64,000 bases of DNA from Halpernia humi (GTDB lineage: Bacteria; Bacteroidota; Bacteroidia; Flavobacteriales; Weeksellaceae), in assembly GCF_900108025.1 (NCBI RefSeq), contig NZ_FNUS01000005.1, forward strand, positions 1 through 64,000. The letters are read 5' to 3'. The translations under genes and the position numbers were made by a program. Under the pieces are notes generated by a model. That model was not told the origin of the DNA. It made no database searches and saw nothing but the letters and a program-made list of their open reading frames with translations. The first letter of the stretch is position 1, and every line of letters begins with the position of its first letter. Shown here piece by piece: positions 1-64,000 of this stretch.

Positions 1-234
1 TAATGTTAAATTTAAGAATAAACAGAGTTTATTTTAATTTAGAAAATTAAGAAAAGGCTATAAAAAATTTATTGAATGAAATTTAAACAGGCTCTAATAA
101 TTTCAAATTCTCGTAATAAGTACCAAAAATTTAGCAAATCTCTCTAATTTGCTCTAAATTTGCAAATCCAAAAAAACTTAAATTAAAGTTTTGATACTTA
201 AGGGAGTTTTATTAGACAAACAGGCATACAAGCA

Positions 235-2079
235 GTGAATATACATAATAAGAAAAAAGTTGTAAGTTTTTTAAAGTATAAAAGAGAGTTCCAAAAATAC
301 GGACTCAAAAAAGTACGCAGTTACGAACTCATCCTGCATTGGCTAAGCAGCAGATTGAGCCGGAGTCAATTTCTTATTCTTTCTGGTATTTTAGTAGGCT
401 GCACGGCAGGTTTAGCAGGCGTTTTACTGAAAACCTTGGTGCATAAAATTCATTTTTGGATTGTAACCAAAGTTCATTTTGAAGATCAAATCTTCTTCTA
501 CGTTGTATTTCCATTCTTAGGAATTGTGCTCACTACAATCATTGTACTGGGTATTTTTAAAGGTAATGACAGAAAAGGAATTGGCGCTATTTTATATGAA
601 ATTGCCCAAAATTCTAGTATTGTTTCATCCGTGAAAATGTACTCTCAAATCATCCAAAGTGCCGTTACCATTGGCTTAGGTGGCTCAGCGGGTCTAGAAA
701 GCCCAATTGCTGTAACAGGCGCAGCGATTGGCTCCAATTTTTCACAAACTTACAGATTGGGCTACAAAGAAAGAACTTTACTTTTGGCTGCGGGTGCTTC
801 TGCTGGTATCGCTTCTGCATTTAATGCGCCAATTGCTGGGATTATGTTTGCTTTTGAAATTCTTTTAACAGGTGTGGTTTTTTCAGATTTTATTCCACTT
901 GTGGTGGCGGCCGTTTGCGGGAGTTTACTTTCGAGAATTTTATTGCAAGAAGATGTATTGTTTCACTTTTATGCAAGAAATTCTTTTGATTACCACAATA
1001 TTCTTTATTATCTAATTTTAGGCATTGCTGCAGGATTTTATGCTCGGTATTTTGTTTTAATATACATCAAAACCGAACATTTTGTAAAGAGTTTCAAAAT
1101 TTCGCGTTTAAGAAAAGCGATGATTGGCGGTGCGGCACTTTCATTATTGTGTGTGCTTTTACCACCACTTTTTGGTGAAGGTTATGACACTTTAAAAACG
1201 CTTACGAATGGTGAAACAACGGGAATAATTGAGCATAGTTTTTTTGGCTATTTTAATTTAGGTAGTTGGACGGTTATTATTTTTCTAGCGTTGGTTTGTG
1301 TTTTAAAAGCATTTGCAACATCCATCACAATTTTTAGCGGTGGTAACGGTGGGAATTTTGCACCTTCGCTTTTTGCAGGTGGAACTTTAGGATTTTTATT
1401 TGCATTGATTTGTAAACAATTTGGCTTAACAGACGTCCCAACAAGCAATTTAGTACTCGCAGGAATGGCAGCAGTGATGAGTGGCGTTCTATATGCGCCA
1501 TTAACTGCAATTTTTCTAATAGCAGAATCCAGCCAAGGTTATGATTTATTTCTACCATTAATGATAGTTTCTGTCATTTCTTATTTAATGGCGCGATGGT
1601 TTTCACCAGTAAATCCAGATTTACAACCTATGGTAGAACAGGGAAAAATTTTTACTAACGAGCACGATAATAATTTGGTTTATTCCCTGCATTTACGAGA
1701 TTTCATCGATCATCAATCTCAAACAATAAAAGCAGATGCGCCCATTTCGGAATTATTTGAATTAATAAAAAATGGCAAGAAAAATATTTTCGCAGTTGTT
1801 GATGACGAAAGTTCCTTACAAGGTGTACTCACTATGGACGACGTACGACCATATCTTTTCAACCCAGATGAAGAAATGCATACAAACATTCACCATATAA
1901 TGAAAGCGCCGCCTGCCACTGTACATTTAAGCGATAATGCGGTCGCCATTCTGAAAACGTTTGATGATACAGGAGCGTGGCATTTGCCAGTGGTAAACGA
2001 AGACGACAGATTTATCGGCTTTATTTCAAAATCTAAAATCTTAACAGGCTATCGCCAACTTTTAAAAGATTATTCTTAA
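235..2079 (+). CDS. ClC-type chloride channel/transporter with C-terminal CBS pair
   Basis: Inner-membrane voltage-gated-chloride-channel family protein of 614 residues. The membrane domain spans roughly residues 45-455 and has many hydrophobic helices. The anion-filter segment GSAGLESP lies near residues 150-157, with Glu155 in the place of the gating glutamate. The second family motif FNAPIAG-FAFE ends at Glu208; the residue after it, where proton-coupled members carry the internal glutamate, is Ile, so channel-like behaviour is possible (inference). Two CBS domains follow, about residues 500-610, usually nucleotide-sensing. The start is GTG at 235, since no ATG occurs before the first conserved helix. 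It stands alone with 234 bases before it in which I see no gene. Confidence 0.9.
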   Translation: MNIHNKKKVVSFLKYKREFQKYGLKKVRSYELILHWLSSRLSRSQFLILSGILVGCTAGLAGVLLKTLVHKIHFWIVTKVHFEDQIFFYVVFPFLGIVLTTIIVLGIFKGNDRKGIGAILYEIAQNSSIVSSVKMYSQIIQSAVTIGLGGSAGLESPIAVTGAAIGSNFSQTYRLGYKERTLLLAAGASAGIASAFNAPIAGIMFAFEILLTGVVFSDFIPLVVAAVCGSLLSRILLQEDVLFHFYARNSFDYHNILYYLILGIAAGFYARYFVLIYIKTEHFVKSFKISRLRKAMIGGAALSLLCVLLPPLFGEGYDTLKTLTNGETTGIIEHSFFGYFNLGSWTVIIFLALVCVLKAFATSITIFSGGNGGNFAPSLFAGGTLGFLFALICKQFGLTDVPTSNLVLAGMAAVMSGVLYAPLTAIFLIAESSQGYDLFLPLMIVSVISYLMARWFSPVNPDLQPMVEQGKIFTNEHDNNLVYSLHLRDFIDHQSQTIKADAPISELFELIKNGKKNIFAVVDDESSLQGVLTMDDVRPYLFNPDEEMHTNIHHIMKAPPATVHLSDNAVAILKTFDDTGAWHLPVVNEDDRFIGFISKSKILTGYRQLLKDYS

Positions 2080-2215
2080 TTAATTTTAGTTTTTATCTAA
2101 AAAATTCTACAAAAAAATTTTTTATTTTTATAGAATCTCGCCAATTTCTGATGAGAAGAATCGGCCTTGTTTTAGGACGGGATCACAGAGCGGCGTTTTA
2201 AATATAAATACAAAA

Positions 2216-2246
2216 AAAAATCTTTCAATAAAATTGAAAGATTTTT
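2216..2246 (-). terminator. Rho-independent terminator of the tRNA-Asp transcript
   Basis: A 13-bp perfect stem (AAAAATCTTTCAA against TTGAAAGATTTTT) with a 5-base loop lies directly after the tRNA 3' end on the minus strand and runs into a T tract (2212-2216). Confidence 0.75.
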
Positions 2247-2247
2247 G

Positions 2248-2321
2248 CGATCCGGACGGGACTCGAACCCGCGACCTCCGCCGTGACAGGGCGGCATTCT
2301 AACCAGCTGAACTACCGGATC
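2248..2321 (-). tRNA. tRNA-Asp (anticodon GTC)
   Basis: On the minus strand a 7-bp acceptor stem (GATCCGG with CCGGATC), a D arm with AGCTGGTTAGA, the anticodon loop CTGTCAC giving GTC, and a T arm with GGTTCGAGTCC are all visible. The discriminator base is G at 2248. The CCA end is not encoded. The rest of the 2080-2447 gap holds only the two terminators listed and no gene. Confidence 0.96.
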
Positions 2322-2392
2322 AAAAAATAAAAGTATTACCTGTTATTTGATGACTGCAAAAGTACACAATTCTTGCAAAACTGCAAATAAAA

Positions 2393-2427
2393 AACAAAAA
2401 AAATGCTTCCCAATATTGGAAAGCATT
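2393..2427 (-). terminator. Terminator after trxA
   Basis: On the minus strand AATGCTTTCC pairs with GGAAGCATT around a short loop and is followed by eight T residues. It begins about 20 bases past the thioredoxin stop codon. Confidence 0.7.
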
Positions 2428-2447
2428 CATTATCAGTGTTATTTTTT

Positions 2448-2765
2448 TTATAAATGTGCAGATAGTTTTCCAGCTATCACTTCTTTTGGCGATACACCTA
2501 CTAATTTATCTACTACTTCACCGTTTTTAAAAATCAAAACGGTTGGTATATTTCGAATTCCGTAATCCATAGAAATTTGTTGGTTGTTGTCTACATCCAC
2601 TTTTCCTACGATCGCTTTTCCTTCGAAATCGTTTGCGATTTCTTCTACGATTGGGCCGAGCATTCTACAAGGACCGCACCATGCTGCCCAAAAATCTACC
2701 AAAACTGGTTTGTCTGAATTTAATACTGTTTCTTGAAAAGATTGGTCTGTTATTTCTAAAGCCAT
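2448..2765 (-). CDS. trxA: Thioredoxin
   Basis: Cytosolic disulfide reductase of 105 residues, the normal length for thioredoxin 1. The redox motif WCGPC places the active cysteines at residues 30 and 33, preceded by VLVDFWAAW. The cis-proline segment IPTVLIFKNGE is present near residue 75. It has no signal peptide. It lies 70 bases after the cysteine desulfurase stop and ends at its own terminator, so it is probably transcribed alone or from a promoter in that gap. Confidence 0.97.
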   Translation of the reverse strand: MALEITDQSFQETVLNSDKPVLVDFWAAWCGPCRMLGPIVEEIANDFEGKAIVGKVDVDNNQQISMDYGIRNIPTVLIFKNGEVVDKLVGVSPKEVIAGKLSAHL

Positions 2766-2835
2766 TTTATTTATTTTAAAATTAATGCTACAAATTTAAT
2801 CATTTTATAATAGAAAGCACGAAACTAAATCTATA

Positions 2836-4002
2836 CTAACTATTTACTTTTTCTATCTGATGACTTTCAAAAATATTTTTTAAAACTTCACAAAATCTAT
2901 CAATTTCGCTTTCCGTAGTTGTATGGCAAAATGAAATTCTAAGTGGCGTGCCATTTTCCATCTCATCTTCATCTAAAACCATCATCATTACCATAGAAGG
3001 CTTTGTTGCGCCAGAAGAACACGCGCTTCCTTGCGAAATTGCAATTCCTTCCATATCCAATTTTAAACCAATCATAGGATCATTAAATGGCAAAAGCGCG
3101 CTCAAAACGGTAAAAAGACTTCTATCTTCTTCAGCACTTCTACCGTTAAATTTTATTCCAGGTATATTTTCTGAAAGTTTTTTGATGGTATAATTTTTAA
3201 TTTTTTGAATGTGAGATTGGTATTCTTGCAAATGATTCATCACCAATTCTAAAGCTTTTCCTAAGCCTACAATGCCTACTACATTTTCAGTTCCAGCGCG
3301 CATTGTTCGTTCTTGTGGACCGCCAGTAATAATACCTTTTAAACCAGAAGATTTCCTTACAAAAGCAAAACCACTTCCTTTTGGGCCGTGAAATTTATGA
3401 GCGCTACAAGAGGCAAAATCTATATCAATCGCCGAAAAATCTAAATCTAAATGGCCAATCGTTTGCACGGTATCTGAATGAAAAAGCGCATTGTGTTTTT
3501 TACAAATTTCGCCTACTTTTTTTAAATCTAATAAATTACCAATTTCATTATTGGCGTGCATCAAACTCACCAGCGTTTTTTTGTCAGATTTACCTAAAGC
3601 CTCGTCTAACTGGTCTAAATCTATGTCGCCTTTTTTATTGGGTCTTAAATAAACCACTTCTACACCAAATAATTTCTTTAATTCTTGAGTACTTTCTGCG
3701 ACACATTTATGCTCCAAAGGCGAAGTAATAATCCGCTGAACACCCAAATGATGCACGCAAGATTTCAAAATCATATTGTTAGATTCGGTACCACAAGATG
3801 TAAAAATAATTTCTGATGGACTTACTTTTAGATAAGTTGCGGCTTCGCGACGTACTTTTTCAATTAATGTTTTTGCAGCCTGCCCAAAACTGTGCGTGGA
3901 CGAAGGATTTCCATAATTAATGTTCATTACATCCACCATTGCATCTATCACTTCTGGCGCAAGTGCAGTAGTTGCGGCATTATCTAAGTATATTTTATCC
4001 AT
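2836..4002 (-). CDS. Cysteine desulfurase (IscS/NifS type)
   Basis: PLP-dependent enzyme of 388 residues that takes sulfur from L-cysteine for Fe-S cluster or thiolation pathways. Residues YLDNAATT open the protein. The PLP-binding lysine is Lys203 in CSAHKFHGPKG, and the persulfide-carrying cysteine is Cys328 in QGSACSSG. The long Cys-containing loop fits class I (IscS/NifS) and not SufS. No iscU, iscR or suf gene lies next to it, so its sulfur acceptor cannot be named from context. The start ATG gives MDKIYLDNAATT, as usual for the family. Confidence 0.93.
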   Translation of the reverse strand: MDKIYLDNAATTALAPEVIDAMVDVMNINYGNPSSTHSFGQAAKTLIEKVRREAATYLKVSPSEIIFTSCGTESNNMILKSCVHHLGVQRIITSPLEHKCVAESTQELKKLFGVEVVYLRPNKKGDIDLDQLDEALGKSDKKTLVSLMHANNEIGNLLDLKKVGEICKKHNALFHSDTVQTIGHLDLDFSAIDIDFASCSAHKFHGPKGSGFAFVRKSSGLKGIITGGPQERTMRAGTENVVGIVGLGKALELVMNHLQEYQSHIQKIKNYTIKKLSENIPGIKFNGRSAEEDRSLFTVLSALLPFNDPMIGLKLDMEGIAISQGSACSSGATKPSMVMMMVLDEDEMENGTPLRISFCHTTTESEIDRFCEVLKNIFESHQIEKVNS

Positions 4003-4094
4003 TGGAAAGAATTTTTTAATTAAAATAAATGAAATTTAAAACATAAATTTCATCTTACGAAGTTAAGCATATTAAAAATTTTAGCATCGAAAAT

Positions 4095-4682
4095 TTAGTG
4101 AAAAAATTCGTAGTGGCCTTCGTTTACAAAATCTAGCATTGCTCTATCGCCTTCAGTATCACCAAAGGCAATACTTTTATCAAATTTTTTATCTTTTATT
4201 TCTTCTCGTATTCGGCGTACTTTCTCTTTGCCGTTGCAATTTGCACCTTTAAATTTTCCCATAAAAATACCATCTTTAAAAAGGGCTTCGGTTGCAATAA
4301 GTTTCATATTAAATTTATCTGCAAATGGTTTTACCCAAATATCTAAAGATGCGCTTACAATATAACTTTCGCTTAAATCCCGATTAATATTTTTAATAAA
4401 CTCCAACGCATTTTCCCGGATTAATGAGGGATAATTTTCTTCAAAAAAAGACTGTGCTTTTTCTTCTAAAAAACTTTTTGTGTGGCCTTTTAAAATTGAT
4501 GCAATAAAGTGGCGCTTCACATTTTCTGCTTTTGCCAATTTTAATTTTAGCAATGAAAACAATGGGAGATGAAGAACAAACTGTTTTGCAAAACGAAATT
4601 TATCACAATGTTTCAAAAACATAAACATCGTGTCGTGCTTGGTAAGCGTGCCATCAAAATCAAAAAAATAAAGTTTCTTCAT
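4095..4682 (-). CDS. HAD-superfamily (IB) phosphatase of the DprE-like cluster
   Basis: Protein of 195 residues with all four HAD motifs: DFDGTLTKHD (nucleophile Asp8 and Asp10), SAS near residue 110, the motif-III lysine in NGKEKV, and FGDTEGDRAML near residue 175. The insert resembles phosphoserine-phosphatase-like subfamily IB. Its stop-side partner begins at the same base (4682), so it is translationally coupled to the SDR gene. Inference: in this cluster it would remove the 5-phosphate from polyprenyl-phosphoryl-5-phosphoribose, the step that a PAP2-type enzyme (Rv3807c) is assigned in mycobacteria. A general housekeeping phosphatase is the alternative. Confidence 0.85.
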   Translation of the reverse strand: MKKLYFFDFDGTLTKHDTMFMFLKHCDKFRFAKQFVLHLPLFSLLKLKLAKAENVKRHFIASILKGHTKSFLEEKAQSFFEENYPSLIRENALEFIKNINRDLSESYIVSASLDIWVKPFADKFNMKLIATEALFKDGIFMGKFKGANCNGKEKVRRIREEIKDKKFDKSIAFGDTEGDRAMLDFVNEGHYEFFH

Positions 4683-5407
4683 TAGAGTTTTAGTTTTTTA
4701 AATATAAATTCTGGAATATTTCTAATAATTGCCATTATGAAAAACCAAATTGGCAAAACATAAACTACATTTTTTTTGTTTTTATAAGCCTTGTAAATAC
4801 AATCTGCGGCTTGTTTTGGGCTTGCGGTTAATTTTGGATTTAATGGTAAACCTTCCGTCATTTTTGTTGCCACAAAACCAGGTTTTACTGTTAAAACGTG
4901 GACTTTTTTTGAGAATAAATAATTCCTCAAACCACTTAAATAGGCTGTTAATCCGGCTTTTGCACTGCCATAAATGAAATTACTTTGCCGACCTCTTTCA
5001 CCAGCAACAGAAGATAAAACAATTATAGTTCCGGCCCTTTTGGTTTCCATTTTTTGGGCAAAATAATTAATCAGCGTAATTAATTTAGCGTAATTAATAT
5101 TGATAATACTTTCTGTATTTTTTAAATTATATAAAGCATTTTCAGAATCTTCACCTAAAAAGCCCGTCGCGCAAAATAGCAAATCTGAACTGATGTAATC
5201 TAACTTTTCAAAACTAACTTCTTTGAGTAAATCAAAATGTACCACTTCGCAATGTTGCAAGTATTTCACATCAATATGTTTTACAAATCTTTCGGTAATT
5301 TCAGGGTTTGAAGTGAGTAAAAAAATAGTGGAATACCTTTTACCTTCTGCTAAAATTCTTTCTACAAAAGCCTGCGCAATCTCCGAATTGGCTCCTAAAA
5401 CTATCAT
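4682..5407 (-). CDS. SDR oxidoreductase, DprE2-like (polyprenylphosphoryl-2-keto-ribose reductase)
   Basis: NAD(P)H-dependent short-chain dehydrogenase of 241 residues. The nucleotide motif is GANSEIA at residues 5-11, and the catalytic residues are Ser132/133 with Tyr146 and Lys150 (YGSAKAG). Features shared with mycobacterial DprE2 go beyond the SDR fold: the SSVAGERGRQSNFIYGS stretch, the ATGFLGE segment, and a hydrophobic C-terminus ending IRNIPEFIFKKL, which probably tethers it to the membrane. DprE2 reduces the 2-keto intermediate made by DprE1 to the arabinose epimer. It abuts the HAD gene (one-base overlap) and lies 89 bases after the DprE1-like gene. Confidence 0.9.
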   Translation of the reverse strand: MIVLGANSEIAQAFVERILAEGKRYSTIFLLTSNPEITERFVKHIDVKYLQHCEVVHFDLLKEVSFEKLDYISSDLLFCATGFLGEDSENALYNLKNTESIININYAKLITLINYFAQKMETKRAGTIIVLSSVAGERGRQSNFIYGSAKAGLTAYLSGLRNYLFSKKVHVLTVKPGFVATKMTEGLPLNPKLTASPKQAADCIYKAYKNKKNVVYVLPIWFFIMAIIRNIPEFIFKKLKL

Positions 5408-5496
5408 TTTTTTAATTTAAAAAAGTGAAACCATTTAATCATATATTTTATAAATACAAATCAATAATTTTTAATCTAATTTCTAAAGTCTAATTT

Positions 5497-6813
5497 CTAA
5501 CATCTGCTTAATATACGTTTTTGCTGCAAAGAATGAAATTTAAAATTTCGTGTATTTTTTAGATAATTGGTGAGTGAAGATTTGCTCATACTGTCTTTTG
5601 CCAAATAAATTTTACCACCATATTCTTCTACAATTTGGTCTAAATCTGCCACCAATTGGGGCAATTTTTTATTGATTTTAAAATCGAGCGCTAAAGTATA
5701 ACCTTCCATGGGAAAGGAATTGTAAGCCTGCGGTGTTGGCGCACCAAATAATTTTAAAACCGCTAAAAAAGAGCCGTTTCCACTTTTGGCGATAGTTTTT
5801 AAAATTTTTCGCATGCCTTCTTTTCCGTTTTCTTTCGGAATTACCAATTGATATTGTATAAAACCATTTTTACCGTAGATTTTATTCCAATCTTTGATGG
5901 CGTCTAAAGGGTAAAAGAAGGTTTCATAATCGGTAAAATTGCTTAATAATTTATTTCTTTGCTTGGCATAAAATAGATAATTAAAAATTTTCACACTCCA
6001 ATGGTTTAAAGCAAAACTAGGGAAAAAGAAAGGAATCGTGGGCGAAAATTTCTTTTTTATCGCGAAAGGTTTGGCTGCAAGTTTTGGGGGTAATTCGGCT
6101 AAAAGTGCGTGTTCGCCGCGCAACATAATGGAGCGACCAATATTTTGGCCTTTTTGCAAACAATCTATCCACGCCACTGTGTAACTCCAGTTTTTACTTT
6201 CTTCAAATAAGGTAAATATTTCGTCTAAATTCGTTGCTTTTATGCTTTCTTGTCTAATGTAAGAAGTTTCAATGTTTTTTAATTGAATTTTGGCTGACAA
6301 AATTATGCCCGTTAAACCCATTCCACCGAGGCTTGCCCAAAATAATTCTGCGTTTTCTGTGCGCGAGCAGTTTATGATTTCTGCATTTTCATTAATGATT
6401 TTAAAGGAAAGCAAATAATTGCAAAAAGAACCTTCAATATGATGGTTTTTGCCGTGAATATTGGCTGCAATTGCACCACCTAATGTTACAAATTTAGTCC
6501 CAGGAGAAACATATAAAAAATAGCCTTGTGGCATTGAAATTTCTAAAATATCCGATAATAAAACGCCAGATTCACATTCTAAAATTCCTTTTAACCTATC
6601 AAAACTGATAAATTTATTTAATTTCTTGGTAGAAAAAATATGTTCGCCCAATGCTGCATCGCCGTAGCATCTTCCATTTCCACGGGCAATAACATCATTT
6701 TTAGTATTGATAAATTCTTTTATTTTTGAATAAGATTCTTCAGATTTCACCTCTTTTTCTACGACGGGAAAATTGCCCCAATTGCTTATTTCTCTTTTAA
6801 AATTTCGTTGCAT
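5497..6813 (-). CDS. FAD-linked oxidase, DprE1-like (polyprenylphosphoryl-ribose 2'-oxidase)
   Basis: VAO-type flavoprotein of 438 residues. The FAD-binding half carries RGNGRCYGDAA (about 44-54), PGTKFVTLGGAIAANIHGKNHH (104-125) and SLGGMGLTGI. The C-terminal half keeps the DprE1 signatures FFYPLDAIKDWN (299-310), GFIQYQLVIP and KLFG. Known DprE1 oxidises the 2'-OH of decaprenyl-phosphoryl-ribose. The cysteine attacked by benzothiazinone drugs in the mycobacterial enzyme (Cys387) aligns with Ala375 here (GYTLALDF). It overlaps the UbiA-family gene by 17 bases, so the two are co-translated. The C-terminus is somewhat shorter than in mycobacteria. Confidence 0.92.
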   Translation of the reverse strand: MQRNFKREISNWGNFPVVEKEVKSEESYSKIKEFINTKNDVIARGNGRCYGDAALGEHIFSTKKLNKFISFDRLKGILECESGVLLSDILEISMPQGYFLYVSPGTKFVTLGGAIAANIHGKNHHIEGSFCNYLLSFKIINENAEIINCSRTENAELFWASLGGMGLTGIILSAKIQLKNIETSYIRQESIKATNLDEIFTLFEESKNWSYTVAWIDCLQKGQNIGRSIMLRGEHALLAELPPKLAAKPFAIKKKFSPTIPFFFPSFALNHWSVKIFNYLFYAKQRNKLLSNFTDYETFFYPLDAIKDWNKIYGKNGFIQYQLVIPKENGKEGMRKILKTIAKSGNGSFLAVLKLFGAPTPQAYNSFPMEGYTLALDFKINKKLPQLVADLDQIVEEYGGKIYLAKDSMSKSSLTNYLKNTRNFKFHSLQQKRILSRC

Positions 6814-7696
6814 CGTAATAATAAATTAGAAGTAAAAAAGTGATAACCCAGAGAACAATTGTAACCTGAATGTAATGATCTTTATATATGATTTTGGTAG
6901 GAGATTCTGTTTTGTTATAAACCAATGTTTGCTGCAAATACCGCAAAAAAGCAAAAACAACAAAAATAACAGTGTAGAAAACCGGTGGATGAAAGCGTTG
7001 CTGAACTTCTGAGGAAAGCGTAAACATTAAATAACAAACAATTGCAAGCGTCACAGAAATCGAAAGTGCGATATCTGCAAACTGAACATTATAGCCATCT
7101 AAAGATTTTCTGGTTTTTCCTGAAATTTGTGCGTTGATGAGTTCGCCACGTCTTTTGCCAATGGCCAAAACTAGGGCAAGAACGAAGGTTAATAAAATAG
7201 CCCATTGTGAGGTGTAAATTTGCGTAATAGTACCACCTGCTAAAAGACGCAAAACGAAACCTATTGCAATAATGCAAACATCGATTATAGCGATGTGCTT
7301 TAATTTGAAAGTATAGGCTATATTTAAAACGATGTAAAACCCGATGACTAAAATAAAAAGCCAGATATTTTCGTAAAAATACCAATGCCCAAAAAAGAGC
7401 AAGGAAAGGTTAATTAAGAATAATACAGCCAAGATATAAAGCCCTTTTACTTTAGAAATTGCACCACTGGCCAAAGGTCTGTTTTTTTTCTGTGGATGTT
7501 TTTTATCTTGTTCTACATCGCAATAATCATTGATAACATATATAGAACTGGCCGCTAAAGAAAAAACTACAAAAGCAAAAATACTTTTTAGCAGTAAATC
7601 TCCATTCATTACATTTCCAGAAAAAAAGAGCGGCGCAAAAACAAAAAGATTTTTCACCCATTGCTCTAACCGAAGTAGTTTTAAATATTTTAGCAT
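6797..7696 (-). CDS. UbiA-family prenyltransferase, polyprenyl-phosphate phosphoribosyltransferase-like
   Basis: Integral membrane protein of 299 residues with about eight or nine helices. The first aspartate motif is NDYCDVEQD at residues 56-64 followed by KNRPLASG (71-78), and the second is YTFKLKH-IIDV with GFVLRLLAGG (128-154). These sequences match the DPPR synthase branch (Rv3806c), which moves phosphoribose from PRPP to decaprenyl phosphate, more closely than the quinone or heme branches of UbiA. It is the first gene of the four-gene minus-strand cluster. The preceding OmpA gene ends in a terminator, so a promoter should lie in 7697-7731, but I see no clear TAnnTTTG there. Confidence 0.9.
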   Translation of the reverse strand: MLKYLKLLRLEQWVKNLFVFAPLFFSGNVMNGDLLLKSIFAFVVFSLAASSIYVINDYCDVEQDKKHPQKKNRPLASGAISKVKGLYILAVLFLINLSLLFFGHWYFYENIWLFILVIGFYIVLNIAYTFKLKHIAIIDVCIIAIGFVLRLLAGGTITQIYTSQWAILLTFVLALVLAIGKRRGELINAQISGKTRKSLDGYNVQFADIALSISVTLAIVCYLMFTLSSEVQQRFHPPVFYTVIFVVFAFLRYLQQTLVYNKTESPTKIIYKDHYIQVTIVLWVITFLLLIYYYDATKF

Positions 7697-7731
7697 GGTA
7701 TAAAATGAACTGCGAAAATAACGATTTTAAA

Positions 7732-7756
7732 ATAAAAAAAACTGCCGAAGCAGTTT
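7732..7756 (-). terminator. Terminator after the OmpA-like lipoprotein gene
   Basis: Minus-strand stem AAACTGC-TTCG-GCAGTTT with a classic UUCG tetraloop, followed by T8. It separates the OmpA gene from the UbiA/DprE-like cluster. Confidence 0.85.
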
Positions 7757-7781
7757 CTTTATAAATTCGAAAAATGACTAA

Positions 7782-8474
7782 TTAGTTGCCTTGTTGCGCT
7801 TCTTTTATCATTGTTTCGTTTGCTGTAATCGCGAATTCTACGCGTCTGTTTAAGGCTCTACCAGCATCGGTATCATTTGTGGCAATAGGATCTAACTCGC
7901 CTCTTCCAACTGTTACCATTCTAGAAGCCGCTACACCATTACTCGATAAATAATTTTTTACTGCTTCTGCTCTTTTAGAAGACAATGTCATATTGTAAGA
8001 ATCAGCACCTTTGCTATCTGTATAACCAAAAATATTTATATTGGTGTCTGGATTATTTACCAAAACTGTTGCTAATTTATCAAGATTTGCTTTTGCTTCA
8101 GGCGTTAAATTTGCAGAATCAAAAGCGAAATTCACAGTGTTTTCTCCTAAAGTAATTTTGATACCATCGCCTACTCTTTCTACTTCTGCACCTGGCAAAG
8201 TTTGTTTGATATCTTTGGCTTGTTTATCCATTTTATTACCGATTACATTCCCTGCAACGCCTCCGATTACTCCACCTAAAACAGCACCGAGAGCAGAATT
8301 TTTACCATTACCAATATTATTTCCTAAAATGCCGCCAATTATTGCGCCACCTGCTGCGCCAATTGCAGTTCCTTTTTGCTGATTATTTGCATTCTTGACA
8401 GCATCACAACCTGTAAGTAAAAAACTTGCAGAAAGAAATAATGCTGCTACATTTGTTTTATTGAATATTTTCAT
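7782..8474 (-). CDS. OmpA-family lipoprotein with glycine-zipper segment
   Basis: Outer-membrane lipoprotein of 230 residues. The signal peptide ends in a lipobox LLTGC (Cys23). Residues about 35-90 are a glycine-zipper domain rich in GxxxG patterns (GAAGGAIIGGILG, GGVIGGVAG). Residues about 110-220 form an OmpA C-terminal peptidoglycan-binding domain with FAFDSANLTPEA, the conserved GYTDSKG, and the arginine-rich end NRRVEF. It probably anchors the outer membrane to peptidoglycan, like YiaD of E. coli. It is transcribed alone or with the lipocalin-like gene 25 bases upstream. Confidence 0.92.
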   Translation of the reverse strand: MKIFNKTNVAALFLSASFLLTGCDAVKNANNQQKGTAIGAAGGAIIGGILGNNIGNGKNSALGAVLGGVIGGVAGNVIGNKMDKQAKDIKQTLPGAEVERVGDGIKITLGENTVNFAFDSANLTPEAKANLDKLATVLVNNPDTNINIFGYTDSKGADSYNMTLSSKRAEAVKNYLSSNGVAASRMVTVGRGELDPIATNDTDAGRALNRRVEFAITANETMIKEAQQGN

Positions 8475-8499
8475 AATTTTTTAATTTTTAATATTAATT

Positions 8500-8988
8500 T
8501 TATTTCATTCCCGTTCTTTGGAAATTATAAGTCACTTGAACATTTTTACCATCAAATGGAATATTTTGTTGCAAACTAAATTGGTCTGTAGATTGGTTTA
8601 CAATATCTAGAGAATAGCCCGCAGTTACATTTTTCGCTTTCACACCATCTTGCATTTTTTTAAACATGAATTGATTGTTGCTGGTAAAATCAATTTTTAT
8701 AGGTTGGTTTACGCTTGGGCAATCGCCACCGCCATTTAAAGTGTAAGCGCCAGAATAATTATTTGGTATAAACCTCCAGTGGCTTCCGATAAAGCAAGAC
8801 GCATCTGCATTTTCATCAAATGGCTTTATTTTGTAAGATTTATCGTAATCTATACTGGTGATATCCCAGTCGCCCTTTAATTTAAGAAATTCAGCACGTT
8901 GGTATTGTGCTGTTTTTGCGTTCTTTACGCTGTTGCAGGATGAAAGGGTTAACAAACCAACAATACCAGCGAGTAGTAATTTTTTCAT
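8500..8988 (-). CDS. Lipocalin-like lipoprotein of unknown function
   Basis: Protein of 162 residues with a lipoprotein signal peptide (LLTLSSC, Cys18). The mature part opens with LKGDWDITSIDYD, the short Gly-x-Trp motif typical of bacterial lipocalin-like domains, and is predicted to be mostly beta strand with the closing strand VQVTYNFQR. No ligand can be inferred. It sits 25 bases upstream of the OmpA lipoprotein gene on the same strand, so the two are likely one transcript and may share the envelope compartment. Confidence 0.8.
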   Translation of the reverse strand: MKKLLLAGIVGLLTLSSCNSVKNAKTAQYQRAEFLKLKGDWDITSIDYDKSYKIKPFDENADASCFIGSHWRFIPNNYSGAYTLNGGGDCPSVNQPIKIDFTSNNQFMFKKMQDGVKAKNVTAGYSLDIVNQSTDQFSLQQNIPFDGKNVQVTYNFQRTGMK

Positions 8989-9041
8989 TATTTAAATTTT
9001 ATTTAAAGATATCATTAAAAAACCGTGCCACAAAATTTAAT

Positions 9042-9066
9042 AAAAAAGTTCGGCGCTTTGCCGAAC
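9042..9066 (-). terminator. Terminator after the subtilase gene
   Basis: Minus-strand stem GTTCGGC-AAAGC-GCCGAAC followed by six T residues, nine bases past the stop codon of the S8 peptidase gene. Confidence 0.85.
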
Positions 9067-9074
9067 TCTCAAGT

Positions 9075-10790
9075 TTACTTTTTAGAATTGACTTTTCTAT
9101 TTCGCTTTTTCTGAAGTCTTTTTTTACTTCCTTTTTTTTGAGGCATTTTTTTATAGAAATGGTCGTATGCATAGACGGCCGCTTTATATAAATCTATAAC
9201 ACCACCGGTTTTAGAAATTTTATCAAAAGTTAAAGTTGGATCATCAGCTATTCCTGCATTTACAGTTGATTTGTTTACAGTTTTCTCCAAAGATTCTATT
9301 ACTTGTGCAGGCGTAAGATTCGGCATATAAGCCATCAAAACTGCGGCGGCACCTGCTACAACTGGCGATGCCATAGAAGTTCCGTCTAAATATTCATATT
9401 TATTGCCTGCTACAGAAGAATAAATTTGTGCACCTGGCGCAAAAACATCAACCATTTTTTGATTATAATTAGAAAAACTGGCTTTCAAATTGGCATCATC
9501 GTCTGTGCTCGCCCCTACTGTTATCATATTATTTAGAAATGGCGCAGGATCTGAAACACTTTTAAAATTGGTAGGGAAATTCTCCTCTTTCATCAAATCT
9601 GCATTATCATTTCCGGCAGCGTGAACTAAAAGTACACCTTTATCTTGAGCATATTTGAAGGCTTCCCAAACTTTCTTTTTACCAGGCGAAACCGATTTAC
9701 CAAAACTCATGTTAATGATTTTAGCACCGTTATTTACCGCATAATAGATGCCATTTGCAATATCTTTATCTCGCTCATCTCCATCTGGCACGGCTCTAAT
9801 TGTCATTATTTTCGCTACTTTATCTGCAATACCGTGTTGAATTTCGTCTCCATTTGGTTGCCCCGCAATGATGCCTGCGACGTGAGTTCCGTGGAGTGCA
9901 TCTGGTCCCTCGTAATCGTTATTTCCATAATATCTTTCATTAATATTAGAATAATCATCACCTACGATTGGGCGTGGATCAAAATCTAAATTATATTGTT
10001 TTGTGGCTTGTGGCTCAAAATAATCAAGACCGTCTTTTATTTCTTTGGTCAATAATTTTTGAACCTCTTCTGCACTTTTGCCCTTTAACGAAGGATCTTT
10101 TATGGCTTGGGATAATACTTGCAAATTTCTAGCATCATCTTGTGTCGAAGGTTTGATGTTTGCCAAAGTTTCTTCCGTTAAATCTTTCCCACCTAGCAAA
10201 GCAACAATTGCAGGGATACGATCATAAATAGCTTTATAAGTTTGGTAATTTTGTTTTGCCTCCATACTTTTCTTAGTATATAAATCTTTAGATTTCATAT
10301 ACATTGCAAATTCTTCGGGCATTTTTGCTTGGTTTGCTTTGTTTGTGGCTGTAACTGGGCCTTCAAAAACATCTTTGTATTGGCGAATAACGCGTGTAAT
10401 TTCTAAATTATCTACGTCTACATCACCATTTTTACCGCCAATAAAATCCCAACCATGAACATCATCTACATAGCCATTTTTATCATCATCAATCCCATTA
10501 CCAGGAATTTCATTTGGATTTGTCCAAATATTACCTTTTAATGCTGGATGGTCGATCTGCACACCGCTATCTAAAACTGCCACAATTACAGTTTTTGGCT
10601 TTAATCCTTTAGAATTCAAAAAGTTATAAGCATTTTGTGTATCTACTCCATAAATTTTTGTGGTTGCAAAATCTTTATGGTACCAAGTCATCAAATCTTT
10701 ATCTTGCATTGGATCATTGGACGTAGTTGCAGTTTGTGCAAAACCTAAAAATCCGCTAAGAAATAACGCGGCTATAAAAAACTTTTTCAT
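9075..10790 (-). CDS. Secreted S8 family serine peptidase (subtilase)
   Basis: Exported subtilisin-like protease of 571 residues with an N-terminal signal peptide (about residues 1-19). The catalytic triad is Asp74 (AVLDSGVQIDHP), His300 (HGTHVAG) and Ser472 (DGTSMASP), with the oxyanion Asn in HAAGNDN near 394. A long insert between Asp and His (about 130-270) is typical of Bacteroidetes members. The C-terminus has no T9SS sorting domain. It ends in about 25 residues with more than half Lys/Arg, which is odd for a secreted enzyme. A conserved 84-nt leader shared with three other genes precedes the ATG. Confidence 0.93.
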   Translation of the reverse strand: MKKFFIAALFLSGFLGFAQTATTSNDPMQDKDLMTWYHKDFATTKIYGVDTQNAYNFLNSKGLKPKTVIVAVLDSGVQIDHPALKGNIWTNPNEIPGNGIDDDKNGYVDDVHGWDFIGGKNGDVDVDNLEITRVIRQYKDVFEGPVTATNKANQAKMPEEFAMYMKSKDLYTKKSMEAKQNYQTYKAIYDRIPAIVALLGGKDLTEETLANIKPSTQDDARNLQVLSQAIKDPSLKGKSAEEVQKLLTKEIKDGLDYFEPQATKQYNLDFDPRPIVGDDYSNINERYYGNNDYEGPDALHGTHVAGIIAGQPNGDEIQHGIADKVAKIMTIRAVPDGDERDKDIANGIYYAVNNGAKIINMSFGKSVSPGKKKVWEAFKYAQDKGVLLVHAAGNDNADLMKEENFPTNFKSVSDPAPFLNNMITVGASTDDDANLKASFSNYNQKMVDVFAPGAQIYSSVAGNKYEYLDGTSMASPVVAGAAAVLMAYMPNLTPAQVIESLEKTVNKSTVNAGIADDPTLTFDKISKTGGVIDLYKAAVYAYDHFYKKMPQKKGSKKRLQKKRNRKVNSKK

Positions 10791-10874
10791 ATGTTGATAT
10801 TTATTGTTTTTTTGGTCATATGTAATCGCTGAATCTTCATACGTGTTTGCGTTTGTAAATCATGGCGATTTCAT
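10791..10874 (-). promoter_or_regulatory. Conserved 5' leader, copy a (upstream of subtilase)
   Basis: One of four related leaders in the window. Read on the minus strand it starts ATGAAATCG, carries GCAAAC, ATGAAGATTCAGCGATTAC and CATATGACC, then an A-rich stretch of exactly 23 nt before the ATG at 10790. The start codon lies in CATATG as in the other copies. Role unknown; the fixed distance to the start suggests a regulatory or translation-related 5' region. Confidence 0.6.
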
Positions 10875-10967
10875 ATTAATTTTGATTAATTTTAATTTGT
10901 AATATATAAGCGCTCATCAAGAATTATATTTGTTGCATAATTTTGAAATAGCAATTTTCTCTTAATT

Positions 10968-11576
10968 TTAAATTGATTTTCTTAAATAAATTAAACTTTC
11001 TGGGCCAAGGTTAAAAAGTAAATCACACACGGATAAATCATATATAAAACCATATTTTTCTGAAAAAATTTGATAATAATTTTCAAAATTTTTCTTGGAT
11101 TCTTTTTTTGCCGAAAATTCTTGCCTCAAATCTAATGCCGAAGTTTCAGCCTCATACTTTTCGGTGAATTGAATATTTTGGTCTATTTTTAAAAGATTGA
11201 GCAAAATCTCAAGAGCTTTTAAATTGAAATCGAAAAGATATTGTTCTTGATTTTCGTAAATTTTCGCAAATCGATCTTCATAAAATTCAAAGTAAGGCGA
11301 ACTTTGATAGGCATTTTTTATGGATTTCCAGTGTTGTTTTTGCCAATTTTCAGCGTAGGAAATCTCGGTTTCTTTGTAAAGTCTTTTTCCTGTGTGGTTG
11401 ATTGGAATTACCAAAGATAATTTTCCGTTTGCGCCGTAAATATTGGTTCTGTTGCGGAAAGTTTGTTTCGGAAAATTCTCGAATTTCTCTAGAATTACTT
11501 CTGAATCTTTTTTCAGAAATTCTGAAAACCAAGAGATATTTGGTAAATAAAAAAGTGGTAAAAGCTGAATATTCAA
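10968..11576 (-). CDS. WbqC family protein
   Basis: Cytosolic protein of 202 residues. The N-terminus MNIQLLPLFYLPNISWFSEF and the conserved run YETYxKQTFRNRTxIxGANGxxxLxIPI (here about residues 35-62), then NWQKQHWKSIKNAYQSSPYF near 92-111, identify the WbqC-like family, found in O-antigen and other surface-polysaccharide loci. Its biochemical role is not established. In flavobacteria it commonly follows lepB, as here, although a 469-base repeat-filled gap separates the two. Confidence 0.88.
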   Translation of the reverse strand: MNIQLLPLFYLPNISWFSEFLKKDSEVILEKFENFPKQTFRNRTNIYGANGKLSLVIPINHTGKRLYKETEISYAENWQKQHWKSIKNAYQSSPYFEFYEDRFAKIYENQEQYLFDFNLKALEILLNLLKIDQNIQFTEKYEAETSALDLRQEFSAKKESKKNFENYYQIFSEKYGFIYDLSVCDLLFNLGPESLIYLRKSI

Positions 11577-11593
11577 TGTTGTTAATTTTTATT

Positions 11594-11816
11594 AAAAACT
11601 TTGTCAAAGTTACTATTGTTGCGCTTTAAAACTTTGACAAAGTGTGAAGTAAAGTTTTTGCGTTCATTCTCTATATTTTTTATTTAAAGCTTTGTCAAAG
11701 TTACTATTGTTGCGCTTTAAAACTTTGTCAAAGCGTGAAGTAAAAAAGCTTTGTCAAAGTTACTATTGTGCGCTTTAAAACTTTGACAAAGTTTGAAGTA
11801 AAGTTTTTGCGTTCCT
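11594..11816. repeat. Threefold hairpin repeat array (CTTTGTCAAAG family)
   Basis: Three copies of a unit of about 60 bases start near 11594, 11686 and 11746. Each has CTTTGTCAAAGTTACTATTG at one end and TTTAAAACTTTGACAAAG (or TTTGTCAAAG) at the other, so each can fold into a hairpin with 11-13 bp arms. Copies 1 and 3 both continue into GTAAAGTTTTTGCGTTC. No reading frame is preserved. It fills most of the gap between wbqC and lepB. Confidence 0.8.
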
Positions 11817-11880
11817 CGGCTATATACTAAACTTAAATTACTTTTACCTAAAAATAATTATTCTTAGAAGAAAATTACTG

Positions 11881-11995
11881 CGTTTAGCCCCGATTGAACG
11901 GTTTGTTTGAGCTCTTTTTTTAAAATTTTTCACGGATTATGCTTGTTAAAAATTTTAAAAAAAAGCGAGCCGAGAAAGCGGGAAATAGCTCCTTA
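11881..11995. repeat. Structured intergenic element with a long hairpin
   Basis: An AT-rich hairpin (GCTC plus T-run and TAAAATTTTT at 11911-11930, against AAAAATTTTA plus A-run and GAGC at 11948-11970) is flanked by TAGCCCCGATTG on one side and GAAAGCGGGAAATAGCTCC on the other. The flanks look conserved and not random, as in the stem-loop intergenic elements of flavobacterial genomes. No ORF. Only one copy is present in this window. Confidence 0.5.
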
Positions 11996-12045
11996 TAAAT
12001 GTTATGAAATACTATTCAATAAAGTTAAATAAGGCCCTTAAATAT

Positions 12046-13701
12046 TTAATTTTCTTCTTCCGTTTGCTTTTTTCCGAACAATTTTACAAAATATTCCCAG
12101 CCAAAAAAGAGGATTAAAATGAGCGCTGCAATCCACCAATAGGAGGTTTTGTGCGCTTCACCGGTGTTTGTAGCTTTGAACATTCTGTCCCATCGAATTT
12201 TAAATGGTGCTTGATAAGAAGAGCTTTTATCTGAAAAGACGCCTTGTAAACTGAGCCAAGTAAACATGGGTTTTCCGACAATATTTTCTTCTGGAACGAA
12301 ACCGAAAAAGCGAGCGTCCAAGGAAGCGTCTCGGTTGTCTCCCATCATCCAATAATAATTTTGTTTTATGGTGTAAGTATTTGTTTCTTTGCCGTTTATG
12401 AAAATTTTTCCGTTTTTGTTTTCTAAATGGTTGTGCTCATATTCTGAAATAATCCAGCGGTATTCTGGCAAAGTTTCTTGGTTAAGCGTCACCACATCTC
12501 CTTTTTTTGGAATGCGAAGTGGGCCGTAAAAATCTGGATTCCATTTTCTATTGATCGGAAAAATAGATTGTGTGGTATCAATTGTTTTTGTGTAGGCAGT
12601 TCTTTCTGCATTAACTTTATAAGATAGCATTGCGGAATCTTTTGGCAAAATTTCTTGTTTGATGTCTAGAACTTGCGGAATTTCTTTTATAATTTTGGCT
12701 GTTTTATCTGTTAAGCCTTGAAAATCATATTCATAACCGCCGTCTGTTTGTATTTCTCGCACTGGCAGATACTCTAAATTTTTGTAAAGAGACGGAATGT
12801 CTATTTGTGAACTGGCTTTTACAATGTATTTGTGCTGCTCCTCTTGATCACCCAAAATAACTTCGGGCTTATTATTAACGAATAGTTTTCCGGCGCGCAT
12901 TTCCACTACATCGCCTGCAACGGCAACACAGCGTTTTACATAAGGGTCTTTTCTGTCTATCGCGGTATGCACAGAATCTTGTGGATAATTGAAAACCACA
13001 ATATCATTGCGTTTTACTTTTTCCCAACCAGGAAGTCTTAAATAAGGTAATTTTACGGCATCAACATAAGATTTAGGATCATTTTTTGGATTTCCATCAC
13101 CTTGTGGATCGTAGATTGTTCCCTGTAAAAATGGTAAAGCTAAAGGACGCATCGGCATTCTAAAGCCGTAATTTAATTTATTTACAAAAAGAAAATCTCC
13201 AACTAATAAGGTTCTTTCCATCGAGCCTGTTGGGATACCAAATGGCTGCGTAATAAATGTGTGAATAATAGTTGCAAAGACAATGGCAAAAGTGATGGAA
13301 CCCAAAAATGTTTCTTTTTTTTGTTCGCTTTTTTCGGCATCTGTTAAATACAAATCATCTTCTGCATAAACTTCTGCATCTTTAGAATAATTGACGATTG
13401 CCATATAAATGAAAGGCAGAAAAATAGTCATTAATTTTTGCAAAGCGGAAGATTTGCCAAAATGTTTCATTAAAAACAAATGAAAAACGGTCATCATAAT
13501 CGGCCCCACAATTGGCAGATAAGCCATTGCACACCACCATTTTGGATGTTTTGTTTCCTTTAAAATTAGATAATAATTAAAGAAAGGTATAAATGAAAAA
13601 ATAGGATTTAAACCCATTTTTTTAAATAATTTCCAAGTGGAAATGCCCATCAGTATTGATAAAATCAGAACGTAATACGCATATTTTAAAATATAATCCA
13701 T
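12046..13701 (-). CDS. lepB: Signal peptidase I, large Bacteroidetes type
   Basis: Membrane serine peptidase of 551 residues that removes signal peptides from exported proteins. Residues 1-105 are an extra hydrophobic region (DUF5684-like) before the standard domain. The nucleophile is Ser160 in GIPTGSMERTLL and the general base is Lys256 in YVKRCVAVAGD. Box E GDNRDASLDARFFGFVP lies near 460. A large insert (about 265-430) between boxes D and E makes it much longer than E. coli LepB. A C-terminal transmembrane helix lies near 520-540. It follows dapB on the minus strand after 116 bases. Confidence 0.93.
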   Translation of the reverse strand: MDYILKYAYYVLILSILMGISTWKLFKKMGLNPIFSFIPFFNYYLILKETKHPKWWCAMAYLPIVGPIMMTVFHLFLMKHFGKSSALQKLMTIFLPFIYMAIVNYSKDAEVYAEDDLYLTDAEKSEQKKETFLGSITFAIVFATIIHTFITQPFGIPTGSMERTLLVGDFLFVNKLNYGFRMPMRPLALPFLQGTIYDPQGDGNPKNDPKSYVDAVKLPYLRLPGWEKVKRNDIVVFNYPQDSVHTAIDRKDPYVKRCVAVAGDVVEMRAGKLFVNNKPEVILGDQEEQHKYIVKASSQIDIPSLYKNLEYLPVREIQTDGGYEYDFQGLTDKTAKIIKEIPQVLDIKQEILPKDSAMLSYKVNAERTAYTKTIDTTQSIFPINRKWNPDFYGPLRIPKKGDVVTLNQETLPEYRWIISEYEHNHLENKNGKIFINGKETNTYTIKQNYYWMMGDNRDASLDARFFGFVPEENIVGKPMFTWLSLQGVFSDKSSSYQAPFKIRWDRMFKATNTGEAHKTSYWWIAALILILFFGWEYFVKLFGKKQTEEEN

Positions 13702-13817
13702 ATAGTTTTGGTTTGCCGTTTTAGGCTGTGGTTAAATTAGTTTAAACTTGAATAAAAAAGTTACAGAAATTTTTAATTCTGTGAAGCCATTTGTAATTCC
13801 TTGAACTCATTTTTTTG

Positions 13818-14519
13818 CTAATCTATGGCTAAAACATCTTTCATACTGAAATTTCCAGTTTTTCCGATAATCCATTCTGCGGCAACGATTGCGCCTAAAG
13901 CGAAACCATTTCGGTTGAAAGCGGTGTGTTTTATTTCAATTTCATCTACATTAGATTTATAAAAAACACTATGCGTGCCTGGAACTTCATCTTCTCTGAT
14001 GGCAAAAATACCTAAATTTTTATCTTCGGTTTCTTCTAATTTCCAAGCATTAAATTTAGAGTTTTTAATAATTCCTTCTGCTAAAGTGATTGCCGTTCCG
14101 CTTGGTGCATCTTTCTTGTGCGTATGGTGAATTTCTTCTAATTGGCAAGCATAATCTTCAAAAGGCTGCATCATTTGGGCTAATTTTTCATTTAAAGCGA
14201 AAAATAAATTTACACCTAGACTGAAATTACTTCCATATAAGAACGCCGTATTGTTTTCTATTGCAATTTTTTCTATTTCCTGTTTTTTTGAAAGCCAACC
14301 TGTAGTACCACAAACAACTGGTATATTTTGCTCTAAACAAAATTTAATATTATCAAAAGCCACTTCTGGATTTGAAAATTCTATCACAACATCGGGAGAA
14401 TTAAGGTTTTCTAAAGTCGGTGATTCATTTAAAGTAGCAACAATGGAATGGCCTTTTTGCACTGCCAATTCTTCGATTATTTTTCCCATTTTGCCGTATC
14501 CGACGAGTGCTATTTTCAT
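13818..14519 (-). CDS. dapB: 4-hydroxy-tetrahydrodipicolinate reductase
   Basis: NAD(P)H-dependent reductase of the lysine/diaminopimelate pathway, 233 residues from the chosen ATG (MKIALVGYGKMGK); another ATG lies four codons upstream at 14531. The Rossmann motif is VGYGKMGK, the substrate-binding/catalytic signature is EIHHTHKKDAPSGTA near 130-145, and CGTTGW precedes it. The length fits the short Bacteroidetes form (E. coli 273). It belongs to the conserved parA-parB-DUF5683-dapB-lepB block and provides diaminopimelate for peptidoglycan. Confidence 0.96.
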   Translation of the reverse strand: MKIALVGYGKMGKIIEELAVQKGHSIVATLNESPTLENLNSPDVVIEFSNPEVAFDNIKFCLEQNIPVVCGTTGWLSKKQEIEKIAIENNTAFLYGSNFSLGVNLFFALNEKLAQMMQPFEDYACQLEEIHHTHKKDAPSGTAITLAEGIIKNSKFNAWKLEETEDKNLGIFAIREDEVPGTHSVFYKSNVDEIEIKHTAFNRNGFALGAIVAAEWIIGKTGNFSMKDVLAID

Positions 14520-14571
14520 AATATTTCGCATCCTAACCTTCTCCAGCGAAGAAGGAACTATTTCGTTTTTA

Positions 14572-15204
14572 TTAAAATTTAAAATTCAGAGCAAGTCCTG
14601 CTTTGCCATTTTGCAATCCCAATCCATCGTTTATTATGGTAGGCGAAACTGCTAAATCTGGATCGTGCCTTCCTTCATACAAATTGGCATCTACAACAGC
14701 ATCTACAATATTTAAAATATAAACGAGCCCTGTAATTGCGATGGCATAATCTCTTTGCCTTTTAGCAGAATCTTGCGCATTTCCCAAAACATTTTTATCG
14801 ATACCTGGAATGTTAGAAAATTCATGTGGCTGCCCATTAAGTTCGGCCACAAAGGCGTTTCTATACCTTTTGTATTGTTTATCATTATAAAAAGTAATAC
14901 CCAAACCAGTTCCAATTGCACCAAAAACAATCGGGATTTTCCAATATTTTTTGTTGTAAAATTGTCCTAAACCAGGCAAAACTGCAGAATACAATCCGGC
15001 TTTTGTTGGGTTAAATTTTGGCTTTATTGCTTTAGAATTTGCGTTATTAATATCATCCAAAACCTGCCCTTCTGTTTTCGAAGTAGAAAGCGCTGCAATG
15101 GAATCATTCGGTTTGTTAGCCGTACGAATTGTATCATTTGGATTGACTTGTGAAAATCCAATTGTAAAAAATAATAAGAAAAAAAATAAAAAAATCTTCT
15201 GCAT
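14572..15204 (-). CDS. DUF5683 domain protein, exported/membrane
   Basis: Protein of 210 residues with a signal peptide (residues 1-18, ending FSQ). The DUF5683 core runs from KPTKAGLYSAVLPGLGQFYNKKYWK (about 85-110), with two hydrophobic segments (near 110-125 and 155-170) and NDKQYKRYRNAF between them. The role is unknown. Its stop is directly followed by the parB region (ATG one base after the parB stop at 15205), so it is co-transcribed with parAB and dapB, an arrangement common in flavobacteria. Confidence 0.88.
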   Translation of the reverse strand: MQKIFLFFFLLFFTIGFSQVNPNDTIRTANKPNDSIAALSTSKTEGQVLDDINNANSKAIKPKFNPTKAGLYSAVLPGLGQFYNKKYWKIPIVFGAIGTGLGITFYNDKQYKRYRNAFVAELNGQPHEFSNIPGIDKNVLGNAQDSAKRQRDYAIAITGLVYILNIVDAVVDANLYEGRHDPDLAVSPTIINDGLGLQNGKAGLALNFKF

Positions 15205-16089
15205 TTAATGAATGTGTGCTAGAATCTGTTCCAATTCTTGTTCGTTTTTAAAATCTAAAACTATTTTTCCTTTTTTGCCTGCTGCGGTAGATTTTATCTC
15301 TACTTTAACATCTAAAATATCCGATAAATTGCGTTCGGCTTTTTTTAAATAATTAGGCAAAGTAACTATTTTCTGTGGTTTTTTGTGAGGTTTTTTTAAT
15401 TTTTGAACTTCCTGTTCCGCCTGTCGAACATTTAATTTTTGGGTAATAATTTTTTTAAACAAAACATCTTGTAATGCTTCTTCTTCCAAACTAATAATCG
15501 CTCTTCCGTGCCCTGCAGAAATTTCACCGCTTCTAATTGCATCTTGCACAACCGGACTTAATCGCAATAACCTAATTGAATTGGTAATCGTACTTCTCTC
15601 TTTACCAACTCTTTGGCTTAAATTTTCTTGAGTTAAACCAATTTCTTCTAATAATCTTTGGTAAGTTAGAGCCACTTCTATAGCATCTAAATCTTCGCGC
15701 TGAATATTTTCAACCAAAGCCATTTCCAGCAATTCTTGGTCGTTTACTAATCTTATATACGCCGGAACACTTTTTAAACCTGCCATTTTAGACGCCCGAA
15801 AACGTCTTTCACCAGAAATAATTTCAAATTTTTCACCGTCTTTTCGTAAAGTAATAGGCTGAATTACACCCAAAGATTTGATAGATTGTGCTAAATCTGC
15901 CAAAGCTTTTTCATCAAAATAAGTTCGCGGTTGGGTCGCATTTGGATAAATATCTTCCAACGAAACTTCCATTATATTTCCCACCAATTTTTCTGCACCT
16001 TCATCTGTTGCATTATTTATGGAACCCTTGGATTCGGCACTTAAAATTGCGCCCAAACCACGTCCCATTGCTCTTTTCTTATCTTTCAT
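15205..16089 (-). CDS. parB: ParB/Spo0J chromosome-partitioning protein
   Basis: DNA-binding CTPase-type partition protein of 294 residues. The N-terminus MGRGLGAILS follows a short basic start. The ParB nuclease-like/CTP domain holds QPRTYFDEKAL, GVIQPITLR and the arginine patch GERRFRASK (about 115-123). The helix-turn-helix KERSTITNSIRLLRL follows near 165-180, and the C-terminal dimerisation domain ends the protein. It binds parS sites and works with ParA in origin segregation. It lies 43 bases after parA. I found no convincing parS in the window. Confidence 0.95.
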   Translation of the reverse strand: MKDKKRAMGRGLGAILSAESKGSINNATDEGAEKLVGNIMEVSLEDIYPNATQPRTYFDEKALADLAQSIKSLGVIQPITLRKDGEKFEIISGERRFRASKMAGLKSVPAYIRLVNDQELLEMALVENIQREDLDAIEVALTYQRLLEEIGLTQENLSQRVGKERSTITNSIRLLRLSPVVQDAIRSGEISAGHGRAIISLEEEALQDVLFKKIITQKLNVRQAEQEVQKLKKPHKKPQKIVTLPNYLKKAERNLSDILDVKVEIKSTAAGKKGKIVLDFKNEQELEQILAHIH

Positions 16090-16132
16090 ACTTCTATTAT
16101 GCCTTATTTTATTGATATATGATGAATGATGA

Positions 16133-16906
16133 TTATTGCGAAACTAAATTTTCATTTTTAATTAAAATTTCTTCCGCTAGTTGCAAATATTGAATTGCGC
16201 CTTTGCTTTCCGCATCATACATCAAAATACTTTCTCCAAAACTCGGTGCTTCACTTAAACGTACATTTCTGTTGATAATAGTATCAAACACCATTTCCGG
16301 AAAATGCGTTTTCACCTCTTCTACCACTTGATTTGATAATCTTAATCGACTGTCGAACATCGTTAAAAGCAAACCTTCAATATCTAAATCTTTGTTGTGA
16401 ATTTTCTGAACATTCTTAATCGTGTTGAGTAATTTTCCCAAACCTTCTAACGCAAAATATTCACATTGAATTGGGATAATTACAGAATCTGCAGCCGTTA
16501 AAGCATTAATGGTAATTAAACCCAAGCTTGGCGCGCAATCGATAATGATATAATCGTAGTTGTTTAAAATCGATTGCAAAGATTCCTTCAGTCTAAATTC
16601 GCGTTTATGACGGTCAACCAACTCAATTTCAGCAGCAACCAAATCAATATGTGATGGAATAATATCCAAATTAGGAGAACTCGTTTTTTGGATGCAATTT
16701 TCTGCATCTTCAGAGTTTTCTAACAAATTATAAGTACTGAATTTTACTTCTTCAATTCCCAAACCAGATGTGGCATTCGCTTGTGGATCTGCGTCTATCA
16801 GTAAAATTCTTTTTTCTAAAACGCCCAATGCCGCAGCCAAATTTACCGCGGTTGTAGTTTTACCAACGCCTCCCTTTTGGTTTGCAATCCCAATAATTTT
16901 CGCCAT
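16133..16906 (-). CDS. parA: ParA/Soj partition ATPase
   Basis: Walker-type ATPase of 257 residues from the ATG at 16906 (MAKIIGIANQKGG). The deviant Walker A KGGVGKTTT, Walker A' DADPQANAT and Walker B IIDCAPSLG are all present, and the chromosomal Soj length fits. An upstream TTG at 16927 would also be in frame, but it lies inside a promoter box (TATTTTTG at 16925-16932), so the downstream ATG is the likely start. It partners with ParB in the next gene. Confidence 0.95.
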   Translation of the reverse strand: MAKIIGIANQKGGVGKTTTAVNLAAALGVLEKRILLIDADPQANATSGLGIEEVKFSTYNLLENSEDAENCIQKTSSPNLDIIPSHIDLVAAEIELVDRHKREFRLKESLQSILNNYDYIIIDCAPSLGLITINALTAADSVIIPIQCEYFALEGLGKLLNTIKNVQKIHNKDLDIEGLLLTMFDSRLRLSNQVVEEVKTHFPEMVFDTIINRNVRLSEAPSFGESILMYDAESKGAIQYLQLAEEILIKNENLVSQ

Positions 16907-16924
16907 AGTTATTACTTTATTTTC

Positions 16925-16932
16925 CAAAAATA
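16925..16932 (-). promoter_or_regulatory. Promoter -7 box (TATTTTTG) for the parA operon
   Basis: Matches the Bacteroidetes sigma-ABfr -7 consensus TAnnTTTG on the minus strand, 18 bases upstream of the parA ATG. It decides that start against the TTG at 16927. A -33 TTG is not obvious. Confidence 0.55.
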
Positions 16933-17003
16933 CAATAATTTTAAATCTGAAAGTCTTCTGGAAATGTTAGAAATTGTTAAACCTTTGTTAATTAAACCTT
17001 TAA

Positions 17004-17047
17004 CTAAAAAAAAATTATCCACAAAAAAATAGTTTTTGTGGATAACT
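17004..17047 (-). terminator. tonB terminator whose arms are two DnaA-box sequences
   Basis: Minus-strand stem AGTTATCCACAAAAA paired with TTTTTGTGGATAATT, followed by a T9 tract. Each arm contains TTATCCACA (17015-17023 and, inverted, 17037-17045), identical to the consensus DnaA box. It is most simply the terminator of the tonB-like gene ending at 17070. Confidence 0.7.
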
Positions 17048-17069
17048 TTATAAAAAAACTAACTTTGCC

Positions 17070-17882
17070 TTATTCGAATTTCATAGAAACTGGAAAACTG
17101 AAGTAACTTCTAACCGCTTGCCCATTTAGTTTTGCTGGCGTCCATTTCCCGCGAATAGATTTTATGGTTTTAATAGCTTCTTTGTTAAAGTCTGCGTTCG
17201 CGCCATTTGCTTTTATATCGGAGATTGTACCATCTTTTTCAACAATAAAAGTAAGCGTAGTTTTTAAAACAATATCCGTTCCTTCAAAATTACTTCCATC
17301 AAAATTTTGAATCATTCCATTTCGAAAACCATCTATGCCTTTCGAAAATTTTGCTTCAACATCTACTTTCTTAGCGGGAGAATTATCTACTGGTTTTGGA
17401 GAATCTACTACAACCGGCGGCGAAACAGTTACGACGGCGGGCGGAGTAAAATTGTTTGCAGGCGGAGTACCTATAATTTCTTCTGTGCCAATATTTTTTC
17501 CGTCGGTACTTTTTAACGTAGTTGCCGGCGTTTGAACAATCGGATTTGCTGTGGGAGTTGGTATCCTTAAAACTGTAGTAGCGACTTGCGGCACAGTTGG
17601 TTCCACGTGTTTAACTGGAGGAACGACTTCGGGCGTTTCAACTCTGTGAAAAACATGCTCGCTTCCAAAATCCGTTGGCGGAGTGACAGTTTCAGTTTTA
17701 AAATTATTAATAATAAACGGTGTTGCTGAAATTGCAGCAAATAAAAAAACGCCTACAAATAATGATTTGGTAAGCACTTGATTGGCTTCGTTGCGAAGCG
17801 CATAAGCGCCATAATCCCGATTGCGGTGTTCGAAAAGAACTTCATCTAGTTGAAATTCGTTGTTGGATAGAAAATTTTTCAT
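17070..17882 (-). CDS. TonB-family energy transducer
   Basis: Protein of 270 residues. A short cytoplasmic N-terminus (HRNRDYGAYALRNEANQVLTKS, typical of Bacteroidetes TonB) precedes one transmembrane helix at about 39-58. A Pro/Val/Thr-rich periplasmic spacer follows (about 68-180), then the TonB C-terminal domain (about 190-270) with ATLTFIVEKDGTISDIKANG-like strands and the end YFSFPVSMKFE. It would pass proton-motive force from ExbBD to outer-membrane SusC/TonB-dependent receptors. No exbB or exbD lies in the window. Confidence 0.9.
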   Translation of the reverse strand: MKNFLSNNEFQLDEVLFEHRNRDYGAYALRNEANQVLTKSLFVGVFLFAAISATPFIINNFKTETVTPPTDFGSEHVFHRVETPEVVPPVKHVEPTVPQVATTVLRIPTPTANPIVQTPATTLKSTDGKNIGTEEIIGTPPANNFTPPAVVTVSPPVVVDSPKPVDNSPAKKVDVEAKFSKGIDGFRNGMIQNFDGSNFEGTDIVLKTTLTFIVEKDGTISDIKANGANADFNKEAIKTIKSIRGKWTPAKLNGQAVRSYFSFPVSMKFE

Positions 17883-18086
17883 CTGTAAATATTTAAAAGG
17901 GTTAAAAAATTAAAAATTTATAGATTATCATTTCGTAGGTCTTCTGGTTATGTTATTAGCCACTAAACAACATTCGAGCCAAAAAAAATATTATTTCGTA
18001 TGCCAAACAATTTTTTGGTATCAAATACACAATTTAGATAAAATTCATATTTACAGAAAATTAAAAAATGTTCGCTATTAATTTTC

Positions 18087-18094
18087 TAAATTTG
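18087..18094 (+). promoter_or_regulatory. Promoter -7 box (TAAATTTG) for the MazG-like gene
   Basis: Matches TAnnTTTG, 17 bases before the ATG at 18112. The three genes that follow are tightly packed and probably share it. Confidence 0.45.
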
Positions 18095-18111
18095 AAGAAA
18101 AATAAACATTA

Positions 18112-18579
18112 ATGGAAAAAATAGATGCGCTAAACCAAGTAGCAGAATTTCACAAAACTTTTAACGCACCCATTTTAGAATCGCCACAAATTCCTTCCGC
18201 AAAACGTTGTGAGTTGCGAGTGGCACTTTTACAGGAAGAACTAAATGAACTAAAAGAAGCCATTGCCCAAAATGATTTGGTTGAAGTTGCAGATGCTTTG
18301 TGCGATTTGCAATATGTACTTTCTGGCGCGGTTTTAGAATTCGGTTTGGGCGAAAAATTTGTAGAATTATTCAATGAAGTGCAACGCAGCAATATGTCTA
18401 AAGCCTGTGCAAATAAGCAAGAAGCAGATGAAACCATTGCATTTTATAAAGAAAAAGGTGAAGATGGCTATGCAGAAAAATCGGGTGATAAAATAAATGT
18501 ACACAGAACATCAGATCATAAAGTGTTGAAAAATAAATATTACTCACCAGCGGATTTAAAAAAAATATTAAACAAATAG
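18112..18579 (+). CDS. MazG-like nucleoside triphosphate pyrophosphohydrolase family protein
   Basis: Cytosolic all-alpha protein of 155 residues. The metal-binding pattern of the MazG/HisE superfamily is seen as EELNELKEAI (about 44-53) and EVADALCDLQYVL (about 61-73), matching ExxE and ExxxD. The later HRTSDHKVLKNKYYSPADL end is typical of the small stand-alone flavobacterial and phage-like forms. The likely role is hydrolysis of non-canonical or excess (d)NTPs; the substrate cannot be told. It is followed after 2 bases by the thioredoxin-like lipoprotein gene. Confidence 0.85.
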   Translation: MEKIDALNQVAEFHKTFNAPILESPQIPSAKRCELRVALLQEELNELKEAIAQNDLVEVADALCDLQYVLSGAVLEFGLGEKFVELFNEVQRSNMSKACANKQEADETIAFYKEKGEDGYAEKSGDKINVHRTSDHKVLKNKYYSPADLKKILNK

Positions 18580-18581
18580 GT

Positions 18582-19145
18582 ATGAAAAAAATAGGAAAAA
18601 TAGTGCTTTTGGGTGGTTTACTTTTTTTGGTATTTCAATCTTGCACTTCTACAAAAATAGTTGTAAACAGAGAAGTAGATTCTAAAAATGATGGTAAAAT
18701 GCTTTTGGGGAGACAAACTTTAGATCAGTTTCAAAAAGACCCATACGAAGGTTGGTTTAAGGAAGAACACGATGGTTACGCTTTTGATGCTGAAGCTATT
18801 AAAGAATTAAAAAAACAAAAAATCAACTCTTACAACATCACAATTTTCCTTGGAACTTGGTGCCCAGATAGCCACCGCGAATTTCCTAGATTTATAAAAA
18901 TTTTAGAAGAACTGAAGTATCCAATGCAAAAACTGACAATAATTGCAGTTAACCGGAAAAAAGAATCCCCAAATGGTGAAGAAGGAAAATACAACATCCA
19001 AAAAGTACCAACTTTCATTATTTCAAAATATGGAAAAGAAGTGGGCAGAATTATTGAGTCGCCCAAAAGTGGCTGGCTAGAAAGAGATTTGCTGGAAATC
19101 TTAAAAAAAGATGACACTTCGCTAAAAGATTTATTTAAAAAATGA
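18582..19145 (+). CDS. Thioredoxin-like lipoprotein
   Basis: Protein of 187 residues with a lipoprotein signal (LFLVFQSC, Cys21). A thioredoxin fold covers about residues 75-180: NITIFLGTWCPDSHREFPRF holds the active-site region and KVPTFIISKYGKEVGRI holds the cis-proline. The motif is WCPDS, so only the first cysteine of CxxC is kept; this suggests a monothiol or peroxiredoxin/thiolase-like role instead of dithiol exchange. It overlaps the next gene (DUF4230) by four bases (ATGA). Confidence 0.85.
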   Translation: MKKIGKIVLLGGLLFLVFQSCTSTKIVVNREVDSKNDGKMLLGRQTLDQFQKDPYEGWFKEEHDGYAFDAEAIKELKKQKINSYNITIFLGTWCPDSHREFPRFIKILEELKYPMQKLTIIAVNRKKESPNGEEGKYNIQKVPTFIISKYGKEVGRIIESPKSGWLERDLLEILKKDDTSLKDLFKK

Positions 19146-19756
19146 TAAATACCATAAAATATTTCATTTCATTTATAATAGGAGCAATGGCAATGTTGTT
19201 CCTTTTTTTCATTTGGCAAAAAATCACGGGAAAATCTGCGGATCAAGTTCAAAACGATTACTACATCATCACCAATCAAATAAAAAAAATGAATAAATTG
19301 GTGGTGATGGAGCAAGATTTTTCAAGTATGCAAAAAACCAAATTTTCAACTGAATTGGCGGGCGGGCTTTTGCCAGCAAGCGAAAAAAAAATCATAACGT
19401 TTACAAAAACACATGCGCAAGTGTCTTATGATTTGAATAAAATGAAAATAAAGGTGGATAGTCTCGGAAAAAAATTAATTATTCAAGAATTACCAAATGC
19501 CGAGATAAAAATCACGCCAAGTGTTGAAATTCAGTCATTTGATGATTCTTTTTTTAACCGTTTTGATGAAAATGATATAAAAAAAATTACCAATTCAGCC
19601 AAAGAGAATGCTTTTAAAACGGTCAATCAAAACCGATTAAGAAGCGAAGGTAGAAAGCAACTTCTAATAGATTTAAACCAAATTTTCGTTCTCGCAAAAG
19701 CTTTAAACTACAAAATAATAGACCAAACGGGGACTTTAGATACTTCTAAATTATAA
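19142..19756 (+). CDS. DUF4230 domain protein, membrane-anchored
   Basis: Protein of 204 residues with one N-terminal transmembrane helix (about 6-26, ending FFIWQKI) and a periplasmic part that fits the DUF4230 family (VVMEQDFSS, THAQVSYDLNKMKIKVD, EGRKQLLIDLNQIF). Its role is unknown. It begins inside the stop codon of the thioredoxin-like lipoprotein gene, so the two are translationally coupled and probably act at the same membrane. Confidence 0.85.
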   Translation: MINTIKYFISFIIGAMAMLFLFFIWQKITGKSADQVQNDYYIITNQIKKMNKLVVMEQDFSSMQKTKFSTELAGGLLPASEKKIITFTKTHAQVSYDLNKMKIKVDSLGKKLIIQELPNAEIKITPSVEIQSFDDSFFNRFDENDIKKITNSAKENAFKTVNQNRLRSEGRKQLLIDLNQIFVLAKALNYKIIDQTGTLDTSKL

Positions 19757-19896
19757 GAAACTCTGCTTCTTTTTTTAAGCTAAAATTAGACCTTCCTAAC
19801 GTTAAATATTTTACAAAAAATAGTTAAAAAGAATGTTTGTCACGATTATTGATGCTTTTAAGTGTAAAAATTATTAATTAAAAAAAAAAAAAGATT

Positions 19897-20448
19897 ATGT
19901 CTTACACTATTGTAGGGTTGTTTCCCGAACATAAACAAGCAGAACTTGCGGCAGAAAAACTTAGTAATGAAGGATTTTCTTCAGAAGATTACCATATTTC
20001 AAAATTTTCTACAAATATTGCGGATGAAGCTAAAGATTATTCTGCTGACGACCATCCACACTTTCATTTTCATGAAAGCGAAAAAACAACAGGTTTTTGG
20101 AATTGGCTTTTTGGTGATGAAGAACACGCAAAGAAAAAATACAGTTTCGCTGGCTCTAAAAATAATATAGTAACAGTTTTTGCAGATAATTTGGAAAATG
20201 CAGAAAAAGCAAGAAACATTTTAAACGAACAAGGCGCCATAAATGTGCATGATGAAACGAAAGAATATATCGCAAAAATGCACCCAAGCGCGAAAGCCAA
20301 ATATGAGATAGATGAAGCAGAACGCGCAAGAATTATAAATAAAGCAAAAAATAATTTATACTTTACAAACGAGCGCAGCTATACTATAAAACACGAAGGA
20401 ATGGACAGTGATATGGATTCGCAAGGCTCAAAAGACGTTTCAGTTTAG
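19897..20448 (+). CDS. General stress protein (YflT-like domain)
   Basis: Protein of 183 residues. The N-terminus TIVGLFPEHKQAELAAEKLSNEGFSSEDYHIS matches the ferredoxin-like repeat found in heat-induced stress proteins (YflT/GSP17M type), and a second related half (VTVFADNLENAEKARNILNEQGA, about 88-110) repeats it. The C-terminal tail is charged. It is probably cytosolic; in other bacteria such proteins are stress-induced with unknown mechanism. It is a single gene with its own terminator. Confidence 0.7.
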   Translation: MSYTIVGLFPEHKQAELAAEKLSNEGFSSEDYHISKFSTNIADEAKDYSADDHPHFHFHESEKTTGFWNWLFGDEEHAKKKYSFAGSKNNIVTVFADNLENAEKARNILNEQGAINVHDETKEYIAKMHPSAKAKYEIDEAERARIINKAKNNLYFTNERSYTIKHEGMDSDMDSQGSKDVSV

Positions 20449-20469
20449 TTTCATTTTATTTAAAAAATA

Positions 20470-20500
20470 AAATTCCAGTTTTGCTACTGGAATTTTTTTT
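20470..20500 (+). terminator. Terminator after the stress-protein gene
   Basis: Stem ATTCCAGT paired with ACTGGAAT, followed by eight T residues, 22 bases past the stop codon. Confidence 0.85.
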
Positions 20501-20601
20501 GTAAAAAACATTAAGAAAAGCAAAGCATCAGCCATTTCAAATTAATTACACTATAATTCTAAAATTTTTCTTAACTTGGCTTTCGATTTTAAAAAAAATA
20601 G

Positions 20602-21417
20602 ATGCGGAAACAAAAAACATCAATTTTATTTGTAGATACTAAAGGAAAAGAAAACAAGGTGCTGCAAATCCCGACAAAATTACTTTTGCATTGGAAAAAA
20701 TATTTTATAATTATAAATGTTGTTATAATTGTTTTATTGGGAATTATAGGTGTTTTTATATATCGAAGTACAAGCAACTCATACAAACAAAAGTTGGCAA
20801 ATGCCAATAAAATAAGAAGTTTGATAGATTTAAAAAAAGTAAAAGAAACCTTTAAATCTATCGATAGTAGCACCTCAAAAATCAACCAATTTTTACAAAA
20901 ACGCGGCATTGAAAATTTTGAAATACCCAACGCTGGTGGCGAGGAAAATTTTGAAATTACAGACATCAATGAAATTGCAGATTATTACAACGCCAAATTA
21001 AAAACATTAGAAAATACAACTAAAAAAATTCCGCTAGGTGTTCCTTTAAAAAGCAGAATAACTTCCACTTTTGGATATCGATCTAACCCTTTTACCGGCT
21101 TAAATACAGAAAATCATCCAGGGATAGATTTTAAAGGAAAAATAGGCGATTCAGTAATTTCCACAGCAGAAGGAATCGTAGAATTTGCTGGCCCAAGAGG
21201 TGGATATGGAAATTGCATTATTATAAAACATACCAAAAACCTTGAAACACTTTATGGCCATCTCTCTAAAATAAATGTGAAAATTGGGCAGAGCGTGAAA
21301 ATTGGTGAAATAATCGGTGAAGTTGGAAGCACTGGTAGAAGCACAGGCCCACATTTGCATTACGAAATCATAAAAAACGGCGAAAAAATAAATCCAAAAG
21401 ATTACACAACATTATAA
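20602..21417 (+). CDS. M23 family metallopeptidase (LytM/peptidoglycan endopeptidase type)
   Basis: Membrane-anchored protein of 271 residues. One transmembrane helix lies at about 37-55, a coiled-coil-like stretch at 60-100, and the M23 domain at about 160-265. Zinc ligands are visible in ENHPGIDFKG (HxxxD) and HLHYE, with the LYGHLS motif between. It probably cleaves peptidoglycan cross-links or activates an amidase. The next gene, a bactofilin, starts 4 bases later. M23 peptidase next to bactofilin is a recurring pair linked to cell-shape control in other bacteria. Confidence 0.93.
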   Translation: MRKQKTSILFVDTKGKENKVLQIPTKLLLHWKKYFIIINVVIIVLLGIIGVFIYRSTSNSYKQKLANANKIRSLIDLKKVKETFKSIDSSTSKINQFLQKRGIENFEIPNAGGEENFEITDINEIADYYNAKLKTLENTTKKIPLGVPLKSRITSTFGYRSNPFTGLNTENHPGIDFKGKIGDSVISTAEGIVEFAGPRGGYGNCIIIKHTKNLETLYGHLSKINVKIGQSVKIGEIIGEVGSTGRSTGPHLHYEIIKNGEKINPKDYTTL

Positions 21418-21421
21418 AATT

Positions 21422-21829
21422 ATGTTTAAAATAAGAAAAGAAAAACCAAGCATCTCGAAATTAGATACAATGCCAATAACCAATGTAATTGGGCAAGGTA
21501 TGAATTTCGAAGGCAACATTTCTGGCGAAAACATCATAAAAATTGATGGAAATATTACCGGAAACATTGATGTAAAAAACGGACTTATTTTAAGTGAAAA
21601 TGGCGTAATTACCGGAGATATAACCAGTGAAAATGTAATCGTTTATGGAAAAATAAATGGAAACATTTGCGCCAAAGAACTCCTTCTAAAAAAATCTGCT
21701 GTTGTAAACGGAAACATTGAAACCACCACATTAGAAATTGAAATGGGTGGAAAATACAACGGTTTACTTAAAATGCCTGAAATTGCCAGCCCGAAAAAGC
21801 TAGAAAACACAAAATTGCACACAGCCTAA
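21422..21829 (+). CDS. Bactofilin (polymer-forming cytoskeletal protein)
   Basis: Protein of 135 residues with a right-handed beta-helix signature: repeated hexad-like turns such as FEGNISGENIIKIDGNITGNIDVKNG, VITGDITSENVIVYGKINGNI and AVVNGNIETTTLEIEMGGKYNG across about residues 28-120, flanked by short charged tails. Bactofilins polymerise without nucleotide and scaffold cell-wall enzymes. It is co-transcribed with the M23 peptidase directly upstream, the likely partner. Confidence 0.92.
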   Translation: MFKIRKEKPSISKLDTMPITNVIGQGMNFEGNISGENIIKIDGNITGNIDVKNGLILSENGVITGDITSENVIVYGKINGNICAKELLLKKSAVVNGNIETTTLEIEMGGKYNGLLKMPEIASPKKLENTKLHTA

Positions 21830-21897
21830 AAACCTGCTTTTCGTGGCAAATTGCTAATTTTTAAACAAATTTTAAAAGTTTTTTCGTTTAAAAAGGC

Positions 21898-21905
21898 TAA
21901 ATTTG
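21898..21905 (+). promoter_or_regulatory. Promoter -7 box (TAAATTTG) for hpt
   Basis: Matches TAnnTTTG with the extra C after it, 16 bases before the hpt ATG at 21922. Confidence 0.5.
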
Positions 21906-21921
21906 CATCTTACAAAATTCT

Positions 21922-22476
21922 ATGGAAAGTATCAAAATTCACGACAAAACTTTTGTACCTTATTTAAAGGATGAAGAAATTCAATCCATCGTAAAAGAAA
22001 CCGCCCTGAAAATTTATGACGATTACAAAGATGAAACACCGGTTTTTATAGGTGTTTTAAATGGCGTTATTATGTTTTTTTCAGATTTACTAAAACATTA
22101 TCCGGGAAAATGCGAAATTGCATTTATACAAATGAGTTCTTATGTCGGAACAAAATCTACAGGTATCGTTTACCAGAAAATGGATTTAACTAAAGACATC
22201 AAAGACCGACACATCATCATCCTAGAAGATATCGTAGATACAGGAAATACCGTAGAAAGTTTGTTTCAATACTTCACAGAAACGCAGCGTCCAAAATCGG
22301 TGAAAATCGCTTCATTTCTGCTAAAACCAGAAGTTTACAATAAAGAATTCAAAATAGATTATATCGGAAGAGAGATTCCAAATAAATTTGTCTTGGGTTA
22401 CGGTTTAGATTATGATGAATTGGGAAGAAATCTAAAAGATTTATATCAATTAGAAGACGGTAAAATTAATCATTAA
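21922..22476 (+). CDS. hpt: Hypoxanthine phosphoribosyltransferase
   Basis: Purine salvage enzyme of 184 residues that makes IMP/GMP from hypoxanthine/guanine and PRPP. The PRPP loop IILEDIVDTGNTVESL lies near 99-114 with the catalytic acidic pair, and VFIGVLNGVIMFFSDL near 40-55 is the PPi loop. The base-binding end has FVLGYGLDYDELGRNL. It is cytosolic. It is followed by adk, another nucleotide-metabolism gene, after 75 bases. Confidence 0.95.
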   Translation: MESIKIHDKTFVPYLKDEEIQSIVKETALKIYDDYKDETPVFIGVLNGVIMFFSDLLKHYPGKCEIAFIQMSSYVGTKSTGIVYQKMDLTKDIKDRHIIILEDIVDTGNTVESLFQYFTETQRPKSVKIASFLLKPEVYNKEFKIDYIGREIPNKFVLGYGLDYDELGRNLKDLYQLEDGKINH

Positions 22477-22551
22477 TATCTTACAAATAAAAATAAAACA
22501 TTTGGATTTTTAAATCTAAAATTTAAAATCTATAATTTAAAATCTAGTAAA

Positions 22552-23130
22552 GTGATAAACATCGTCTTATTCGGACCTCCTGGAAGCGGCAAAGGAACGC
22601 AGGCAGAAAATTTAATAAAGAAGTTTAATCTTAAACAAATTTCAACTGGCGACCTTTTTAGATATAATATGAAACAAGAAACGCCACTTGGGATTTTAGC
22701 AAAATCTTTTATAGAAAAAGGTGAATTAGTTCCCGATCAAGTTACAACCGATATGCTTGTGGAAGAACTAAAAAAACCAAGCGATTGCAATGGCTATATT
22801 TTTGATGGCTATCCTAGAACTTCCTTTCAAACAGAATGTTTAGATGAAATTGTTAAAAATGAATTACATTCCGAAATTTCAATCTGCTTATCTTTAGTTG
22901 TAGAAGACAAAATTTTAGTAGAAAGGTTGATTAACCGAGGCAAAACAAGCGGTAGAAAAGACGATTCTGAAGAAGCTATTATTAAAAACAGAATTGTAGA
23001 ATATTACAAAAAAACCGCAGAAGTTGCCGAATTATACAAACAGCAAGGTAAATATGTGGAAGTGAACGGCGTTGGAGAAATCGCAGAAATATCCGAAAAA
23101 CTCTTCGCAGAAGTAGAAAAACTAAACTAG
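22552..23130 (+). CDS. adk: Adenylate kinase
   Basis: AMP + ATP to 2 ADP, 192 residues, the short-LID form common in Bacteroidetes. The P-loop GPPGSGKGTQ is at residues 7-16, AMP-binding STGDLFR at 32-38, DGYPRTSFQ near 84-92, and RLINRGKTSGRKDD is the lid. The start is GTG at 22552, since the P-loop leaves no later ATG possible. Confidence 0.96.
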   Translation: MINIVLFGPPGSGKGTQAENLIKKFNLKQISTGDLFRYNMKQETPLGILAKSFIEKGELVPDQVTTDMLVEELKKPSDCNGYIFDGYPRTSFQTECLDEIVKNELHSEISICLSLVVEDKILVERLINRGKTSGRKDDSEEAIIKNRIVEYYKKTAEVAELYKQQGKYVEVNGVGEIAEISEKLFAEVEKLN

Positions 23131-23217
23131 TTGATGCTTGTCCATTTTTAGTTGATAGTTTTAAAATTATCCATAATACCGACAACTGACAACAAACAAC
23201 CGACAACTAAAAAGAAT

Positions 23218-24201
23218 ATGTCCAATTTCGTAGATTACGTAAAAATAAACTGTAAATCCGGCCACGGCGGCGGCGGATCTGCCCATCTTCGCCGGGAAAA
23301 ATACATCCCAAAAGGCGGGCCAGACGGCGGAAATGGCGGTCGCGGTGGACACGTTATTTTACGCGGCAATAGAAACGAATGGACTTTGCTTCCACTTCGT
23401 TACACAAGACATGTTGCTGCAGGACGTGGAAAAAATGGACAAAAAAGCCAATTAACTGGCGCCGATGGTGAAGATGTTTACATCACCGTTCCCTTGGGAA
23501 CAATTGCTAAAAATGAAGAAGGCGAAGTAATTGCAGAAATTTTAGAAGACGGACAAGAAATTATCTTATTTAAAGGTGGAAAAGGTGGAATGGGAAATGA
23601 GTTTTTTAAAACCTCTACCAACCAAACGCCACGTTATGCCCAACCAGGAATGCCTGGCGAAGAAGGAATGGTAACTTTCGAACTAAAAGTTTTGGCCGAT
23701 GTCGGCTTGGTTGGCTTTCCAAATGCCGGGAAATCTACCCTACTCGCTTCAATTTCTGCAGCAAAACCAAAAATTGCAGATTACGCTTTTACGACTTTAA
23801 CGCCAAATTTAGGCATCGTAGAATACAGAAATTACAAGTCTTTTGTAATGGCAGATATTCCAGGAATAATTGAAGGTGCCGCCGAAGGAAAAGGTTTAGG
23901 ACACAGATTTTTGCGCCATATAGAAAGAAATTCTATTTTGCTTTTTTTAATTCCTGCCGATTCTGAAGACCATTTTCAAGAATTTAAAATTTTAGAAAAC
24001 GAATTGAAAGAATACAACCCAGAATTGATCGATAAAGATTTTATTTTATCTATTTCTAAGGCCGATTTATTGGATGATGAACTAAAAAAAGAAATCTCAG
24101 CAGAATTTCCTGAAAACAGAAAACCCATCTTTTTCTCCGCCGTTTCGCAAGAAGGTTTGATGGAATTGAAAGATGCGATTTGGAAGAAATTGCACGGTTA
24201 A
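23218..24201 (+). CDS. obgE: GTPase Obg/CgtA
   Basis: Ribosome-associated GTPase of 327 residues. The glycine-rich Obg fold ([28 protein letters not shown]) covers residues 1-158, then the G domain: [11 protein letters not shown] (G1), [16 protein letters not shown] (G3) and SKAD (G4). The C-terminal extension of some Obg proteins is missing, as is usual here. The ATG at 23218 (MSNFVDYV) is chosen over an in-frame TTG at 23152, because the region between has repeat-like CAACTGACAAC intergenic sequence. It follows adk. Confidence 0.95.
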
Positions 24202-24223
24202 TTTTATTTAAAATATAAATTTC

Positions 24224-24258
24224 AAAGCGGAAAGGTTTTTACTTTTTTCGCTTTTTTT
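24224..24258 (+). terminator. Terminator after obgE
   Basis: Stem AAAGCGGAAA with TTTTTTCGCTTT and a following T/A-rich tail, 22 bases past the stop. Confidence 0.65.
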
Positions 24259-24287
24259 ATTTTAAATTTTTATTCACAGAAATAATC

Positions 24288-24295
24288 TATCTTTG
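24288..24295 (+). promoter_or_regulatory. Promoter -7 box (TATCTTTG) for the RhlE-like helicase
   Basis: Good match to TAnnTTTGC. It predicts a leader of about 115 nt before the TTG start at 24418. Long leaders are known for cold-regulated RNA helicase mRNAs, but that link is only an inference here. Confidence 0.55.
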
Positions 24296-24417
24296 CAAAA
24301 TATTTCGCGGCATTCTTAGCCACAGTAATTTTAGATTACTCAATTTGCTTCTTGCAGATTTGCTCAAAATGAAGAAGTAAAATACTTCATCCGCACAAAA
24401 ATTTTAATACGACAAAT

Positions 24418-25668
24418 TTGTTATTTACAGACTTAAAAATTATTAAGCCCATCCTAGATGCGCTTGAAAAACAAGGCTATGAAAAGCCAACGCCCATTCA
24501 GGAAAAAGCCATTCCATCAATTTTACAAGGAAAAGATTTCCTCGGTTGCGCGCAAACCGGCACAGGAAAAACCGCCGCTTTTGCCATCCCTATTTTACAA
24601 AATTTAACGGAAAGAACCGGACCAAGAAACAACCAAATCAAGGCTTTAATTTTAACACCAACGAGAGAATTGGCCATTCAAATTGAAGAAAATTTTGAAG
24701 ATTATGGCAAAAATTTACCCGTCAGAACTTTAGTGGTTTTCGGAGGGGTGAAACAAGGCGCCCAAGAAAAAGCACTTCGCAGAGGCGTAGATGTTTTGGT
24801 AGCAACACCTGGCAGACTTTTAGATTTTATTTCGCAGGGCATTATTTCATTAAAACATTTAGAAATATTCGTTTTAGATGAAGCCGATAGAATGCTCGAT
24901 ATGGGTTTTGTGCACGATGTGAAACGCATTATAAAAATGATTCCACAGAAAAGACAGACTTTATTTTTCTCGGCAACTATGCCAAAAGAAATAGATTCTT
25001 TAGCCAATTCTATTTTAAATAATCCTGTGAGAGTGGAAGTTGCCGCCGTTTCCTCAACAGCAGAAACCATCAATCAATCCGTTTATTTTGTAGAAAAAAA
25101 TGATAAATTAGATTTATTAACACATCTTTTACAAAACGATATTAAAGAATCCGTTTTGGTATTTTCTCGCACCAAACACGGCGCAGATAAAATCGCCAGA
25201 AAACTGCATTCCCATAAAATTTCTGCAGAAGCCATCCACGGAAATAAATCTCAAAATGCCCGTCAAAACGCTTTAAGTAACTTTAAAGACGGAAAAACCA
25301 GAATTCTTGTCGCCACAGATATCGCGGCGCGTGGCATCGATATTGACGATCTAAAATATGTCGTGAATTTTGAATTGTCTGACGTTTCTGAAACTTACGT
25401 TCACAGAATTGGGCGTTCCGGAAGAGCCGGCGCAGAAGGAAATTCCATCAGTTTTGTGGACGGTTTAGATTTAATTAATCTAAAAAACACCGAAAAACTA
25501 ATCGGCAAAAAAATCCCAGTCGAAAAAAACCACCCTTTTCACACAGATAATTTAGTGGTCGAAAAACGCGATTCTAACAACAAACCCTTTCGCCCACAAA
25601 AAAATGCACCAAGTTCTGGGCACAAAAAAAAGCCCAATAATAAAAGTAACTTTTCGCGAAACAGATAA
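24418..25668 (+). CDS. DEAD-box RNA helicase, RhlE-like
   Basis: ATP-dependent RNA helicase of 416 residues. Motifs in order: Q motif (PTPIQEKAIP), Walker A AQTGTGKTAAF, PTRELA, TPGRLLDF, DEADRMLDMGF, SAT, then FSRTKHGAD, ATDIAARGIDID and HRIGRSGRAG in the second RecA domain. The C-terminal 50 residues are basic and low in complexity, as in RhlE. The start is the TTG at 24418 (MLFTDLKII); no ATG lies nearby. An intrinsic terminator follows. Confidence 0.94.
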   Translation: MLFTDLKIIKPILDALEKQGYEKPTPIQEKAIPSILQGKDFLGCAQTGTGKTAAFAIPILQNLTERTGPRNNQIKALILTPTRELAIQIEENFEDYGKNLPVRTLVVFGGVKQGAQEKALRRGVDVLVATPGRLLDFISQGIISLKHLEIFVLDEADRMLDMGFVHDVKRIIKMIPQKRQTLFFSATMPKEIDSLANSILNNPVRVEVAAVSSTAETINQSVYFVEKNDKLDLLTHLLQNDIKESVLVFSRTKHGADKIARKLHSHKISAEAIHGNKSQNARQNALSNFKDGKTRILVATDIAARGIDIDDLKYVVNFELSDVSETYVHRIGRSGRAGAEGNSISFVDGLDLINLKNTEKLIGKKIPVEKNHPFHTDNLVVEKRDSNNKPFRPQKNAPSSGHKKKPNNKSNFSRNR

Positions 25669-25692
25669 AACAATTTTTTATTTAAAAAATCA

Positions 25693-25720
25693 AATACTTT
25701 CTTCGGAAGGTATTTTTTTT
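25693..25720 (+). terminator. Terminator after the RhlE-like gene
   Basis: Stem AATACTTTC-TTCG-GAAGGTATT followed by T8, 24 bases past the stop codon. Confidence 0.8.
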
Positions 25721-25903
25721 AGGAGCAAAACGGCTTTACTTTCTTCGACTATTACGCGCGCTGTTCATTCCAATCTTTTTTTCTTTATCGAAGAGCCTAC
25801 ATAAAAAGAGGATTTCTCTGAAAGAAAAAAAGGATTTTCCCTTCCATCGCGGCTAGGTTGAGGCGATTTTTTTTGTTCGACGGGATTTTTTGCGAAAAAT
25901 TTT

Positions 25904-26148
25904 CAATAAAAATATTTCTGTATGTCCGTCATTCATCATAAATGTTTTTTACTTTTTAAGGCATTTGTTAAATGAAATCAAAGATTCGACGAAGTCAAAC
26001 GCCTTTATCAATGTTTTTTATAATAGTTTTAGAGGAATTGATGATTCTTCGATTTGCGACCTTAAAAACATGACTTAGACAGAGAGTCAATAAAAATCTT
26101 TGCGTTTTTCGCGTTAAAAATTAGCATTATGATTGAAAGCGAACATCC
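25904..26148 (+). repeat. Dispersed repeat of about 240 bp, copy A
   Basis: Closely similar (most bases identical by eye) to the reverse complement of 53785-54025. Shared landmarks are TGTCATTCATCATAAATG-type sequence, AAACGCCTTTATCAATG, CTTCGATTTGCGACCTTAA and TTAGCATTATGATTGAAAGC. Substitutions and small indels are spread through it and no reading frame is kept in both copies. It occupies the centre of the 961-base gap between the RhlE-like gene and ppc. The segment 25721-25903 before it holds a weak ATCGC/GCGAT hairpin with a T run and no gene. Confidence 0.8.
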
Positions 26149-26427
26149 AAAAAAATATTATACAATTTTATCTTTGAATTTTTCGACAAATAAAAATGCT
26201 CCGTAGGAGCAATATCTTTGTAGAAAAAATGAACAATATCGAAAAAGAACTCCCTAGGAGTTTTTTTGTTCTTCGCGTAAAAATTAGCATTATGGTTGAA
26301 AGCGAACATCCAAAAAAATATTATACAATTTTATCTTTGAATTTTTCGACAAATAAAAATGCTCCGTAGGAGCAATATCTTTGTAGAAAAAATGAACAAT
26401 ATCGAAAAAGAACTCCGAAGGAGTTCA
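26111..26427. repeat. Tandem duplication with a 163-bp period, bearing promoter-like boxes and hairpins
   Basis: Two nearly identical units (about 26111-26262 and 26274-26427). Each has two TATCTTTG boxes 44 bases apart (26169, 26213; 26332, 26376), a hairpin TGCTCC-GTA-GGAGCA just before the second box, and a second hairpin AACTCC-NNN-GGAGTT near its end. In unit 1 the last hairpin is followed by T7, like a terminator; in unit 2 it is not. The first 38 bases of unit 1 overlap the end of the dispersed repeat. Confidence 0.85.
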
Positions 26428-26618
26428 ATCTTTTAAAGTAATTTTAATGACAAAATTATATTACATAATAATCACAGCAGAGATTCTTTCTGAATCATAA
26501 ACTACTAGCAAAATAACCACTTTTAAAATCTACATTATTTTCTGAATATCAACATAATTTCTGCAAAATCCTTAACATTATATTAAAATCTATACGAATT
26601 TTAAAGGATAATTTTTAT

Positions 26619-26626
26619 TAAATTTG
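26619..26626 (+). promoter_or_regulatory. Promoter-like -7 box (TAAATTTG) directly before ppc
   Basis: Matches TAnnTTTGC but ends only 3 bases before the ATG at 26630. If used, the mRNA would be leaderless or nearly so. It also overlaps the in-frame TTG at 26624, making that start unlikely. Confidence 0.4.
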
Positions 26627-26629
26627 CGC

Positions 26630-29167
26630 ATGCGAAATACAGACAGAAAAGAAAAATTCCGACAAATTGTAGAAAATAAATTCCAGATTTACAACTCACT
26701 TTTTATGAGTTTGCCTTATGATAAAATGAGTAATATCGGGATGTTGCTGCCATTTTTATACGAAGAAAGCAAAGAAGGCTACGACGCTGGAAAAACCCCT
26801 GAAGAAATTTTAGAAAATTTTTTTACCAATCACACACATCTAAAAACGGAAGAAGAAAAATTAGACCTATTATTTAAAATCATTCAATATATTGAGCGAC
26901 AAGTTGTGCTTTTTGACAGTATTGAAGATGCAGCATTTCCGTCTTTGCATTCCGACTCTGATGCAGGAACGGTACAAAATATTTTCGAGCGCGCCACACA
27001 GCAAAATTCTTTGCAGCAAGTGCGCGAAAAATTAAATCAATTTGGAGTGAAGGTCGTTTTCACAGCGCATCCAACACAGTTCTATCCCAATTCTGTACAG
27101 CGTATTTTGCACGATTTAAAAACGCAAATAACAGCAGATTCTATCACTCAGATCGATTTACTTTTGCAACAATTAGGAAAAACGCCGTTTTTGAATAAAG
27201 AAAAACCAACGCCTTTAGATGAAGCAATGAGCATTATTTACTATTTGCGCTACATTTATTACGACACTTTGGGCGAACTTTTCACCGAAATAAAATCAAT
27301 TTTTAAGACCGACGGATTTCATTTGCATGAAGATTTATTTCAACTGGGATTTTGGCCCGGCGGAGACAGAGATGGAAACCCTTTTGTAACAGCAGATATA
27401 ACCAAAAAAGTGGCTGAAGAACTGCATCTTTCTATTCTAAAATCTTACTATAGTCATTTAAAATATGTGCGTAGAAGATTAAGTTTTAGAGGTGTTTCAG
27501 AAATTTTAGATCAACTAAGCACCAAATTATATGATGCCATTTTTAAAGAAGAATGTGATATTTCTGCCGAAGACCTCATTTCTGAAATTGATAAAGCAGA
27601 AGAAATTTTAAACACTAAACATAATGGACTTTTCAAAAATTTATTAGATAATTTTAGAGATAGAATTCGGATTTTTGGGACGCATTTCGCAGGTTTAGAT
27701 TTACGACAAGACAGCAGAATTTTGCAAAAAACAATAGATTTTATTGTTTCAAAATACGACCAAGAAAATTTAACCGAAAATGAAAAATTTAATTATCTAA
27801 TCGAAAATAAACCACAGATAAATTTTGAAAATTGGGAAGATAATGTGATAAAAGATACCTTGAAAACGGTATCGCAAATCCCTGAAATTCAGAATAAAAA
27901 TGGTGAACGCGGGATGAACCGATTTATCATTTCAAACGCAGAAGCCGTGAAAGATGTGATGAATGTTTTGGCGTTTTTTAAAGTTTGCCAGTTTGAAGAC
28001 GACGCTATAAAAATGGATATTATTCCGCTTTTTGAAACCATGGAAGGTTTGGGAAATGGCGAAAGTGTGATGAAAGAATTGTATGAAAACCCAATTTATA
28101 AAAAACATTTGGAACGCCGCGGAAACCAACAAACCATTATGCTTGGCTTTTCTGATGGCACCAAAGATGGTGGTTATTTAAAAGCGAATTGGGAAATTTT
28201 TACTACCAAAGAAAAACTGACAAAAATTTCTGAAGAATATGGAATAAAAGTCATTTTCTTCGACGGTCGTGGCGGTCCACCTGCAAGAGGAGGCGGCAAA
28301 ACGCACGATTTTTATGCGTCGCAAGGAAAAACAATTGCGAATAATAAAATTGAATTAACCATTCAAGGGCAAACGATTACGAGTGTTTTTGGAAATAAAG
28401 AACAGGCAAAATTTAATTTTGAACAGCTTCTAACTGCAGGAATTGAAAATGATGTCTTCGAAAATTCTAAAAAAGAATTATCACAAGAAGAACGACATTT
28501 ATTTGAAAAATTAGCAAAATCTAGTTTTAAAAAGTATTCTTCTTTAAAAGCCAACCCGCTATTTGTACCTTATTTGCAGGAAATGAGCACCTTAGAATAT
28601 TACGGAAAAGCAAACATCGGCAGCAGACCGAGCAAACGCGGCGGAAGTTCAGAATTAAGATTTGAAGATTTACGAGCGATACCTTTTGTGGGAAGTTGGT
28701 CGCAATTGAAACAAAATGTTCCGGGATTTTTTGGAGTAGGAACTGCATTGCAACAGTTTAAAAATGAAGGAAAATTTAATGAAATAGTCGAACTTTTTAA
28801 AGGTTCAGATTTCTTTAAAACCTTAATCTTAAACAGTATGATGAGTTTAAGCAAATCCTATTTTCCACTAACTTCTTATATGAAAAAAGATAAAAAATAT
28901 GGTGATTTTTGGCAAATTTTATTTGATGAATATCAACTTTCGAAAGATTTAATGCTTGAATTGACGGGTTTTAAAACATTAATGGAAGAAGAACCTATTT
29001 CTCAAAAATCTGTAGAAATTCGAGAAAAAATAGTGTTGCCACTTTTGAGTATTCAGCAATATGCTTTAATAAAGATAAAAGAAAACCCAGAAAATAAAGA
29101 AGCGTTTGAAAAATTAGTGATGCGCTCTCTATTTGGAAATATCAATGCAAGTCGAAATTCTGCCTAA
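26630..29167 (+). CDS. ppc: Phosphoenolpyruvate carboxylase
   Basis: Anaplerotic enzyme of 845 residues that makes oxaloacetate from PEP and bicarbonate. Catalytic segments: FTAHPTQ (His near 150), GGDRDGNPF near 245, FDGRGGPPARGGGKTHDF near 545, and GSRPSKRGG near 665. FRDRIRIFGTHFAGLDLRQDS holds another conserved Arg region. It is slightly shorter than the E. coli enzyme (883) and has the Bacteroidetes version of the glycine loop. The ATG at 26630 is preferred over the TTG two codons earlier. Confidence 0.95.
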   Translation: MRNTDRKEKFRQIVENKFQIYNSLFMSLPYDKMSNIGMLLPFLYEESKEGYDAGKTPEEILENFFTNHTHLKTEEEKLDLLFKIIQYIERQVVLFDSIEDAAFPSLHSDSDAGTVQNIFERATQQNSLQQVREKLNQFGVKVVFTAHPTQFYPNSVQRILHDLKTQITADSITQIDLLLQQLGKTPFLNKEKPTPLDEAMSIIYYLRYIYYDTLGELFTEIKSIFKTDGFHLHEDLFQLGFWPGGDRDGNPFVTADITKKVAEELHLSILKSYYSHLKYVRRRLSFRGVSEILDQLSTKLYDAIFKEECDISAEDLISEIDKAEEILNTKHNGLFKNLLDNFRDRIRIFGTHFAGLDLRQDSRILQKTIDFIVSKYDQENLTENEKFNYLIENKPQINFENWEDNVIKDTLKTVSQIPEIQNKNGERGMNRFIISNAEAVKDVMNVLAFFKVCQFEDDAIKMDIIPLFETMEGLGNGESVMKELYENPIYKKHLERRGNQQTIMLGFSDGTKDGGYLKANWEIFTTKEKLTKISEEYGIKVIFFDGRGGPPARGGGKTHDFYASQGKTIANNKIELTIQGQTITSVFGNKEQAKFNFEQLLTAGIENDVFENSKKELSQEERHLFEKLAKSSFKKYSSLKANPLFVPYLQEMSTLEYYGKANIGSRPSKRGGSSELRFEDLRAIPFVGSWSQLKQNVPGFFGVGTALQQFKNEGKFNEIVELFKGSDFFKTLILNSMMSLSKSYFPLTSYMKKDKKYGDFWQILFDEYQLSKDLMLELTGFKTLMEEEPISQKSVEIREKIVLPLLSIQQYALIKIKENPENKEAFEKLVMRSLFGNINASRNSA

Positions 29168-29284
29168 TAAAAACTTAATGTCTCAAAATTATCCAATATG
29201 AATTATTGTCCCAAAATGAGTTTTTAGTACGAAATTAATAGTAAAAAAACCATTTACATATATATTTAATAAAATTAAGTGAAA

Positions 29285-29292
29285 TATTTTTG
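29285..29292 (+). promoter_or_regulatory. Promoter-like -7 box (TATTTTTG) before the GH57-like gene
   Basis: Matches TAnnTTTG in the ppc-amylase gap. A strong hairpin with a T run (29320-29346) lies between it and the start codon, so transcripts would pass a terminator-like structure early. Confidence 0.4.
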
Positions 29293-29319
29293 TAATTTAC
29301 GATTTATTTGAATACATTT

Positions 29320-29346
29320 ATAGCCAGTTAGAAACTGGCTATTTTT
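29320..29346 (+). terminator. Terminator (or attenuator) between ppc and the GH57-like gene
   Basis: Perfect 10-bp stem ATAGCCAGTT-AGA-AACTGGCTAT followed by TTTT. It lies 153 bases after the ppc stop and 55 bases before the next ATG. Confidence 0.75.
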
Positions 29347-29400
29347 AATTTAATGGTTTATGACAATAGTTGGTTTAAGTTTATTTTAATATAAAACTTT

Positions 29401-32400
29401 ATGAAAAAAATTGTACTTATTTTTGCATTGATCTTCGTTGCAATCTTCCATGCCCAAGTTCAAACCACTTATCTGTGGCACATGCATCAGCCGACTTATT
29501 GGGGCGAAACGAGTAAAATAAACCCAAATAGATACCAAACGGTAAAAGAATCACAAGATTTGAAAATGTCTGGCGGCAATACTTATTCCGATGGTTTAGC
29601 GCATCCGTTGAATGATTTGAATGAGATTTTTGGTTCAGCAGACCGGGTAAACGCCTATCAATTTGCACCAAAAAATGCCGTAAATAGCATTAGAAGTTTA
29701 CCAAACGCCGGCGCACAAATTACCTATGGCGGCTCATTAATAGAAAATATAAATTCTTTAGCAGCAGCCAACCAGTGGGGCTATGTGCCATCTTGGAAAG
29801 ACAACGTCAACACGGCGCATTCTTGGCTCACTTCAGGTGGAAAACCTAGAATGGATGTAATGGGTTTCACGATGCATCACACGCTTTCGCCCTTAGCTTC
29901 AGATGAAGTTTTAAAGAAAGAAATAGAAGCGCATAAATATTATCAAACACAACAATTCGGTTATTATTCTAATGGATTTTGGCCAGCCGAAGCCAGTTTT
30001 TCTGAAAATATTATTAAAGTTTTAAAAGAAGAAGGTTTTAATTGGACGGTTGTGGCTAACTCACATTTAGCACGAACTTTAGCCGATTATCCTTTGGTTT
30101 TTGGGACAAACGGATGCAATATTGACCCACCAAATAAAGCCGATAAAGTTGAAACAACAGGCGTAAATTGGTCAAATGGTCAAATTGATGGTCGTGGCGG
30201 TCAGTTTGCGGCGCCTTATTGTTTTACGCCACATAAAGCAAAATATGTTGATCCAGAAACGGGTGTAGAATCTATAATTTCGATCATTCCGATGGCTGAA
30301 CTAGACAGTTATAAAGACGGATTTTCTCAGCAAGGAACGGATAATATAGACACAAACATTGCACCTTACGCAGATCCTGCAAGACCGCCATTGGTTTTAT
30401 TAGCACATGATGGCGATAATGCTTGGGGCGGCGGAAGCAGTTATTATAATGAAGCTGTTCCAGGTTTTTCTAATGCGGCTGCGGCTAAAGGTTACAATCC
30501 AACCACAATTGAGCAATATTTAAAAGATTTTCCTATTCCTGATTCGGATGTGGTTCATGTAGAAGATGGTTCGTGGTTCAATGCCGCAAATGATTGGGGT
30601 TCACCACAATTCATCAATTGGTTTTGGCCATTGACGGATCCTGTGGATAAAAGTAAATTTAACCCAAATGGATGGACTGAAGACGTTAGAAACCAAGCCG
30701 TACTTTTTGCTGGCGAAAATTTCTGTAAAATGGCCGAAGAATTAAATGGTGGTGTTAATATTGCAGATGTTGTAAACCCAACTTCAAGTTCGCCAGAAGC
30801 GGCAAAAGCTTGGAATTTTCTCCTTCCAGGCTATGACAGTGGAAACGCTTATTATGGTTTGGCTTTAGATTTAGAAATAAAAGCAACTTTAGCAGCAAAC
30901 CGCGCTATTTCGCATGCACAATTGGTTATCGATGCGCACCCAAATGTAGATACCACAAAACCTTCGGTTTTAGTTCCGCAAAGATATCCTTATAATCCGG
31001 GTGAAATTGGTTTTGGACCCAATTATGGTTATAAACAAATTTTAAATTCTGCTGATTTTTCAGTTTGGACTTTGGCTTTCGACGTTTCTGGAATTCAATC
31101 CGCCGTTTTAAAATATAGAATTGATGCGGATGGCAAAAATCCGTTAACATCAAACCAAAATGAAACTTATGCCGGCGGTCCAGAAGTGGGAAGTTGGATT
31201 TCTAAACCGATGAATGAAAGAATTTTCCCGAAAGATAACGTTACAAATAACCCAGAAGTATCTTTCTTTATGCTGCCAGATTATATCGCTAATCTTTATT
31301 GGGCAGAAATAAACGGTATTTCAGAAAAACTATTAGATTATTATATTGAAGTAACAGATAAAAAAGGAAATGTTACTAAAACTAAAATAGAACACGTTTG
31401 GGTCGGTAAAAACTTAAATGTAAATCCTAAAATTACAATTACCCCAGAAAGTAATTATTCTGCAACTGCATTAGATATTACAATTAATGCAACAAGCAAC
31501 TCCGATGCGAATCCCACTATTTATTATACACTCGACGGAACGACGCCAACAACTGCTTCAAGTTCTGCTACGAGTACAAAAACTATAAATATTACCACAA
31601 CCACAACTGTAAAAGCATTTGCAAAAGATGCGGAAGGAAATGTTTCAGATGTAAGTTCAAAAACCTATTATATAGGCGTTATACCAACATTTACAGTCTA
31701 TTTTAAACCACCAACAACTTGGACTACTCCACCGAAAATTTACCATTGGCAAGCTTTACCTACCGGTTCTTTAGCAGATGGAGTTTGGCCAGGCGAAACT
31801 ATGACAGAAGGTTGCGACGGTTGGTATTCTTACACTTTTACTGGTATTTCTTCCACCAATATTATTTTTAATAATGGAACAGGCGGTGCAGGAAACCAAA
31901 CTGCTGATTTATCTGCAAATGGAACTGCTTATTATGACGGCACTACAAATACTTGGCTTTCAACACCTCCAACAATTTCAAATCCTTGTCTAAAAATCTC
32001 ACCTTCTGGTGGCACTTTTGCTAGTGGAACGCCTGTGAATGTTGTTTTAAGCGCGACAGATTCAACAGATCCAAATCCAACTATTTATTATACTACAAAC
32101 GGAACTGAACCTAGCGTTTTTTCGTCTAGTTTTACGGGAAATGGAAATTTATCAATCAGCGCAAATACCACTTTAAAGGCTTTTGCAAAAAATTCTACTG
32201 ATGAAATGTCGGCAGTGAAAACCGAAATTTATAATTTTTCTTCTTCAGGAATAACCGTTCATTTTAAACCCGATCCTACCGCTGCTGGTTGGAATGGCGT
32301 TACTCCAAGAGTCTATTATTGGAATATGACAGGCGGTGCAGTTCCTGCTGCAACTTGGCCGGGCAACCTCATGGTGGACGAAGGAAATGGTTATTTTAAA

Positions 32401-32781
32401 TATACTTTCCCCGGCGTAACGTCCTTAAATGTAATTTTTAATAATGGAAACAGCGATGTAGGAACCAACCAAACGCCCGATATCACAAACATAACAAACG
32501 ATATTTATTACGATTGGGCTACACAAAGTTTGAATACAAACGAGAAAAATTTAGCGAAAAAACTAATACTTTATCCAAATCCTGTAAAAGATCTATTAAA
32601 TTTAAAATCTGATTTAATATTTACAAAATATGCACTTTATGATAGCACAGGAAATATGATTGAACAAAAAGAATTGAAAAATAACCAAATTAAAGTGTCG
32701 CAATTACCGACGGGAATGTATTATTTAAAACTGCTTTCCAAAGATGGTAAAATAAATTTCGAACAATTTATAAAACAGTAA
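29401..32781 (+). CDS. Secreted GH57-like amylase with two starch-binding modules and T9SS tail
   Basis: Protein of 1126 residues with a signal peptide (1-18, FHAQ). The catalytic part (about 20-500) begins YLWHMHQP, the GH57/GH119 region I. GFWPAEASFS puts the likely nucleophile at Glu197, and LLAHDGDNAWGG gives the acid at Asp337 or Asp339. After it come two repeats of a chitobiase-type beta domain (IYYTLDGTTPT, IYYTTNGTEPS), each followed by a CBM26-like module (VYFKPPTTW-PKIYHW, VHFKPDPTAAGW-PRVYYW; each with PG-TM/LM and NGNSD-type turns). The end LILYPNPVKDLL...FIKQ is a T9SS type A sorting domain. It probably degrades starch or glycogen at the cell surface. Confidence 0.88.
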   Translation: MKKIVLIFALIFVAIFHAQVQTTYLWHMHQPTYWGETSKINPNRYQTVKESQDLKMSGGNTYSDGLAHPLNDLNEIFGSADRVNAYQFAPKNAVNSIRSLPNAGAQITYGGSLIENINSLAAANQWGYVPSWKDNVNTAHSWLTSGGKPRMDVMGFTMHHTLSPLASDEVLKKEIEAHKYYQTQQFGYYSNGFWPAEASFSENIIKVLKEEGFNWTVVANSHLARTLADYPLVFGTNGCNIDPPNKADKVETTGVNWSNGQIDGRGGQFAAPYCFTPHKAKYVDPETGVESIISIIPMAELDSYKDGFSQQGTDNIDTNIAPYADPARPPLVLLAHDGDNAWGGGSSYYNEAVPGFSNAAAAKGYNPTTIEQYLKDFPIPDSDVVHVEDGSWFNAANDWGSPQFINWFWPLTDPVDKSKFNPNGWTEDVRNQAVLFAGENFCKMAEELNGGVNIADVVNPTSSSPEAAKAWNFLLPGYDSGNAYYGLALDLEIKATLAANRAISHAQLVIDAHPNVDTTKPSVLVPQRYPYNPGEIGFGPNYGYKQILNSADFSVWTLAFDVSGIQSAVLKYRIDADGKNPLTSNQNETYAGGPEVGSWISKPMNERIFPKDNVTNNPEVSFFMLPDYIANLYWAEINGISEKLLDYYIEVTDKKGNVTKTKIEHVWVGKNLNVNPKITITPESNYSATALDITINATSNSDANPTIYYTLDGTTPTTASSSATSTKTINITTTTTVKAFAKDAEGNVSDVSSKTYYIGVIPTFTVYFKPPTTWTTPPKIYHWQALPTGSLADGVWPGETMTEGCDGWYSYTFTGISSTNIIFNNGTGGAGNQTADLSANGTAYYDGTTNTWLSTPPTISNPCLKISPSGGTFASGTPVNVVLSATDSTDPNPTIYYTTNGTEPSVFSSSFTGNGNLSISANTTLKAFAKNSTDEMSAVKTEIYNFSSSGITVHFKPDPTAAGWNGVTPRVYYWNMTGGAVPAATWPGNLMVDEGNGYFKYTFPGVTSLNVIFNNGNSDVGTNQTPDITNITNDIYYDWATQSLNTNEKNLAKKLILYPNPVKDLLNLKSDLIFTKYALYDSTGNMIEQKELKNNQIKVSQLPTGMYYLKLLSKDGKINFEQFIKQ

Positions 32782-32800
32782 TTTATTTCATATTTTAATA

Positions 32801-32830
32801 AAACACTTCAAAAGCGAAGTGTTTTTTTTT
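32801..32830 (+). terminator. Terminator after the GH57-like gene
   Basis: Stem AACACTTC-AAAAGC-GAAGTGTT followed by T9. Confidence 0.88.
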
Positions 32831-33012
32831 GCTCTTTTTTTAAGTAAAATGAAAATAATTTTTGGCATTAAATCCATCCTAGAACTGATTTTAAAAGGGA
32901 AAACTTGCTACAATTATTATTTATAATCATTCAAAATAAACATTAATTTAAAAATAAAGAAAACCAACTTTAAAAATGGCTCGTAACTATTATTAAATTA
33001 AAAACTATCAAA

Positions 33013-33432
33013 ATGAATAAAAAAGTAAAATATACTTTAATAAGTATTTCCACATTAGTAGTTGCTTTTCTTGTATTTAAAATTTTTACTGCGACACCTG
33101 AAACCGTAAATAACCCTTACGTGCAAATGAGCCGCATAGATTTTAAAGAAAATATAAATCCTACGCAAGCCAAACAAATTTGTAAAGATTTGAGAAGTAT
33201 AAAAGGCTTAACATCAGATTCTATTATTGTAAAAAGAAACAGCGTTGTTTATTTTTCAAAAAATACAGAAACAAATTCCAAAAAAGTGTACGACCAACTA
33301 ATGAGCAAAGGCAATTACAACGCCACTCGTTTTATTGTTGTAGCAGATAATTCTAATCGAGAAGTTTGCCCAATGGACAAAAATGGTCTTCCATACAAAA
33401 TATCAAAAAAACTCATTCAATTTTTTAATTAA
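33013..33432 (+). CDS. Small membrane-anchored protein of unknown function
   Basis: 139 residues; I do not recognise a family. One hydrophobic segment at about 7-25 suggests a signal anchor. The soluble part has a possible alpha/beta fold (DFKENINPTQAKQICKDLRSI, IIVKRNSVVYFSKN, NYNATRFIVVADN) and ends in a conserved-looking CPMDKNGLPYKISKKLI. Its stop lies 16 bases before the hemoglobin-like lipoprotein gene, so both probably form one transcript and may act together in the envelope. Confidence 0.7.
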   Translation: MNKKVKYTLISISTLVVAFLVFKIFTATPETVNNPYVQMSRIDFKENINPTQAKQICKDLRSIKGLTSDSIIVKRNSVVYFSKNTETNSKKVYDQLMSKGNYNATRFIVVADNSNREVCPMDKNGLPYKISKKLIQFFN

Positions 33433-33448
33433 TCTTTAATATTCTATT

Positions 33449-34039
33449 ATGAAACATTATTCAAAAATCGCACTCGGTTTACTATTAGTATCCTCAGTAG
33501 CTCTTACATCTTGCCGACAAGACAACACCGTAACGCCAGATCCGCCAATGGAATCTATCTATGCAAGATTAGGTGGTTCTACAATGGTTCCTGATCCAGA
33601 CAATGCAGGACAAATGATCGAACAAGGTCGTTTAAATTTCAGAAAAGTAGTTAATTCGGCCATTGGACTAATTGCCGCTGATGCAAATAACAATGTATCA
33701 GGTAATTTGGGCGATTATTTTAAAGTGCTTTTGGCTGAAGTAAATGCAGGAAATACAACAGGTTTTGCTGAATTATCCGACAATCTTACAAGTTTTTTCT
33801 CTTATAACACAGGTGGAACAAACGCTGTAAATACATACAAAGGTGATGATATGGTCACTGCGCACGATCCATCAAAAAACTCAAGAATTGGTAAAAAAGT
33901 AACCGCTGAAGATTACACAAAATTTGAAGGTTATGTTGGCAAAGCAGCTAATATGAACGGTGTGGCCGCTGATACCCAACTCTACAAAGATATAGTTGCA
34001 GTTTTGGAATCTTTGCGACCACAAATCATTCAAAAATAA
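33449..34039 (+). CDS. Lipoprotein resembling group 1 truncated hemoglobin
   Basis: 196 residues with a lipobox ALTSC (Cys22). Residues 36-43 SIYARLGG match the N-terminal LYERLGG of truncated hemoglobins. Later, FFSYNTGG (117-123) and YKGDDMVTAHDP (130-141) resemble the E/F region FLTxxxGGPxxYxGRDMxxAH, with His139 at the proximal-heme-ligand place; the closing I-VLESLRPQII fits helix H. The B-E region is longer than usual. Heme binding and a periplasmic location are inferences. hemA (heme pathway) follows after a terminator. Confidence 0.7.
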   Translation: MKHYSKIALGLLLVSSVALTSCRQDNTVTPDPPMESIYARLGGSTMVPDPDNAGQMIEQGRLNFRKVVNSAIGLIAADANNNVSGNLGDYFKVLLAEVNAGNTTGFAELSDNLTSFFSYNTGGTNAVNTYKGDDMVTAHDPSKNSRIGKKVTAEDYTKFEGYVGKAANMNGVAADTQLYKDIVAVLESLRPQIIQK

Positions 34040-34055
34040 AAAACAATTCCATTTG

Positions 34056-34086
34056 AAAATGCTATCTCAAAAGGATAGCATTTTTT
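34056..34086 (+). terminator. Terminator after the hemoglobin-like lipoprotein gene
   Basis: Stem AAAATGCTATC with GATAGCATTTTT, 7-base loop and T run. Confidence 0.88.
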
Positions 34087-34156
34087 AAAAATTCACAACT
34101 TAAAAATTATTTGACTTTAAAAAAGTCTATTAATAAACGATTTGAAAATTCTCACT

Positions 34157-35416
34157 ATGCAAAACTTCAATACCACAAAACACCAATCTTTTTATGCATT
34201 AGGTATCAGTTACAAAAAAGCGGATGCAAAAATGAGAGGGAAATTTAGTTTAGACGCGGCAGCCAAAGCCACTTTGCTAATACAAGCCGAAGCAGAAGGA
34301 ATTGAAGCATTAATAGTAACTTCTACCTGCAACAGAACAGAAATCTATGGTTTTGCCGATCATCCTTATCAATTAATAAAATTACTTTGCGAAAACAGCA
34401 ATGGCACGGTAGAAGAATTTCAAGAGATTGCATATATTTATAAAAATAACGAAGCCGTAAATCATATCTTTCGCGTAGGAACAGGTTTAGACAGCCAAAT
34501 TTTAGGCGATTTTGAAATTATTAGTCAACTAAAATTGGCTTTTAATCAAAGTAAATCTAGTGGTTTGGTTAATACATTTCTAGAAAGATTAGTCAATTCT
34601 GTTATTCAAGCGAGCAAAAAAATCAAAAACGAAACAGATATTTCTACAGGTGCAACTTCGGTTTCATTTGCAGCAGTTCAATATATTATAAAAAACGTAT
34701 CAAATATTTCGAGCAAAAATATTCTACTTTTTGGGACCGGGAAAATAGGTACAAATACCTGCGAAAACTTAGTAAAACATTCTAAACACGATAAAATTAC
34801 TTTGATAAACAGAACCGCTCACAAAGCAGAACGTTTAGCAGAAAAATTAGATTTAGTGGTAAAAGACCATTCAGATTTAAAATTAGAATTAGAAAAAGCC
34901 GACGTTGTAGTTGTTGCAACTGGCGCACAAACGCCAACTTTAGATAAATCATTTTTAAATCTTAAAAAACCTTTATTAATTTTAGATTTGTCGATTCCGA
35001 AAAACGTCAATGAAAATGTTAATGAAATTGAAGGCGTTACATTAATTCATTTAGATCATTTATCTTTAATAACAGATGAAACGCTTGAAAAAAGAAAACT
35101 TCACATTCCAAAAGCGGAAAGCATTATTGAAGAAATTAAAGCAGAATTTTTCGATTGGACAAATAACAGAAAATTTGCACCAACTATACAAGCATTGAAA
35201 GAAAAATTTAATGCTATAAAAGAAAGCGAATTGAATTTTCAAAGAAAAAAATTAGCCTATTTTGATGAAGAGCAAGCAGAAATAATTAGCAACAAAATCA
35301 TCCAAAAAATTACAAATCACTTTGTAAACCATTTAAAAAATGGCGATTCAATGGACGATGAAATCGATTGGATCAACAAAATTTTTCAGTTGGATAAAGA
35401 GAAATTGTTTGTTTAG
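34157..35416 (+). CDS. hemA: Glutamyl-tRNA reductase
   Basis: First enzyme of the C5 tetrapyrrole pathway, 419 residues, reducing glutamyl-tRNA to glutamate-1-semialdehyde. The catalytic cysteine is in VTSTCNRTEIYG (about residue 55), the GLDSQILGDFEI segment is at about 115, and the NADPH site is LLFGTGKIG near 195. The C-terminal dimerisation helix has the long coiled-coil-like region. The ATG at 34157 is chosen over the in-frame TTG at 34142. hemL is not in the window. Confidence 0.95.
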   Translation: MQNFNTTKHQSFYALGISYKKADAKMRGKFSLDAAAKATLLIQAEAEGIEALIVTSTCNRTEIYGFADHPYQLIKLLCENSNGTVEEFQEIAYIYKNNEAVNHIFRVGTGLDSQILGDFEIISQLKLAFNQSKSSGLVNTFLERLVNSVIQASKKIKNETDISTGATSVSFAAVQYIIKNVSNISSKNILLFGTGKIGTNTCENLVKHSKHDKITLINRTAHKAERLAEKLDLVVKDHSDLKLELEKADVVVVATGAQTPTLDKSFLNLKKPLLILDLSIPKNVNENVNEIEGVTLIHLDHLSLITDETLEKRKLHIPKAESIIEEIKAEFFDWTNNRKFAPTIQALKEKFNAIKESELNFQRKKLAYFDEEQAEIISNKIIQKITNHFVNHLKNGDSMDDEIDWINKIFQLDKEKLFV

Positions 35417-35440
35417 AATCTGTTAGATTATTGTTTTTCT

Positions 35441-36208
35441 TTAAATAACAGCAAAAATTTTCTCTGCATTTTCTGTCGTAATTTGGTCAATTTCAGAAAA
35501 ATCTTTTCCATAAATATCAACTAATTTTCCGGCAACTAAATCTAGATAAGAACTTTCATTTCTTTTCCCACGAAACGGAACTGGCGCAAGATAAGGCGAA
35601 TCTGTTTCTAAAACGATTTTTTCTAAAGGAATTTCTTTTAAAAACTGGTCTATTTTGCCATTTTTGAAAGTCACTACTCCACCGATTCCCAAAGAAAAAC
35701 CTAAATCTATGGCGTGGTTTGCCTGTTTTAAATCACCTGAAAAACAATGAAAAATACCCCGCAATTTTGGATGTTTTTTACGTTCTAAAACTTCAAAAGT
35801 CTCATCAAAACTACTTCTGGTGTGAATGACAATTGGAACATCATACATAATTGCCATATCAATTTGCTGCTCAAATGCTTTTATTTGAATATCTAAAGTA
35901 GTTTTATCCCAATACAAATCAATCCCGATTTCGCCAATTGCTGGGAAATTTCTTTCTTTTAAATAACTGCCTACAATTTGTAATTCATTTTCCCAAGATT
36001 CCGGCTTCACATAACAAGGATGCAAACCAATCATTGCAAAAATATTTCTCGGATATTCTGCTTCTAAATCAAACATTTTTTGATGCGTTTCAGAATTAAT
36101 GGCAGGTAGATAAAATTTTGAAACACCTTTATTTAAAGCCCTTTCAATCATTTCTTTTCTATCTTCATCAAATTCTTCGGAATATAAATGCGTGTGTGTG
36201 TCTATCAT
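35441..36208 (-). CDS. TatD family metal-dependent hydrolase
   Basis: Cytosolic amidohydrolase-fold DNase of 255 residues. Metal ligands: MIDTHTHLY (HxH at residues 4 and 6), GEIGID (Glu near 93), VIHTR, FHCFSG and the final ETDSPYLAP. The length fits the TatD/YcfH family. The substrate (DNA ends or D-Tyr-tRNA-like compounds) is not decided by sequence. It lies 70 bases after the GSCFA gene on the same strand; that gap has a GTTGTCAG/CTGACAAC dyad. Confidence 0.93.
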   Translation of the reverse strand: MIDTHTHLYSEEFDEDRKEMIERALNKGVSKFYLPAINSETHQKMFDLEAEYPRNIFAMIGLHPCYVKPESWENELQIVGSYLKERNFPAIGEIGIDLYWDKTTLDIQIKAFEQQIDMAIMYDVPIVIHTRSSFDETFEVLERKKHPKLRGIFHCFSGDLKQANHAIDLGFSLGIGGVVTFKNGKIDQFLKEIPLEKIVLETDSPYLAPVPFRGKRNESSYLDLVAGKLVDIYGKDFSEIDQITTENAEKIFAVI

Positions 36209-36278
36209 TTTGGTTGTTGGTTTTCCGTTGTCAGTTGATGGGATTAAAATCTGACAACCATCAACTAAAAACTTTTAA

Positions 36279-37232
36279 CTAATTAAAAATTTTATGCTTC
36301 ACTTTTCCTTGTTGAGAAGCAATTTTTTCTTTTAATTTCTGTTGAAATTCTAAATATTTGGGGTTTTTTAAATCATCCGTTTTGTGTTCTAAGGCTTTTT
36401 TAATTTTTAAATTTTCTGTGATGAAAGTCTTGGTTTCTTCAGAAAAATAAGCATTCCCAAATTTTTCCCAAATGTATTGAATGGCTTGCGAATTGGGATG
36501 AATTAAATCTTCTTTATAAAATCTGTAATCGCGCAAATCATCCATCATTATCTCGTAAATCGGCAAATAGGTGCAATTTTCTTCGGTAGAAATTACTTCA
36601 TGCAAAGCGTTTATTAATTTAGATTTGCTTATTTGGTTTTCTACAATGCCGTCTTTTGTATGGCGAACTGGTGAGACTGTAAACAAAATCTGCACATTTT
36701 CTGGACAAATATCTTTAATTAAAGAAATACTTTCTGAAATAGAATCGCACAACTCTAAATGGCTTAAATATCGTTTTTCAAAATATTTCCCTGGAATTTT
36801 GTGACAATTAGCGACTAATTTTTTCTTTGGTAAAAATTCATAAATAAAGGACGTTCCGTAAGTAATTAAGACAAAATTGGTTTCCTTTAAAAACTCATTG
36901 CTTTGCTGAATTTTATGGTTAATAAAATCTAAAGTTTGGTGAGAAAAACGTGTATTGAAAGACGAATGGTGGTCTAAAGAAATAAAATATTCATTAAATT
37001 TAATCAAGTTATTCTCTGTAAAATACTCCGAATTATGGCAACTTTTTAAGGCTTTATTAATTGAAAATGGATTAAACAAAGTCCCAAACGGATTATTAAA
37101 ATTTTGAATTTGTCCATCGTTTAAAAGTCCTGCAATCTCAGTGGCAAAGCAAGAACCAATGCTAAAAATTTTAGAATTCAAATCTATTTTAGTCTCGGAA
37201 AAAGGGATTTCAACTTCGGTTCGAAATTTCAT
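36279..37232 (-). CDS. GSCFA domain protein (SGNH-like hydrolase)
   Basis: 317 residues. The family signature IFSIGSCFATEIAG lies at residues 23-37 and gives the GSCFA name, with the Ser of SGNH-type hydrolases. FVLITYGTSFIYEF and the closing DLIHPNSQAIQYIWEKF (Asp/His pair near 240-245) complete an SGNH-like triad. It is probably a cytosolic acyl or acetyl esterase; the substrate is unknown. It lies between polyprenyl synthase and TatD on the minus strand. Confidence 0.88.
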   Translation of the reverse strand: MKFRTEVEIPFSETKIDLNSKIFSIGSCFATEIAGLLNDGQIQNFNNPFGTLFNPFSINKALKSCHNSEYFTENNLIKFNEYFISLDHHSSFNTRFSHQTLDFINHKIQQSNEFLKETNFVLITYGTSFIYEFLPKKKLVANCHKIPGKYFEKRYLSHLELCDSISESISLIKDICPENVQILFTVSPVRHTKDGIVENQISKSKLINALHEVISTEENCTYLPIYEIMMDDLRDYRFYKEDLIHPNSQAIQYIWEKFGNAYFSEETKTFITENLKIKKALEHKTDDLKNPKYLEFQQKLKEKIASQQGKVKHKIFN

Positions 37233-37249
37233 TCTTATATATTTATACT

Positions 37250-37300
37250 ACCCCGACAAAATTGCAAGCAATTTTGCCACCCCTTCAAGGAAGGGGAATT
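37250..37300. repeat. Double-hairpin intergenic element
   Basis: Two adjacent hairpins: CAAAATTG-CAAG-CAATTTTG (about 37257-37276) and CCCCTTC-AAG-GAAGGGG (about 37280-37296). They fill the gap between the GSCFA start and the polyprenyl synthase stop and could end the latter transcript. They look like the small G/C-clamped repeats common between flavobacterial genes. Confidence 0.55.
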
Positions 37301-37301
37301 T

Positions 37302-38273
37302 TTAATTTTCTCTTTTTAATAAATAATTGGCGAGTTCTATAAACGGTTTTTTTCGTTCTGCAGGAACATCTATTTTTGCTAAAAATTCTTGAGCAATGTA
37401 ATTGTGCTTCTGAATTAAGTGTAACACTTTTTCTTCCACTTTTGTACGGCGGAAAATCTTTTCTACACCGTATATTTTGTCGATATTATCGGTTTTTTTA
37501 GCATACCAATATTGCAATTCATCGCGCTCTTCAGGCGTTGCATTTTGCAAAGCATAATGGTAAAGCACTGTTTTTTTATTTTCGTAAATATCACCGGCGT
37601 GTTTTTTTCCAAACTGCTCCATATCGCCGTAAACATCGAGATAGTCATCCATAATTTGGAAAGCGATTCCGACATGTTTTCCGAAATTAAATAAATTTTT
37701 GGCGTCTTTAAAATTCGCACCTGCAATCACCGCACCGATTTCAAAAGAAGACGCACTTAATACCCCTGTTTTGTAGGTAATCATACGAATATAATCATCA
37801 AATGTAACATCAGCCTGAGTTTCAAAATTGATATCATATTGTTGTCCTTCGCACAATAATAAGCCTGTGTGTGTGAAAATTCTAACGCAGGCTTTGTACA
37901 ATTCTGGCTCTAAATCTTCAAAGAATTTATAGGCTTTTAGTAATAATCCATCGCCGGACAGAATACCAACATTTACGCCGTGCAAGGTGTGGATAGTAGG
38001 TTTATTGCGGCGAAGTGGTGCTTCATCCATAATATCATCATGAATTAAGGTGAAATTATGAAAAAACTCTATAGCCAAAGCAGGTTTTATCGCTTTCTCT
38101 TGGTCGCCACCAAAGAGATCATTTCCCATTAGAACCATTATCGGGCGCAATCTTTTGCCACCATGACTGATGATGTAGTTCATCGGAGAATATAATTCTT
38201 CTGGCTTGTCTTTAAAGGTATATTTCTGTATTGCTTTCGCTATTATTTGCTGATACTCATCCAAAAATTCCAT
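37302..38273 (-). CDS. Polyprenyl diphosphate synthase (trans-isoprenyl, class I)
   Basis: Condenses IPP with allylic diphosphates; 323 residues from the ATG at 38273. The two aspartate-rich motifs are HDDIMDEAPLRRNKPT (near 83-98) and IMDDYLDVYGD (near 203-213), with GGKRLRP at 43-49. Chain length cannot be read with certainty; it may make the quinone side chain or the short farnesyl/geranylgeranyl product. An in-frame TTG at 38294 lies in the promoter box 38292-38299, so it is not the start. Inference: such a lipid could feed the UbiA-type gene at 6.8 kb only after further steps. Confidence 0.9.
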   Translation of the reverse strand: MEFLDEYQQIIAKAIQKYTFKDKPEELYSPMNYIISHGGKRLRPIMVLMGNDLFGGDQEKAIKPALAIEFFHNFTLIHDDIMDEAPLRRNKPTIHTLHGVNVGILSGDGLLLKAYKFFEDLEPELYKACVRIFTHTGLLLCEGQQYDINFETQADVTFDDYIRMITYKTGVLSASSFEIGAVIAGANFKDAKNLFNFGKHVGIAFQIMDDYLDVYGDMEQFGKKHAGDIYENKKTVLYHYALQNATPEERDELQYWYAKKTDNIDKIYGVEKIFRRTKVEEKVLHLIQKHNYIAQEFLAKIDVPAERKKPFIELANYLLKREN

Positions 38274-38291
38274 AAATGCTTTTGTTTGACG

Positions 38292-38299
38292 CAAAAATA
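38292..38299 (-). promoter_or_regulatory. Promoter -7 box (TATTTTTG) for the polyprenyl synthase gene
   Basis: Matches TAnnTTTGC on the minus strand, 18 bases upstream of the ATG at 38273; it decides the start codon. Confidence 0.55.
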
Positions 38300-38319
38300 C
38301 AATTTTTTAAAATTTTTAA

Positions 38320-38353
38320 ATGAAAAAAACTTTGCCAATATCTGACAAAGTTT
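38320..38353 (-). terminator. Terminator after the phosphate transporter gene
   Basis: Minus-strand stem AAACTTTG paired with CAAAGTTT around an 11-base loop, followed by T residues, 24 bases past the Pit stop. Confidence 0.75.
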
Positions 38354-38376
38354 GTTAATTTTAAAATAAATAGTTT

Positions 38377-39516
38377 TTAGAAAAGACCAACTATTAAATA
38401 AGTAATCCCTGCAACAATGGCGCTAATCGGTATAGTTAAAACCCAAGCCCAAAGTAAACTTACAGTGATTCCCCATCTTACTGCGGACACTCTTTTAGTA
38501 AGACCAACACCAATAATAGAACCTGTAATAGTATGCGTTGTAGAAACTGGAATTCCCAATCTATCGGTAATAAATAAGGTAATAGCACCTGATGTTTCTG
38601 CTACTACACCTTCTAAAGAGGTTAATTTTGTAATTCTGGTACCCATGGTTTTTACAATTTTCCAACCGCCGCTCATCGTTCCTGCACCCATTGCAACGAA
38701 TGATACCAAAGGCACCCAAAAATAATGTTGTGCAAAAAAATTGAACCGGTCTGCAACGGGAACATTGAGGTAAAGTGGATCTGCAATCATTGTAACGTGG
38801 TAGTAAATGAAAGCGGCACCAATAATACCCATCACTTTTTGTGCGTCATTTAAACCGTGGGCCAAACTTAAAGCAGCACTTGAAGCAAGTTGTAATTTTT
38901 TGAAAATACCATCTGCTTTATGTGGATTTGTTCTTTTGAAAATATTGACAATAATAAAGGTGATAAATATCGAAATTATAAGCCCAATAATTGGAGCTAA
39001 AAATATAAACAAAAATATAGGTATTACTTTACTATACTTTACGACATCTTGTGTGAACAACTGCTTCACTGCGAGCACAAAATTTTGCCATGCCGAAAGA
39101 TCTGGTTGTGATAAAGCAATTTGATGGTAATCTAAAACCAAAGCGTGCATCAACGCTGCACCAAGAAAACCACCAATTAAAGTGTGTGATGATGAAGAAG
39201 GAATACCAAACCACCACGTTAATAAATTCCAAGCGATGGCGGCTATTAATCCAGAAAATATAACTTCTAAATTAATGTAATTTTCATTTACAGTCTTTGC
39301 AATTGTATTACCAATATTAAATTCACCAATAATGTAGTAGGCGATAAAAAATGCGGCAAAATTCCAAAAAGCTGCCCAAAGAACGGCTTGAAATGGGGTT
39401 AAAACTTTAGTAGAAACAATAGTTGCAATAGAGTTTGCAGCATCATGAAAGCCATTTATAAAATCAAAGATTATAGCTAGAACTATAATTACAATAAGAA
39501 GTATTGGGAAATCCAT
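38377..39516 (-). CDS. Inorganic phosphate transporter, PiT family
   Basis: Inner-membrane symporter of 379 residues with about ten helices. The two PiT signature repeats are visible: FDFINGFHDAANSIATIVST (about 17-36) and SLAHGLNDAQKVMGIIG (about 217-233), with the GIPVSTTHTITGSIIGVG segment near 320-337 and GIPSSSSHTLIGG near 105. It takes up phosphate (or metal-phosphate) with H+ or Na+. It is directly downstream of the DUF47 gene (28 bases), its usual regulator. Confidence 0.94.
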   Translation of the reverse strand: MDFPILLIVIIVLAIIFDFINGFHDAANSIATIVSTKVLTPFQAVLWAAFWNFAAFFIAYYIIGEFNIGNTIAKTVNENYINLEVIFSGLIAAIAWNLLTWWFGIPSSSSHTLIGGFLGAALMHALVLDYHQIALSQPDLSAWQNFVLAVKQLFTQDVVKYSKVIPIFLFIFLAPIIGLIISIFITFIIVNIFKRTNPHKADGIFKKLQLASSAALSLAHGLNDAQKVMGIIGAAFIYYHVTMIADPLYLNVPVADRFNFFAQHYFWVPLVSFVAMGAGTMSGGWKIVKTMGTRITKLTSLEGVVAETSGAITLFITDRLGIPVSTTHTITGSIIGVGLTKRVSAVRWGITVSLLWAWVLTIPISAIVAGITYLIVGLF

Positions 39517-39544
39517 TCAAAAAAATTTGAGTTAGGGAAGTTTT

Positions 39545-40183
39545 TTAAGCGTATTTTATTAAAATATTGTCAATCGTGTTTGCAACATCTTCTGCTTTAT
39601 CGGTCACGATTTCTAAATAATCTAAAACTGATTTTACTTTAATAATATTGATTGGATCATTAGTTTCAAATAATTTCATAATTGCTTGGCTCAAAACATC
39701 GTCGGCAATATTTTCTATACTATTTATTTTAATGCAGCACTCTTTTACCACTTCAGGATTTTTAAAACCATCTAGATTTGAAATGGCTTTTTTCACTTCC
39801 AAACAGGCTTTGTAAATCAACAATGAAAACTCTGAATATGCTGTTGTTTCTGGGCTTTTATAAAGGTAAATGTATTTTGCAGAAGCGAAGATATAATCGG
39901 CAATATCATCTAAACCACTCGCCAAAAAATTAATATCTTCTCTATCAAATGGCGTAATGAAGTTTTCACCCAATTGCACAAAAATCTCGTGCGTTAAATC
40001 ATCCAATTTGTGCTCATAATCGCTCATTTTTTTAAGCAAAGAATCATCATTTAAGTCGAAATCCATCATGCCTTCATGAAATTCTTTGGACATTTCTACT
40101 AAATGATCCGCAACTTTATTAAATAAAACAAAAAAAACTTTGTCTTTTGGCTGAAAAGCGCGAAAAATATTACCTATTCCCAT
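39545..40183 (-). CDS. DUF47 family PhoU-like protein (PiT accessory)
   Basis: All-helical cytosolic protein of 212 residues with the PhoU-like pattern: YEHKLDDLTHEIFVQLGENFITPFDREDINFLASGLDDIADYI at about 52-94 and a repeat-like second half (KCCIKINSIENIADDVLSQAI). DUF47 proteins coordinate metal and are linked to PiT-type phosphate transport. It is the first gene of the two-gene pit operon. Confidence 0.92.
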   Translation of the reverse strand: MGIGNIFRAFQPKDKVFFVLFNKVADHLVEMSKEFHEGMMDFDLNDDSLLKKMSDYEHKLDDLTHEIFVQLGENFITPFDREDINFLASGLDDIADYIFASAKYIYLYKSPETTAYSEFSLLIYKACLEVKKAISNLDGFKNPEVVKECCIKINSIENIADDVLSQAIMKLFETNDPINIIKVKSVLDYLEIVTDKAEDVANTIDNILIKYA

Positions 40184-40333
40184 ATATTTAAATTTATTGG
40201 TGCAAATATCTTTATTTAATAATTGTTACGACGCATTAATAAATTAATTTTTGTTAACAATAGCATTTATTTTTCCACAATTTAAAAATGAGAAGCATTG
40301 CAAATTCTTCAAAAATAATTAATAATTATGCTT

Positions 40334-40369
40334 CAAAAAAAAATTCCATTAAAAAATAATGGAATTTTT
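40334..40369 (-). terminator. Terminator after the DeaD-like helicase gene
   Basis: Minus-strand stem AATTCCATT paired with AATGGAATT, loop of A/T, followed by T9. It lies about 20 bases past the stop. Confidence 0.8.
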
Positions 40370-40387
40370 AATTAAATCATAAAAATT

Positions 40388-42136
40388 TTAGGATCCTGCT
40401 ACTTCTGCGCGGGCATCTTTACCTTTAAATTTTTGAGTTGCCATCCCTTTTAGAACGGTATCTTTAAAAGATTTCTCTACTTCGAAAAAGGAGAATTTTT
40501 CTAAAATTTCAATATTTCCGATATCGGCTTTTTTGCGAGAACCTTCGGTTGCTTTGTTGATGATATCCAAAACATCCATCTTTTTCAACTGGTCTCTTTT
40601 GCCGAGATTAAAGAAAAACCGCACCATATCTTCATTATTTCTTCTTGGGCCACGCTCTCTTCTTTCACCGGCTCTGTCGTTAGAAAACCTGTCTTTACTT
40701 CTTCTATCATCACCTCTCCCACGATCTCTATCTCTGCCTCTGCCTCCATCACGGTCTCTTCCTCGGTCGCGGTCTCTTCTGTCGCCACGGTCATTTCCGC
40801 GATCATCTTTGCTGAATTTCTGATCCGCCATATCATTTTTATCTTTATAAAAAAGAGCCAAATCTTTTAATTGCAATTGTAGCATTTGATGCATCAATTC
40901 TTCCTTAGTGAAGTTGGATAAATCTGGAATTAAGCTGTCTTCAAAAGTAAAAACATCTACATGCTCTGTAAATAATTTTTCAAAAACACCAGCAACTTGT
41001 GCTTTTATAATATCTTCGCCTGTTGGGATTTTTTTCTCAACAATATCAATTTTAGTAGAAGATTTTATTTGCTTTAATTTTCTACTTTCTTCTGGCTTTA
41101 TTAAAGACATAGAAATACCGTCTTTCCCTGCACGACCCGTTCTCCCACTTCTGTGAACGAAAACTTCAGGATCATCTGGCAAAGAAAAATGAATCACGTG
41201 CGTTAAAGAATCCACATCTAAACCTCTTGCTGCAACATCCGTCGCCACCAAAATATCAATGTTTTTTAACCGGAATTTTTTCATCACTGTATCTCTTTGC
41301 GCTTGAGACAAATCTCCATGAAGCGCATCTGCTGCATAACCATTTTGCATTAAAAAATCTGCAATTTCTTGCGTTTCCATTCTCGTTCTACAAAAAATAA
41401 TAGAATATTGATTGGGATTAAAATCAATTAATCTTTTTAATGCTTCCTTTTTGTGACGATAACCCACCACATAAAATTCGTGCTTGATGTTTTTCTTCAC
41501 CTCATTAATATGGCCAACCGTAATTTTATGCGGATTGTTCAAATAATTTTTAGAAATTCGTTCCACTTCTCTGTTCATTGTGGCAGAGAAAAGAAACGTT
41601 TGTTTCGTTTCTGGCGTTGTGCTCAAAATAGTGGCTAAATCTTCTTTGAAACCCATAGAAAGCATTTCATCGGCTTCATCTAAAACCATCCATTGAATTT
41701 CGGAAAAATCCAAAGCCTTTCTATTGATTAAATCAATCACACGCCCTGGAGTTCCCACAATAATTTGCGGTTTTTCTCTCATAGAGCGAATTTGATCGGA
41801 AATACTGCTTCCACCATAAACTGCAACAGTTTTGATGTTTTGTTTGTATTTTGAGTAATTTTTAATGTCTTTTGTAATCTGAAGACATAATTCCCGAGTC
41901 GGACAAAGAACCAAAAATTGGATTTTGCGACTTGCATCGTCAATCAAATCCAAAATCGGCAAAGAAAATGCTGCAGTCTTTCCCGTCCCGGTTTGCGCAA
42001 GTGCAATCAGATCTCTATCGTCTGAAAGTATAAAAGGAATTGACTGTTTTTGGACTTCTGTTGGGGTTTCAAAACCCATTTCACCAATTGCCTTCAAGAT
42101 TTCAGGGCTTAAATTGGATTCTGTAAATAAATTCAT
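40388..42136 (-). CDS. DEAD-box RNA helicase, DeaD/CsdA-like
   Basis: 582 residues. Motifs: TPTEVQKQSIP (Q), AQTGTGKTAAF, PTRELC, TPGRVIDL, DEADEMLSMGF, SAT, FCRTRMETQE, ATDVAARGLDVD and HRSGRTGRAG. After the core (1-375) comes a linker, then a low-complexity Arg/Asp/Gly tract of about 70 residues (about 440-510), and a C-terminal DbpA-type RNA-binding fold (VRFFFNLGKRDQLKKMDVLDIINK, about 520-580). DeaD proteins unwind RNA in ribosome assembly and at low temperature. It is a single gene. Confidence 0.94.
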   Translation of the reverse strand: MNLFTESNLSPEILKAIGEMGFETPTEVQKQSIPFILSDDRDLIALAQTGTGKTAAFSLPILDLIDDASRKIQFLVLCPTRELCLQITKDIKNYSKYKQNIKTVAVYGGSSISDQIRSMREKPQIIVGTPGRVIDLINRKALDFSEIQWMVLDEADEMLSMGFKEDLATILSTTPETKQTFLFSATMNREVERISKNYLNNPHKITVGHINEVKKNIKHEFYVVGYRHKKEALKRLIDFNPNQYSIIFCRTRMETQEIADFLMQNGYAADALHGDLSQAQRDTVMKKFRLKNIDILVATDVAARGLDVDSLTHVIHFSLPDDPEVFVHRSGRTGRAGKDGISMSLIKPEESRKLKQIKSSTKIDIVEKKIPTGEDIIKAQVAGVFEKLFTEHVDVFTFEDSLIPDLSNFTKEELMHQMLQLQLKDLALFYKDKNDMADQKFSKDDRGNDRGDRRDRDRGRDRDGGRGRDRDRGRGDDRRSKDRFSNDRAGERRERGPRRNNEDMVRFFFNLGKRDQLKKMDVLDIINKATEGSRKKADIGNIEILEKFSFFEVEKSFKDTVLKGMATQKFKGKDARAEVAGS

Positions 42137-42253
42137 TAAGTATATTAAATATTTTGCAAAGGTACGATTTTATTAATGATAATTTTAGGGGCGATTTATT
42201 AAAGTTCCGTTAATGATTCCAACTTTAAAAATTTTTTAAGAAACAAAAATTCT

Positions 42254-42261
42254 TAAATTTG
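42254..42261 (+). promoter_or_regulatory. Promoter -7 box (TAAATTTG) for the DUF2461 gene
   Basis: Matches TAnnTTTG, 18 bases before the ATG at 42280. Confidence 0.5.
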
Positions 42262-42279
42262 ATAATCAAAACTTAAAAT

Positions 42280-42948
42280 ATGCAAAATTCAATTTCCCAA
42301 AAAACCTTCGATTTCTTACAAAACTTATCCCAAAACAACAACCGAGAATGGTTTAATGAAAATAAAAATCTTTATTTAGAAGCGCAAGAAAATGTGCTTC
42401 TGTTTTTAGAAAAATTAATTGAAGATATTTCAGAGTTTGATGATGATATTTTGAAAATTGATGCCAAAAAATCTTTGTTTAGAATTTACCGCGATGTTCG
42501 TTTTTCTTTAGATAAATCACCTTACAAAACGCATTTTGGAGCCGCTCTGGGTTTTGGCAAGGGCGGCAAGTTTTCTGGTTATTACCTTCACATTGCGCCC
42601 GGAAATTCATTTTTAGCAGGTGGAATTTATCAACCAGAAAAGGAAATTTTAAAGAAAATTAGAACCAACATAAGCAATAATCCTGATGATTTTTTAAAAA
42701 TTATTGAAGATAAAAATTTCAAAAAACAGTTTTCAGAGTTGTCGCAAGAAGATAAATTAAAACGCATTCCACAAGGTTTTGAGAAAGAAGATCCGATGGA
42801 AGATTTTTTAAAACTGAAAAATTTCATCGTGAAATATTCTTTAAAAGATGAAAATCTAATGGGAACTTCAAGTATTAAAAATTTAGCAAAAATTTGCCAA
42901 AAAATGAAACCATTGAATGATTTTATTGAGAATTCTATTTTAAAGTAA
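42280..42948 (+). CDS. DUF2461 domain protein
   Basis: 222 residues. The family landmarks are FDFLQNLSQNNNREWFNENKNLY near the start, DAKKSLFRIYRDVRFSLDKSPYKTHFGA (about 67-94) and GGIYQPEKEILKKIR (about 114-128). It is a cytosolic protein of unknown function, widespread in bacteria and fungi. It is read alone from its own promoter. Confidence 0.9.
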   Translation: MQNSISQKTFDFLQNLSQNNNREWFNENKNLYLEAQENVLLFLEKLIEDISEFDDDILKIDAKKSLFRIYRDVRFSLDKSPYKTHFGAALGFGKGGKFSGYYLHIAPGNSFLAGGIYQPEKEILKKIRTNISNNPDDFLKIIEDKNFKKQFSELSQEDKLKRIPQGFEKEDPMEDFLKLKNFIVKYSLKDENLMGTSSIKNLAKICQKMKPLNDFIENSILK

Positions 42949-42999
42949 GATAATATTTAAAAAAATCAATATTTTTGGAATTGAAAAACAAATATTATT

Positions 43000-43085
43000 A
43001 AAATTTCTATTAACAAGTCTGCAAACGAACATAAATGAAGATTAAGGCGATAGCATTTGACCTTAAAAAAATTAAAAATCTACAT
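43000..43085 (+). promoter_or_regulatory. Conserved 5' leader, copy d (upstream of lipoprotein gene)
   Basis: Shares with the other three copies GCAAAC, ATGAAGATTAAGGCGAT, GACC at 43059-43062, then an A-rich 23-nt stretch ending ATCTACAT before ATG 43086. It is closest to copy b at 45731-45818, which has the same AAAAATCTACAT end. It is the only plus-strand copy, again in the orientation of its gene. Confidence 0.6.
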
Positions 43086-43532
43086 ATGAAAAATCTATTT
43101 ATCTTTTTTTTACTTTTAATAGTAACGGCTTGTTCTCGGTCGGAAAATATTGTAGAAGACACTCCCGATAAACCAACGCCTACTGAAACGCCGGGAACTA
43201 TTGATAACATTAGTGGAGAATGGCGTTTGGTAAAAGTAGAAACTTTCAATGGACATATTGATTTTTCCAATGAAAATATCATTTATAACTTCCAACAAAA
43301 TGATGTTTTAAAAGTAAACGGAGCAATAAATCCAAGCCTGCAAAATGGAGAATACAATTATGAATATAAAATTGACTATTTAAACGCATCTCCGACATCA
43401 ACGGATCCAAAAATTCCAATTGTAAAAATTAGTAACCTAATATATGCTGTTGTTTACTATCCTACTTCTGGTACTTTAGTTTTAGATCGATCTTACGTCG
43501 ATTCTGGAACATATTTTTTAAAAAGAAAGTAG
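43086..43532 (+). CDS. Lipocalin-like lipoprotein of unknown function
   Basis: 148 residues with a lipoprotein signal (LLIVTAC, Cys17), a Pro/Thr-rich linker (about 25-42), and a domain opening ISGEWRLVKVETFNG, a lipocalin-like start, followed by beta strands to the end YFLKRK. The reading frame is open back to 43035, but the ATG at 43086 gives the signal peptide and matches the position of the start in the three other leader copies. No partner gene is evident; the next gene is on the other strand. Confidence 0.75.
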   Translation: MKNLFIFFLLLIVTACSRSENIVEDTPDKPTPTETPGTIDNISGEWRLVKVETFNGHIDFSNENIIYNFQQNDVLKVNGAINPSLQNGEYNYEYKIDYLNASPTSTDPKIPIVKISNLIYAVVYYPTSGTLVLDRSYVDSGTYFLKRK

Positions 43533-43577
43533 AAATTAAATTTTTGAGTATTTACAACGAAAAATTAAAATTAATCC

Positions 43578-44096
43578 TTATAAATTCGTCAATTTATCAA
43601 TCGTCTTCTGAATTTCTGGATCTTCCGGCGTTGTAGCATAATATTTTGCAATATAACCATTTTGTGAAATCACCATCAAACGGGGAATCCAGTTGAGTTC
43701 TACATAATCATTAAACTTATTCTTCCAACCTGCAGAAAAGAAATAATTTTCTTTTTTTTCTAAATCGTGTTTTTTTAATCCTTTTTTCCAAGCATCAAAA
43801 TTTCTATCCAAAGAAAAATAAACAAAATCTACGTTTGCATTATTCGCAACCAATTCTTTGGTTTTGGGTAAAGCCTTCAAACAATCTTGGCACCAACTTG
43901 CCCAAAAATCAATCACCAAAACTTTGCCTTTGTGCTTTGCAATAATGTCTGAAATTGGTAATTCATTCCCATTTATATCCATTATTCTTTGGGAAACGGC
44001 ATCTGGTGTGAATTCAATTTTATTGATATCTGGTGCTTTTTGCGAAAAAGCAAATGAAAATATAAGTATGCTAAAAACACAAATTAATTTCTTCAT
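43578..44096 (-). CDS. TlpA-like thiol-disulfide oxidoreductase, exported
   Basis: 172 residues with a signal peptide (1-18, FAFSQ). The thioredoxin-like fold has LVIDFWASWCQDCLKALP with a CxxC motif (Cys-Gln-Asp-Cys near 67-70) and the cis-proline region WIPRLMVISQNG near 138-149. It is a periplasmic reductant or resupply protein for cytochrome or sulfhydryl maturation by family analogy. It lies 8 bases after the GH13 gene on the same strand, so it is probably co-transcribed. Confidence 0.88.
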   Translation of the reverse strand: MKKLICVFSILIFSFAFSQKAPDINKIEFTPDAVSQRIMDINGNELPISDIIAKHKGKVLVIDFWASWCQDCLKALPKTKELVANNANVDFVYFSLDRNFDAWKKGLKKHDLEKKENYFFSAGWKNKFNDYVELNWIPRLMVISQNGYIAKYYATTPEDPEIQKTIDKLTNL

Positions 44097-44104
44097 TATT
44101 TATT

Positions 44105-45730
44105 TTATTTAATTTTCTCCAACAAAACTACGGAAGAATTACTGTAAAACGAAACTTTGCCATCAATTACTGGCATTGAGGCTTTCGAATAAAAATCACG
44201 AATTTGCGAACCATTGGCAAAAACACCTTCAACATTTACTTCTTTTAAATCTCCTTTAATATCCAATCCGATTATCACTTTGTCATCATTTAAAATCCTA
44301 GAAAAATAATAAGGACTTTTTGAAATCATATTATGAAAACCCGCACCGATTGCTGGATGATTGGCTCTAAATTTCCCTAAAATTTGATAATATTTTAATA
44401 ATTTTTGAGTTTCTGGATTGGTTTTTTCATCGTTCCAATTCATATCAGAACGAAGATTGGCGTCGCCTTCTGCACCTTTCACTTCTAAAGGTCTTGCACT
44501 TTCATCGCCGTAATAAATTTGCGAAACGCCCGGTGCAAGCAATAATTTTGTGGCCGCTTCATAAGTTCGAGTTCTGTTTTTGTCGAAAGGCGAACCGTCG
44601 TCGTGCGAAGTCAAATAATTTAGAACACTTTTTCCCTTTAGATCAGAATGCAAAAGGCGGTCGTAAGAAGAAAAAAGTTCTTCATAAGATTTGTTGGCAT
44701 CGCCTTTAAAATCAAAATTTATCAAAGAATGAAAGCCATTTTCAAAAAAATTGACTTTTTTATCGCCGTAATTATAAATCTGTTTTTGCGAAATTCCATA
44801 GCCGTAAACTTCTCCAACGGTATAAAATGGCTCATTATCTAAAACTTTAGACGGATTATTTTTTTTGTATTCATCAAATGCATCTTGACAAACTTTCTGG
44901 AAATCTTTCCAAACATCTGCGTTGGTATGTTTTGCCGTATCAACTCTGTAACCATCAATCCCGTCTTCTCTCACATAATCTGAAAGCCATTTCATAATGT
45001 AATATTTCGGCGCTCTTGGGTAGCCTGTTTTTGTAAAAAATTCGTCCAAAGATTTCATTTCAGAATCGTAACGTCCTTCTTTTTTCCATTTATCGGTCAA
45101 CATTTTTGGTAATTCTACGGGCGTATTATCTTCAGTTTTAATGTCTGGTAAATTTGCTACCAAAGTACATTCCGTTGTATTTTTATAATTATTATAAGTG
45201 CAAGTGGGCGAAGTTCTCACCCAATCTTGTGGATAAACGGGATCTAGATTTGTAACCGGGCCGGTGTGATTGATGACGGCGTCTAAAACAATTCTAATTC
45301 CTTTTTTATGCGCTTTTTCCACCAATTCTTTTAAATCTTTTTTAGTTCCAAAATTAGGATCCAAAGCCGACCAATCTTTCGCCCAATAACCATGATACGC
45401 ATAAGTTTTTCCCGTTCCTTCATCTGTAAAGCCATGAATTTGTTCTACAATTGGCGTCATCCAAATGGCATTAATTCCTAAATCTGAAAAATAATTATCA
45501 TCAATTTTTTGAATAATTCCACGTAAATCGCCACCTTCAAAACCTCTTAAAATAGCGGCTTTTTCAGTGCGGTTAAAATTAACATCATTCGATTTATCGC
45601 CATTTTTAAAACGATCGGTCATTAAAAAATAAAGATTTGCACCGTCCCACGAGAATTTATTTTCTGGTTTTGTAACTGTTTTACAAGAACTTAAAAGCGC
45701 TAGAAATGCAATTAAAATTAATTTTTTCAT
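44105..45730 (-). CDS. GH13 alpha-amylase family lipoprotein
   Basis: 541 residues with a lipobox (LLSSC, Cys16). GH13 regions: I DAVINHTG (Asp150-His155), II GYRVDTAKH with nucleophile Asp264, III GEVYG with acid/base Glu307, IV LTSHDDG with Asp377. A C-terminal beta domain follows (about 455-541). It is likely outer-membrane-tethered and acts on starch, glycogen or maltodextrin, complementing the secreted GH57-like enzyme at 29.4 kb. No susCD pair is in the window. A conserved 88-nt leader lies before its ATG. Confidence 0.93.
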   Translation of the reverse strand: MKKLILIAFLALLSSCKTVTKPENKFSWDGANLYFLMTDRFKNGDKSNDVNFNRTEKAAILRGFEGGDLRGIIQKIDDNYFSDLGINAIWMTPIVEQIHGFTDEGTGKTYAYHGYWAKDWSALDPNFGTKKDLKELVEKAHKKGIRIVLDAVINHTGPVTNLDPVYPQDWVRTSPTCTYNNYKNTTECTLVANLPDIKTEDNTPVELPKMLTDKWKKEGRYDSEMKSLDEFFTKTGYPRAPKYYIMKWLSDYVREDGIDGYRVDTAKHTNADVWKDFQKVCQDAFDEYKKNNPSKVLDNEPFYTVGEVYGYGISQKQIYNYGDKKVNFFENGFHSLINFDFKGDANKSYEELFSSYDRLLHSDLKGKSVLNYLTSHDDGSPFDKNRTRTYEAATKLLLAPGVSQIYYGDESARPLEVKGAEGDANLRSDMNWNDEKTNPETQKLLKYYQILGKFRANHPAIGAGFHNMISKSPYYFSRILNDDKVIIGLDIKGDLKEVNVEGVFANGSQIRDFYSKASMPVIDGKVSFYSNSSVVLLEKIK

Positions 45731-45818
45731 ATGTAGATTTTTATATTCTTAAAGGTCATATGTTATCGCCTTAATCTTCATTTGTGTTTGTTTGCAAATT
45801 TGTAAATGACGATTTCAT
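45731..45818 (-). promoter_or_regulatory. Conserved 5' leader, copy b (upstream of GH13 gene)
   Basis: Read on the minus strand: ATGAAATCG at the far end, TTTGCAAAC, ATGAAGATTAAGGCGAT, CATATGACC, then exactly 23 nt to the ATG at 45730. It contains a short open frame of 15 codons starting at the distal ATG (MKSSFTNLQTNTNED) and ending in TAA, which is not clearly kept in copy a. Confidence 0.6.
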
Positions 45819-45911
45819 AGTAAAATTTAAAAACTGAAAGTTAATTATAAATCTTTAAATCTCTTAAACAATAAGTTTAAAAATTAATTTTAACATTCCT
45901 TTAACATTTTA

Positions 45912-45919
45912 TATCTTTG
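45912..45919 (+). promoter_or_regulatory. Promoter -7 box (TATCTTTG) for the glycan locus
   Basis: Matches TAnnTTTGC, 22 bases before the FkbM ATG at 45942. Confidence 0.55.
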
Positions 45920-45941
45920 CTTAATCAATTTTTAAAAATCT

Positions 45942-46745
45942 ATGTCACTATACGTTGAGCTTGCTGAAAAATTACAGTTTATTTCGCCTAACTTTTACAA
46001 GACTAGGTTTTTTAAAAAAATTGATGGTTTAAATTCACATAATTTAAAAGTGAGAAACGTAGAGCCAGAAATGCTTTGGCTAAAAAATTATCTAAAAAAA
46101 GATTTTGTTTTTTTTGATATCGGAAGCAATGTTGGAAGTTATTTGAGACTCGTTGAAAATATTTTAAATCCTAAAAATATTTACGCTTTTGAGCCCAACC
46201 AAAGACTTTTTAAAAGATTAAAACGTTTATTCCCGAAAGCAAATTTGTTTGACCTTGCACTTTCTGATGAAAATACGGAAGCAGAATTTAAAATCCCCGT
46301 CATAAAAGGACAAGAAAAAAATTCGCGCGGAACACTCAGAACAGATTTTTCTGAAAATAATGAAGAAAAATTCATCATCGAAAAAGTGAAAGTTCAAACT
46401 TTTGATTCTTGGATTTTAGATAAAAATATCTCAAAAATTGACATCATAAAAATTGATGTGGAAGGCAATGAAATGAAAACTTTACGCGGTGCAAAAGAAA
46501 GTATTTCTCATTTTAGACCTATTTTATTAGTAGAAATGGAACAAAGACATCACGAAGAACATCTCAAAAATTTAGTTGAAGAAATTGAAAATTGGGGATA
46601 TTCTGCAAATTATTTAAACCGAAAAACGTTTGAACTTGAACGACTTTCGGATGAAATTTATTTAAGTCAAAAAAAATCAGAAATTGAAGATAAAAACGGT
46701 TATATCAACAATTTTATTTTTATCCCAAATCAAGCAAAAATATGA
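45942..46745 (+). CDS. FkbM family methyltransferase
   Basis: 267 residues. The SAM-binding motif is VFFDIGSNVGSYLRL (about 55-70), with the acidic residue in IYAFEPNQRLF. The FkbM signature IDIIKIDVEGNEMKTLRGA (about 164-182) is followed by ILLVEMEQRHHEEH. It probably O-methylates a sugar of a surface glycan. It overlaps the flippase gene by 4 bases (ATGA), so the pair is translationally coupled. Confidence 0.9.
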   Translation: MSLYVELAEKLQFISPNFYKTRFFKKIDGLNSHNLKVRNVEPEMLWLKNYLKKDFVFFDIGSNVGSYLRLVENILNPKNIYAFEPNQRLFKRLKRLFPKANLFDLALSDENTEAEFKIPVIKGQEKNSRGTLRTDFSENNEEKFIIEKVKVQTFDSWILDKNISKIDIIKIDVEGNEMKTLRGAKESISHFRPILLVEMEQRHHEEHLKNLVEEIENWGYSANYLNRKTFELERLSDEIYLSQKKSEIEDKNGYINNFIFIPNQAKI

Positions 46746-48220
46746 GTGTAATTGCACGACAGGGATTTAAATATTCCATCATTGGCTATTTGGGTTTCCT
46801 TTTGGGAACGGTTTCTGCGATTTTTATTTTCCCGTACGATGTGAAATTTTACGGAAAACTGCGCTACATTATGCCAATGGCGGAAATTATTTTGCCAATT
46901 GTAGTTTTTGGAATATCATATTCTAATGTGAAATTTTTCTTTTCTACCAAAAATGATGGCAAACATCAAAACCTACTATCATTGAGTTTGGTAGCCGTTT
47001 GCATTAATTTTTTAATTTTTATAGGCGGTTTCTTTCTCGCCGCTTATTTATTTCCAGAATTAAAAGTGACGAAACTTTGGAAAATGAAACTAATCATTTT
47101 GCCTTTGGTTTTAGTTCTCGCTTTAAGCACGGTTTTCAATAAATATATTTCAAATTATAAAAGAATTGTAGTTCCGAATATTTTAGATAATTTTTTACCG
47201 AAAATTGCAAATTTAGGCGCGTTTTGTCTCTTTTTCTTTCTTGCGTTTCAAGAAAAAATAGCGTTTTATTTCTTTTTTGGAATGTTCGTTTTGGGACTAA
47301 TCGCTTATTATTTTTACACCAATAAATTAGAAAAATTTACGCCAGATTTTTCTACAAATTATTTTAAAAAAGATAAACTTTACAAACAAATTTTCAATTA
47401 TAGTTTCTACGGATTTCTTGGAAATATCGGAACTTACATTGCTCTAAGAATTGATAATGTGATGATTGGCGACTATCTTGGCTTTCAGGAAAATGGCGTT
47501 TACAGTACTTTATTGGCAATAATTTCTTTAATTAGTATTCCTTCGATGGGTTTGTACGCTATTTCTGCACCACTGATAAATGAACATTTAGAACTAAAAG
47601 AATACGAAGAATTAGATGTTTTTCATAAAAAAACTTCACTCACTTTGTTCTTTTTAGGACTCGTTTTATTTTCTTGTATTTGCGTGGGATTTCCCTTTCT
47701 CACAAGTCTGATGCAAAACGGAGAACTATTTAAACAAGCAGAACCCGTGATTTGGATTTTAGGAATTTCTACCCTTTTCGATTTGGCAACTGGTTTCAAC
47801 GGCTACATTATTTCACTCTCAAAATTCTACCGTTATTCCACATTTGTAATGGCAATTTTAGCAGTTTTAACCATCACACTCAATCTTTATTTCATTAAAA
47901 ATACCAGTTTAGGATTACTCGGAATCGCAATAGCGACGGCAATTTCTTTAACTTTATTTAATATCATTAAAATTATTTTTAATTATACAAAATTCAAAGT
48001 TCAGCCGTTTACGATTGAGATGATTTATGCAGCAATTATCGGTACTTTGGGAATCGCAGTCGCCGTTATGTTGCCAGATTTTAAAAATAATTTTGTGAAT
48101 TTAGTGTATAAACCAAGCTTGGTTTTGGTTTTTTTCTTGATCGGAAACTACTTCCTTAAAATTTTTCCTTTAGAAAAATATTTAAACAAATCTTTTTTGA
48201 AAAGTATTATTAAATTTTAA
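46742..48220 (+). CDS. Polysaccharide/oligosaccharide flippase (MATE-like, Wzx-type)
   Basis: Integral membrane protein of 492 residues with about 12-14 helices and short loops. The N-terminus RQGFKYSIIGYLGFLLGTVSAIFIFPYDVKFYGKL and the mid-protein YGFLGNIGTYIALRIDNVMIGDYLG fit the Wzx/MurJ-like exporter superfamily. It would move a lipid-linked sugar across the inner membrane. Its stop overlaps that of the convergent glycosyltransferase gene by three bases (48217-48220). Confidence 0.88.
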   Translation: MSVIARQGFKYSIIGYLGFLLGTVSAIFIFPYDVKFYGKLRYIMPMAEIILPIVVFGISYSNVKFFFSTKNDGKHQNLLSLSLVAVCINFLIFIGGFFLAAYLFPELKVTKLWKMKLIILPLVLVLALSTVFNKYISNYKRIVVPNILDNFLPKIANLGAFCLFFFLAFQEKIAFYFFFGMFVLGLIAYYFYTNKLEKFTPDFSTNYFKKDKLYKQIFNYSFYGFLGNIGTYIALRIDNVMIGDYLGFQENGVYSTLLAIISLISIPSMGLYAISAPLINEHLELKEYEELDVFHKKTSLTLFFLGLVLFSCICVGFPFLTSLMQNGELFKQAEPVIWILGISTLFDLATGFNGYIISLSKFYRYSTFVMAILAVLTITLNLYFIKNTSLGLLGIAIATAISLTLFNIIKIIFNYTKFKVQPFTIEMIYAAIIGTLGIAVAVMLPDFKNNFVNLVYKPSLVLVFFLIGNYFLKIFPLEKYLNKSFLKSIIKF

Positions 48221-49284
48221 AGCAATTTCTCTAAAACCGGCTCTAACTCCTGCAAAACCTTATCTTTTTGATATTTTTGATGAAGACCAACAGAATCATT
48301 TTTTAAAACATCTAAAATCTGAAGTTCTACATCTTCTTTTTCTTTTATAATAAACGGTTTTGAAGTGTAATATGATTTTCTAAAAATAGACAATTTCCCA
48401 TATTTTATCGCATCGCCAATATTGCCAGACATTTTGGTTTTGCCATATATTTCGCGCTGACCAAAAAATTTAGAACTTCTTCGCACACGACACCACAAAA
48501 TATCGGCGCTATTCATTATCTCTTCGTATTCTTTATGCGGAACTTTTTCAGTAAAATATTTTATAGAAATAATCAGATCATGCTTTTTTTCTAAATTTTG
48601 CAACCAAACCAATTCTTTTCCACTAGCTTTACCCAAAAAAATAAATTGAAAATTCTCAGGGTTTTGAAAATTTAATATTTTACTAATAATCATCAAATAG
48701 TCTCTTCGCTCTTGGGAAACGCTTCCCGGAATAACAACTTTTTTTATTGAGTTCTGTGGCTTTTTGCTGAATTTTGTATAAAATAAAGGCAGGAAAATCA
48801 AACTTCTAAATCGATTTATTTTAAGAAACCAAGCCAAATCTTCATCTAAATAAAGAATATTTTTTGCTTTGCTGAAAACTTTTGGTGCTGAAAACAAACC
48901 TTCTCTTAAAAATAATTTTAACCTGTAAATAAAATCTTTTTGAAAAATACTTTTTAAAAGATTAAATTTTGAAATGCTACAAAAATTAAAATTATGGCAA
49001 ATAACAGAAGTATTATATTGCTCCGCCAACTTTAAATAAACATTAAAATGCCGATGAACAGTGCCAATAATAACTAAATCATAATGCTGAGCAGAAATTT
49101 GTTTCAAAATAGTACGAGCAGAACTTAGAAAAATAGTGTCGCTTTCTTTCAAGTTTAGTTGTCCTAAAATTTTTTCAGAGAAATAAAAATCTACTTTAAA
49201 ACGTTTAGAATTTACTTCTAATTCTAAGAAATTGCTCGCAATTTCTGCGTGCGTATCCAACTCTATGAAAGCAATTTTTTTCAA
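48217..49284 (-). CDS. Probable glycosyltransferase (GT-B-like), weakly related
   Basis: 355 residues, not a clear member of a named family. N-terminal Rossmann-like half (KKIAFIELDTHAEIASNFLEL, HYDLVIIGTVHRHFN) and C-terminal half with KKVVIPGSVSQERRDY, FQFIFLGKASGKE and a segment EYEEIMNSADILWC that resembles the donor-site region of GT-B enzymes. A GxG-type motif GNIGDAIKYGK follows. Context supports sugar transfer: GT2 gene directly upstream (3 bases), flippase convergent downstream. Confidence 0.7.
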   Translation of the reverse strand: MKKIAFIELDTHAEIASNFLELEVNSKRFKVDFYFSEKILGQLNLKESDTIFLSSARTILKQISAQHYDLVIIGTVHRHFNVYLKLAEQYNTSVICHNFNFCSISKFNLLKSIFQKDFIYRLKLFLREGLFSAPKVFSKAKNILYLDEDLAWFLKINRFRSLIFLPLFYTKFSKKPQNSIKKVVIPGSVSQERRDYLMIISKILNFQNPENFQFIFLGKASGKELVWLQNLEKKHDLIISIKYFTEKVPHKEYEEIMNSADILWCRVRRSSKFFGQREIYGKTKMSGNIGDAIKYGKLSIFRKSYYTSKPFIIKEKEDVELQILDVLKNDSVGLHQKYQKDKVLQELEPVLEKLL

Positions 49285-49287
49285 TTT

Positions 49288-50124
49288 TTAGAATTTATTT
49301 TTAATTTCTTGCCAGCGCAATTTACGAATAAATTGAATTTCTTTTTTATTTAAAATCATCTCATTTTTTTGGTTTAAAAAAGATTTAATAATCATAAAAA
49401 ACTCAGAAATTGATTTATTTTTAAAAGAAGATTTTGCCGAAGAAATGAGCATTAAAGGGAAACTCAAGCCAATATTATAAAAATACTCGCCCAATTTTTG
49501 TGCCTTTTGTTTTTTATATTTAAATGCCGTCGGCCGCAAATGTTTTACCCAAAGATCTTTTATGGTAACAGTTTCCCAATCGTACATTTTTGCGAGCATT
49601 ACATCAATATTGTCCCAACCTAAAACTGCGCGAAGTCCGTTCATATCTTCAAAACATTTTTTTCTGTAAGATTTTATCGGGCCGCGAACATGGTTTTTTG
49701 ACGATAAATTTTCGAAAATCCATTCGTTATTTTTTTCGATAAAAACCAAACCAGAAACCATTCCGGCTTTTGGATTTTGTACATAAACTTCATTAATTTT
49801 TTCTAAATAATTTTCAGGAAAAATAATATCGGCATCGAATTTACAAATGATATCAAAATCTTTTAAATCAATTTCATTTAAACCTTTGTAGAAAGTTTGA
49901 ACGACTTTTGCGCCAGGCTCGTGCGCTGATAATTTTAAATTTTGAATTTTAAATTTTAAATTACTTACAATAAAATTTTCAACAATTTCTTGCGTTTTAT
50001 CCGTCGAACCATCGTTTACAACCACACATTCAAAATTTTGAAAACTTTGATTTTGCAAAGAATCGAGGCAAGAAAAAATAAATTCTTCTTCGTTGTGAGT
50101 TGGAATGATGATGAGGAATTTCAT
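49288..50124 (-). CDS. Glycosyltransferase family 2
   Basis: 278 residues. GT-A fold with FLIIIPTHNEEEFIFSCLDSL at the start, VVVNDGSTDKT (DGS at 38-40) and the metal-binding DxD in CKFDADIIF near 104. An insert at about residues 54-66 is Lys/Leu/Asn-rich and is encoded by DNA like the AATTTAAAATTTAAAAT filler between genes, so it may be repeat-derived. It probably adds a sugar to the same glycan as the neighbouring genes. Confidence 0.88.
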   Translation of the reverse strand: MKFLIIIPTHNEEEFIFSCLDSLQNQSFQNFECVVVNDGSTDKTQEIVENFIVSNLKFKIQNLKLSAHEPGAKVVQTFYKGLNEIDLKDFDIICKFDADIIFPENYLEKINEVYVQNPKAGMVSGLVFIEKNNEWIFENLSSKNHVRGPIKSYRKKCFEDMNGLRAVLGWDNIDVMLAKMYDWETVTIKDLWVKHLRPTAFKYKKQKAQKLGEYFYNIGLSFPLMLISSAKSSFKNKSISEFFMIIKSFLNQKNEMILNKKEIQFIRKLRWQEIKNKF

Positions 50125-50129
50125 TGGAA

Positions 50130-50447
50130 TTATTCAGAAAGATTTTCTAATTTTTCTGGATCTTGACGGCAATCAAAAATATCATAAATCCTTATAAGTT
50201 GCACAGATTCAACTTTGTAAATAATTTTGTAATTTTTATAAACCAAATACCTAAAATCTTCATTTTTAAATTCCAAAAAAGGGTCTTTTTGACCTAAAAA
50301 TGGGTTATCAACTAGTTTTTTTGATTTGTCTATAATACCTTTTAAAATTTTGTTTGCAATTTTTAAACTTGCTACTTCTGTATAATAAACTTTAATATTT
50401 AATAAAGTTAGTTTTGAAGTTTTAGACCAAACAATTTTTGGTTTCAT
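50130..50447 (-). CDS. RelE/ParE family toxin
   Basis: 105 residues. The family pattern is seen: IVWSKTSKLTLLNIKVYYTEVASLKIANKILKGI (helical hairpin), NPFLGQKDP, and the beta segment FRYLVYKNYKIIYKVESVQLIRIYDIFDCRQDPEKL with the typical DxRQDPxKL end. It acts as an mRNA interferase or gyrase poison in characterised members. The cognate antitoxin gene is upstream, but the two are separated by the 87-nt conserved leader. Confidence 0.85.
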   Translation of the reverse strand: MKPKIVWSKTSKLTLLNIKVYYTEVASLKIANKILKGIIDKSKKLVDNPFLGQKDPFLEFKNEDFRYLVYKNYKIIYKVESVQLIRIYDIFDCRQDPEKLENLSE

Positions 50448-50534
50448 ATGAAGTTTCTATTTTTTTAAAAGGTCACATGCATTCGCATAAATTCATAAGT
50501 GTCTGTTTGCAAACTTGCTAATTGCAATTTCATA
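50448..50534 (-). promoter_or_regulatory. Conserved 5' leader, copy c (between antitoxin and toxin)
   Basis: Its distal ATG overlaps the antitoxin stop (ATGA). It carries the perfect palindrome GTTTGCAAAC, TTATGAATTTATGCGAATG, GTGACC, then exactly 23 nt to the toxin ATG. A 22-codon open frame runs through it (MKLQLASLQTDTYEFMRMHV...). It is the most divergent copy. Confidence 0.55.
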
Positions 50535-50763
50535 AGTCCAATTCTTTCAACAATTCTTCTGTGGTGTAGAAGTCTTCATTTTCGAAATCCTTTTCAGATT
50601 GCTCAATTCTTGCCACATATTCTTTGTGGGTAAGAGGAATTATTTTTTGTTCTGAATTTGCTTTATTTAAAAATAATTCTAAATTTTCTAACAGAAATTC
50701 ATCTTTTAGATTTAATATTCTTTTGGCTAAATCTATTTTTCTGATGTTGATATCTATTTCCAT
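50530..50763 (-). CDS. Antitoxin of the RelE/ParE-type module
   Basis: 77 residues, acidic. The N-terminal half is helical (KIDLAKRILNLKDEFLLENLELFL) and the C-terminal part YVARIEQSEKDFENEDFYTTEELLKEL resembles the toxin-binding tail of short addiction-module antitoxins. No DNA-binding domain (RHH or HTH) is obvious, so autoregulation may need another factor. It lies 30 bases after polA. Identification rests mostly on its position next to the toxin. Confidence 0.75.
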   Translation of the reverse strand: MEIDINIRKIDLAKRILNLKDEFLLENLELFLNKANSEQKIIPLTHKEYVARIEQSEKDFENEDFYTTEELLKELDL

Positions 50764-50793
50764 CCTGTAAATTTTAAAACAAATATAACAATT

Positions 50794-53610
50794 TTAATGT
50801 GCTTCTAACCAATTATTTCCCACGCCAACTTCCACTAAAAGTGGCACTTCAGTTTTCACGGCGCTTTCCATTTCATTTTTGATGATTTCTTTAGCAGTTT
50901 CAACCTCATCGTCTGGTGCTTCAAAAACCAATTCATCATGAACTTGCAAAAGCATTTTGGTTTTTAGATTTTTTTCTGTGAATTTTTTATCGATGTTGAT
51001 CATCGCAATTTTGATAATATCTGCTGCACTTCCTTGTATTGGGGCATTTACAGCATTTCTTTCGGCGTGACCTTTTACCACAAAATTCCCAGAATTTATA
51101 TCTTTTAAATGGCGTCTTCTTCCCAAAAGTGTTTCTACAAAACCATCTTCTCGCGCTTTTTCTACCTGCTTTTTCATGTACTCTTTAAGTTGCGGATATG
51201 TTTCAAAATAGGCTTCAATCATGGCTTTGCTTTCCGCGCGAGAAAGTCCGGTTTGTTCGCTCAAACCGAAAGCAGAAACGCCGTAAATAATTCCAAAATT
51301 GACGGTTTTTGCTTGTGAACGTTGCAATTTCGTTACTTCATTTAAAGGAATATTAAATAATTTTGCGGCTGTAGAAGCGTGAATATCTTCGTTGTTTTGG
51401 AAGGCTTTCATCATTTCTTTTTCGCCAGAAATCTCGGCAATTAAGCGCAATTCTATTTGAGAATAATCGGCAGAAATTATTTTTTTTCCTTCGGCAGAAA
51501 CAAAAGCGCCGCGAATTTGTTGTCCACGCAAAGTTCTAATTGGAATATTTTGAAGGTTAGGATTTATACTTGAAAGCCTTCCTGTTGCTGCAACCGTTTG
51601 CGCAAAAGTGGTGTGAACACGGTTGTCATTTTTATCAATTTGATTTGGCAACGCATCAACGTAAGTAGATTTCAGTTTTTGGTAGGTTCTGTATTCTAAA
51701 ATATGTTTGATTATTTCATTATCGTGCGATAATTTTTGCAAAATATCTTCGCCGGTTGCATATTGTCCGGTTTTTGTTTTTTTGGCTTTCGGGTCGAGTT
51801 TCATTTTATCAAACAAAACTTCGCCTAATTGCTTTGGGGAATTCATATTAAATTCTTCTCCAGAAAGGCTGAAAATTTCGGTTTCAAGATTTTTTAAATC
51901 ATTTTCTAAATCTTTACTTTCTTTGGCTAGCCAATTTTCATCTAAAGAAATTCCTTCTAATTCCATTTTTGCAAGCACTTTTAGCAAAGGAATTTCTATT
52001 TCGTAAAAAATGTTTTCTAGTTTTTCTATTTTTAATTGTGGCTCGAATAATTGATACAATTGAAACGTAATATCCGCATTTTCAGCACCAAAATCTGTTT
52101 GTGTTTTAATGTCTAAATCTCGGAAATTGCTTTGGCTTTTTCCTTTACCAATGAGAGATTCCAGTGATACAGGTTTATAGTTTAGAAACATTTCCGCCAA
52201 ATAATCCATGCCGTGTCTTCCGTCCGGATTTAGCAAATAATGTGCAATCATGGTGTCGAAAAAGTTGCCTTTTAAATCAAAACCATAATTTTTTAAAACT
52301 TTATAATCAAATTTTAAATCGTGGGAAATTTTCAAAATATCTTCTTTCTCGAAAAATGGTCGAAAAACTTCTAAAGTTTCTACCGCTTCTTCCCTATTTT
52401 CTGAGATTGGAATGTAATATGCCAAACCATTTTTGTAGGAAAAACTGATGGCAATTAATTCTGCAATCATCGCATCATCATTTGTGGTCAAAATTTCAAA
52501 AGCAACGGCTTTTTGATTTAATAAATTTTTGACTAAATAATATTGCGCTTTCGGGCCAGAAATTATTTGGTATAAATTATCTTTTTCTGCTAAAGTAGAT
52601 TTTGTGGAAGTGGCTTCGTTCAATTCTTCAAAATTGGCAAATAAATCTAATTGTCCCGTAAAAGGTTGCGTGGATTTTTCAGTTTTATCGGCAGATTTTG
52701 GGGCTTCGGTTTCTGGTGATTCTTTGAATGCGCGATAAAGATTTTCGTATAAACGACGGAACTCTATTTCTTCGAAAATAATTTTTGCTTTTTCAAAATC
52801 GGGTTCGTCTAAAGTGTAATCTTCATAGTTAAAATCAATTGGCGCATCGCATAAAATGGTGGCTAATTTTTTAGATAAAATCCCTCGTTCTGCAGAATTC
52901 TCTACTTTTTCTTTTAATTTTCCTGTAAGTTCGTGCGTATTTTTTAACAAATTTTCTATACTTCCGTATTCTTTTAGAAATTTTTTCGCCGTTTTTTCGC
53001 CAACGCCTTCTAAACCTGGAATGTTATCTACGGAATCGCCCATCATGGCGAGATAATCTATGACTTGTTTAGGATCATCAATTTCAAATTTTGCTTTTAC
53101 TTCTTCTATGCCCAAAATTTCAATTTCACTGCCTTTCATACTTGGCTTGTAAATTTTGATATTTTCTGTCACCAATTGCGCAAAATCTTTATCTGGAGTT
53201 ACCATAAAAACTTCGTAACCCATTTTTTCTGCTTTGCAAGCAATTGTTCCGATCACGTCATCTGCTTCGTAACCTGCAACGCCTAAACTTGGGATGTGCA
53301 TGGCTTCTAAAATTTTATGAATATATGGAACAGCGATTTTTATTGCTTCTGGTGTTTCGCTTCTGTTGGCTTTGTATTCTGCAAAATCTGCGGTTCTAAC
53401 TGTGGCTTCACCAACGTCGAAAACTACAGCAAGATGACCTGGTTTTTCTCGGCGAATTAATTCAATTAAAGAATTGGCAAAACCAAAAATTGCGGAAGTA
53501 TCCATTCCTTTGCTCGTCAGTCTTGGGCTGCGAATAAGTGCGTAATAGCCGCGAAAAATCATCGCGTAAGCATCTATTAAATAAAGTCTTTTGTCGGTAG
53601 ATTCTGTCAT
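50794..53610 (-). CDS. polA: DNA polymerase I, proofreading site degenerate
   Basis: 938 residues. 5' nuclease domain 1-290 with LIDAYAMIFRGYYAL and GYEADDVIGT. Polymerase domain with ISADYSQIELRLIAE (motif A), RSQAKTVNFGIIYG (B) and QVHDELVFEAP (C). In the 3'-5' exonuclease domain the DxE motif of E. coli Pol I (Asp355, Glu357) aligns with Glu372 and Leu374, Tyr497 with Phe507, and Asp501 with Asn511; only the Asp424 place (Asp435) is kept. Loss of proofreading is inferred. The promoter box TATCTTTG ends 4 bases before the ATG. Confidence 0.96.
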   Translation of the reverse strand: MTESTDKRLYLIDAYAMIFRGYYALIRSPRLTSKGMDTSAIFGFANSLIELIRREKPGHLAVVFDVGEATVRTADFAEYKANRSETPEAIKIAVPYIHKILEAMHIPSLGVAGYEADDVIGTIACKAEKMGYEVFMVTPDKDFAQLVTENIKIYKPSMKGSEIEILGIEEVKAKFEIDDPKQVIDYLAMMGDSVDNIPGLEGVGEKTAKKFLKEYGSIENLLKNTHELTGKLKEKVENSAERGILSKKLATILCDAPIDFNYEDYTLDEPDFEKAKIIFEEIEFRRLYENLYRAFKESPETEAPKSADKTEKSTQPFTGQLDLFANFEELNEATSTKSTLAEKDNLYQIISGPKAQYYLVKNLLNQKAVAFEILTTNDDAMIAELIAISFSYKNGLAYYIPISENREEAVETLEVFRPFFEKEDILKISHDLKFDYKVLKNYGFDLKGNFFDTMIAHYLLNPDGRHGMDYLAEMFLNYKPVSLESLIGKGKSQSNFRDLDIKTQTDFGAENADITFQLYQLFEPQLKIEKLENIFYEIEIPLLKVLAKMELEGISLDENWLAKESKDLENDLKNLETEIFSLSGEEFNMNSPKQLGEVLFDKMKLDPKAKKTKTGQYATGEDILQKLSHDNEIIKHILEYRTYQKLKSTYVDALPNQIDKNDNRVHTTFAQTVAATGRLSSINPNLQNIPIRTLRGQQIRGAFVSAEGKKIISADYSQIELRLIAEISGEKEMMKAFQNNEDIHASTAAKLFNIPLNEVTKLQRSQAKTVNFGIIYGVSAFGLSEQTGLSRAESKAMIEAYFETYPQLKEYMKKQVEKAREDGFVETLLGRRRHLKDINSGNFVVKGHAERNAVNAPIQGSAADIIKIAMINIDKKFTEKNLKTKMLLQVHDELVFEAPDDEVETAKEIIKNEMESAVKTEVPLLVEVGVGNNWLEAH

Positions 53611-53614
53611 AAGA

Positions 53615-53622
53615 CAAAGATA
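53615..53622 (-). promoter_or_regulatory. Promoter-like -7 box (TATCTTTG) directly before polA
   Basis: Good TAnnTTTG match on the minus strand, leaving only 4 bases to the ATG; it implies a leaderless polA mRNA if used. Confidence 0.45.
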
Positions 53623-53784
53623 GAAATTAGAAGTGAGATTTTAGCGGGTGTTTATAAGTTTCGCTTTTCTTCTTTGCAAGTTTCATTTTTCTTTTAACAA
53701 GAAAAAATATTTTTTTTTAAAAATTCTCTAAATTTCTGTAGAATTTCATTTAACTTTACTATGTATTTTGAATTTTAATAATTT

Positions 53785-54025
53785 GGATGTCCGCTTTCAA
53801 TCATAATGCTAATTTTTAACGGAAGAACGCAAAGATTTCTATTTATTCTCTGTCTAAATCATGTATTTAAGGTCGCAAATCGAAGATTCATCACTTCCTC
53901 TAAAACTATTATAAAAACATTGATAAAGGCGTTTGACTGCGTCAAATCTTTGATTTCACTTAGCAAAGGCCTTAAAAAATAAAAACATTTATGATGAATG
54001 ACAGACATACAGAAAATATTAATAA
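53785..54025 (-). repeat. Dispersed repeat of about 240 bp, copy B (inverted relative to copy A)
   Basis: Reverse-complement match to 25904-26148 over its whole length. It lies between polA and the alpha/beta hydrolase gene and ends 9 bases before the latter's ATG. This copy has the palindrome TTTGACGCAGTCAAA where copy A has one changed base. The remaining part of the 424-base gap (53623-53784) shows no gene. Confidence 0.8.
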
Positions 54026-54034
54026 ATAAAAACC

Positions 54035-54874
54035 ATGAAAACTATTTTTATACTAATTAGCCTACTATTTTGCGGGCTGAATTTTAAAGCACAAACGCCA
54101 AGCAAAGTTCAATATGGTGATAATGCAAAAGCGGGAAACTACTTTGATAATCGAGGTTTTAAAATGTATTATGAAACTTATGGCAGCGGAGAACCACTTT
54201 TAATAATTCATGGAAATGGCGGAAGTATAAAAGATTTCAAAAATCAAATTCCTTATTTTTCTAAAAATTATAAAGTTATACTTGCAGATAGTCGCGCACA
54301 AGGGAAATCAATCGACCCAAGTGATTCTTTAAGTTATGAAATGATGGCCGATGATTTGAACGGACTTTTAGAACATTTAAAAATAAAATCTTGTGACGTA
54401 ATTGGCTGGAGTGATGGCGGAATTAACGGTTTATTACTCGCCATTCGGCATCCTGAAAAAGTGAAAAAATTAGCCGTAACTGGCGCAAATCTTGTTCCGG
54501 ATGACTCTGCCGTTGATCCTTATATTTATAAATGGGCAAAATCTCTTAATGATTCTATTAATAAATTGCCAATTACACCAGAATTGAAAACGGAACGAAA
54601 ACTATTTCATTTATTGGCAAAAGAACCGCATATTTCTGTGAAAGATTTACAAAAAATTGAATGTCCCGTTTTGGTAATTGGTGGCGATCACGACGTGATT
54701 CGCACAGAACACACAATGCTGATTGCAAACTCAATCCCAAAATCTTATTTATGGATTTTGCCGAATAGTGGCCATTCTACGCCCATTTTCTACAAAGATA
54801 TTTTTAACCAAACCGTGAACGATTTTTTTATAAAACCTTATCGGAAAATTGAAGGCTTGGATCGGATGAGATAA
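54035..54874 (+). CDS. Alpha/beta hydrolase, exported
   Basis: 279 residues with a signal peptide (1-19, LNFKAQ). Fold landmarks: LLIIHGNGGSIKDF (oxyanion region), nucleophile elbow GWSDGG with Ser near 129, the acid in IGGDHDVIRTEH and the His in LPNSGHSTPI. No substrate can be deduced; family members include esterases and haloalkane or epoxide hydrolases. It is a single gene behind dispersed repeat copy B. Confidence 0.9.
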   Translation: MKTIFILISLLFCGLNFKAQTPSKVQYGDNAKAGNYFDNRGFKMYYETYGSGEPLLIIHGNGGSIKDFKNQIPYFSKNYKVILADSRAQGKSIDPSDSLSYEMMADDLNGLLEHLKIKSCDVIGWSDGGINGLLLAIRHPEKVKKLAVTGANLVPDDSAVDPYIYKWAKSLNDSINKLPITPELKTERKLFHLLAKEPHISVKDLQKIECPVLVIGGDHDVIRTEHTMLIANSIPKSYLWILPNSGHSTPIFYKDIFNQTVNDFFIKPYRKIEGLDRMR

Positions 54875-55071
54875 TAAAAATAGTATTAATTAGCCCATTT
54901 TGCATTTGTATAAATTTTCAAAATTTTTCAAAATCGGGGAAAGCGCAATAGGTTAAATTAATAATTTGAAAAGGGCTAGATAAAATTTAATCTTGAAAAA
55001 AATTTAAATAAATTAATATATCAAAAAATAAATTTCTAATTTCGTAATCAAAATAACATAAAACAAAGTCT

Positions 55072-55569
55072 ATGAAAACTTCCAAACTTAAAGCCATCCT
55101 CTCCTCTATGGGATTTTTAGCAATTATTGGTATTGTGATTATCTTCACGACCAATTCCACAAAACTCTATAAACCCGTAAAGGAAACGCAAAGCGAATGG
55201 AAAAATTTGAAGGTTTTGCCGCAAAACATTTCGGAAGATAGTTTGCATTTTGTGATGAAAACGTTCAGTAATTCTCTAGGTGTAAATTGCGCCTATTGCC
55301 ACGCCGCAAGAGCAGACGATCCGCAAAAATTAGATTTTGCATCAGACGCAAAAAAAAGCAAATTAATTGCCCGAGGAATGCTTGAAATGACGGATGACAT
55401 TAATTCTAAATACTTTTTGCCACACGCACCAGATCCAAAACCTAAACAAGTTACAATGGTTTATTGCATCACGTGCCACCGAGGCCAGAAAAACCCAACC
55501 GAATATTTGCAAGACGTAAGCAAAATGATTCCAAAACTAATGCCTGAAAGAAAAAGGGATCATAGATAA
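55072..55569 (+). CDS. Diheme c-type cytochrome (photosynthetic-reaction-centre cytochrome-like domain)
   Basis: 165 residues with an N-terminal signal anchor (about 12-27). Two heme-attachment motifs: CAYCH at 73-77 and CITCH at 132-136. LKVLPQNISEDSLHFVMKTFSNSLGVNC before the first heme fits the small reaction-centre cytochrome c-like family found in Bacteroidetes, unrelated to photosynthesis there. It is probably a periplasmic electron carrier anchored to the inner membrane. No oxidase genes adjoin it. Confidence 0.9.
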   Translation: MKTSKLKAILSSMGFLAIIGIVIIFTTNSTKLYKPVKETQSEWKNLKVLPQNISEDSLHFVMKTFSNSLGVNCAYCHAARADDPQKLDFASDAKKSKLIARGMLEMTDDINSKYFLPHAPDPKPKQVTMVYCITCHRGQKNPTEYLQDVSKMIPKLMPERKRDHR

Positions 55570-55789
55570 TATTTTTTAGAATAAAAATAAACTTTGAATA
55601 GGTTTTAGTACAAACTTAATTTAGTTTTGTCTAAAGCCTATTTTAATTTAAAATTATAAAATAATCGGATTTAGGTTAGTAATTCTTATAAATTATCTTT
55701 CCACTTTTCTTTTTTAATTAAGTTTAAAAATAAATTATCACTAGATTTCTATTTAAAAATTTGGGTAAAATTGAGATAAAATTAACTTT

Positions 55790-56647
55790 CTATTTCGATT
55801 GAAAATTTTCTATGTATTTAATGACACTCATCACATCATCCTGACCAAAACCGGCATCACTTGCCGATTGATAAGAATCTGCCAAAACCTTAGAAAGCGG
55901 AAAATCTGCGCCTGCCTTGACAGCCAAAAGAACATCTTTCAGCATTAAATCGAGCCCAAATGCGGCCGGGTAATTATCCTCAATTAAACTAGAAGTTTTA
56001 AGTTTGGTTGCACCACTTCCACTTGCACTTTCATTGATGATTTCTAACATATCTTTTCTCTCGATTCCGAGTTTGTCTGAAAGCAAAACGGTTTCTCCTA
56101 AACTTTGGTATAAAGCTGAAATAAAATAGTTGATTGACAGTTTTGCGGCAATCCCCTTTCCATTTCCACCTAAATGTTTGATTTTGGTTCCTAATTTTTG
56201 AAGGTAAGGTTTCGCTCTTTCCACATCTTCTTCGCTACCACCAGCCATTATAATTAAAGTTCCTTCTGCGGCAGGTTTAGTACTTCCAGCGACCGGCGCA
56301 TCAATAAAAGATGCATTATTTGCACTAATAAGTTGGCTTACAGAGGCACTTTGCTGGGGAGAAATCGTGCTCATATCTACAAATAATTTTCCGGAAATAT
56401 TTTCCTTTAAAATAAAGTCATAAACTTCTTTAACAGCATTATCGTTTGTTAACATTGTAAAAATAATATCCGTATTTTCGACAAGTTCTGCTATAGAATT
56501 ACAAACCTTTGATTTTTCTTTAAAATCCGCTGTCTTTTCAGAAGTTCGATTATACACAAAAAGTTTAAATCCTGCATTTTCTAAATTTTTCGCCATTGGA
56601 TGTCCCATATTTCCAAGGCCGATAAATCCTATTTTTTCTTGATTCAT
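55790..56647 (-). CDS. NAD(P)-dependent beta-hydroxyacid dehydrogenase (3-hydroxyisobutyrate dehydrogenase family)
   Basis: 285 residues. The Rossmann motif is GFIGLGNMGHPMAKNL (7-22), the substrate motif FIDAPVAGSTKPAAEGTL (about 116-133), and the catalytic lysine is in GNGKGIAAKLSINYF (near 170). The C-terminal all-helical domain is complete. It may be a GLYR/succinic-semialdehyde-reductase-type or 3-HIB dehydrogenase; sequence alone does not decide. It lies 24 bases after the aldo/keto reductase remnant. Confidence 0.9.
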   Translation of the reverse strand: MNQEKIGFIGLGNMGHPMAKNLENAGFKLFVYNRTSEKTADFKEKSKVCNSIAELVENTDIIFTMLTNDNAVKEVYDFILKENISGKLFVDMSTISPQQSASVSQLISANNASFIDAPVAGSTKPAAEGTLIIMAGGSEEDVERAKPYLQKLGTKIKHLGGNGKGIAAKLSINYFISALYQSLGETVLLSDKLGIERKDMLEIINESASGSGATKLKTSSLIEDNYPAAFGLDLMLKDVLLAVKAGADFPLSKVLADSYQSASDAGFGQDDVMSVIKYIENFQSK

Positions 56648-56671
56648 TTTAATTTATTTAAAATTATTAAC

Positions 56672-57009
56672 TCATTCATCGATGCTTTGCAATTCTTCCT
56701 TGTTTAGTTTTAAATCTATTTCTTTAGCATTTTGAGTAGATTTTTGCGCATTTCTTGCGCCTGCTAAAGAAATCTTAATTTCCTGCCGCTCAATCGTCCA
56801 TCTTAAAACCAATTGGCTTAAACTCGCCTGATGTTGCTCTACAATTGGTTTAATTTTATCTAAAAGCCCATGGTTTTTTTTTAATAAAATCTGCTTGGAA
56901 CTGCGGTAAACCAGCGCATTGGCATTCATAAATAATGCTTTCATTTCCAAGCACCAAAAGTAATTACAGATAGTTCTAAATCGCTGTTTCCTAGTTTTCT
57001 AAATGCCAT
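56672..57009 (-). pseudogene. Aldo/keto reductase remnant with a large internal deletion
   Basis: At 57009 an ATG opens MAFRKLGNSDLELSVITFGAWK, the usual start of an AKR (RKLGxxxLEVSxITFGAW), and stops after 22 codons at 56941. In another frame 56950-56672 encodes an AKR C-terminus: LLDKIKPIVEQHQASLSQLVLRWTI and SLAGARNAQKSTQNAKEIDLKLNKEELQSID. About 200 central codons including the catalytic Tyr/Lys are missing. The remains cannot be an active enzyme. Confidence 0.85.
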
Positions 57010-57204
57010 TTTAAATTAAATTTTAAATTTCCTATAGATTTGTTAGTATCACAAAGCTTTCTGAGATTTTCTTCAGTATCAAAAAATTGACCAAATTCTA
57101 GTTTTAATGTTTATAAGAAGTAAAAAATGAAATTATGATTAATTTTTAGGATAACGTTATTTAATTTCGTACCTTTTGAAATAATTTAAAAATTAAAAAA
57201 ATTT

Positions 57205-57639
57205 ATGGCAGAATCTTTCTCAAAAAAAGAAAACTTTAAGAAAAAAATTCAAAAGCAAAAAGAAAAAGCGATGCGTCGTGAGGAGCGCAAAGAAAGCAAC
57301 GATAAAGGTAAGGACCTTAGTGATATGATTATGTATGTAGATGCATACGGCCAATTAACAAGCACGCCACCTGATAAAAGTAAAAATACTGATATAGATA
57401 TCAATTCTATTCGTTTAGGTGCTGCGCCGATTGAGGCAGAAGATCCGGTAAAATCTGGAGTAATCACATTTTTAAGCGAAAAAGGCTACGGTTTTATTAC
57501 CCAAGGCAACAGCCAAGATACCATCTTCTTTCACACCAACAACTGCACAGAAATGGTGAAAAAAGGAAATAAAGTGTCTTACGAGGTAGAAAAATCACCC
57601 AAAGGCCTTGTGGCAGTAAATATAAAAGTAGAAAAATAA
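57205..57639 (+). CDS. Cold-shock-domain protein with basic N-terminal extension
   Basis: 144 residues. The C-terminal CSD (about 82-144) has GVITFLSEKGYGFIT (RNP1 KGYGFI) and DTIFFHTNN (RNP2-like), then VSYEVEKSPKGLVAVNI. The first 45 residues are very rich in Lys/Arg/Glu and probably helical. It binds single-stranded RNA or DNA, likely as an RNA chaperone. It is a single gene with a strong terminator. Confidence 0.92.
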   Translation: MAESFSKKENFKKKIQKQKEKAMRREERKESNDKGKDLSDMIMYVDAYGQLTSTPPDKSKNTDIDINSIRLGAAPIEAEDPVKSGVITFLSEKGYGFITQGNSQDTIFFHTNNCTEMVKKGNKVSYEVEKSPKGLVAVNIKVEK

Positions 57640-57645
57640 CTAAAT

Positions 57646-57670
57646 AAAAAACTCCGAATGGAGTTTTTTT
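57646..57670 (+). terminator. Terminator after the cold-shock-domain gene
   Basis: Stem AAACTCC-GAAT-GGAGTTT followed by T residues. Confidence 0.88.
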
Positions 57671-57832
57671 ACTTTAATATTTCATTCTGAAGCAATTTTT
57701 TTAGTTAAAATTAGCAAAAACTGAGTTTATATTTTGGCTAAAGCACACACAGGATTTCAAAAAAAAATGGGCTAAAGCCCATTCCTATTGATATCTAAAA
57801 TTGTTAAACAATCGAATTTAAACTTATAAAAA

Positions 57833-58423
57833 TCATTGTTCCCAACGGACACTTACAATAATTTCATTTTTTCTATTCAAAAACTGATACGGTGCATTGT
57901 ATGCCAAAAACCGAAAATTACCATAATATTCGATGTTATTTTGTTTTAAGGCATTTTCTAATTTCGTTGAATATTTTTTAATTTGAGCATCATTTGCGTA
58001 GCCACTAAACTGTATCGCTGCGACGAATTCTTCAGGGCTAGACTCAATTTTTATGTCTTTATTATTTGGCTTTGGCAGATTATCTTTGGAATATTCAGAA
58101 GGCATCACAAAACTCATTGAGGATTGGGAATTGTTGATATCCATGTGAACGGGCGTCGTCATTGCTATTTTTTTTTCTGACTGGTTTCCTCCAAATATAA
58201 ACGAGGCCAATTTTCTAAAACCTGGCGAAGATAATTCTTTGTAAGATTTTGCATCCATAACAATTGTAGCCATCATTGCTGGCGGATAATGCCGAATTTC
58301 AAAATCTTTTTCTTTTTTAATGACTTTATAGTTTTGTGTTTCCGTTTTTGCCATGATAAAATAAATTTGAAAAATTAATATGATAACAATTATTAGTGAG
58401 ATTGATATAAAAGCGATTTTCAT
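57833..58423 (-). CDS. SOUL family heme-binding-like protein
   Basis: 196 residues from the ATG at 58423; an in-frame TTG 11 codons upstream is less likely. One N-terminal transmembrane segment (about 3-23) precedes the SOUL domain: YKVIKKEKDFEIRHYPPAMMATI (about 30-52), KKIAMTTPVHM and SFVMPSEY, and the end VRWEQ. SOUL/HBP proteins bind heme or tetrapyrroles in some eukaryotes; function in bacteria is open. Confidence 0.9.
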   Translation of the reverse strand: MKIAFISISLIIVIILIFQIYFIMAKTETQNYKVIKKEKDFEIRHYPPAMMATIVMDAKSYKELSSPGFRKLASFIFGGNQSEKKIAMTTPVHMDINNSQSSMSFVMPSEYSKDNLPKPNNKDIKIESSPEEFVAAIQFSGYANDAQIKKYSTKLENALKQNNIEYYGNFRFLAYNAPYQFLNRKNEIIVSVRWEQ

Positions 58424-58619
58424 TTGATAGGAATTTACAGGTAAATATGTTGGCAACTAACTTGCCAAACTTCTAAATTTGTAAAAAGCAATGAAAAGCG
58501 CAGAAATTTAAGTTTTTATATAGACAAACTCTCAATATGATAGAAGAATTTATTTATTTATTTGAAGTTTATAAATTAGAATTAAATGTAAATTGCAGTA
58601 TAATTAATTATTTATTGTG

Positions 58620-59171
58620 ATGAAACTATTAAAAATCAGTCTTGCACTTTTTATTGGCTTTTTGTTGACTTCTTGCATCGTTTCTACTGCGACAAAAATT
58701 GTCACGACGACTGCAAAAATTGGCTATTCAGCTGTGAAAGGAACTGTGAAAGGCGTCGGTTGGGCAGTGAAAAAAGCCGATGGCAAAATCAATGAAGACC
58801 GAATTGACGGAACTTGGAAAGTGGTGGGAGTTTATAATGGTACTTATGCACAATTTTCACAAGATTCTAATCCTGAAAATAACTTTAAAAGCAGTTGCAG
58901 CGAAGGTTTTGAAGTGATAGAATTCAAATCTAACCGTGAGAAATTTAAACCCATCCATTGCCAATCAGAAGATGAAGATTGGGTGAAATACAAATATAAT
59001 TTTGGCAAAAACCCTTTAACAAAAGAGAAGGAAAATTACCTTAAAATCAATACCAGCAATTATATTTCCATTATTGATGTTACGAATAAAACCATGGTTT
59101 TAGAAGGAAATCTGATGCAATCTTATGCTTTTTCTGGCGGCAAACTCTATCTTTTTGAGAAAGTAGATTAA
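58620..59171 (+). CDS. Lipoprotein of unknown function
   Basis: 183 residues with a lipobox LLTSC (Cys19-20 region). A small, Thr/Val/Lys-rich segment (about 22-55, TKIVTTTAKIGYSAVKGTVKGVGWAVKKA) looks membrane-associating, followed by a lipocalin-like opening IDGTWKVVGVYNGTY and beta strands to the C-terminus. I cannot name a family. The ATG at 58620 is taken instead of the GTG directly before it. Confidence 0.7.
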   Translation: MKLLKISLALFIGFLLTSCIVSTATKIVTTTAKIGYSAVKGTVKGVGWAVKKADGKINEDRIDGTWKVVGVYNGTYAQFSQDSNPENNFKSSCSEGFEVIEFKSNREKFKPIHCQSEDEDWVKYKYNFGKNPLTKEKENYLKINTSNYISIIDVTNKTMVLEGNLMQSYAFSGGKLYLFEKVD

Positions 59172-59182
59172 ATTTTATTTAA

Positions 59183-59647
59183 TTAAAAATAATTTCTGAT
59201 TTTTTCAATTTTATCTTCCATAGACTTTTCAGGAAAACTGTAGGTCTTTTTTTTGATTATAAAATCTAAAAAAACTTCTTCTGCGCCATCTGGATGCGGT
59301 GTGTTATCACTATTATTTTTGTCGGGTGAGAAGGTTCGAATATTTTCCCAAAAATCTTTATCCATTTTTTTGCGAGTTGTTACCTCAGGATTTTCCCCTT
59401 TTTGATTTTTAAAAATTGCTTCGTTTGCTGTCAGTATATATTCCTGATAATATTGAAAATCTGGCGACAACGAGCCATTCGAAATACTGAGTTTTACGGT
59501 ATCTGCTTGAAGCATTTTGTTATTCATTGACAGACTAAGCTGATTGGTGGAGGAATTGTTTTCATTGGATTCCCCTTTCTGAAAGTGACAGCTTGTGCTT
59601 ATAAAAAGCGAAAACAATAAAACTGAAATTGAATGTACATTTTTCAT
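59183..59647 (-). CDS. Lipoprotein of unknown function
   Basis: 154 residues with a lipobox ISTSC (Cys20). After a Ser/Asn-rich linker (about 25-40) a single domain follows (TVKLSISNGSLSPDFQYYQEYILTANEAIFKNQKG, then KTYSFPEKSMEDKIEKI). No recognised family. It lies 41 bases after the corrected end of the FGE-like gene on the same strand, so it may belong to that transcript. Confidence 0.65.
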   Translation of the reverse strand: MKNVHSISVLLFSLFISTSCHFQKGESNENNSSTNQLSLSMNNKMLQADTVKLSISNGSLSPDFQYYQEYILTANEAIFKNQKGENPEVTTRKKMDKDFWENIRTFSPDKNNSDNTPHPDGAEEVFLDFIIKKKTYSFPEKSMEDKIEKIRNYF

Positions 59648-59731
59648 ATTAAATTTTTAATTTATCAATTTTTTAAACATAAAACTGTTTACTGGGAAAG
59701 TGCCACCCGAAAACCGATATCCTGGCTGTGT

Positions 59732-61054
59732 TTAGAGGGGTCGAAGCTGCTTCGAAAGGCAACACGGGCAGGCTATATACGAGCTAAACGCGCTGCCGCC
59801 ACGCACAATACGGCGAACTCCGTTTGTTGCACCTCTAGGGTTGGTTTGTGCAGTGGCGCGATAAGAACCCGACCAATCGTTACACCATTCCCATACGTTG
59901 CCACTCATATCGTAAATGCCTAGTTCGTTTGGTTTATTTATTGCTACCGTAATTGTATTGTATCCTCCACTACCATCAATGTCAAACTCGCCGACTTCAA
60001 CCAAATCATTACTGCCGCTGTATTCATAGCCTTTGCTTTTATTGCCTCCACGAGCTGCAAATTCCCATTCGGCTTCGGTGGGCAATCGGTAGTCGGCATC
60101 CATTTTTTCGGATAGCCAGTTGCAATAGGCTACAGCATCTTGCCAAGATACGTTTACAATCGGGTGGCTGTCATCCCAGCCCCAAGATGGTTCTTCGGGC
60201 ATGCTGCGGCCTGTGGCGTTGCAAAACACTTTCCATTGGGCTACCGTGGTTTCGGTTTTGGCTATTTTAAAGGTTTTTAGCGTTACTTGGTGGGTGGGTT
60301 TCTCATGTTCGTCGCTATATTCGTCGCCATCTCCGTGTTCATCGCCCATAGTAAATGTGCCACCTTCTACGGTTACCATTTCGGGATAAGTGGCTTGTTG
60401 CAAATTGTTTTCTGCAACCGCTTCTTTTATTTGATAGCCTTCTACACGCATATTATCAAAAGCAGCCCGTTGACCTTTGCCCGAATACAAAGCAATTTGT
60501 TCACCTGTAATTGGTTCTGGAAGGGTTACTGTATTTACCAATTGATAATTGATGTAGAGAAAAGCTTTCTTGTTTTGTATCTTTATTTTTAATTTATTAT
60601 CTACATTATTGCCTTTTAAAATATTTTTTGAAGCTGTGAATGGAATAATATATTTTACTGCATTATCTTTAAAATAGCCAAAAGCATAAGTGCCATCGGG
60701 TTGTATCACAAAACGATAAGAAATACCATCGGTTGCAAAATTTCCCAGTACGAAGCCAACGCCAATACCAGGACTATTTCCTTCTAACACATTTACGGTA
60801 AGTTCTACATTTAAATCATACCACTGGATTTTTTTGAAAGTTCTTATAACTGCCCATCCTCCTTTGCCTTGTTTATATTCAATAATATAGCGGCCGCTTT
60901 CTTTGTAGTAAAGCTCGTTTCCTGTGGGTACATTGGCCCATTTTATTTTGCTGCCATCAGAAAAATCATCGTAGAAATCTATTTTTGTTGTTTGTGCTTT
61001 TAAATTTAAACTAAAAGCAAAAAAGCAGAAGATAAATGTGATAAAATTTTTCAT
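59732..61054 (-). CDS. Formylglycine-generating-enzyme-like (SUMF1) protein, C-terminus frameshifted
   Basis: 440 residues with a signal peptide (1-20, NLKAQ). A concanavalin/LamG-like beta domain covers about 22-205, and the FGE-sulfatase domain starts at VEGGTFTMGDE (about 229) with YRLPTEAEWEFAARGG and LGIYDMSGNVWEWCNDW. The reading frame goes wrong after RIVRGGSAFSSYIAC. Removing one G from GGG at 59766-59768 restores the family ending RVAFRSSFDPSKHSQDIGFRVAL, with TAA at 59689-59691. So it is either a real frameshift or a one-base sequence error. The lack of the active-site cysteine pair cannot be judged further. Confidence 0.85.
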   Translation of the reverse strand: MKNFITFIFCFFAFSLNLKAQTTKIDFYDDFSDGSKIKWANVPTGNELYYKESGRYIIEYKQGKGGWAVIRTFKKIQWYDLNVELTVNVLEGNSPGIGVGFVLGNFATDGISYRFVIQPDGTYAFGYFKDNAVKYIIPFTASKNILKGNNVDNKLKIKIQNKKAFLYINYQLVNTVTLPEPITGEQIALYSGKGQRAAFDNMRVEGYQIKEAVAENNLQQATYPEMVTVEGGTFTMGDEHGDGDEYSDEHEKPTHQVTLKTFKIAKTETTVAQWKVFCNATGRSMPEEPSWGWDDSHPIVNVSWQDAVAYCNWLSEKMDADYRLPTEAEWEFAARGGNKSKGYEYSGSNDLVEVGEFDIDGSGGYNTITVAINKPNELGIYDMSGNVWEWCNDWSGSYRATAQTNPRGATNGVRRIVRGGSAFSSYIACPCCLSKQLRPL

Positions 61055-61092
61055 GTTGATTTGTTTTAAATTTTTACAGTATTTAATCTGTA

Positions 61093-62076
61093 TTAATTAG
61101 GATACCAAGCTAGCATTTCGATTTTATAGCCTGCATCTTTTAAAAGTTCTACTAATTTTTTACCAAAGGCTTTATTGTCATTTAAGGAAATAAAAGTTGC
61201 AAATTCTGATGATAAATAGGGTTCACTTTTTTCCAGCAAGGTACCATCATTGCTAAAGTCTGTAGTTGTAGATGTGACATCGTCCTCACCAAAAGTATAG
61301 AAATGAACAGAATAGTCTTTACCGATTGACTTCAAATTTTTTAGTGCAACTTCTTGTTTTTGAATTGAATAAATGCCTTTCACTTTACAATCTGAATTTG
61401 AAGGATAACAATTATTTGGATATAATTCTTTTATCGCAAAACTTAAAATACCATTCTCATCTATTTTAAATTTTTGTGCTACACTTCTTTCTTTTTTCTT
61501 ATCAGAAGCAATTTGCTTCTCTAATTCCGCATTTAAAAGATCTTCTATATCTTTATTTTTTTTCTTTTTATTTGCTTGATCTGCTATATAATCAAAAAGC
61601 GAATTGTCCCCCGTATCTTCAAAACCACCTTGCATTGTTGCAATAAAAGCATCACTATTTTTTAATTCATTAAGCCATTTTAAAATCTCTTTAGCATCTG
61701 TTTCATTTTTGAATGCACTAAATGCCAAGACTTTTTTTCCATTCTCATTTTGTTTGCTAATGCAAATAATTTGGTAATCTGTGGGAGATTGCTTAATGTA
61801 ATCCCAGCTGTAAAAACCAACTAGTGATTTTGGATTGGTATCACTTTTAATCTTTTTTCTTAAATCTATTTTCAGGTTCGAACCTCCAATTTGCTTTAAT
61901 ATACCTTGATCGGATACCGATATTTTTGACGTCATATTTTTGCTACAACAAGCTATTTTTTTGTTGATTAAGTTTACTGTTTCTTTTAAGCCATTGTTAC
62001 TTACATTTGTTTTTTGAGCAAATGACATTAGCAAACAAAGGTTGATAAAAACTAAGGTGGAATATATTTTTTTCAT
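61093..62076 (-). CDS. Exported protein of unknown function
   Basis: 327 residues with a signal peptide (1-20, LLMSFAQ). No family recognised. Visible features: a CC pair in KKIACCSKNM near 43, a Lys-rich stretch KKKKNKDIEDLLNAELEKQIASDKKKE (about 170-196) that may be helical, and a C-terminal part with ISLNDNKAFGKKLVELLKDAGYKIEMLAW. It lies 38 bases upstream of the FGE-like gene on the same strand and belongs to the right-hand run of secreted proteins. Confidence 0.65.
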   Translation of the reverse strand: MKKIYSTLVFINLCLLMSFAQKTNVSNNGLKETVNLINKKIACCSKNMTSKISVSDQGILKQIGGSNLKIDLRKKIKSDTNPKSLVGFYSWDYIKQSPTDYQIICISKQNENGKKVLAFSAFKNETDAKEILKWLNELKNSDAFIATMQGGFEDTGDNSLFDYIADQANKKKKNKDIEDLLNAELEKQIASDKKKERSVAQKFKIDENGILSFAIKELYPNNCYPSNSDCKVKGIYSIQKQEVALKNLKSIGKDYSVHFYTFGEDDVTSTTTDFSNDGTLLEKSEPYLSSEFATFISLNDNKAFGKKLVELLKDAGYKIEMLAWYPN

Positions 62077-62223
62077 AAAAAGCTTGTTTTTTAGTTAATA
62101 TTTTTTAGTTTATTTGAAAGGATATTGTTTTAGATTTTTTATAAATAATTTATAGTTTTTCTACTTTAAATTGATAATTCAAATATAATTAAGAATTATT
62201 TTGACCATAACTTAATTTCTTTA

Positions 62224-62658
62224 TTATTCGAAGTCTTCATCTTTTAAAACTACTTTAATTAAGGTGTAGGGTTTGATATTTTTAATCATTAAATCATATA
62301 CTTTTTTAATAGATTCATAGTCATTTGAAAGTTTTGTACCATTAAAAGTATTATATCCTGAGTTATCTGGAATTATGACATTAATGGTTTGTAACTCGGG
62401 GTTTTTTGCTTTTATGGCATCAATAAACAATTGCATTTTAGGGTTGTCTGGTAGCATTTTTTTGCCATCTGAGTTACACCAAAAAATGTCTCCTTTTATA
62501 ATATTACTCACCACAACAGTTTTATGAAATGAATCAGTACCTGTGATATAGAAATAACCTTTATCTGTACAAGGTAATTGTGCTTTTGTTGTATTAAAAT
62601 TCAAGCAAAAGATTATTAAAAATAAGACACTTGCTAGTTTTGTTATTTTTGTTTTCAT
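62224..62658 (-). CDS. Exported small protein of unknown function
   Basis: 144 residues with a signal peptide (about 1-26, TTKAQ). A mixed alpha/beta domain (GYFYITGTDSFHKTVVVSNIIKGDIFWCN, then LQTINVIIPDNSGYNTFNGTKLSNDYESIKKVYDLM) follows. I do not recognise a family. It lies 16 bases after the zincin-like gene and is very likely in the same operon. Confidence 0.65.
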   Translation of the reverse strand: MKTKITKLASVLFLIIFCLNFNTTKAQLPCTDKGYFYITGTDSFHKTVVVSNIIKGDIFWCNSDGKKMLPDNPKMQLFIDAIKAKNPELQTINVIIPDNSGYNTFNGTKLSNDYESIKKVYDLMIKNIKPYTLIKVVLKDEDFE

Positions 62659-62674
62659 GGGCTTTTATTTGTAT

Positions 62675-63358
62675 TTAAAATTGTCTCACATATTGCACCG
62701 CAGCATTCATCAAAATAGGTAAAGACAAATTTTGACCACTAATATTATATTGTTGTGCTAATAAATAGCCTGCATTTAAGCAAGAAAACCGCTGTTGCGG
62801 TGTTCCATGGAAGTTCGGATTGTTAAAATCATAACTTCCTTTATTGAAAAAAGAGTTTGCAACTTCTTGTATATTTATACTCCCAATTGTATTGGCTCTG
62901 TGATATAAATAAGAACCTGCAATATAATCTGCAAACAATTCTTTATACTTCCCAGTAAGTCCTGTATGGTATTTAAAATCAATAATATGCCCAAATTCAT
63001 GCGCCAAAATTATTGGTACCGAACTACAAGTTCCGGAAGGAGAGTTTAAACATTCATTTTGAACTAGAGAAAAACCAAGCATCACCGTTCCATCCGGAAA
63101 GTTTGGATTTGAAATTTCTGAAGTGGCATAAGCATTCGGCGCACCTTGATCCAACAAATAGAAAAAATTAGGATGTATATTAAAAATATTAACTAAAAGT
63201 TGATATTCTCGTTGGTTGATGGCATCAAATTGTTGATTTCCAGAACTGCTTCTAAGATTGATTGTTGGCAAAGTAGAATTACCAAAATAGCATCCTTGCG
63301 CTGAAACTTTAGTTGAGAAAATTAAACTTGCAACTAAAATAAAAAGTGTTTTTTTCAT
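62675..63358 (-). CDS. Exported zinc-metallopeptidase-like protein (HEFGH)
   Basis: 227 residues with a signal peptide (1-20, KVSAQ). The zinc motif is AHEFGHIIDF (His120, Glu121, His124), and ELFADYIAGSYLY (Glu140, Asp144) has the downstream acidic ligand pattern of gluzincins, as in M48-like and similar families. It may be a secreted or periplasmic protease, or a metal-dependent hydrolase. The substrate is unknown. Neighbours on both sides are small exported proteins of unknown function. Confidence 0.75.
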   Translation of the reverse strand: MKKTLFILVASLIFSTKVSAQGCYFGNSTLPTINLRSSSGNQQFDAINQREYQLLVNIFNIHPNFFYLLDQGAPNAYATSEISNPNFPDGTVMLGFSLVQNECLNSPSGTCSSVPIILAHEFGHIIDFKYHTGLTGKYKELFADYIAGSYLYHRANTIGSINIQEVANSFFNKGSYDFNNPNFHGTPQQRFSCLNAGYLLAQQYNISGQNLSLPILMNAAVQYVRQF

Positions 63359-63389
63359 AATTAATATTTTTTAGGTTGGTCTAACTAAT

Positions 63390-64000
63390 CTATTGTATTG
63401 GTGTAATTTTCTTTGTTTTAAAATTGTATTGTTCTGTTGGCTGGCTTTGACCTCTTTTTTGCAACTCATAAATACCTTTACCTTTATAGGTAACATTTTC
63501 TATCGTTTTATCATTGAGCAGATTCTCGCCTTCCAATGTCATAATATCAGCCCAAGGCTTCCCATTATTGCTTAAAGGTCCATAGTCATTCCCTGGAGAA
63601 TTCCAAGTAAAACGCAGGCAAAAATTTCCATTCTCATCTATTTCATTTCCATAATTAAATCCCACAGCACTCATATCTTTAAGTTTTATATCTTTTAAAA
63701 CTACAACCTGTCCATTTTCAGAATAAAAAACACGACCTGTTGGCTCTTTTACGGGAATTGTCTCATAATTTTTACCATTAAAAAATAGACCATCGCCTCT
63801 CCCATTATAATCTCTAAGCCCATCTATTTTCACCTTATGGTTTTTCGCCAATTCCAAAATTTCTTGATTTTGGGCTGATAATTTTATAGAATGGTTTTCA
63901 TTGGCAGAAACTTTCGACTTAGGTGCCACCAAAACCACTTCATTTTCTTTTTTCTTTTTTAAATACTTTTCTTTAGCCTGTAAAGCTTCCTGTTGCTTTT
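63390..64000 (-). CDS. Partial protein of unknown function, continues past the window edge
   Basis: The frame is open from the edge (64000) to a stop at 63390, about 203 residues; the N-terminus is missing. The first visible part is a Lys/Gln/Glu-rich helix-like stretch (KQQEALQAKEKYLKKKKEN), followed by a domain with GDGLFFNGKNYETIPV, GFNYGNEIDENGNFCLRFTW and a closing YELQKRGQSQPTEQYNFK. No family recognised; it could be the tail of a long membrane sensor or a secreted protein. It lies 31 bases upstream of the zincin-like gene. Confidence 0.6.
   Translation of the reverse strand, partial: KQQEALQAKEKYLKKKKENEVVLVAPKSKVSANENHSIKLSAQNQEILELAKNHKVKIDGLRDYNGRGDGLFFNGKNYETIPVKEPTGRVFYSENGQVVVLKDIKLKDMSAVGFNYGNEIDENGNFCLRFTWNSPGNDYGPLSNNGKPWADIMTLEGENLLNDKTIENVTYKGKGIYELQKRGQSQPTEQYNFKTKKITPIQ

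What the first reader, a model, noticed from the sequence alone, without database searches (positions are those of the whole stretch)
43000..50534. Four related 84-88 nt leaders with a fixed 23-nt distance to the start codon
Leaders at 10791-10874(-), 43000-43085(+), 45731-45818(-) and 50448-50534(-) share ATGAAATyG, GCAAAC (a perfect GTTTGCAAAC palindrome in one copy), ATGAAGATTmAGGCGAT, GACC, and an A-rich end running into CATATG. The gap from GACC to the ATG is exactly 23 nt in all four, and each has the orientation of its gene. The genes are unrelated in product: subtilase, lipoprotein, GH13 amylase, ParE/RelE-type toxin. A randomly inserted repeat would not keep the same phase with four start codons, so either this is a functional 5' region (shared regulator, small-RNA target, leader peptide), or a mobile element that supplies the 5' end including CATATG. 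Distal short frames exist (15 and 22 codons in two copies) but are not all kept.
Basis: partly seen in the sequence, partly recalled or inferred. Interest (0 to 1): 0.78.

Follow-up and report, generated by a model that had tools for sequence, protein, structure and literature searches.

The report
Mobile leader that replaces start codons
A roughly 90-letter DNA element found in many Bacteroidota inserts at the start codons of unrelated genes, brings a new start codon with it, and can fold so as to cover that start codon, so it seems both to spread and to become part of how genes are translated.

Summary
The four leaders are real: four of up to 85 copies of one 80-100 nt element in this 3.1 Mb Flavobacteriales genome. 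The family occurs in 92 of 395 order-mates sampled. Here 63 of 64 gene-adjacent copies of 38 bits or more end at the start codon of an ORF. A same-genus relative shows empty sites: the left-end ATGAAA is the old start codon, the right-end ATGAAA a new one. The old ATG is lost as copies diverge (kept in 16/20, 16/26, 6/18) while the new one stays. Two hairpins show compensatory changes. The second pairs an internal CATxyz with zyx-ATG, the new start codon: where both trinucleotides depart from consensus, 31 of 47 pair fully, against 10.1 in shuffles. Some copies persist at orthologous genes with stems kept. Head-to-tail arrays share TATGAAA. A fixed 23-nt distance is not general (16-26, mode 23-24). 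Y1 transposase and reverse transcriptase are each missing from several bearers; the mobilising enzyme is unknown. No Rfam match and no description in eight paper searches.

The parts
10785..10875 (-). element copy in front of a subtilase gene (9075-10790); subfamily B (AGCGATTACATATGACC)
   Evidence: R1 hit 86.3 bits; ends on start codon ATG 10788-10790; empty site not tested
42997..43091 (+). element copy in front of a lipoprotein gene (start 43086); left ATG changed to TTA
   Evidence: R1 hit 86.6 bits; an internal ATG at 43035 reads in frame into the gene; no G001 match for this gene
45725..45819 (-). element copy in front of a GH13 amylase gene (44105-45730)
   Evidence: R1 hit 106.1 bits; empty site in G001
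50442..50534 (-). element copy between an antitoxin-like ORF and a ParE-type toxin gene (50130-50447)
   Evidence: R1 hit 81.4 bits; absent in G001; upstream ORF stop TGA overlaps the left ATGA
45813..45819 (-). left end TATGAAA = former start codon of the amylase gene
   Evidence: own flank plus TATGAAA matches the G001 start region without a gap at 18 of 22 positions
45808..45813 (-). stem 1, 5' arm
   Evidence: covariation
45765..45770 (-). stem 1, 3' arm GGCGAT
   Evidence: covariation
45757..45762 (-). internal hexamer CATATG (anti-start), 5' arm of stem 2
45728..45733 (-). terminal hexamer CATATG, 3' arm of stem 2; its ATG (45728-45730) is the start codon in use
10817..10822 (-). internal hexamer CATATG of the 10785 copy
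43054..43059 (+). internal hexamer CATTTG of the 42997 copy (one mismatch to the terminal CATATG)
50474..50479 (-). internal hexamer CATGTG of the 50442 copy (one G-U with the terminal CATATG)
50528..50534 (-). left end TATGAAA, former ATGA overlap start of the toxin gene
   Evidence: in G001 the antitoxin frame ends at the TGA inside the toxin's ATGA start, with no element between

Best explanation
This is a family of small non-autonomous mobile elements (80-100 nt) with a target core ATGA, preferably TATGAAA. The element inserts directly behind, or by duplication of, a gene's start codon, so that the old start codon becomes its left end and its right end carries a new ATGAAA start codon plus an A-rich initiation region. 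The gene therefore can stay translated (shown by empty sites and loss of the left ATG). Its own right end is again a target, giving head-to-tail arrays (arrays shown). In the transcript it forms stem 1 and a second hairpin whose internal CATxyz pairs with zyx-ATG, the new start codon; the same internal CATA can instead pair with the old TATG. The pairing is shown by covariation; that it acts in RNA and tunes or switches translation is inferred. Once in place the element is part of the gene's 5' UTR, and at some genes it appears to be kept by selection across species. The enzyme that moves it is unknown; pairing of the internal hexamer with the target is a possible recognition step (weak evidence).
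For: Copies. Right end at the start of an ORF of 40 aa or more: own 63 of 64 gene-adjacent units of 38 bits or more, relatives without G036 35/37, named contigs 45/50, R2 loci 39/41, four further genomes 30/35 (the last two sets share four units, and L260 repeats L218; two own array-internal units set aside by eye). Null from the window's ATGAAA sites outside gene interiors: 24 of 38 at starts, i.e. 2.7e-13 for 63 of 63. Empty sites in G001: amylase, toxin, a hisB-like gene. Loss of left versus right ATG. Six arrays overlapping by exactly 7 nt, TATGAAA in most. Stem 2; stem 1. Compensatory change between orthologs: rplY CATATA/TATATG versus CATTTA/TAAATG, acrB CATATG/TATATG versus CATAAG/CTTATG. 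Eight Chryseobacterium orthologs keep the stem arms and right half with a variable loop, downstream of a TATATTTG box (that this is a Bacteroidota -7 box is recalled). Spread.
Against: No mobilising enzyme found. In G036, near-identical copies sit at intergenic ATGAAA sites and none of four placed array ends leads an ORF of 60 aa or more, so start codons are not obligatory. Shuffle controls ignore relatedness, so subfamilies can inflate covariation; the alignments were fitted to R1, which contains stem 1 and two pairs of its base (not stem 2), so stem 1 counts lean towards it. 40 of 112 copies do not pair fully in the stem 2 trinucleotide. Single-sequence folding is mostly unremarkable (z -0.6 to -4.0 in nine copies). 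Score bins are a proxy for age and contain the left end. No expression data.
Confidence: 0.72

Rival explanations
1. Purely selfish repeat: it inserts at any ATGA/ATGAAA, and only insertions that leave a gene translatable survive; the hairpins matter for transposition (as single-stranded DNA), not for the host.
For: Closely similar copies within a genome with genome-specific consensus, arrays, and intergenic copies in G036. The left -1 base pairs with the fourth guide base more often than shuffled, 117 of 177 versus 97.9, as expected if the hexamer recognises the target.
Against: Intergenic non-start ATGAAA sites are common (14 after removing element ends, versus 24 at starts, in the window), yet only 1 of 64 gene-adjacent own copies is not at an ORF start. 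Orthologous copies keep stems by double changes.
Confidence: 0.3
2. An ancient regulatory 5'-UTR family (a regulon) without mobility, spread by recombination or convergence.
For: Start-codon placement, orthologous retention and covariation.
Against: Empty sites, arrays, unrelated products, copies 80-90% identical at unrelated genes of one genome.
Confidence: 0.06
3. Leader-peptide attenuator: the left ATG opens a regulatory upstream ORF (MKSP...).
For: 38 of 64 gene-adjacent own copies keep a left ATG; 36 of those 38 frames stop before the new ATG.
Against: The left ATG is lost with divergence; frame lengths vary from 4 to 29 codons; the stop frequency is near my estimate for chance.
Confidence: 0.05
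4. REP/PATE-like element moved by a Y1 HUH transposase of the IS200/IS605 or RAYT type.
For: Hairpins, arrays, site-specific target, an internal sequence complementary to both ends; 13 of 17 bearers tested do have a Y1 gene.
Against: No PF01797 match at E<=0.001 in G036, G301, G346 (one contig) or G582, which bear several copies each. None of the six own Y1 matches lies within 2.5 kb of a listed copy; the nearest is about 2.7 kb away. The internal guide lies 3' of the hairpin, unlike recalled IS608 anatomy.
Confidence: 0.12

Closest known systems
Rickettsia palindromic elements (recalled, not tested)
   Same: small palindromic mobile repeats that insert into coding genes while leaving them usable
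   Different: those insert in frame inside ORFs; this inserts at start codons and supplies a new one
REP/BIME repeats with RAYT transposases (search listing of PMC2817692 only; rest recalled)
   Same: many copies, hairpins, arrays
   Different: REPs are extragenic, in alternating orientation in BIMEs; this is head-to-tail, gene-oriented, and not tied to Y1 genes
MITEs, e.g. in Porphyromonas gingivalis (PMC4596501, search listing only)
   Same: short, non-autonomous, flanked by a short direct repeat
   Different: no terminal inverted repeats; the direct repeat is ATGA(AA), nearly always at a start codon
Flavo-1 RNA (RF01705)
   Same: RNA motif of unknown function, widespread in Flavobacteriaceae (passages of PMC9723704 and of PMC2864571)
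   Different: the element has no Rfam match; PMC9723704 reports Flavo-1 hits as indistinctly sense or antisense
Start-codon-sequestering translational leaders (riboswitches, tetQ-type attenuation; recalled)
   Same: a hairpin over the start region
   Different: not mobile and tied to one pathway; here unrelated genes and a mobile carrier

Membership tests
MITE | terminal inverted repeats | tested here: not met
   ends are direct repeats (TATGAAA ... TATGAAA); the inverted partner of the left end is internal
MITE | short direct repeat flanking the insert (target duplication) | tested here: met
   ATGA(AA) at both ends, single in the empty sites
MITE | parental transposon with the same ends | tested here: inconclusive
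   of 34 ATGAAATCGCC in G000, 28 are left ends of listed copies, 1 is a long form, 5 lie apart; those 5 were fetched, have no listed copy, and in 4 the frame from the ATG is 40 aa or longer. Diverged parents or parents elsewhere are not excluded
IS200/IS605 or RAYT-linked repeats | Y1 (PF01797) transposase in bearing genomes | tested here: not met
   13 of 17 bearers have a match, 4 do not
Retroelement (group II intron, retron) | reverse transcriptase in bearing genomes | tested here: not met
   PF00078 in 5 of 17 bearers, none in G000
Known Rfam family | covariance-model match at gathering score | tested here: not met
   window scan: only a tRNA and Flavo-1; seven loci at E<=5: three matches, all below gathering score and none on the element
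Cis-regulatory translational leader | conserved structure involving the start codon, sense orientation | tested here: met
Cis-regulatory translational leader | effect on translation | not testable with these tools
   needs reporters
Leader-peptide attenuator | conserved upstream ORF | tested here: not met

The most novel reading that the evidence does not exclude
A guide-directed insertion element for translation starts: the internal CATx recognises its target (the xATG start codon) by base-pairing, and the same hexamer later acts as an anti-start switch that can pair either with the captured old start codon or with the new one, so that one six-letter guide serves both mobility and gene control.
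Probability: 0.2. Interest if true: 0.95.

Novelty: categorically new. Interest (0 to 1): 0.85.

Why it matters
A mobile element that captures start codons and puts its own structured start in their place would be a new route by which bacterial genes, even housekeeping ones (coaD, pyrH, rplY, etfB by sequence likeness), acquire translational control. Flavobacteria rarely use Shine-Dalgarno sequences (start of the abstract of PMC8710568, as listed), and how they choose and regulate start codons is open. Natural with/without pairs at the same gene in related species make the effect directly testable.

Tried and rejected
Rejected: fixed 23-nt spacing; leader peptide; Rfam family; Y1 transposase and reverse transcriptase as necessary movers. 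Not found: a long parental form with an intact ATGAAATCGCC left end in G000. A 139-143 nt long form exists (C2:68922 and C2:907230; parts of it at C4:208558) but is too short for a transposase gene. Guide-target pairing at the -1 base is only partial: guide C meets G in 1 of 16 copies. The gene-proximal unit scores higher in five two-unit arrays, by more than 20 bits in four and by 5 in one; three arrays of near-identical units (C3:56211, pyrH, C2:397600) do not follow this. Literature: eight searches listed no description of it; most subscription journals are not held. Of papers, only passages of PMC2864571 and PMC9723704 were read. Rows dropped: the 52 pattern-selected rows of A4 (the pattern fixes CATATG) and 2 of 73 own rows with gaps (one search keeps those 52), 57 of 234 rows (array-like flanks or non-CAT guides), one locus (L218/L260) being counted twice there; L028 left out of the alignment behind R1. 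Counts per genome saturate because only 10 or 14 candidates per genome were scored. Empty sites: nine own starts were listed for comparison with G001 in the script (five printed before it stopped; six shown, three of them again); three are clear, C2:58657 is consistent, the others have upstream sequence too diverged to place the junction.
Full report
WHAT IS THERE. The four leaders at 10785-10875(-), 42997-43091(+), 45725-45819(-) and 50442-50534(-) are confirmed. They belong to one repeat. BLASTN with the 45.7 kb copy finds 45 places in the 3.12 Mb own genome at E<=10, 32 of them below 1e-4. A covariance model (R1, built from 31 copies) finds 85 at E<=10, 67 of them below 0.01. The consensus runs TATGAAATCGCC...(about 35 nt)...GGCGATNNCATATGACC-(23-24 nt, A-rich)-ATGAAA.

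WHERE IT SITS. Of 72 own units of 38 bits or more, six are array-internal by script and two more by eye. Of the remaining 64, 63 end at the start codon of an ORF of 40 aa or more, in the gene's orientation (in C8:23351 and C2:943245 the start lies a few bases off the model's end); the exception opens a 9-aa frame (C8:117069). The genes are unrelated: by sequence likeness, not searched one by one, amylase, subtilase, ParE-type toxin, CoaD, PyrH, RplY, EtfB, asparaginase, HisB, RND pump parts, glycosyltransferases and lipoproteins. In the window 19 of 60 listed genes begin ATGAAA. Of its ATGAAA sites outside gene interiors, 24 are at starts (element genes included) and 17 are intergenic non-start, three of the latter being element left ends. 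With 24 of 38 as a rough null, 63 of 63 at starts has probability 2.7e-13. Outside this genome the same holds for 35 of 37 judged units (relatives, G036 aside), 45 of 50 (named contigs), 39 of 41 (R2 loci) and 30 of 35 (G112, G170, G590, G582). The last two sets share four units, and one R2 locus repeats a named contig. The codon after the right ATG is AAA in most and otherwise AAT, AGA, AAG or ACA in the ORFs counted there, so the shared core is ATGA.

INSERTION. G001, of the same genus, is syntenic at 78-83% nucleotide identity over this part of the window. At the amylase gene it has no element. Its start region matches the own left flank plus TATGAAA without a gap at 18 of 22 positions; the global alignment puts the gap a few bases further left, pairing G001's AAATCTA with the element's tail, so the exact junction is ambiguous within those bases. 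At the toxin gene the G001 antitoxin frame ends at the TGA inside the toxin's ATGA start; here the antitoxin stop still overlaps the left ATGA of the element and the toxin starts at the right ATG. At a hisB-like gene G001 reads ...AAGTAAATGAAAAAAGTA, where the own genome reads ...AATTAA-AATGAAATCTCC...CACATGAAAAAAGTA, i.e. the element lies between the upstream stop and the same start. A fourth site (C2:58657) is consistent; at the others compared, upstream sequence is too diverged, and at C2:231853 G001 may hold a decayed copy. Of the four window copies, 10785 was not tested and the gene behind 42997 has no G001 match. Hence the left ATGAAA is the former start codon. As expected, it is intact in 16 of 20 copies of 85 bits or more, 16 of 26 of 60-85 bits and 6 of 18 of 38-60 bits, while the right ATG is intact in 20, 25 and 16 (plus two GTG). 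Six head-to-tail arrays overlap by 7 nt (C3:56211, C5:79828, C2:151068, C2:983320, C2:1026949, C4:208473), and a further array lies before pyrH (C2:1340-1700). Genomes tend to have their own consensus flavour (by eye).

STRUCTURE. Stem 1 (ATCGC/GCGAT) pairs in 94.4% of cells and all five pairs show changes on both sides (0 of 500 shuffles reach this). The alignment was fitted to R1, which contains stem 1, so these counts lean towards it. In other genera the letters differ but pair: ATCCCC/GGGGAT (G036), CACCC/GGGTG (G009), ACATCC/GGATGT (G112), ATGGCC/GGCCAT (G461). Stem 2 pairs the internal hexamer with the terminal one that holds the start codon: 24 cells changed on both sides against 7.0 shuffled in own copies and 18 against 2.2 in others (where 52 of 93 rows come from loci picked by a pattern that fixes an internal CATATG). 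R1 does not contain stem 2. For the variable trinucleotides, 72 of 112 copies pair fully against 34.8 (best of 10,000 shuffles 49). Where both sides depart from consensus, 31 of 47 pair against 10.1 (best 19); where only one side departs, 6 of 30. Examples are CATCTG/CAGATG, CATTTG/CAAATG, CATAAG/CTTATG, CATAGG/CCTATG, and CACGTG/CACGTG with a GTG start. The internal CATA also pairs with the left TATG (77.4% of cells, 21 double changes against 9.4; two of these four pairs are in R1), so two exclusive pairings exist. Shuffles do not remove relatedness, which is the main caveat.

RETENTION. G001 keeps the element at the orthologs of uvrC, acrB and rplY (91-95% protein identity), G030 at asparaginase, a DnaJ-like gene and a DUF2892-like gene (84-88%), G008 at etfB (84%) (names by sequence likeness). 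At rplY the pair CATATA/TATATG in G000 is CATTTA/TAAATG in G001; at acrB CATATG/TATATG is CATAAG/CTTATG. At a Chryseobacterium lipoprotein gene eight distinct genomes (nine loci, two of them identical) keep the stem arms and the right half while the loop varies, shortly downstream of TATATTTG, which fits the recalled Bacteroidota -7 box. This argues that the structure is selected in place, in the 5' UTR.

SPREAD. An exact-pattern scan of the genome collection gave 51 stretches, in Chryseobacterium, Epilithonimonas, Kaistella, Cloacibacterium, Frigoriflavimonas, Confluentibacter, Gelidibacter, Flavobacterium, Aquimarina, Crocinitomicaceae, other Flavobacteriales/Bacteroidetes MAGs and MAGs labelled Chitinophaga pinensis. 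Model R2 finds it in 92 of 395 sampled genomes of the order and 24 of 296 of the phylum, including four genomes of another family of the same class and one genome of another class (G541, two weak hits, not inspected).

MECHANISM. Shown: precise placement at ATGA of start codons, a new start codon, arrays, paired stems. Inferred: movement itself, and that the pairing acts in mRNA and restrains the new start codon, with the left TATG as the competing partner. Open: the mover. PF01797 is absent from 4 of 17 bearers and PF00078 from 12 of 17, including G000 for the latter. The left -1 base pairs with the fourth guide base in 117 of 177 copies against 97.9 shuffled, which hints at guide-target pairing, but guide C does not follow (1 of 16). 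G036 shows that the element can also sit at intergenic ATGAAA sites: none of four placed array-terminal ends leads an ORF of 60 aa or more, one opening a 44-aa frame. So start-codon placement elsewhere is probably the result of selection, or a lineage-specific preference.

NOVELTY. No Rfam match and no description in the listings of eight full-text searches. The F. psychrophilum transcriptome paper (PMC9723704, passages read) reports 64 structured 5' regions, some without Rfam hits; I did not check whether any of them is this element.

Noticed in passing
window 25915-26425 and 53768-54015: another repeat family: a 148-nt tandem pair and inverted copies of 51-105 nt at 78-92% complementarity about 27 kb apart
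   Followed up: no
window 25750-25858: Flavo-1 RNA (RF01705, 60.1 bits) just beside that repeat block; PMC9723704 reports Flavo-1 hits as indistinctly sense or antisense, which would fit a mobile repeat too
   Followed up: no
window 11572-11837: tandem palindromic units (core CTTTGTCAAAGTTACTATTG...GCGCTTTAAAACTTTGACAAAG) next to the 10968-11576 ORF
   Followed up: no
L063 1388-1500 (G036): an element copy whose internal CATATG is split by a palindrome of about 27 nt (CCTGCCTGCGTGATGCAGTCAGGCAGG)
   Followed up: no
L138 7524-7642 (G030): element copy at a DUF2892-like gene with an extra palindromic stretch in the guide region; the own ortholog keeps only the right half (C2:334697)
   Followed up: partly
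L114 1340-1700 (G000:C2), in front of a pyrH-like gene: four-unit array with different stem letters (CATCC/GGATG, CATCTG/CAGATG)
   Followed up: partly
G112 chromosome: 19 reverse transcriptase (PF00078) matches, many with identical scores, suggesting a large group II intron-like expansion
   Followed up: no
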